Shown: piece after piece, positions 1 to 24,085 of the stretch
How positions within the stretch are numbered: the stretch's first letter is position 1
Layout: each line of letters starts with the position of its first letter
Assembly (NCBI RefSeq): GCF_901875635.1
Contig: NZ_CABFMN010000134.1
Location: 1 to 24,085, forward strand
Source: Xylophilus ampelinus
Lineage (GTDB): Bacteria; Pseudomonadota; Gammaproteobacteria; Burkholderiales; Burkholderiaceae_C
Reading direction: 5' to 3'
DNA length: 24,085 bases
Notes under the pieces: model-generated
Databases searched by the model: none
What the model saw: the letters and a program-made list of their open reading frames with translations, nothing else
What the model was told of the DNA's origin: nothing
Program-made: the position numbers and the translations under genes

Positions 1-247
1 GTGCGGGCTGGGGCGCGGGCGCCGGGGGCGGCGGCGGTGCCACGGCCGTGCGCTGCGCGGCCTGCTGCGTCGTGGACGACCAGATCTCCGCCTCGATCGC
101 GTCGTCGTCGCCCTCGCGCTTCCAGCGCACGCCCCAGGTCAGGGCCGCGATGAGCAGTGCGTGCGCGATCAGCGCCAGCACCAGGGCGCGCATCGTGCCG
201 CGCTGGGGCGGCGGGGCGAATTCGGGGCGGTCGGCGACGAGCGACAT
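1..247 (-). CDS. tolA: TolA, N-terminal part (cut by left edge)
   Basis: The first 82 codons of a minus-strand gene, starting at ATG 247 and continuing past base 1. The product has a short cytoplasmic N-terminus, one hydrophobic segment at about residues 21-40 with a histidine inside it (His29), then a charged stretch and a Pro/Ala-rich region (run of five prolines near residue 75). This is the layout of TolA, the inner-membrane protein that links the TolQR motor to Pal and TolB in the outer membrane during envelope constriction; the in-membrane histidine matches the residue through which TolA contacts TolQR. It follows tolR by 21 bp, with GGGAG upstream of the ATG. The N-terminus alone could also suit a TonB-like protein; the assignment rests mostly on ybgC-tolQ-tolR context. 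Confidence 0.85.
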   Translation of the reverse strand, partial: MSLVADRPEFAPPPQRGTMRALVLALIAHALLIAALTWGVRWKREGDDDAIEAEIWSSTTQQAAQRTAVAPPPPPAPAPQPA

Positions 248-268
248 GCGTGCGTGCGACTCCCGGGC

Positions 269-709
<441 letters not shown>

Positions 710-727
710 GGCTGGAATCTCCCGGGG

Positions 728-1444
728 TCAGTGGCCCGAGGCCGCGCTGCTCTGCGTCGCGTGGGCGCTGGAAGCCGACAGGTTGCGCTGCAGGATGTTG
801 GAGAACTCCTCGATGAAGGTCTCCAGGGCGATGGCGATCTTGTCGATCTCGCGCGCGAAGCGGTTGTAGCCCACCACGGCCGGGATGGCGGCGAACAGGC
901 CGATGGCGGTGGCGACCAGCGCTTCGGCGATGCCGGGCGCGACGGTGGACAGCGTCACCTGTGCCAGCGCGGCCAGGCCCGTGAAGGCATGCATGATCCC
1001 CCACACCGTGCCGAAGAGGCCCACGTAAGGCGACACCGAGCCGACCGTGGCGAGGAAGGACAGGTTCGATTCGGCGGCGTCCATCTCGCGCTGGAAGCTC
1101 GCGCGCATGGCGCGGCGGGCGCCGTCGAGCAGCGTGGCGGCATCGCTGATGTGGCGTTCGCGCAGCTTCTGGTACTCACGCATGCCGGAGGCGAAGATGC
1201 GTTCCATCGGGCCGGCGAACTTGGCGTTCTGCGCCGCCGAGGCGAACAGTTCGTTCAGGCTGGTGCCCGACCAGAACTCGCGCTCGAAGTCTTCATTGAG
1301 CGCGCGCATGCGCTTGAGCGCGAAGAACTTGCGGATGATCGCGGCCCAGCTGGCCACCGAGATCACGACCAGCAGCAGCACGACGAGCTGCACCGCGAGG
1401 CTGGCATGCAGGAGGAGGGTGGTGATCGACAGGTCTTGATTCAT
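728..1444 (-). CDS. tolQ: TolQ, Tol-Pal motor subunit
   Basis: A 238-residue MotA/TolQ/ExbB-family protein. The N-terminal helix is at about residues 15-40; the paired C-terminal helices contain the family signatures VGLFGTVWGIMHAF and VAPGIAEALVATAIGLFAAIP. Small and polar residues in these helices form the proton channel around TolR Asp24. Length is close to E. coli TolQ (230). No Shine-Dalgarno sequence is visible: the bases before ATG 1444 read CCCTTTTATGCC, and an ATG five bases upstream opens a two-codon frame (ATG CCA TGA) whose stop overlaps the tolQ start. No other in-frame start gives a better N-terminus, so the annotated start is kept. Intergenic distance to ybgC is 43 bp. Confidence 0.95.
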   Translation of the reverse strand: MNQDLSITTLLLHASLAVQLVVLLLVVISVASWAAIIRKFFALKRMRALNEDFEREFWSGTSLNELFASAAQNAKFAGPMERIFASGMREYQKLRERHISDAATLLDGARRAMRASFQREMDAAESNLSFLATVGSVSPYVGLFGTVWGIMHAFTGLAALAQVTLSTVAPGIAEALVATAIGLFAAIPAVVGYNRFAREIDKIAIALETFIEEFSNILQRNLSASSAHATQSSAASGH

Positions 1445-1487
1445 GGCATAAAAGGGTCGGACGCGAAGCGGGCCGGCACGGTGGCGC

Positions 1488-1961
1488 TCAGGACAGCAGA
1501 CTCACGCGGGCCGGGCGCTGCGCATCCGTGGGAGACATGGAGCCGAGAAAACGTTCAAGGGTTCCCACCAGTTCGGTGGGCATGCGCGCAGGCCGCATGC
1601 GGCCTGCATCCACCCAGCCGATGCGGATGGACCCCTCGCAAAGGACGGTATTGTGCTCTGTTTTTGATAGCACACGCTGCCCGATGATCATCGATGCCGG
1701 GCCGATCTGCTGCAGCGCGGCCGTAACCAGCAGCTCGTCGTCCAGGCGGGCAGGGCGGTGGTACTTGAGCTGGGTTTCGCTGACGACGAACATGCCGCCG
1801 CTGCGCTCGCGCAGCGCGCGCTGCTCGATGCCCATGGCGCGCAGCCACTCGGTGCGGGCGCGTTCCATGAATTTCAGGTAGTTGGCGTAGAAGACGATGC
1901 CCCCGGCGTCGGTGTCTTCCCAGTACACGCGCAGCGGCAGCGCGAAAGTGTCGGTGCTCAT
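1488..1961 (-). CDS. ybgC: YbgC, Tol-Pal-associated acyl-CoA thioesterase
   Basis: A 157-residue hotdog-fold thioesterase. The N-terminus carries the YbgC signature YWEDTDAGGIVFYANYLKF, in which Asp18 aligns with the catalytic aspartate of the 4-hydroxybenzoyl-CoA thioesterase/YbgC group. Members hydrolyse acyl-CoA or acyl-ACP and are tied to phospholipid metabolism; the gene conventionally leads tol-pal operons, as here. The start overlaps the aminotransferase stop (ATGA, 1958-1961), and GAAGG upstream can act as ribosome binding site. The gene contains an A/T-rich 23-bp palindrome at 1652-1674 whose base composition is unlike its surroundings; it is read in frame (LSKTEH) without disrupting the protein. 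The physiological substrate cannot be told from sequence. Confidence 0.93.
   Translation of the reverse strand: MSTDTFALPLRVYWEDTDAGGIVFYANYLKFMERARTEWLRAMGIEQRALRERSGGMFVVSETQLKYHRPARLDDELLVTAALQQIGPASMIIGQRVLSKTEHNTVLCEGSIRIGWVDAGRMRPARMPTELVGTLERFLGSMSPTDAQRPARVSLLS
1652..1674. repeat. 23-bp mini-palindrome (degenerate copy) inside ybgC
   Basis: Arms TGTGCT (1652-1657) and AGCACA (1669-1674) are perfectly complementary around an A/T-rich 11-nt loop. On the minus strand the layout, GTGCTA-N3-AAAA followed by AGC, matches the copies in the DUF748 and DUF349 genes position by position, and the total length is the same 23 nt. Confidence 0.55.
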
Positions 1962-3241
1962 GCCGTCAATGCCTTCAGTCGCGCCGCGGCCTCTTGCAGA
2001 TGCGCCATCGAGCTGGCGGTGGAGAAGCGCACGAAGCGCCGCGTCTCGGCCGTGCCGAAGTCGCGCCCCGGCGTGATCGCGACGTGGGCGCGCTTCATGA
2101 GTTCGAAAACGAAGTCCCAGCTCGTGTCCGCGCCTTCGATGCCAAGCCGCTCGGCGAGCGAGCTGCAGTCGGCCCAGGCGTAGAAGGCGCCATCGGGCAT
2201 GACGGGCACGTCGAGTCCGGCCGCCTGCAGTTGCGGGATGAACCAGTCGCGCCGTGCCTTGAACTCGGCGCGGCGGCGTTCGTACTCGGCGATGCTCTCG
2301 GGCTCGAAGCAGGCGAGGGCGGCGTACTGCGAGACGGTGCTCGCGCAGATGAACAGGTTCTGCGCCAGCCGCTCGACCACCGGCACGAGTGCCTCGGGCA
2401 CCACCAGCCAGCCCAGGCGCCAGCCGGTCATGTTGAAGTACTTGCTGAAGCTGTTGATGCTGATGACCTGGTCGTCGATGGCCAGCGCGCTTTGGCCGAA
2501 CGCGTCGTCGAGTCCTAGTGCCCCCATGCTCGGCACTGGCGTGTCCTCGCTGCCCCCCGAGGGGGCGCCGGCTTGCTCGGGGCGGCCCACCGCGGCGCCG
2601 TAAGAGAGCCCCAGGTAGATCTCGTCGATCAGCGTGATGCCGCCGCGGCGGCGCACCACGTCGTGGATGCGGCGCAGTTCATCCGGTGCGATCGAGGTGC
2701 CGGTCGGGTTGGACGGCGAGGCGAGCAGCACGCCTCGCGTCTTCTCGGTCCAGGCCGCCTCGACCTTCTCGGCGCTGAGCTGGTAGCGCTCGGCGGCGGT
2801 GGTCGGCACCAGCACGGCCGTGCCTTCGGCGGCGCTCACGAAGTGCCGGTTGCAGGGGTAGCTCGGGTCCGGCATCAGGATCTCGTCGCCGGCCTCGATC
2901 AGGGCCAGGCAGGCGAGCTGCAACGCGGCCGACGCGCCGGCCGTGACCACGATGCGGCGCGCGGGCACTTGCAGGCCGAAGCGCTGGGCATACCAGGCGC
3001 TGATGCGCTCACGAAGCGCCTCCAGGCCGGTCGCCTGCGTGTATTGGGTGGCGCCGGCGCGCACGGCGCGGGCCGCGGCTTCCTGCACCAGCGGCGGCGC
3101 GGTGAAGTCCGGCTCGCCGATGTTCAGGAAGATCATCGGCCGCTCGGTGTGGGCCACCTCGCGCGCCAGCACGCCGGCGGCCTTGGCGACCTCCATCACG
3201 TAGAAGGGTTCGATGCGCTGGGCGCGGGACGCGATCCGCAT
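1958..3241 (-). CDS. PLP-dependent aminotransferase, class I/II
   Basis: A 427-residue fold-type I aminotransferase. Recognisable parts are the N-terminal NIGEPDF motif, the substrate/PLP segment ASPSNPTGT, DEIYLGLSYG, and SFSKYFNMTGWRLGW, with Lys267 as the expected Schiff-base lysine. The family moves amino groups between an amino acid and a 2-oxo acid; exact substrates (aspartate, alanine, aromatic) cannot be set from sequence. I start at ATG 3241, because the open frame further upstream runs through nusB and reads as low-complexity arginine-rich shadow. It lies 14 bp after nusB, and its stop overlaps the ybgC start. Odd feature: residues about 214-242 (rich in Gly, Pro and Ser) interrupt the normally continuous stretch between LGLSYG and DDAFGQ. 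They are encoded by a REP-like palindromic element. Confidence 0.9.
   Translation of the reverse strand: MRIASRAQRIEPFYVMEVAKAAGVLAREVAHTERPMIFLNIGEPDFTAPPLVQEAAARAVRAGATQYTQATGLEALRERISAWYAQRFGLQVPARRIVVTAGASAALQLACLALIEAGDEILMPDPSYPCNRHFVSAAEGTAVLVPTTAAERYQLSAEKVEAAWTEKTRGVLLASPSNPTGTSIAPDELRRIHDVVRRRGGITLIDEIYLGLSYGAAVGRPEQAGAPSGGSEDTPVPSMGALGLDDAFGQSALAIDDQVISINSFSKYFNMTGWRLGWLVVPEALVPVVERLAQNLFICASTVSQYAALACFEPESIAEYERRRAEFKARRDWFIPQLQAAGLDVPVMPDGAFYAWADCSSLAERLGIEGADTSWDFVFELMKRAHVAITPGRDFGTAETRRFVRFSTASSMAHLQEAAARLKALTA
2512..2602. repeat. REP-like palindromic element inserted in frame in the aminotransferase
   Basis: On the minus strand the block contains GGCGCCCCCTCGGGGGGC, then GCAGCGAGG, then a second G-run (ATGGGGGC). 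The core GCCCCC-CGA-GGGGGC at 2552-2566 is a 6-bp stem with a 3-nt loop. From memory, elements of this type are common between genes in Comamonadaceae chromosomes. Here the element sits inside a gene, its length is close to a multiple of three, and it has no stop codon in the gene's frame. Exact boundaries are estimates. Confidence 0.65.
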
Positions 3242-3255
3242 GATGCGTCCGCCCT

Positions 3256-3753
3256 TCAGCTGCGCAGCTTGCCGGCGGCGCGGTCGGCGTCCACCTCGGG
3301 CGCGCGCAGCGTGGGCGCCAGGCCGTTGAGCACGCCGTTGACGTACTTGTGGCCGTCGGTGCCGCCGAACTCCTTGGCCAGCTCCACGCACTCGTTGATG
3401 ACCACGCGCCACGGCACGTCGGCACAGTGGCGAAATTCGTAGACGCCGATCCACATCACGGCATGCTCGATCGGCGAGATCTCCTCGAGCTTGCGGTCGA
3501 GCAGCGGCGCGATGAGGCCGTCGAGTTCAGCCGACTCGCGGATCGAGCCGTGCAGCAGCGCGTCGTAGTGGGCCGAGTCGGCCTTGTGGAAGCCGGAGAG
3601 GTCGCGCGTGAAGGCGTCGATGGACTCGGGCTCGTTGCGCCCGACGAGGTGCTGGTACAGCGCCTGGACGGCGAATTCGCGCGCCCGCGTGCGGGCCGAG
3701 CGGGACGAGGCCTTGCGCGGTGCGCCGGCGCGCGGGGGCGTGGCCTCGCTCAT
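3256..3753 (-). CDS. nusB: NusB, transcription antitermination factor
   Basis: A 165-residue NusB. The helical core begins [18 protein letters not shown] and includes [16 protein letters not shown] and [17 protein letters not shown], typical of the family. NusB pairs with NusE (ribosomal protein S10) and binds boxA RNA to support antitermination in rRNA transcription. It is longer than E. coli NusB (139 residues), mainly through a basic Ala/Ser/Arg-rich N-terminal extension of about 22 residues and a short C-terminal tail. Its ATG overlaps the ribH stop (ATGA, 3750-3753), the widespread ribH-nusB coupling. It is followed after 14 bp by the aminotransferase. Confidence 0.95.
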
Positions 3754-4223
3754 GCCGCAGCCGCCAGGCTCTTCACGAGCAGGGCCATCTCGACGGCGAC
3801 CTGTGCGGCATCACGGCCCTTGTCGGTCTGGCGGGCCACGGCCTGCTCGAGGTTCTCCGTCGTCAGGACGGCGTTGGCGATCGGGATGTGGTGGTCGAGC
3901 CCGATGCGGGTCACGCCCGCGCCGGATTCGTTGGCCACCAGCTCGAAGTGGTAGGTCTCGCCGCGGATGATGCAGCCCAATGCCACCAGCGCGTCGTAGC
4001 CGCCGCGCCGGGCCATCGCCTGCAGCGCCAGCGGCACTTCGAGCGCACCGGGCACCAGTTGGTGGTCGATGCGATCGGCCTTCACGCCGAGCTTGTCCAG
4101 CTCGGCCAGGCAGGCCGAGGCCAGCGCGTTCGTGATGTCTTCGTTGAAACGAGCCTGCACGATGCCGATGCGCAGGCTGCTGCCGTCGAGCGGGCCGGCC
4201 GCTCCCTTGTTGGCGTTGAGCAT
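3750..4223 (-). CDS. ribH: Lumazine synthase (6,7-dimethyl-8-ribityllumazine synthase)
   Basis: A 157-residue RibH. It condenses 5-amino-6-ribitylaminouracil with 3,4-dihydroxy-2-butanone 4-phosphate to give 6,7-dimethyl-8-ribityllumazine, the penultimate riboflavin step. Visible family motifs are [14 protein letters not shown], the [11 protein letters not shown] loop and [19 protein letters not shown], which carries the active-site histidine. The start is ATG 4223; the much longer open frame upstream is an antisense-like shadow inside ribBX. It begins 11 nt after the ribBX stop, and the spacer has CCTCC rather than a Shine-Dalgarno sequence, so translation probably depends on reinitiation after ribBX. 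Its stop overlaps the nusB start. Confidence 0.96.
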
Positions 4224-4234
4224 TTTCTGGAGGT

Positions 4235-5398
4235 CTATTCTTTGGTGATGTAGCCGGCGATCTCGAGGCCGTAGCCTGCCGCCATGCTGGGCATGCGCCG
4301 CGGCGTGCCCATGAGTTGCATCTTCTGCACACCGCACTCGCGCAGCACCTGGGCGCCGACGCCGTAGCTGCGCAGGTCCATGCGGCCGCGCTCGGGGGCT
4401 TGCGCCGGTCGGGCCGTGCCCTCGAACTGGGCCAGCAGTTCGGCGGCGCTTTCGCCGCAGTTGAGCAGCACCGCCACGCCCTTGCCCTCGGCCGCGATGT
4501 GGGCCAGGCTGGCGTCGAGGCTCCAGGAGTGCATCGGGCGTTCCAGTTCGAGCGCGTCGAGCACCGAGAGCGGCTCGTGCACGCGCACCGGGATCACCTC
4601 GTCGGGGCCCCATTGGCCGCGGACCAGCGCGAGATGCACGCCGTGGCTGGGCTTGTCCTTGAAGGCATGCAGCGTGAACCAGCCGTGCGTGGTGCGGATC
4701 TCGCGGCTGCCGACACGTTCCACGAGCGTTTCGGTGCGGCTGCGGTATTCGATGAGGGCGGCAATGGTGCCGATCTTCAGGCCGTGCTCCGCCGCGAACA
4801 GCTGCAGGTCGGGCAGGCGGGCCATGGTCCCGTCCTCGTTCATCACTTCGCAGATGACCGCGGCGGGCGAGCAGCCGGCCATGGCCGCCAGGTCGCAGCC
4901 GGCTTCGGTGTGGCCGGCGCGCATGAGCACGCCGCCGTCCACCGCCTGCAGCGGGAAGATGTGGCCCGGCTGAACCAGGTCGGCCGCGACGGCGTTCGGC
5001 GCGACCGCAGCCTGCACGGTGCGGGCACGGTCGGCGGCGGAAATGCCCGTCGTCACGCCTTCGGCGGCTTCGATCGACACAGTGAAGGCGGTCGAGTGCT
5101 TGGCCCCGTTGCGCGTCACCATGGGCGGCAGGTTCAGGCGCTCGCACATCTCGCGCGAGAGCGTCAGGCAAATCAGGCCGCGGGCGTGGCGGGCCATGAA
5201 GTTGATCGCCTGCGGCGTCACGTGGTCGGCCGCCAGGACGATGTCGCCCTCGTTCTCGCGGTCTTCCTCGTCGACGAGGATGACCATGCGGCCGGCCCGC
5301 ATGTCGGCCACGATCTCCTCGACCGAGGAGATGGGGGCGGCTTCGACGGGCGCCTTGCGGCCGGCGGCGAGGTTCAGGGAGGTGACGGAGGCATTCAT
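4235..5398 (-). CDS. ribBA: DHBP synthase with degenerate GTP cyclohydrolase II-like domain (RibBX type)
   Basis: A 387-residue two-domain protein. Residues about 24-225 are 3,4-dihydroxy-2-butanone 4-phosphate synthase: [10 protein letters not shown] (43-52), RHARGLICL and [10 protein letters not shown] (162-171) are intact, so conversion of ribulose 5-phosphate to DHBP is expected. The C-terminal half resembles GTP cyclohydrolase II only in outline. It lacks the zinc ligands of the CLTGD...RCDCG motif and the HRQEGRG active-site motif; only isolated cysteines remain. It should therefore not open the GTP ring, and a separate functional ribA is needed elsewhere. This matches the RibBX variant known from Proteobacteria. 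The start at ATG 5398 overlaps the ribE stop (ATGA), and ribH follows after 11 bp. Confidence 0.9.
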
Positions 5399-6042
5399 GG
5401 CTGCAGGCCGGTGTTGGGCAGGACGCCCGCCTGGAGCATGCGCTCCAAGTAGCGGGCAACGGTGTCGATCTCGAGGTTCACGCGGCTGCCGGCGCGCAAC
5501 TGCCCCAGGCCGGTGTTTTCCACGGTGTGCGGAATGAGGTTGATGCTGATCTCGGTGCCGTCGGCGGCGTCCTTGACGCTGTTGACCGTGAGGCTGACGC
5601 CGTTGACGGTGATGGAGCCCTTGTAGGCCAGGAAGCGGGCGAGGGGGGGCGGGGCCGCCACGCGCAATTCCCAACTCTCTCCCTGGGGCGCGAAGTGGCT
5701 GACGATACCGATGCCGTCGACATGCCCCGAGACGATGTGGCCGCCGAGCCGGTCGTGGGCGCGCAGCGCCTTCTCGAGGTTGACGGCGGTGCCGGCATCC
5801 GCCAGGCCGGCGGTCTTGTCCAGCGATTCGGCGGAGATGTCGATGGTGAACTGGCTGGCGGCCGGGTCGAAGCTGGTGACCGTCATGCAGGCGCCGTTGA
5901 GCGCGATGCTGTCACCGAGCCCCACGTCGTCCAGGTAGCCCGGCGGTGCCGAGATGGACAGGCGCTTGCCGTGGGCGGAGGAGGAGCCGAGGCCGTGGAC
6001 GGCGGCGATGCGCCCCACGCCGGTGATGATGCCGGTGAACAT
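5395..6042 (-). CDS. ribE: Riboflavin synthase, alpha subunit
   Basis: A 215-residue riboflavin synthase (ribC in E. coli naming, 213 residues there). It dismutates two 6,7-dimethyl-8-ribityllumazine molecules to riboflavin and the pyrimidine precursor. The N-terminus [10 protein letters not shown] is diagnostic, and the two lumazine-binding repeats are visible: the first includes NGACMTVT, the second begins near [12 protein letters not shown] and includes NGVSLTVN. It lies 46 bp after ribD and overlaps the next gene by ATGA. The gap before it is too short to hold an FMN riboswitch. Confidence 0.96.
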
Positions 6043-6088
6043 AACTCGGCATTTTCGCAGAGAAGCGGGACGCAGCCTCGGGCAAACC

Positions 6089-7213
6089 CTAGAAGGCGTC
6101 TCGGCCGGTCACTCGCGCGACGATGCGCAGGTCGTCGCCCAGGCGATCCACCGAGCGAAATTCCAATGGCACCGCGCCCGAGAGCGCATCCAGCGGACCG
6201 CCGGCGAACGCGTTGGAGGCGATGCCCAGGCCGTCGCCGAGCAGCTTGGGGGCGAGGTACAGCAGCAGTTCGTCGATCAGTCCCTCGCGCATCAGCGAGC
6301 CGTTGAGCTTGTGGCCGGCCTCGACGTGCAGTTCGTTGACTTCCCGGCGTGCCAGGTCGGCCATCAGGGCCGCCAAGTCGACCTTGCCCTGTGCGTTGGG
6401 CAGGTAGGTGACCGTCGCGCCCCGGGCTTCCAGCGCCTCCGCCTTGGCATCGTTTCGGGCTGCAGCGTAGAGCCAGACTGGGCGAGGCGCTATGAAAATG
6501 TGAGCGTCCGGCGGCGTCTGCAGATGACTGTCGACCACCACGAGCTGAGGCTGCCGTGACGTATCCGCGTGCCGGACGTCCAGGCGGGGGTTGTCGTCGA
6601 GCACCGTGCCCACGCCCGTAAGGATCGCGCCGGCGCGGGCGCGCCAGGCATGGCCATCGGCGCGTGCGGCCTCGCCGGTGATCCACTGGCTGGCGCCATT
6701 GGACAGCGCGGTCTTGCCGTCGAGCGAGGCCGCGGCCTTGAGCCTCACCCAGGGGGTCTTGCGCACCATGCGGCTGAAGAAGCCGATGTTCAGCTCGCGC
6801 GACTCGGTGGCGCCCTGGCCGATCTCCACGCCGATCCCGGCGGCCCGAAGCCGCTCGAAGCCCTGGCCGGCGACAAGGGGGTTGGGGTCGGCGATCGAGG
6901 CGATGACCTTGCGGATGCCGGCCGCGACCAGCGCATCGCAGCATGGGCCCGTGCGGCCATGGTGGGAGCAGGGCTCGAGGGTCACGTACGCCGTGGCGCC
7001 TTCGGTCGTGTGGCCGCGCGACGCGGCGTCGCGCAGGGCCATGACTTCGGCGTGGGCCCCACCGGCGGGCTGCGTCGCGCCGAGGCCGATCACATGGTCG
7101 TTCCCATCCACCAGCACGCAGCCAACGCTCGGATTGGGAGTCGTGCGACCCCGGCTGCTGCGAGCGGCGGCCAGGGCCGCGACCATATGGGAAGAAACCG
7201 GGGCTGACGACAC
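6089..7213 (-). CDS. ribD: RibD, bifunctional pyrimidine deaminase/reductase
   Basis: A 374-residue bifunctional enzyme if GTG 7213 is used. The N-terminal deaminase shows TTPNPSVGCV, HAEVMAL (zinc ligand His54, catalytic Glu56) and PCSHHGRTGPCC (zinc ligands Cys82 and Cys91). The C-terminal reductase starts near LKAAASLDGKTAL and includes WITGEAARAD and VEAGHKLNGSL. It acts on the GTP-derived pyrimidine: deamination, then NADPH reduction of the ribosyl chain. Start choice is uncertain: GTG 7213 gives an N-terminus like other RibD proteins, ATG 7186 would trim nine residues, and ATG 7282 would overlap fimT. No clear Shine-Dalgarno is present for any of them. A TATGAT hexamer on the minus strand (7223-7228) could be a -10 box, though its -35 is poor. 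A degenerate mini-palindrome lies at 6486-6508. Confidence 0.93.
   Translation of the reverse strand: MSSAPVSSHMVAALAAARSSRGRTTPNPSVGCVLVDGNDHVIGLGATQPAGGAHAEVMALRDAASRGHTTEGATAYVTLEPCSHHGRTGPCCDALVAAGIRKVIASIADPNPLVAGQGFERLRAAGIGVEIGQGATESRELNIGFFSRMVRKTPWVRLKAAASLDGKTALSNGASQWITGEAARADGHAWRARAGAILTGVGTVLDDNPRLDVRHADTSRQPQLVVVDSHLQTPPDAHIFIAPRPVWLYAAARNDAKAEALEARGATVTYLPNAQGKVDLAALMADLARREVNELHVEAGHKLNGSLMREGLIDELLLYLAPKLLGDGLGIASNAFAGGPLDALSGAVPLEFRSVDRLGDDLRIVARVTGRDAF
6486..6508. repeat. 23-bp mini-palindrome (degenerate copy) inside ribD
   Basis: Plus-strand arms GGCGCT and AGCGTC pair with one G-T wobble around an A-rich centre. The layout, GGCGCTA-N2-AAAA then AGCG-YC, matches the copies at 19122-19144 and 23938-23960 in length and most positions. 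It is read in the ribD frame as AHIFIAP. Confidence 0.45.
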
Positions 7214-7250
7214 GATGGCGCGATCATAGTGGGCGCCAGATGCGCCAGGA

Positions 7251-7832
7251 TCAACTCGTGCTGGTCGCCGAACAGGTGCCATCCGTGGCGCTCGTCGGCG
7301 TGCAGATGCGGACGCGGCCGGTGGATGCGAGGATGAGACGGCGGGTCTGCCTGTATGCGGTGGCCGCTGGCACGTCGTTGCGCACGAGGCTCAGCGTCAA
7401 GTTGCCTGCAGAGCCGTTGGTCTGTGCAGCGAAGCCGCTGCCGTCATAGCGCAGGTATGGGCGTGCACCGTCGGCGGTGCGAGTGCCGGAAGCCTCGAGG
7501 TAGGCAGGCCAGGGCGTCGTTTCCTGCACAAGCACCACATCTTTTGCCGGGTCGAAGGCGCCGTCGCGGTCCATGTCGACAAAGACGATGAATCCGTTCT
7601 TCCAGCCGCCCTGCTGGGAGATCACCATTGCGGGCCGATTGCGTTTCATCGCCTCGGAGCGCGCAGCAGCCAAAGCGCTGCTCAGGCTATTGGCAGCCGA
7701 GGTGAGGTTGGAGTTCCGGACGAAGTCGATGAGATTGGGCGCGGCCATCATGGCGAGGATGGCCAGGATCGCCAGCGCGACCATCATCTCGATCAATGTG
7801 AAAGCGCGTGCGCGAGATCGGGTTGCGGTCAT
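7251..7832 (-). CDS. fimT: FimT/GspH-family minor pseudopilin
   Basis: A 193-residue prepilin-like protein. A 10-residue basic leader ends at Ala10, followed by the type IV prepilin signature FTLIEMMVALAILAILAMMAAP (conserved Glu5 of the mature form present). A GspH/FimT-type C-terminal domain follows. The residue before the cleavage point is alanine instead of the usual glycine, which prepilin peptidases tolerate in some substrates. FimT/FimU-type minor pilins help prime assembly of type IV pili. The start at ATG 7832 overlaps the preceding pilE-like stop (ATGA, 7829-7832); a longer frame upstream lacks a prepilin-type leader. It is the last gene of the pil operon, 37 bp ahead of ribD. FimU is an equally possible name. 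Confidence 0.85.
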   Translation of the reverse strand: MTATRSRARAFTLIEMMVALAILAILAMMAAPNLIDFVRNSNLTSAANSLSSALAAARSEAMKRNRPAMVISQQGGWKNGFIVFVDMDRDGAFDPAKDVVLVQETTPWPAYLEASGTRTADGARPYLRYDGSGFAAQTNGSAGNLTLSLVRNDVPAATAYRQTRRLILASTGRVRICTPTSATDGTCSATSTS

Positions 7833-8290
7833 TTCCAGCAAACCCCCTTGCTGCTGTCGGTGCACCCTTTTTCGCCGGTGCTGGTCATCCACAGATCTCC
7901 AATGGGATCGGGGCGCTGAGGCACCGCCGTGAGTCTGACGCAGAGATTGAGGAGCATGCCGGCCTGGCAGGCTTCGGCTTTCATCAGGTAGCTGGCACCC
8001 GTCGGGCCCGAATCGCCTGACCAGGTCTTGAATGGTGCGCCTGCTTCACCCAAGGACACGGACTTGTACGCGCCGTTCTGCGTCATGTGTCGCTCTTGTT
8101 GCTGCATGAACTCCGCGAGCGCTGCGCGAGCTTCGGCTCTCCGCCCTTTCAGGATCGAATCCTGGTAAGTGGGGTAGGCGACGGCCGCCAGGATGCCGAT
8201 GACTACCACCACGATCATGAGCTCGATCAGCGCGAAACCAGTCATGTGCCTGTAGATGTGCTGCGAGCGGCGAAGAGAATGCAGGGTCAT
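7829..8290 (-). CDS. pilE: PilE-like minor type IV pilin
   Basis: A 153-residue prepilin. The leader is 18 residues if ATG 8290 is used, or three if the internal ATG at 8245 is used. Cleavage would fall after Gly18, before FALIELMIVVVVIGILAAVAYP with Glu5 present. The C-terminal half has four cysteines, two of them near the end (KGCTD and GVCWK), giving possible disulfide-bonded loops as in pilins. Its place directly after pilY1 matches the Pseudomonas minor-pilin cluster, where PilE is an accessory pilin of the tip/priming complex and not the main fibre subunit. The ATG overlaps the pilY1 stop (8287-8290), which supports the longer leader. Confidence 0.88.
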   Translation of the reverse strand: MTLHSLRRSQHIYRHMTGFALIELMIVVVVIGILAAVAYPTYQDSILKGRRAEARAALAEFMQQQERHMTQNGAYKSVSLGEAGAPFKTWSGDSGPTGASYLMKAEACQAGMLLNLCVRLTAVPQRPDPIGDLWMTSTGEKGCTDSSKGVCWK

Positions 8291-11200
8291 GGCCGGCTGT
8301 GCAGTTCGTCATAGTTGGTGATGCGCCGCCAGGACAGGCGACCGACCACGCTGGTCTGCTTGAGGTGATCGGAGTCGATGCGGACTCTTCCGGTGCCTCC
8401 TGAGCCCTGGCCGATGATGGTGCCCGTCAACGTCTTGCTGCGCCGGCCTGTGCTGTCGGAGTTCGAGTAGACCGCGCCTGCGTTCAGGACCAGCGGCTCT
8501 CCCATCTGCCCGATCGTCGAGGCCTGGCTGTTGCCTTTGCCCGTGGCGATGCTGAGCACGTACTGGTTCCCGCTGCCCAGTCCGCACGGATCGGTCGCAT
8601 CGGGCGGGATCATGCTGCCGAACACCAGTGTCGTCCCCAGCCCCGCAGCGCTGCTGACCTGGCGCTCGCCGCGTGCGAGGAAGTCGAAATGCCATCCCGA
8701 GCGCTGCGTGTTGTCGGCGTCGCTGGTCGCATGGCCCCAGAGGAAGTCGGGCACGCTGACCGACCCATTGGCGGCGACTGTCCCGCGCGCCAGTCGGCCC
8801 CGGCCGGCAATGCCTGCGCCGCTTTCGGTGGTCGAACGGTCGTCGTCGTAGAGGGCATAGACCGACTGCGCCTGGGTACCGGCGCTGACTTCGTTGTCGG
8901 CGGCTTCGAGGTACTTCCCGGTGCCAAAGGACACGATCACGCTGCCAGCGGGACCGGAGATGAGGCTGGGCTGCATGGAGATCGGTTGGCGCACGCCCAG
9001 TGCGTCCTTGGCCACGTACAGGGGCAGCGGTTCATCGCCACCGACGAAGGGCGAGAGGTACTTGCTTGTCCATTGCGCCTGCGAGGTGGGCAGCGAGAAA
9101 TCGAACTTCCACAGGTTGCCGTGCAAGTCCCCCATGTAGATGCGCTGTACCTCGCCCGCGGCTCCGGAGGTGGCACGGAATTGAACCAAGCCGGGCGCGA
9201 TGCTGGTCGCCACCGTGGCGTTCACCGGCAGCGACAACTTGAAGTAGTTCGTGCCGAGAGCCCAGTTCGCGCCGGTCGGCTTGGACATGTCCAGCAAGAA
9301 CAGGGCAGGCCTGCCGCTCGTGCTGGCATGCCCGTCCGGCGCCGTGTTGTTGACACCGCTCGCCACCACAGCGAACGAGCGGTAGGCCGGCGTGGTGGCG
9401 TTCGGGGCGCTGGTTCGGAAGCGCAGGACCTGGGGCCGCCCGACCACGTTGCCGAGGTCAGCATCGTCGCGGTCGGTGAATTCCCACAGCACCTTGCTGG
9501 CGTCGAAGGCCGCGGGGTTGCTGACGTCCAGCGCATAGACGCCCTGGCCGCCAGCACCCGTGCCGCCCACGAGCACGGTCTTCCAGGTGGAGGTGCTGCC
9601 ACTGATGATTTCGGCCTCGGCCACCCGAGGGGTGGCGTCGACGAAGCTCTGGTGCGCGCTGGTGCCGTAAGTGGGTGAGCTCAAGAGCGACAGGCGCGCG
9701 CCCATCCAGCTCGGGATGTATGCGAAGAATTCCGCGCCCGTAGCGGCATCGAATGCGTGGAGCATGCCGTCGTTGGCTCCGGCATACACCGCGGCTGGCC
9801 GGCCCTTGTAGTTGTCGTAGAAGCTGCGGTAGGCCTCGGTGCTGTGGCTCGGCGACGGCGCGCCCGCATAGACCACGCCGGAATTGATCACGTCGCCCAG
9901 GCGGCTGGCGCGTTGGCGGAACAAGATGCCTTCGTCGCTTCGTACGCCGCGGATGAAATCCAGCCGCTTCTTGCCCAGGCCGTCGGCGGGGCTGCCGGGG
10001 GCAGGCCGATCCAGTTGGCCTTTCAGGAACGCTTCAGTGTTGGCAGCATCGCTTTCGATCTGGTTCCAACGCAGTTCGGTCGCGGCGCCTGCGCTGCGGT
10101 CCAACTTTCCGACGAAGATCTTGCGGAGATCCGGGTTCGCCGAGTCCATGCGCGACGCAGCCGACCACAGCGGCGTGCTGCCCACGTCGATGGTGCTGTC
10201 GCTGTTCACTGAGAGGGGTTTGGCAACCACGTCGCCGCTCCATCGGTCCGGCTTGAAGCTGGCTTGGTAGATCGTCGCGCCACCGGGGCCGACTTCCTGC
10301 GCCGATACCGAGCCGCCTGCAATGCTGTTGCCGCTGCTCGCGATGTTGGCAAACATCTCGTCCAGGCCATCGAGTATCAGCTGCGGGCTACTGGCCAGAT
10401 AGAAGGTTTGCGCGTCGCCGCGAGGCGTGCCGGGGCGTTCCCATCCGCCGTTGTCGATCGTCGTGCCATCGCTGGCCAGGAAAGGATTGCCGAAACCAGA
10501 ACTGTCCTTGAAGCCGCCGTACTTGGCCGCGAGGAAATACTTGCTGCGCATGCGGTTGGTGTTGTCGCTTCCGCCCAGTTCGTTGCGGTTCTCGTCCACG
10601 TCCAGCGCATAGGTCTTCACACGCATGCCCGGGCGCTGCTTGCTTGGCCCGGCGCCAGCGGTCCATTGCGCGCCCCGGATATCGTGCGTGTTCGCCCAGT
10701 ACGCCATGCCGGCGAGGTAATAGTTGGTCCGATTGCCGTAGACCTGATCGCCCAACCCGGCCAGAAAGTCGAATGCCCGCTCCGGGGATGTGGACGCGTT
10801 GGGATTCATGGCGATGCGTGAGGTGCCGTCGGCGTCGGGGTAGGAGAGGCTCGCGTTGCTTGCGAGACTGCCAACGACATTGGTCCAGAATCTGAAGTCC
10901 GGTTCATTGCCCGCAGGGTTGGCCGGCCTTGCCGTATCGGCGCCATCCGCAATGGTGTTGCCGGGGATGTACTTGTCATAGTGCGTGTTGACATCTCCGA
11001 TGGCGATGATGTTGTTCTTCAGGCAAGCGTAGTTCCTGCTGGGTGAGCCGTTGGCATGGGGGTCGGTCCAATTGGTGTAAACCGGGAAGCCGTCCTTCAT
11101 CGCATCGGTCATTCCGGCGGTCGCTTCTGGCGTGGGCGGCAGCCCCTGCAGGTAGCGCAGGCTCTCGTAGTACAGCTCGTTGATGGGATCGTATGTCTTG

Positions 11201-12357
11201 TAGGTGCCGGCAACGGCGCCGGTGCGGCCGAAGCGATTGAGGTAGTTGATGACGCCGCTGATGCCTTCGGTCGCACCTTCGGGGTTGTCGACCAGTACTC
11301 CGGTGTCGGCGTTCCATTCCGCCACGGGGTTGGTGGTGGCCAATGGGGCGCCGTTGGCGTCGAAGCCCTTGGGCCCGACGTATTTCATCGGCGCACGAAG
11401 CACGCCTCCGTACCGATAGATGTTCTGATCCATCAAGTAGCCGAACGCCGCCACGCGGATGCGGTCGCTGTACTTCTGGATGTTGCCCACGGGCTTGTAC
11501 TTGCCGTTCGGGTAGCGCTGGCACAGCTTGCTGCGCGGATCCAGCAGAACGCCGGACCTGTCGGAATCGCAGACCCTGACACGCGCATAGAAGAAGTTGT
11601 CGCTGGTCAGAGCAGTGCTCCCCTGCCGGGGAGAGCTCACCCCCAGGTTGGAGTTGTTGCCAGGAGCAACGCAGGATCCAGTGGCCGACGTGCCAAAGTG
11701 CACGCGATCCAGGCAGTTGGCGACGTAGATGGTGCTGGTCCAATTGCCCCTCAGGCTCGACGGCACGGCATCGGCTGCCTCTGCGGCCGGGAGCCTCTTT
11801 GAGACGAAATTGCTGTTCCAGAACCCAGCGGGCAGGACTGCACGCTGCAGCACGGTGAGGTCGGGCTCGTCCACGATCCGGTCGCCGCCCGACAGACCAA
11901 GGCGAAGCGCGTCGATGGCGGAGCCGGTTGCCCAGTTCATGAAATTGCCGCTGAATCCCGAGCCGCCACACCCGTGGTTCGTGGCCATGCCGGTCCGATC
12001 GAACCGGCGCCGGCTGGCGTTTGCATCGTTGACGTAGCTGTAGCAGCTGTTCGCGTCGAAGTACCCCAGGTACTCCTTCGTGATGGTGTAGTCGGTGCCT
12101 CCCGTGTACATGGCCCCTACCGTCGGAAACTCGACAGACAGCGCCAACGTCAGCGTTGGCTTCTCCCCAGCGCCAGCCGCGTAGAGCGGCTCCGACGACA
12201 GCGCGGTCAACTTGAATGTCGAGATGTTCTGTCCGGTCGCGACCAGGGCCGTTGCAACAGCGGCGGTGCACAGGCCCGCGGCAAATGCGATGGTTCGGAC
12301 GCGCAGGCCAGCAATCGTGCGCCGCACGGGCAGCCACTTGCCCTCTGTTGTCTGCAT
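8287..12357 (-). CDS. pilY1: PilY1/PilC-family pilus tip adhesin
   Basis: A 1356-residue secreted protein, longer than Pseudomonas PilY1 (about 1160). A signal-peptide-like segment covers residues about 15-42. The middle has the PilY1-type NNIIAIGDVNTHYDKY and KYFLAAKYGGF segments. The C-terminal beta-propeller carries VYAGANDGMLHAFDAATG (about residue 853 on) and FTDRDDADLG (about 959-968), both family hallmarks. DVDENRN near residue 583 could bind calcium. I see no DxSxS metal site of a von Willebrand A domain, which the Pseudomonas protein has at its N-terminus. PilY1 proteins sit at the pilus tip with the minor pilins, promote extension and surface contact, and can feed surface sensing. 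The gene starts 5 bp after pilX and its stop overlaps the pilE-like start. Confidence 0.95.
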   Translation of the reverse strand: MQTTEGKWLPVRRTIAGLRVRTIAFAAGLCTAAVATALVATGQNISTFKLTALSSEPLYAAGAGEKPTLTLALSVEFPTVGAMYTGGTDYTITKEYLGYFDANSCYSYVNDANASRRRFDRTGMATNHGCGGSGFSGNFMNWATGSAIDALRLGLSGGDRIVDEPDLTVLQRAVLPAGFWNSNFVSKRLPAAEAADAVPSSLRGNWTSTIYVANCLDRVHFGTSATGSCVAPGNNSNLGVSSPRQGSTALTSDNFFYARVRVCDSDRSGVLLDPRSKLCQRYPNGKYKPVGNIQKYSDRIRVAAFGYLMDQNIYRYGGVLRAPMKYVGPKGFDANGAPLATTNPVAEWNADTGVLVDNPEGATEGISGVINYLNRFGRTGAVAGTYKTYDPINELYYESLRYLQGLPPTPEATAGMTDAMKDGFPVYTNWTDPHANGSPSRNYACLKNNIIAIGDVNTHYDKYIPGNTIADGADTARPANPAGNEPDFRFWTNVVGSLASNASLSYPDADGTSRIAMNPNASTSPERAFDFLAGLGDQVYGNRTNYYLAGMAYWANTHDIRGAQWTAGAGPSKQRPGMRVKTYALDVDENRNELGGSDNTNRMRSKYFLAAKYGGFKDSSGFGNPFLASDGTTIDNGGWERPGTPRGDAQTFYLASSPQLILDGLDEMFANIASSGNSIAGGSVSAQEVGPGGATIYQASFKPDRWSGDVVAKPLSVNSDSTIDVGSTPLWSAASRMDSANPDLRKIFVGKLDRSAGAATELRWNQIESDAANTEAFLKGQLDRPAPGSPADGLGKKRLDFIRGVRSDEGILFRQRASRLGDVINSGVVYAGAPSPSHSTEAYRSFYDNYKGRPAAVYAGANDGMLHAFDAATGAEFFAYIPSWMGARLSLLSSPTYGTSAHQSFVDATPRVAEAEIISGSTSTWKTVLVGGTGAGGQGVYALDVSNPAAFDASKVLWEFTDRDDADLGNVVGRPQVLRFRTSAPNATTPAYRSFAVVASGVNNTAPDGHASTSGRPALFLLDMSKPTGANWALGTNYFKLSLPVNATVATSIAPGLVQFRATSGAAGEVQRIYMGDLHGNLWKFDFSLPTSQAQWTSKYLSPFVGGDEPLPLYVAKDALGVRQPISMQPSLISGPAGSVIVSFGTGKYLEAADNEVSAGTQAQSVYALYDDDRSTTESGAGIAGRGRLARGTVAANGSVSVPDFLWGHATSDADNTQRSGWHFDFLARGERQVSSAAGLGTTLVFGSMIPPDATDPCGLGSGNQYVLSIATGKGNSQASTIGQMGEPLVLNAGAVYSNSDSTGRRSKTLTGTIIGQGSGGTGRVRIDSDHLKQTSVVGRLSWRRITNYDELHSRP

Positions 12358-12362
12358 TGTTC

Positions 12363-13001
12363 CTATTCCTTTCGATAGATCATCTGAACCACCGCCTGGA
12401 TATCGGGCCGCGGGCCAAAGCCCATCGCCGTGACGCGATAGACAGGCTTGGGGGCGGCGGCTTGGGCATCCAGGAACTGGCCCGCATCGGCATCGGGCAG
12501 CACTTCAATGAGGTAGCGAGGCTTCCTGGCTGGCATCAAGCCAAGACCGTCGCCGGAGAGCGCCGCTTCGAAGGTGCGCTGGGTGAAATCACCGAACGCG
12601 GCGGAACGGGCTGAACTGCTGCTGTCCGTGAAATCGACGGCAAGCCAGACAGGCTTGCCGGTGTCCGACGGCAGACACAGGCCTTTGCGGTGACCGTCGC
12701 CGGCGCTGCCGCAGCCGGGCAGGAAGTCCATCCGGTTGGCGGCAGTGAAAATGCTCATCCGCGTCGCAGTGCCGGGGCCTCGCATGTCGTATTCGGCATC
12801 GGCCAACGCCGCGTCGGCCGACTGGAGCGCGATCTGGATGTCGCGTTCGTTGCGGGCGCCGCGTTCGCCGAGCGTGGAGATTTGCACGGCGAGCAGTCCG
12901 AGCAGTGAGGCCACAAGCATGATCACCATCACTGCGATCAGCGAGACGCCACGCTGTGGCCGTGGCCTGTATCGAGCCTCGAGATCCAGGGGCCGTCGCA
13001 T
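12363..13001 (-). CDS. pilX: PilX-type minor pilin
   Basis: A 212-residue prepilin-like protein. An 18-residue Arg/Pro-rich leader ends in Gly18, followed by VSLIAVMVIMLVASLLGLLA. Mature position 5 is Ala, not Glu, as is usual in PilX and the related GspK tip subunits; a subunit without Glu5 fits best at the very tip of the fibre. The start codon shares one base with the pilW stop (TGATG, 12999-13003), so the longer open frame upstream is rejected. pilY1 follows after 5 bp. Together with PilV, PilW and PilE it is expected to form the complex that primes pilus assembly and carries PilY1. Confidence 0.88.
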   Translation of the reverse strand: MRRPLDLEARYRPRPQRGVSLIAVMVIMLVASLLGLLAVQISTLGERGARNERDIQIALQSADAALADAEYDMRGPGTATRMSIFTAANRMDFLPGCGSAGDGHRKGLCLPSDTGKPVWLAVDFTDSSSSARSAAFGDFTQRTFEAALSGDGLGLMPARKPRYLIEVLPDADAGQFLDAQAAAPKPVYRVTAMGFGPRPDIQAVVQMIYRKE

Positions 13002-13999
13002 CAGTGGACCTGCGGGTTGTGAAGGTGGACGGTGAAGCTCACTGCCTGTCGCAGCCGCCCGTCGGCGGGCACGGCCAACGCCGTGCCGGGATCGGCGGCG
13101 CTGCTGTAGCCGCCGACGCCGAAGGGGTACTTGGTGGTGGCGACGGAGTCCTGTGCCGAGTTCGCGGGGCCGCGCAGGACCAGGCCGATCTTGATGGCGC
13201 GTACGCGCTCCCAATTGGCCTTGGTGGCTTCCGCATTGCCTGGCACATCCAACTGATCGGCGCGCAGGTAGCGATCCACGACGCTGTCGGCCGCCGCCAT
13301 CGGCTTGCCGGGATCGACCCCGTCCACGCCGTAGAGCACCTGGAAGCTTTCAACGCCGGAGACGAGCGGCACCATTGCGAAGCGGTTTTCTCCCTTGCTG
13401 TTGGTGCCATTCGCATGGCACATGAGGGTGGGTTCTCCGGTGTTCGTGTCGACCCGAACGAAAAATATGCTGGTGATGACATCGGAAGCATCTGCCGGCA
13501 CCGTCGGCTCGGCGCTACCTCGGCAATTTGTCGTCACGCCATCGGCCTCTTTAGCGTTCCTGGCTGCAGCCTGAGCGCGGACGATCAGGACATCGCTTCC
13601 GTTCTTGCAGGCAGTGCCGGAGGCGCCCGGACAACTGCTGCGGCTGCCGTTGACCGAAAAGGGATCGACGACGGGTGAGTCCGGGATCTGAGCATCGTTG
13701 TAGCCTTGCACCATGGGAAGAGCGGCTGCAGCCTTGGCCACCTTGAACTGGCCGGTGGTGGTGCCCGTGGCAAACGCGACGTCGAGGAAGCCGGTCTGTG
13801 CGATCGTCCTGCGCAGAATCTCGGTCGTGAAGCGCGTGTTCTCGTCCAGCTGACTGACCGCGTCGACGGTCGAAAAGCCGCGGCGGGCTACGGCCAGCGC
13901 GGCCACGGCGGCGGTCATGATCACCAGCGTCAGGGCGAGAGCCACGAGAAGTTCGACAAGGGTGAAGCCTCGTTGCCGCAGACGACGAAGGCCCTTCAT
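13001..13999 (-). CDS. pilW: PilW-type minor pilin
   Basis: A 332-residue prepilin with an 11-residue basic leader ending in Gly11, then FTLVELLVALALTLVIMTAAVAALA, with Glu5 of the mature protein present. The large globular part and the distal DVITSIFFVRVDT and GVESFQVLYGVD segments fit PilW, the largest of the minor pilins. It contains several cysteines (for example SSCPG, TACKN, TNCRG, LMCHA) that could stabilise the head in the periplasm. The start at ATG 13999 overlaps the pilV stop (ATGA) and the stop overlaps pilX (TGATG). A longer upstream frame has no prepilin features and is not used. Confidence 0.9.
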   Translation of the reverse strand: MKGLRRLRQRGFTLVELLVALALTLVIMTAAVAALAVARRGFSTVDAVSQLDENTRFTTEILRRTIAQTGFLDVAFATGTTTGQFKVAKAAAALPMVQGYNDAQIPDSPVVDPFSVNGSRSSCPGASGTACKNGSDVLIVRAQAAARNAKEADGVTTNCRGSAEPTVPADASDVITSIFFVRVDTNTGEPTLMCHANGTNSKGENRFAMVPLVSGVESFQVLYGVDGVDPGKPMAAADSVVDRYLRADQLDVPGNAEATKANWERVRAIKIGLVLRGPANSAQDSVATTKYPFGVGGYSSAADPGTALAVPADGRLRQAVSFTVHLHNPQVH

Positions 14000-14598
14000 T
14001 GCGTATTCCCAGGCGTGATGGGCAAGATCACATGCGGCCGTGAACTCGCGTCGCTCACCTGCTCGAAAGCGTCCGATGCAGAGGCGGACCGCCGGGTCTT
14101 GCCGCGTGTCCACCCCAACTTCACCTGGACCAAGCCGGTGTTGCCGTTCGACGTGCACGGCCATTGGGGCAGGCCTTCGGCGTCATACGGGCTGGCATCG
14201 AAGCAGACCACCACGCGAGCGCCCGGCAGCTGTGCCAGCACCTGCGTGAGCCACTGCTGCATGTCGTAGCGGGCGGCATCCAGCGGGGCTGCACAGCCCT
14301 GGATGCAATCCACCTCCCGTGCCGGCGCGGGGCCACGGAAATCGGCTTGAAGATAGGGGTTGGCGGTTGCGCTGACTTGCGTCGCAACCTGCTTGTTGCC
14401 GCGCATGAGCTCGGCAAGTTCGCTGGCAAGCCGGACGCCCACCGATTGCAGGCGAGCTTCTCGATGCGCATTCAAGGCGGCGGTCTGCAAGCCCACCATT
14501 CCCAACACGCCGAACGAAAGCACCACGATGGCGACAAGGACCTCGAGCAGAGTGAACCCTGCCGCAACGCCCTCCCGAGCGCCTGCAGCCACATGCAT
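13996..14598 (-). CDS. pilV: PilV-type minor pilin
   Basis: A 200-residue prepilin with a 14-residue leader ending in Gly14, then FTLLEVLVAIVVLSFGVLGMVGLQ, the characteristic PilV N-terminus with Glu5. It is the first gene of the minor-pilin operon. A strong Shine-Dalgarno AAGGGAG (14605-14611) lies upstream of ATG 14598; the same sequence is partly enclosed by a small hairpin (CTTCC...GGAAG), which could modulate initiation. The 139-bp gap after nrdR contains a 9-bp perfect hairpin but no promoter I would call with confidence. In this family PilV joins PilW, PilX and PilE in a core minor-pilin complex. Confidence 0.92.
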   Translation of the reverse strand: MHVAAGAREGVAAGFTLLEVLVAIVVLSFGVLGMVGLQTAALNAHREARLQSVGVRLASELAELMRGNKQVATQVSATANPYLQADFRGPAPAREVDCIQGCAAPLDAARYDMQQWLTQVLAQLPGARVVVCFDASPYDAEGLPQWPCTSNGNTGLVQVKLGWTRGKTRRSASASDAFEQVSDASSRPHVILPITPGNTQ

Positions 14599-14686
14599 CT
14601 GAATCTCCCTTCCGGTCTTGGCCGGCAGGAAGATTTTCGAAGCGTGAAGGTGAGCGCGTGCGCCGCTTAACCGGAAAGGCGCGCCG

Positions 14687-14710
14687 TTGAGCGGCCTAGA
14701 CGCCGCTCAA
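14687..14710. terminator. Hairpin between nrdR and pilV (possible terminator)
   Basis: TTGAGCGGC (14687-14695) and GCCGCTCAA (14702-14710) form a perfect 9-bp stem with a 6-nt loop in the nrdR-pilV gap. Neither side has a T-run, so it is not a standard intrinsic terminator. It may end or stabilise the glyA-nrdR transcript. Confidence 0.4.
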
Positions 14711-14737
14711 ATGTCAGTGGCGTGCTGCAAAGGTTTC

Positions 14738-15181
14738 CTAGATGTCTCGCAGCAACTGCCTGAATTCTTCGACGTCCTCGAAGCTGCGATATACCGAGGC
14801 AAACCGGACGTAAGCGACTTTGTCCAGCTTCTTCAGCTCCCGCATCACCAGTTCGCCCAGCTTGTGAGACGGAATCTCCCGCTGCGCGCTAGCGAGAAGT
14901 TTCTGTTCGATGCGCAGCAGCGCATCATCGATCTGCTCGATGCTCACAGGCCGCTTGCGCAAGGCCAGCATCATCGATGCACGCACCTTGCCGGCGTCGA
15001 AGTCGGCGCGGCTGCCGTCCTTCTTGACGACGACGGGGTAGTTGACGTCAGGCCGCTCGTAGGTCGTGAAGCGCTTGTCGCAGGCGCTGCACTGGCGGCG
15101 GCGGCGCACGAAGTCGCCGTCTTCCGAGACGCGGGTCTCGACGACCTGCGTCTCGGGGTGGCCGCAGAAGGGGCACTTCAT
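14738..15181 (-). CDS. nrdR: NrdR, ribonucleotide reductase repressor
   Basis: A 147-residue NrdR. An N-terminal zinc ribbon has Cys3, Cys6, Cys31 and Cys34 ([10 protein letters not shown] and CSACDKRF). An ATP-cone follows from about residue 49, with [20 protein letters not shown]. NrdR senses ATP and dATP through the cone and represses ribonucleotide reductase genes at paired NrdR boxes when deoxynucleotides are plentiful. It is 22 bp downstream of glyA and almost certainly co-transcribed with it; this pairing is common in Betaproteobacteria and joins one-carbon supply with control of DNA precursors. No NrdR box was recognised in the window. Confidence 0.97.
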
Positions 15182-15203
15182 ACCGCTGCGGCCACTCTCG
15201 TGC

Positions 15204-16448
15204 TCAACGGTAGACCGGGAAGCGGCTGGTCAAGGCGTGGACCTTGGCGCGCACCGCGTCGATGTTGGCGGCGTCGCGCGGGTTGTCCAGCACGTCCGCG
15301 ATGAGGTTCGCGGTGATGCGGGCCTCTTCGTCCTTGAAGCCGCGCGTGGTCATGGCCGGCGTGCCGACGCGCACGCCGCTGGTCACCATGGGCTTCTCCG
15401 GATCCTTGGGGATCGCGTTCTTGTTGATGGTCATGTGGGCGCTGCCCAGCACGGCCTCGGCTTCCTTGCCGGTGATGCCCTTGGCGCGCAGGTCGACCAG
15501 CATCACGTGGCTCTGCGTGCCGCCGCTCACGATGCGCAGGCCACGCTCGGTCAGCGTCTTGGCAACGATCTCGGCGTTCTTGACTACCTGTTGCTGGTAG
15601 GTCTTGAACTCGGGCGTCAGCGCTTCCTTGAAGGCCACCGCCTTCGCCGCGATCACGTGCATCAGCGGGCCGCCCTGCAGGCCGGGGAAGATGGCGCTGT
15701 TGATGGCCTTCTCGTGCTGCGACTTCATCAGGATGATGCCGCCGCGCGGGCCGCGCAGACTCTTGTGGGTCGTCGACGTGACGACGTCTGCATGCGGCAC
15801 CGGGTTGGGATACACGCCCGCGGCGATCAGGCCGGCATAGTGCGCCATGTCGACCATGAAGATCGCGCCCACGTCCTTCGCGACCTTGGCGAAGCGTTCG
15901 AAATCGATGTGCAGCGAGTAGGCGGAAGCGCCGGCGATGATGAGCTTGGGATGGTGCTCATGCGCCTTGCGCTCCATCTCTTCGTAGTCCAGCACTTCGT
16001 TGGCGTCGAGGCCATAGCTCACCACGTTGAACCACTTGCCGCTCATGTTCAGCGGCATGCCGTGGGTCAGGTGGCCGCCTTCGGCCAGGCTCATGCCCAT
16101 GATGGTGTCGCCGGGCTTGAGGAAAGCGAGCATCACGGCTTCGTTGGCCGATGCGCCACAGTGGGCCTGCACGTTGGCGGCGTCGGCGCCGAAGAGCTGC
16201 TTGACGCGGTCGATGGCCAGTTGCTCGGCGATGTCGACGAATTCGCAGCCGCCGTAGTAGCGCTTGCCAGGGTAGCCCTCGGCGTACTTGTTGGTGAGCT
16301 GCGAGCCCTGGGCCGCCATGACGGCCGGCGAGGCGTAGTTCTCGCTGGCGATCAGCTCGATGTGATGTTCCTGGCGGGCGTTTTCCTGCTGGATGGCGGC
16401 CCAGATCTCGGGGTCGGTCTGTTTGACCAGGATGTCGCGGTGGTACAT
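15204..16448 (-). CDS. glyA: Serine hydroxymethyltransferase
   Basis: A 414-residue PLP enzyme, close to the E. coli length (417). It interconverts serine plus tetrahydrofolate with glycine plus 5,10-methylene-tetrahydrofolate, the main one-carbon entry for purines, thymidylate and methionine. Key motifs are [25 protein letters not shown] and [14 protein letters not shown], with Lys229 the expected PLP lysine (same number as in E. coli). The start at ATG 16448 has AAGGA upstream. That ribosome binding site can pair with the 3' strand of a ZTP-type riboswitch in the leader, so translation is probably raised when the purine intermediate ZMP/ZTP accumulates. nrdR follows after 22 bp. Confidence 0.98.
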
Positions 16449-16493
16449 GGCAGTCCTTCGATGAAGATGGTCCTTGCGGGTTCAAACCAGACA

Positions 16494-16622
16494 AGGGCTG
16501 CCCAGGCGAACGGCTGAACGCCTGCGGAGCAGGCGGTGCGCTTCCCAGTGGTCATTCCACGTCAGCGCAGGCGTCCGTCACCGTGGGTGAGGACGCTGCG
16601 CCTATCGCCAGTCGCGCACGCG
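16494..16622 (-). promoter_or_regulatory. ZTP (pfl) riboswitch in the glyA leader
   Basis: Read on the minus strand, the leader has the three conserved blocks of the ZTP/ZMP riboswitch in order: CGCGACTGGCG (16606-16616), GAATGACCACTGGGAAGCGC (within 16538-16558), and CCGTTCGCCTGGGCAGCC (16496-16513). Variable hairpins fall between them: GCGCAG-CGTCC with GGACG-C-CTGCGC, and CGCCTG-CTCCG-CAGGCG. The class binds ZTP or ZMP, signals of folate one-carbon shortage, and normally controls glyA, purH or folate genes, as here. The downstream segment GCAGCCCTT (16493-16501) can pair with the glyA Shine-Dalgarno region AAGGACTGC (16450-16458) at 8 of 9 positions, so control is probably at translation; no T-run terminator is seen. 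Confidence 0.88.
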
Positions 16623-16655
16623 CTGAGTGTAGCCGAGAGCCTGTATTTCACAGGC
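16618..16655 (-). promoter_or_regulatory. Putative glyA promoter with overlapping inverted repeat
   Basis: On the minus strand a TACACT hexamer (16626-16631) could serve as -10, putting the transcript start at the 5' edge of the riboswitch. The -35 is weak (CTGTGA region). A perfect 6-bp inverted repeat GCCTGT-ATTTC-ACAGGC (16639-16655) covers the -35 area. It could be an operator, or the 3' end of the upstream transglycosylase transcript. Confidence 0.4.
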
Positions 16656-16666
16656 GCAACGCCGGC

Positions 16667-17491
16667 TCAGGAGGCGGACAGCAGGGCGACCTTCTGCTCG
16701 GAGGTCTCCGGCTTGGCAGGTGCCACTACGGGCAGCGGCTGCGGCCGGACATTGGGCGGCAGCGTCGGCACCGCGCGGCCACCGGCCACCTGCTGGAGGC
16801 GGGCGTGCTCCGCGAGCACCTTGCCGGCATAGCCGCCGTCGTCCTCAAGGTTGGCCGCGCCGACGTAATAGCGAAGGCCGCCTTCCAGCGATCCCGCGCG
16901 GGCGATGCACTCCTGCAGAACCTTCACACCGACGCGCATGTTCGTGACGGGGTCGAACGCCGTCAGGATCCCGCCCGCGCTTTCGTACTTGTCGCCGTGG
17001 ACGCGGGTCATGACCTGCATCAGGCCCTGTGCGCCGACGTGGCTCTGTGCGAAAGGGTTGAAGCTCGACTCCACAGCCATGATGGCCAGAATGAGCGTCG
17101 GGTCGAGCTTGGTCTTGCCGCCGATCTCGTACGCCTCGGCGACCAGCACGCTCAGCGGTTCCACCGCGACGCGGTACTTCCTGCTGAGCCAGTAGGCCAC
17201 CGCAGCCTGCTGCTTCGGCAGCTCCGCCGGGCTGGCCGCCGTCGTGCGCTCGATCGCGTTCGGCTGCAGGTCGGTCGGCTCCGGCGCGGGCTTGCGCGAC
17301 TCCAGCCAGGCCACGAGCCGTTGCTCGCCGGCATGCTGGAGGTCGGGGCGGGCCATCAGTGCGACCACGGCGAACACAAGGGCCAGGCCGATGAGGGCGA
17401 AGCCGTTGTGCGTGATCTCGAAAAAGCCGTCGGCAACATCGCCGGCCACGGTCCGCAGACTTCGGGCGCCGGCTTGCAGGGCCTGTTTCAT
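16667..17491 (-). CDS. Lytic transglycosylase, SLT-domain, membrane-anchored
   Basis: A 274-residue protein with one hydrophobic segment at about residues 31-48, a linker, and a C-terminal SLT-type lytic transglycosylase domain (about 118-240). Catalytic Glu141 lies in AVESSFNPFAQ, followed by GAQGLMQVMT (153-162) and YYVGAAN (208-214, in place of the usual AYNAG-type motif). Such enzymes cleave peptidoglycan with formation of 1,6-anhydro-muramic ends in the periplasm; the role may be wall turnover or opening the wall for a secreted machine. The start at ATG 17491 has AAAGGAAG upstream; the longer frame upstream lies in the leader. A good promoter at 17691-17719 gives a leader of about 190 nt. 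Which transglycosylase family it belongs to is not clear. Confidence 0.88.
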   Translation of the reverse strand: MKQALQAGARSLRTVAGDVADGFFEITHNGFALIGLALVFAVVALMARPDLQHAGEQRLVAWLESRKPAPEPTDLQPNAIERTTAASPAELPKQQAAVAYWLSRKYRVAVEPLSVLVAEAYEIGGKTKLDPTLILAIMAVESSFNPFAQSHVGAQGLMQVMTRVHGDKYESAGGILTAFDPVTNMRVGVKVLQECIARAGSLEGGLRYYVGAANLEDDGGYAGKVLAEHARLQQVAGGRAVPTLPPNVRPQPLPVVAPAKPETSEQKVALLSAS

Positions 17492-17684
17492 TCTTCGCTC
17501 TTCCTTTCGGTGCGGGTTTCGAGCGGAGGCAGGCACCCTGAGGTGGCGCCCGGCCGGGCATCGATGCGTCGCTTGGATTGGTAGGAACCGGCGCGTGCTG
17601 TGGAGGTTTGCACGCTGTGCCGGTCTCGCCGGGGAGTCCGGCGGCGGTGGGGCCCGGAAAGGACACAAGCGAAGTCCTGGGGCA
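17492..17684 (-). promoter_or_regulatory. Long structured 5' leader of the transglycosylase gene
   Basis: The stretch between the predicted transcript start and ATG 17491 has no credible coding frame. It contains several strong stems: ACCGGC-ACA-GCGTGC paired with GCACGC-GCCGGT at 17587-17624 (12 bp with a three-base bulge, 11-nt loop), GCCGG/CCGGC at 17628-17642, the palindrome GCCCGGCCGGGC at about 17548-17559, and a GGCACC...GGTGGCGCC stem beside it. I recognise no known riboswitch class in it. Confidence 0.4.
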
Positions 17685-17690
17685 CCGCGC

Positions 17691-17719
17691 ATTTTAAAAA
17701 CCGCTTAATACCTGGTCAA
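17691..17719 (-). promoter_or_regulatory. Sigma70-type promoter of the transglycosylase gene
   Basis: On the minus strand TTGACC (17714-17719) and TAAAAT (17691-17696) are separated by exactly 17 bp, each with 5 of 6 consensus bases. It lies in the most A/T-rich patch of the window. The predicted transcript start is near 17684. Confidence 0.75.
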
Positions 17720-17744
17720 TACTTAAGTTTCCGATCTTTATGCT
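17716..17744 (+). promoter_or_regulatory. Putative divergent promoter for the structured RNA and DUF748 gene
   Basis: TATGCT at 17739-17744 is a fair -10 box on the plus strand. A -35 at the right spacing (about 17716-17721) is poor and overlaps the -35 of the opposite promoter. CTTAA (17704-17708) and TTAAG (17723-17727) are inverted repeats around the overlap, so a bound regulator could control both directions. Predicted start near 17751. Confidence 0.4.
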
Positions 17745-17750
17745 AATGAG

Positions 17751-18045
17751 GCATGTTCAAGGTTGCCGATGGACCTGCCCAGCCCCATAAAGAAATCGAC
17801 TTGCGCGAGGCCGCGCGGAAGCCTAATCTGGCCCTGCCTGTTCATCAGGCGCTTGCCGAGGCCCAGGATCGACGTGGCGTTCCGCCCAACCGATTCGCCA
17901 GCCGAGGCCCCCAACGGTGGCAATCTCTTGCCACCTGCGAGGACGGAACCATTGACCTTCCGTCCGAGCAAAGAGATGGCAGCGGACTTGAGCCGGCCAT
18001 CAAGCCCGGTGGCAAGACTTCACGGTCGAGCCACCGGGCTTTTTC
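17751..18045 (+). ncRNA. Structured leader RNA or small RNA upstream of the DUF748 gene (attenuator-like)
   Basis: No credible protein is encoded here. The plus strand has a chain of perfect stems: GCCTG/CAGGC near 17836-17850, GGTGGCAA/TTGCCACC (17916-17923 with 17928-17935), GGACGGAA/TTCCGTCC (17941-17948 with 17958-17965), GATGGC/GCCATC (17975-17980 with 17996-18001), and the terminator at 18003-18044. The segment CTTGCCACC (17927-17935) is also perfectly complementary to GGTGGCAAG (18008-18016) in the terminator's 5' arm. In addition, ATCTCTTGC (17923-17931) can pair with GCAAAGAGAT (17968-17977) with one bulged A. These exclusive pairings suggest regulated termination ahead of the DUF748 gene. 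A free-standing small RNA is the alternative. The class is not recognised and the 5' end is a guess. Confidence 0.6.
18003..18044 (+). terminator. Intrinsic terminator before the DUF748 gene
   Basis: AGCCCGGTGGC (18003-18013) pairs perfectly with GCCACCGGGCT (18030-18040), an 11-bp GC-rich stem with a 16-nt loop, followed at once by a run of T. The T-run is only on the plus-strand side, so it acts on rightward transcripts. It ends 42 bp before the DUF748 start codon. Confidence 0.88.
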
Positions 18046-18086
18046 ATTTGGGGAACGGCCACGCACTTGGGGCACACTCAGCCGTG

Positions 18087-21000
18087 ATGATGAAGAACGC
18101 TGCTTGGCTGAAACAGAACAAATGGGTGCGGCGCGGGATCGTCGCCGTGGCGTCGCTCCTGGTGCTGTGGCTGGTGCTCTGGCTGGCCGTGCCGCCGATC
18201 GCCAAGAGCCAGTTGCAGAAGATCGCCAGCGAGAAGCTCGGGCGAACCGTCACGGTCGGCAAGGTCGATTTCAAGCCCTGGAGCCTCGAGCTCACCATCG
18301 ACGACCTGCGCATCGCCTCGGCCCAGGCCGGCGCGCCGCCGCAGGTCGAGGTGCGGCGCCTCTATGCCGATGCCGAACTCCAGTCGGTGCTGCGCCTAGC
18401 GCCGGTGATCGACGCAGTCAGCATCGAAGGCCCGACCGTCCGGCTCGCCCACCTGGCCGACGGCAAATACGACATCGACGACATCCTGGCGCGCTTCGCC
18501 TCCAAGCCTGACGATCCACCGCCGGGCGAGCCGCAGCGCTTCGCCGTCTACAACATCGCCATCACCGGCGGCACGGTCGATTTCGACGACCAGCCCGTCA
18601 GGCGCAAGCACGAATTGCGCGACTTCGAGCTCAAGGTCCCATTCGTCAGCAGCCTGGCCTCCAAGCGCGAGGTCAAGGTCGAGCCCAAGCTGGCTTTCGT
18701 GTTGAACGGCTCGCACTTCGACTCTTCGGCCTTCAGCACGCCTTTCGCCGACAACCGCAAGACCGACGCGCAGCTGCGCTTCGCCGACCTGGACCTCGCC
18801 CCCTACCTGGGCTACGTCCCGAGCAGCTTGCCGGTGAAGGTGCTGGCCGGCACCCTCGGTGCCGACCTGAAGGTGGACTTCGAGCGCGCCAACGCGGCGG
18901 CCCTGAGCATCAGCGGCACCGTCGAGGCCCGCAACATCAAGGTGGCCGACGCGCAGGGCCGCGACCTGCTGGGCTTCGGCTCGCTCAAGATCGGGCTGGC
19001 CGACGTCCGGCCGCTGGAGCGCAAGGTCCACCTGGGCAGCGTGGCGCTGGCCGACCCGCAACTGGCCGTGGCCCGTGATGCGGCCGGCAAGCTCAACCTG
19101 CTGGCCACCAATCCGGCCACCGGTGCTACAGAAAAGGTAGCGCCTCCCGCAGCAGCGGCGAGCGCTCCGGCCCCGAATGCCCCACAACCAGCGGGCTGGG
19201 CATTGCAGGTCGACAAGGTGGCGCTCCAGGGCGGCAGTGTGACCTGGCGCGACGAGACCACGCAGCCCGCTGCAGCCGTGCAGATCAAGGACATGCAGGT
19301 CGAGGCGAGCGACATTGTCTGGCCCATGGCGAAGCCAGCACGCTTCGGCGGCTCGCTCAACCTGGCGGGCGCGCCTTTCAAGTTCCAGGGGGAGGGCACC
19401 GACAAGGCGGCCCAGGTCCAGACCGAGGTCGAGTCATTGCCGCTGTCGCTGGCCGCACCCTACCTGGCCAAGAGCCTGGAACCGACGCTCGACGGCAAGC
19501 TGGGCGGCCAGGTGGACATCGCCTGGGCGGCGCCGAACCTGCAGCTCCACGCCCGCAAGGTCTCGGTCGACAACCTGGCGCTGACGCAGGGCAAGACGGC
19601 GCTCGCCAGTGCCGGTCGTTTCGAGATCGCCGACGCCAAGGCCGACCTGACGGCCCACACGCTGGCCATCGGCAGCTTCACCGCGACCAACCCCAAGGTG
19701 CGGGTCGAGCGCGACGGCGAAAAGCGATGGATGTTCGAACGCTGGATGCGCACGCCCGCGGGCGGCGGCGATGCACCCGTGGCCGCCCCCAAGGCGCCGG
19801 CCGCCGAAGCCGCGCCCGGCAGCGCCAAGCCCTGGCAGCTCAGCATCGCCAGCCTGGCGGTGGACAACGGCGCCGTCAGCTACGCCGACAAGGCCAACGC
19901 CAGCACGCCCGTCGAGGTCGAGATCACCGCGCTCAGGCTCAAGGTGAACAATCTGGCGCCGGACACGGCGACGGTGTCGCCCGTCGAACTGTCGGGCCGC
20001 ATCGGCGCGGGCCGCCGGGCCGACCCCGGCCGCTTCGACTTCAAGGGCCAGGTGGTGCTCAAGCCGCTGTCGGCCGAGGGCCGGCTGGAAACCGCGGCCA
20101 TCCCCTCCCACGCCTTCAAGGCCTACTACGCCGACACGCTCAACGTCGACATCCGCCGCTCGTACACCAACTACCGCGGCACCGTGCGTTTCGCCCAGTT
20201 GCCGGCCGGCATCAGCCTCAAGCTGGCCGGGGACACGGCCATCGAGGACTTCCGCGCCAACAGCGCCACGCTCACGCAGAAGGGCAGCTTCGGCGACGGC
20301 AACCAGCAACTGCTGAGCTGGAAGGCGTTGAGCCTGCGCGGGCTGCAGGTCGACCTGTCGCCCGGCGCGCCCCTCAAGGTCGACGTGCGCGAGACCACGC
20401 TCACCGACGTGTTCGCGCGGATCATCGTCGAGGAGAGCGGCCGGCTGAACCTGCAGGGCCTGACCAAGAAGGGCGCCGTAGAGTCGGCGGCTGCCGCGAC
20501 CGACGCGTCCAGGCAGGACCCCGCGACACGGCGCCAGCGGGGCGGCGGCACGGTCACCACCAACGAGCCGGCGGCAGCGCCTGCACGCCCTGTGTCGGCC
20601 GAGGAGATGGTCGGCGGCGCGACGCCGGCGGCGCCCACGGCTCAGGCCGCTCGGCCCGAGGTGGCGCCCGACCCGATGGCGCCGGTCATCAATTTCGGCC
20701 CGGTCAGCGTCGTCAACGGCAAGGTCGACTTCACCGACCTCTTCATCAAGCCCAACTATTCGGCCGACCTGAGCGAGCTCACCGGCAAGCTCAGCGCCTT
20801 CTCGTCACGGCCCAAGGAGGGCCAGCCCACGCTGGCCGACCTCGAACTGCGCGGCAAGGCGCAGCAGACCGCGGCGCTGGAGATCACCGGCAAGCTCAAC
20901 CCGCTGGCCAAGCCGCTGGAGCTGGACATCACTGCCAAGATGCGCGACCTCGACCTGCCGCCGCTGTCGCCGTATTCGGTGCGCTATGCCGGCCACGGCA

Positions 21001-21881
21001 TCGAGCGCGGCAAGCTCAGCCTGGACGTGAACTACAAGGTGGCGCCCGACGGCCGCCTCACGGCCACCAACAACCTCGTCCTCAACCAGCTGCAGTTCGG
21101 CGAGGAAGTGAAGGGCGCACCCAACAGCCTGCCGGTGCGCCTGGCGGTGGCCTTGCTGGCCGACCGCAACGGGGTGATCGACGTCGACCTGCCGCTGTCC
21201 GGCTCGCTCAACGACCCGCAGTTCAGCGTCGGCCCGCTGATCTGGAAGGCGGTGCTCAACCTCATCACCAAGGCGATCACGGCGCCCTTCAGCCTGCTGA
21301 CGGGCGGGCTCGGCGGCGGCGGGGGAGGGGATTCCAGCATCGTGCCCTTCGACCTGGGCAGCTCGACCCTGACGCCGGCCGCCGCCCAGAGTCTGGACAA
21401 GGTCGTCAAGGCCCTGAACGACCGCCCGGCGCTGCGCATGACCGTGGTGGGCGTCTCGAGCTTCGAGAAGGAGCGCGAGGCCTACAAGCGCCAGCGTCTG
21501 CGCCAGCTCGCTCAGGCGGAAAAGCGCCGCGCCGCCGTGCGATCCGGCCAGGACCCGGCCCAGGTCGCGCCCGTGACCGACGCCGAATACCCGAAGCTGC
21601 TGGAGGCGGTCTACAAGCGCGCCGACATCACCAAGCCGCGAAACATGATCGGCCTGGCCAAGGACCTGCCCACCGAGGAGATGGAGAAGCTGCTGCTGGC
21701 CAGCATCCCGGTCGACGAGCAGGCGATCCGCGAACTGGCCGTGGCGCGCGGCGCCGCCGTGCGCGACTACCTGCTGGAGCACAAGCTGGCCTCCGAACGG
21801 CTCTTCCTCGGGGCCGTGCGCACCGATGGCGGCGGCGCCGACTGGAAGCCCGGCGCCGAGCTCAAGCTCGACACCCGCTGA
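18087..21881 (+). CDS. DUF748/AsmA-like envelope protein with OmpA-like C-terminus
   Basis: A 1264-residue protein. Residues about 16-38 form an inner-membrane anchor, and the rest should be periplasmic. The body reads as AsmA/DUF748-type repeats (for example VTVGKVDFKPWSLELTIDDL, and INFGPVSVVNGKVDFTDLF late in the protein), split by Ala/Pro-rich linkers at about residues 346-372, 553-575 and 799-868. From about residue 1085 the sequence VPFDLGSSTLTPAAAQSLDK and the later AVARGAAVRDYLLEHKL resemble an OmpA-like peptidoglycan-binding fold with a long insertion. AsmA-like proteins are linked to lipid movement to the outer membrane; that role is inferred here. ATG 18087 is chosen because the anchor begins just after it; the open frame extending to 17763 crosses the terminator. 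No strong Shine-Dalgarno is seen. A 23-bp mini-palindrome lies in the first linker. Confidence 0.85.
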   Translation: MMKNAAWLKQNKWVRRGIVAVASLLVLWLVLWLAVPPIAKSQLQKIASEKLGRTVTVGKVDFKPWSLELTIDDLRIASAQAGAPPQVEVRRLYADAELQSVLRLAPVIDAVSIEGPTVRLAHLADGKYDIDDILARFASKPDDPPPGEPQRFAVYNIAITGGTVDFDDQPVRRKHELRDFELKVPFVSSLASKREVKVEPKLAFVLNGSHFDSSAFSTPFADNRKTDAQLRFADLDLAPYLGYVPSSLPVKVLAGTLGADLKVDFERANAAALSISGTVEARNIKVADAQGRDLLGFGSLKIGLADVRPLERKVHLGSVALADPQLAVARDAAGKLNLLATNPATGATEKVAPPAAAASAPAPNAPQPAGWALQVDKVALQGGSVTWRDETTQPAAAVQIKDMQVEASDIVWPMAKPARFGGSLNLAGAPFKFQGEGTDKAAQVQTEVESLPLSLAAPYLAKSLEPTLDGKLGGQVDIAWAAPNLQLHARKVSVDNLALTQGKTALASAGRFEIADAKADLTAHTLAIGSFTATNPKVRVERDGEKRWMFERWMRTPAGGGDAPVAAPKAPAAEAAPGSAKPWQLSIASLAVDNGAVSYADKANASTPVEVEITALRLKVNNLAPDTATVSPVELSGRIGAGRRADPGRFDFKGQVVLKPLSAEGRLETAAIPSHAFKAYYADTLNVDIRRSYTNYRGTVRFAQLPAGISLKLAGDTAIEDFRANSATLTQKGSFGDGNQQLLSWKALSLRGLQVDLSPGAPLKVDVRETTLTDVFARIIVEESGRLNLQGLTKKGAVESAAAATDASRQDPATRRQRGGGTVTTNEPAAAPARPVSAEEMVGGATPAAPTAQAARPEVAPDPMAPVINFGPVSVVNGKVDFTDLFIKPNYSADLSELTGKLSAFSSRPKEGQPTLADLELRGKAQQTAALEITGKLNPLAKPLELDITAKMRDLDLPPLSPYSVRYAGHGIERGKLSLDVNYKVAPDGRLTATNNLVLNQLQFGEEVKGAPNSLPVRLAVALLADRNGVIDVDLPLSGSLNDPQFSVGPLIWKAVLNLITKAITAPFSLLTGGLGGGGGGDSSIVPFDLGSSTLTPAAAQSLDKVVKALNDRPALRMTVVGVSSFEKEREAYKRQRLRQLAQAEKRRAAVRSGQDPAQVAPVTDAEYPKLLEAVYKRADITKPRNMIGLAKDLPTEEMEKLLLASIPVDEQAIRELAVARGAAVRDYLLEHKLASERLFLGAVRTDGGGADWKPGAELKLDTR
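19122..19144. repeat. 23-bp mini-palindrome in the first linker of the DUF748 gene
   Basis: GGTGCTAC (19122-19129) pairs with GTAGCGCC (19137-19144), 8 bp with one G-T, around the loop AGAAAAG. It is translated GATEKVAP. The copy at 23938-23960 has the same arms, the same 7-nt loop length and the same reading frame (GATEVVAP). Confidence 0.75.
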
Positions 21882-21889
21882 GCGCGGGC

Positions 21890-21919
21890 GGCCGCGTCAC
21901 CCCCCGGGCTGACGCGGCC
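21890..21919. terminator. Hairpin after the DUF748 gene (possible terminator)
   Basis: GGCCGCGTCA (21890-21899) and TGACGCGGCC (21910-21919) form a perfect 10-bp stem with a 10-nt C/G loop, eight bases after the DUF748 stop. There is no T-run behind it. Its right arm overlaps the proposed -35 of the next gene. Confidence 0.45.
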
Positions 21920-21937
21920 CGCAAGCTCGGAGACAAT
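21909..21937 (+). promoter_or_regulatory. Putative promoter of the DUF349 gene
   Basis: CTGACG (21909-21914) and GACAAT (21932-21937) are spaced by 17 bp, each matching 4 of 6 sigma70 consensus positions. They lie about 100 bp ahead of the GTG start of the next gene, giving a leader of roughly 85 nt. Confidence 0.4.
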
Positions 21938-22029
21938 ACGCAGTTCGCGCCGGCCTTGCCGGCGCCTTCGCTTGCGCGCCGGACGCACCGGCGCCGGGCC
22001 TTCAGCCACACGACACCTTCTCACGCGCA

Positions 22030-24085
22030 GTGACCCAAGCTACCCCCAAACACGACCTTTCGTCCCTCGACCAGCTCACGGGCGGCGCCTTCACCGCGCC
22101 CACCTCGGGCGAGCGAGCGCAGCGCATCCGCGACTGGCTCGCCACCGATCCGGCGGCGGAGCTGATGCAGGAGGTCTTCAAGGAGCTCAGCGGGCGCGAC
22201 AAGGGCGCCGCCCGTGCGCTGCGCGAGCGGCTCGACGAGATCAAGCGCGCCAAGGGCCAGGAGGCGATCGCCGCCGAGTGGTCCGACAAGGCGCGCGCGC
22301 TGCTCGAGCAGCCGCGCCTGAACATCGCCGACGCCATGGCCTGGCAGCGCGACGCCGCCAAGGCCGGCGCCCCGCTCTCGCGCGAGCCGCTGGCCGGCTT
22401 CAAGTCGCAACTGGCCGAGCGGGTCAAGGGGATCGAGGACCTGCAGCACCGCGCGCAGGTCCACCGCGAGGCGGCGGTGCTGCTCGCGCAGCGCTTCGAG
22501 GTGCTGTCGACCAAGGGCTGGCAGGACGCGCAGGCGGCCGAGGAGGGCCTGCGCGGCGACGTGCAGCACTGGCTGGCCCAGGCGCAGGAGATCACGCAGG
22601 ACGCCAACTGGGGCAGCCTCGACGCCCGCTTCGCCCCGCAGCTCGACGCCTCGAAGGCGCAGCTGCAGGTGGTGTCTGACGCCTTCCACAGCGCGCTGGC
22701 GCAGACCGTGGCCGCGGCCGCGGACGCCGCCGCGCCGCTGCCGCCAGTGCCTGTCTGGGCCGACGAGATCCGCGCCGCGCGCGGGGTGCCGCTCGAATCG
22801 GTGCCGCCGGCACCGGCCAAGCCCGCTGCGCCCAAGGTCGACCCGGCGGCCCGTGCCGCGGCCGAGCAGGCCGTGCAGGCGGCGCTGGCCAAGCTCGAGC
22901 AGGAAACCGCCGAGGGCCACGGCAAGGCAAGCCAGGGTGCTGCCGCCGCGCTGCGCGCGGTGCTCAAGGAACACGGCCGCCTGGTCGGCAACGAGCTCGA
23001 GGCACGCGTGCATGCCGCGCTGGTGGCCGCCGGCGAGCTCGAAGGCTGGCAGCGCTGGAGCGCCGACAAGGTGCGCGAGGAACTCGTCGCCAAGGCCGAG
23101 GGCCTGCTCCACCGCCCCGACGGTCAGGCACTGGGCGGTCGCAAGATGCAGGAACAGCTGCGCGCCCTGCGCGAGCAGTGGAAGCAGGCCGACCAGGGCG
23201 GCGCCCCCAACCACGCGCTGTGGAAGCGCTTCGACGAGGCCTGCAACCAGGCCCACAAGGTGGTCGAGGCCTGGCTGGAGAAGGTGCGCGCCGACGCCGC
23301 CGAGCACCGCGCGCAGCGCCTGGCGCTGATCGAGGAGCTCAAGGCCTGGGCTGCCGCCCATGCCGACGACGACCTGAAGTCGCGCAACCGCAGCCTGCAC
23401 CAGTTCGCCGACCGCTGGCGCGATGCGGGCCACGTGAGCGAGAAGGTTTTCGCCGAACTGCAGCCGCAGTGGAACGAGGCCATGGCCGCCGCCCGCGGCC
23501 CGCTCGAGGCCGCGCAGAAGGCCAGCGTCGAGCGTCGCCAGCAGATGATCGCCGAGGCCAGCGAGCTGGGCGCTGCGCCGCAGTTGCGCATCGACGCCGT
23601 CAAGGCGCTCCAGCAGCGCTGGCAGGCCGAAGCCCAGGCGGTGCCGCTGGAGCGCCGCCACGAGCAGAAGCTCTGGGACGCGTTCCGCAAGCCGATCGAC
23701 GACGCCTTCCAGCGCAAGACGGCCGATCGCGAGCGTGCCGCCGCGGCGCTGGGCGAACACGACCGCGCCGTGCTCGAGGCTTCCAAGGCGCTCGAAGCGG
23801 CCAACAGCACCGGCGACGCGCAGAAGATCCGCGCCGCCATGTCTGGACTCGAGGCTGCGCTGCGCGGTCAGCGCGCCGCCCAGTCGGCCCCGGTTTCCGA
23901 GGCGAATCCGGCTGCAGCGCCCGACGGGCCTGCGCAAGGCGCTACGGAAGTTGTAGCGCCCGGCCAGGCCGCGGCCGAGTTCTCGGAGAGTGCGCAGCTC
24001 AGCGACGAAGGCACGGCCGATGCGGGCAGCGCAGCACCCGCACCGGCACCGGCCGACCTGGTCGCGCCGGCGGATGGCGCCGACC
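22030..24085 (+). CDS. DUF349-domain protein (cut by right edge)
   Basis: An open frame from GTG 22030 to the end of the window, 685 codons without a stop. The product is mostly helical and rich in Ala, Glu, Gln and Arg. Repeated units with the DUF349 pattern are visible: LREQWKQADQ...LWKRFDEACNQAH, LHQFADRWRDAGHV, and LQQRWQAEAQ...LWDAFRKPIDDAFQRK. The last 60 or so residues are an Ala/Pro/Gly-rich tail. DUF349 proteins have no firmly assigned biochemical function. In-frame sequence upstream reaches a stop at 21910 with no ATG between, so GTG is the best start; no Shine-Dalgarno is evident. The long open frames on the opposite strand here are composition shadows. A 23-bp mini-palindrome lies in the tail at 23938-23960. 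Confidence 0.85.
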   Translation, partial: MTQATPKHDLSSLDQLTGGAFTAPTSGERAQRIRDWLATDPAAELMQEVFKELSGRDKGAARALRERLDEIKRAKGQEAIAAEWSDKARALLEQPRLNIADAMAWQRDAAKAGAPLSREPLAGFKSQLAERVKGIEDLQHRAQVHREAAVLLAQRFEVLSTKGWQDAQAAEEGLRGDVQHWLAQAQEITQDANWGSLDARFAPQLDASKAQLQVVSDAFHSALAQTVAAAADAAAPLPPVPVWADEIRAARGVPLESVPPAPAKPAAPKVDPAARAAAEQAVQAALAKLEQETAEGHGKASQGAAAALRAVLKEHGRLVGNELEARVHAALVAAGELEGWQRWSADKVREELVAKAEGLLHRPDGQALGGRKMQEQLRALREQWKQADQGGAPNHALWKRFDEACNQAHKVVEAWLEKVRADAAEHRAQRLALIEELKAWAAAHADDDLKSRNRSLHQFADRWRDAGHVSEKVFAELQPQWNEAMAAARGPLEAAQKASVERRQQMIAEASELGAAPQLRIDAVKALQQRWQAEAQAVPLERRHEQKLWDAFRKPIDDAFQRKTADRERAAAALGEHDRAVLEASKALEAANSTGDAQKIRAAMSGLEAALRGQRAAQSAPVSEANPAAAPDGPAQGATEVVAPGQAAAEFSESAQLSDEGTADAGSAAPAPAPADLVAPADGAD
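23938..23960. repeat. 23-bp mini-palindrome in the C-terminal tail of the DUF349 gene
   Basis: GGCGCTAC (23938-23945) and GTAGCGCC (23953-23960) are perfect 8-bp arms around GGAAGTT. It is translated GATEVVAP, in the same phase as the DUF748 copy. Confidence 0.75.

Follow-up and report, generated by a model that had tools for sequence, protein, structure and literature searches.

Among the described RNAs closest to the one reported here, 6S RNA has the shape of one long rod with a central bubble, and Hfq-dependent small RNAs usually have T tails longer than three. A candidate motif named Burkholderiales-1 is given in a table line of PMC2864571, where it carries no Rfam number. By term search, the main texts of two later structured-RNA screens (PMC11109978, PMC8632094) do not name the host groups of the present RNA, and literature searches returned no description of it among the matches listed.

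Here we analysed a stretch of 24,085 nt from Xylophilus ampelinus (the whole of it is referred to as "the window"). A preliminary description had proposed an attenuator-like RNA with mutually exclusive stems ahead of the DUF748 gene, and had named a free small RNA as the last of its readings. From comparison of related sequences, we consider it probable (about 0.78) that positions 17836-18046 (+) constitute an independent non-coding RNA gene, whichever partner its product has. The promoter, structure, spread and neighbourhood described below all fit the reading that had been named last.

Extent and parts of the RNA

The stems drawn in the preliminary description are real and form the 3′ part of a longer RNA; the extent given there needed correction, as the RNA is predicted to begin at ~17836, behind its own promoter at 17801-17829. 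This promoter consists of a -35 element TTGCGC (17801-17806, +) and a -10 element TAATCT (17824-17829, +), from which the RNA start was placed. Taken together with the terminator and the covariation, the promoter position suggests a full transcript of ~210 nt.

We compiled 110 copies, comprising the 71 of the model-aligned set described below and 39 more, including close relatives (the set excludes L125, L144-L146 and loci retrieved again from a genome already represented). A 5′ hairpin (P0) was recognisable in 101 of them, and the nine copies without it were omitted from the counts of promoters, RNA lengths and T runs. The promoter counts were anchored on P0 alone, leaving the promoter itself unused. 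Measured from the 5′ hairpin, TTG occurs at exactly -35 in 70/101 copies and TAnnnT at exactly -12 in 88/101. The combined pattern TTGnnn-N16-18-TAnnnT was found in 84/101 copies, as compared to a mean of 1.0 and a maximum of 4 when the letters of the same 40 bases were shuffled. Thus, a sigma-70-like promoter lies at fixed spacing upstream of P0 in most copies. The RNA has a median size of 211 nt (range 166-264), and the longest T run near its 3′ end is 3 in 55/101 copies and 4-8 in the others.

From 5′ to 3′, the structure comprises P0, a clade-variable longer stem domain, hairpins P1, P2 and P3, and the terminator, all on the + strand. In an alignment of 29 sequences made with MAFFT, P0 (GCCTG/CAGGC, 17836-17850) has 95.9% of its cells paired and changes on both sides in 3/5 pairs, and the closing helix of the long-stem domain (17855-17908, located by the fold) has 79.1% paired. 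This closing helix is of the GCCGG/CCGGC type in a subset of the copies (17/89). Statistics for the remaining parts come from the 71-copy alignment. Hairpin P1 (17916-17935) bears the hallmark GGnnGCAAU-nnn-UUGCnnCC and has 99.3% of cells paired; its two loop-adjacent A-U pairs and the first loop U are invariant (71/71), and the next two pairs are nearly so (70 and 68 of 71). P2 (17936-17970) consists of an outer helix (83.8% paired, with 6/6 pairs changing both sides in some sequence) and an inner helix within the same interval (97.5%, 3/4 pairs). The outer helix of P3 (GAYGGC/GCCRUC, 17975-18001) is 99.8% paired. The intrinsic terminator hairpin (18002-18041) is 94.0% paired, with both-side changes in 8 of the 12 outer pairs seen in the fold, and the T-rich tail starts at 18042-18046. 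Terminator stems with GCCCG/CGGGC, as here, are common in such genomes.

Segments named in the preliminary description were found where it had placed them: the GGTGGCAA/TTGCCACC hairpin at 17916-17935, perfect stems inside 17941-17965 and 17975-18001, and GGTGGCAAG (18008-18016) within the 5′ arm of the terminator, which ends 42 nt ahead of the DUF748 start at 18087.

Fold and covariation

The region 17905-18050 has a predicted folding energy of -74.5 kcal/mol (z -6.5 versus dinucleotide shuffles), and none of 200 shuffles folded equally well. In the alignment of 71 copies to the model, 2997 cells were counted and 94.0% of them pair, compared with 81.6% after shuffling (0/500 as high), and 29 of the 43 pairs show changes on both sides (412 such cells versus 122 shuffled). 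Slid controls reached only 36-45% paired on this alignment, and 32-45% over both alignments. As the 71-copy alignment was fitted to the model and is hence biased towards it, the count was redone on the MAFFT alignment of 29 diverse full-length copies, from which the structure counted was itself predicted. In this case 90.9% of cells pair versus 83.1% shuffled, with both-side changes in 32/53 pairs (148 cells versus 50). The intrinsic terminator is conserved in both covariation alignments. Among 23 close relatives, the native fold is 98.6% paired, versus 93.4% shuffled.

Conservation is concentrated in the stems, with a mean column identity of 0.78 for paired and 0.57 for unpaired columns. Only six scattered letters are conserved at ≥90% among the unpaired columns, and the longest unpaired run conserved at 80% spans 3 columns and is located in the tail. 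In the computed fold, the P1 and P2 loops stay unpaired. Part of the stem conservation could stem from selection for the fold alone.

We also considered a coding reading in the DUF748 frame, which in the window has no stop for 363 nt upstream. Over 27 sequences, the upstream in-frame stop lies at 36-396 nt, and because 17 of them have it no more than 150 nt away, coding in this frame was rejected. Indels and the covarying stems agree with a non-coding region.

Distribution and copy number

A scan with the DUF748 protein yielded 32 loci, and the same element precedes DUF748 in all 26 of the loci L001-L026, which come from Xenophilus, Variovorax and three relatives with less precise names. The DUF748 protein of the window is 94-97% identical, over the best segment, to those of six loci, including Xenophilus aerolatus, which marks the source of the window as a Xenophilus/Variovorax-like bacterium. 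A first covariance model was built for the 3′ core (17914-18046) from 23 of 27 sequences (the window and the 26 loci), and a second from the 71 more diverse copies.

With the first model, the RNA was detected in 5/5 of the first genomes, including Acidovorax sp. Leaf78, with one copy in each. Under stricter filters, the same model matched 89 genomes in a draw of 299 from the family to which a Variovorax genome belongs. The second model matched 17 of 40 genomes of this family under laxer filters (14 at E<1e-10 and three weak), 40 of 41 genomes of the Variovorax genus and 38 of 40 of the Acidovorax-Leaf78 genus. There is almost always one match per genome, the exceptions being G256 and G090. In G256 two matches (L100 and L125) lie on different contigs, one full (67 bits) and one weak (37.5 bits), and the second may be either an extra copy or an assembly effect. 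The second match in G090 has an E of 9.6e-4.

An order-wide search matched 11 of 399 genomes. Nine of these apparently came from the family draw, as their handles are numbered below G304, and the other two are terminator-only look-alikes (L133, L134). In a draw of 41 genomes for which more candidates were scored per genome, the centre genome was the sole match. At this search sensitivity the RNA is restricted to one family; distant copies may be missed, because in the large searches few candidates were scored in each genome. Among the 23 of 40 family genomes without an RNA match, 22 have a homologue of the SLT transglycosylase (see below), and a filter-free scan of those 22 loci gave one weak candidate (L147, E 3.3e-5), followed by a next best of E 0.07. 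No match was found in plasmid records, and no DUF748 relative was found on viral contigs.

Genomic neighbourhood

In the window, the RNA is flanked downstream by the DUF748 gene (18087-21881, +; Pfam PF05359, E 1.1e-283), which lies outside the RNA, and upstream by its usual neighbour, a divergent SLT lytic transglycosylase gene (16667-17491, -; Pfam PF01464) with a probable start codon at 17491. The SLT gene is upstream of the RNA in 34 of 34 loci surveyed among the matches of the first model, and DUF748 is downstream in 24. In two of the ten loci without DUF748 (L057 and L063), the contig ends soon past the RNA. In at least four loci (L043, L054, L058 and L064) the next ORF matches a DUF349 protein in its N-terminal part; five such ORFs, all cut by the locus end, were tested, and two had a Pfam DUF349 match.

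Among 29 further loci with long flanks (L127-L146 minus L133 and L134, plus L169-L179; some genomes are shared with the short-flank loci), SLT was detected in 26 and DUF748 in 16. SLT was not found in L141, L144 and L146, and eight loci of the Leaf78 genus (L172-L179) have SLT and no DUF748. In the full count of 91 loci the values are 47 for SLT and 55 for DUF748. We prefer the 29 long-flank loci, because 60 of the 91 (L067-L126) have flanks of ≤600 nt, too short for SLT to be seen. The genome of Acidovorax sp. Leaf78 has the RNA on a contig of 154,699 bases and the DUF748 relative on another, of 287,881 bases. From these surveys we infer that the RNA usually lies between the transglycosylase gene and a DUF349-type gene, with DUF748 present or not, and is not tied to one downstream gene.

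Several other features were noted around the RNA. A probable DUF349-type gene follows DUF748 in the window, with a GTG at ~22030, and appears to run out of the window end (22030-24085, +). In L144, a weak P1-bearing match (1501-1641) has a DUF349-type gene downstream, and another ORF replaces the transglycosylase. Between the terminator and the DUF748 start is a box GGCACACTC (18071-18079, +). Boxes like GGCACACTC, of the form G[GC]CA[CA]ACT[CT], occur in 26/27 sequences at a distance of 1-14 nt ahead of the matched DUF748 start, and may represent a -10-like element of DUF748 itself, which would give a nearly leaderless mRNA. On the opposite strand, a sigma-70-like promoter (17691-17719, -) faces the transglycosylase gene, leaving a leader of ~190 nt to the likely start at 17491. 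Further along, a ZMP/ZTP riboswitch (16493-16625, -; 54.6 bits, cut-off 39) is directly ahead of a glyA-type gene (15204-16448), and in several relatives a ZMP/ZTP riboswitch above cut-off was also detected near the RNA.

Alternative explanations

The preliminary description proposed a cis-acting attenuator or riboswitch of DUF748, in which the 3′ arm of P1 pairs with the 5′ arm of the terminator and so switches termination. The alternative pairings are possible on paper, as in the window the antiterminator forms 9/9 pairs and a second alternative stem (AUCUCUU/AAGAGAU, 17923-17929/17971-17977) forms 7/7. In an alignment of 23 sequences (the window plus the full-length named loci, of which L005, L008, L011 and L015 were omitted, leaving 22 of 26), the 9-bp antiterminator is complete in six, namely the window and 5 of the 22 relatives, and incomplete in 17, with 5 to 8 of 9 pairs (5-6 in L006, L012, L013 and L024); the second alternative stem is complete in five and incomplete in 18. 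For the antiterminator, two of five measures on this alignment exceed their controls. Both-side-change cells numbered 13 versus 2.4 shuffled (1/500), the covariation score was 0.287 versus 0.242 (7/500), and pairing was 86.0% versus 84.4%, with 32/500 shuffles as high. However, the both-side changes are confined to two pairs. Native stems can explain them, since all four columns concerned belong to pairs of P1 or the terminator; three of these columns change both sides with their native partners, and the fourth shows only a change from G-U to G-C. The second alternative stem is 81.9% paired, versus 82.5% shuffled. Permuting the arms among all 103 usable copies (seven of the 110, with ambiguous terminator arms, were omitted) gave a native duplex mean of -7.34 versus -6.86 for permuted arms (0/500), but it is near-identical Xenophilus copies that carry this pooled signal. 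In the 80 more distant copies (L043 on) the values are -6.34 and -6.17, with 70/500 permutations as low. The antiterminator is the best fold when the transcript is cut to 17905-18020, where the 5′ domain is absent. The energy penalty for forcing it is +13.8 kcal/mol in the complete RNA. For the nascent RNA that ends at 18020 the penalty is +4.8, and there the pairs of P1 have probabilities of 0.66-0.999, compared with 0.001 for the antiterminator. Moreover, DUF748 does not constantly lie downstream, being missing in 10/34 loci (two of them cut by contig ends) and in 13/29. Pair counts, arm permutation and constrained folding therefore give no conserved, mutually exclusive antiterminator: the terminator and native stems are kept with strong covariation, and the alternative stems are not kept, the contrary signals being weak and from close relatives. 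This is for the most part the pattern that the preliminary description had named as refuting it. As the antiterminator is costly, fails in several relatives and shows no coevolution in the 80 distant copies, the attenuator reading is not supported, and we consider it very improbable.

The view of the preliminary description that the RNA belongs to no known riboswitch class is well supported. A search of the window against Rfam 15 gave no match at the RNA up to E 5. In 16 further loci, searched up to E 1, the sole line at the RNA was snoR144 (E 0.57) over the copy in L046, with 26.5 bits versus a cut-off of 100. In these searches and in one of eight loci (four of them new), only ZMP-ZTP exceeded its gathering cut-off, beside the RNA and not on it. 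A diverged form of a known housekeeping RNA, of the 6S or CsrB/RsmZ type, could be expected to be single-copy and near-universal, as this RNA is in two genera, but the absence of any Rfam match above cut-off at the RNA, in the window or the further loci, argues against it. 6S RNA (RF00013) matches occur at other places in 9 of 10 genomes with this RNA (2/10 above cut-off), and instead of the many loop GGA motifs of CsrB/RsmZ there is a mean of 0.25 unpaired GGA per RNA (maximum 2). Such an origin is the least credible of the explanations considered. Within the reading of an independent RNA gene, the RNA could act as an antisense small RNA that depends on Hfq or ProQ and base-pairs with distant mRNAs via its loops or linkers. 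An independent intergenic RNA that ends in an intrinsic terminator, with the P1 and P2 loops unpaired in the fold, is consistent with this. Against it are the sparsity of conserved unpaired letters and a longest T run that, in the 55 copies noted above, is below the usual Hfq tails; an antisense seed restricted to one clade would go unnoticed in the conservation test. Antisense pairing is possible, at rather less than even odds.

Possible function

In the reading we prefer, that of an independent RNA gene, ~210 nt of heavily structured RNA would be transcribed from its own promoter up to its own terminator, from a nearly always single-copy gene adjoining a divergent transglycosylase gene, and would most likely act in trans. 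The computed support covers promoter conservation, structure, copy number and independence from DUF748. The folded RNA may be recognised by a protein, either within a ribonucleoprotein (RNP) or as a protein-sequestering RNA. This is somewhat more likely (slightly better than even) than antisense pairing via loops or linkers (about one chance in three), because conservation falls mainly on paired stem positions and on few unpaired letters. More specifically, and as an idea we hold doubtful, this core single-copy RNA of one family may be the RNA part of a new RNP or a protein-sequestering RNA that is recognised via the GCAAU/UUGC hairpin and the fixed stems. Local regulation could also account for the linkage in a shared block, in which SLT is followed by DUF748 or a DUF349-type gene, and read-through into the downstream gene is possible.

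A structured RNA that is near-universal and single-copy in two genera of environmental bacteria and matches no Rfam family lends itself readily to functional study. The alignment and models predict both ends of the RNA and supply a hallmark hairpin and a genome list, so that deletion and pull-down are directly possible. The case also indicates that neighbourhoods should be compared before a terminator that precedes a gene is read as the attenuator of that gene.

Comparison with known systems

Terminator/antiterminator leaders resemble this locus in having a terminator near a start codon, and in Xenophilus a segment can pair with the 5′ arm. They differ in that the alternative stem here is not kept across relatives, the RNA has its own predicted promoter and the downstream gene changes. 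Like 6S RNA (RF00013), the RNA is single-copy, similar in length and widely kept; unlike 6S RNA, it consists of separate hairpins in a row, the last being a terminator, and separate 6S candidates are present in 9 of 10 genomes. The Burkholderiales-1 motif (PMC2864571), compared by its table line alone, is alike in being listed for Burkholderiales. The RNA shares with bacterial intergenic small RNA genes a promoter, length, terminator, intergenic site and conserved fold, and differs from them in that its conserved letters are mostly in stems and not in a single-stranded seed.
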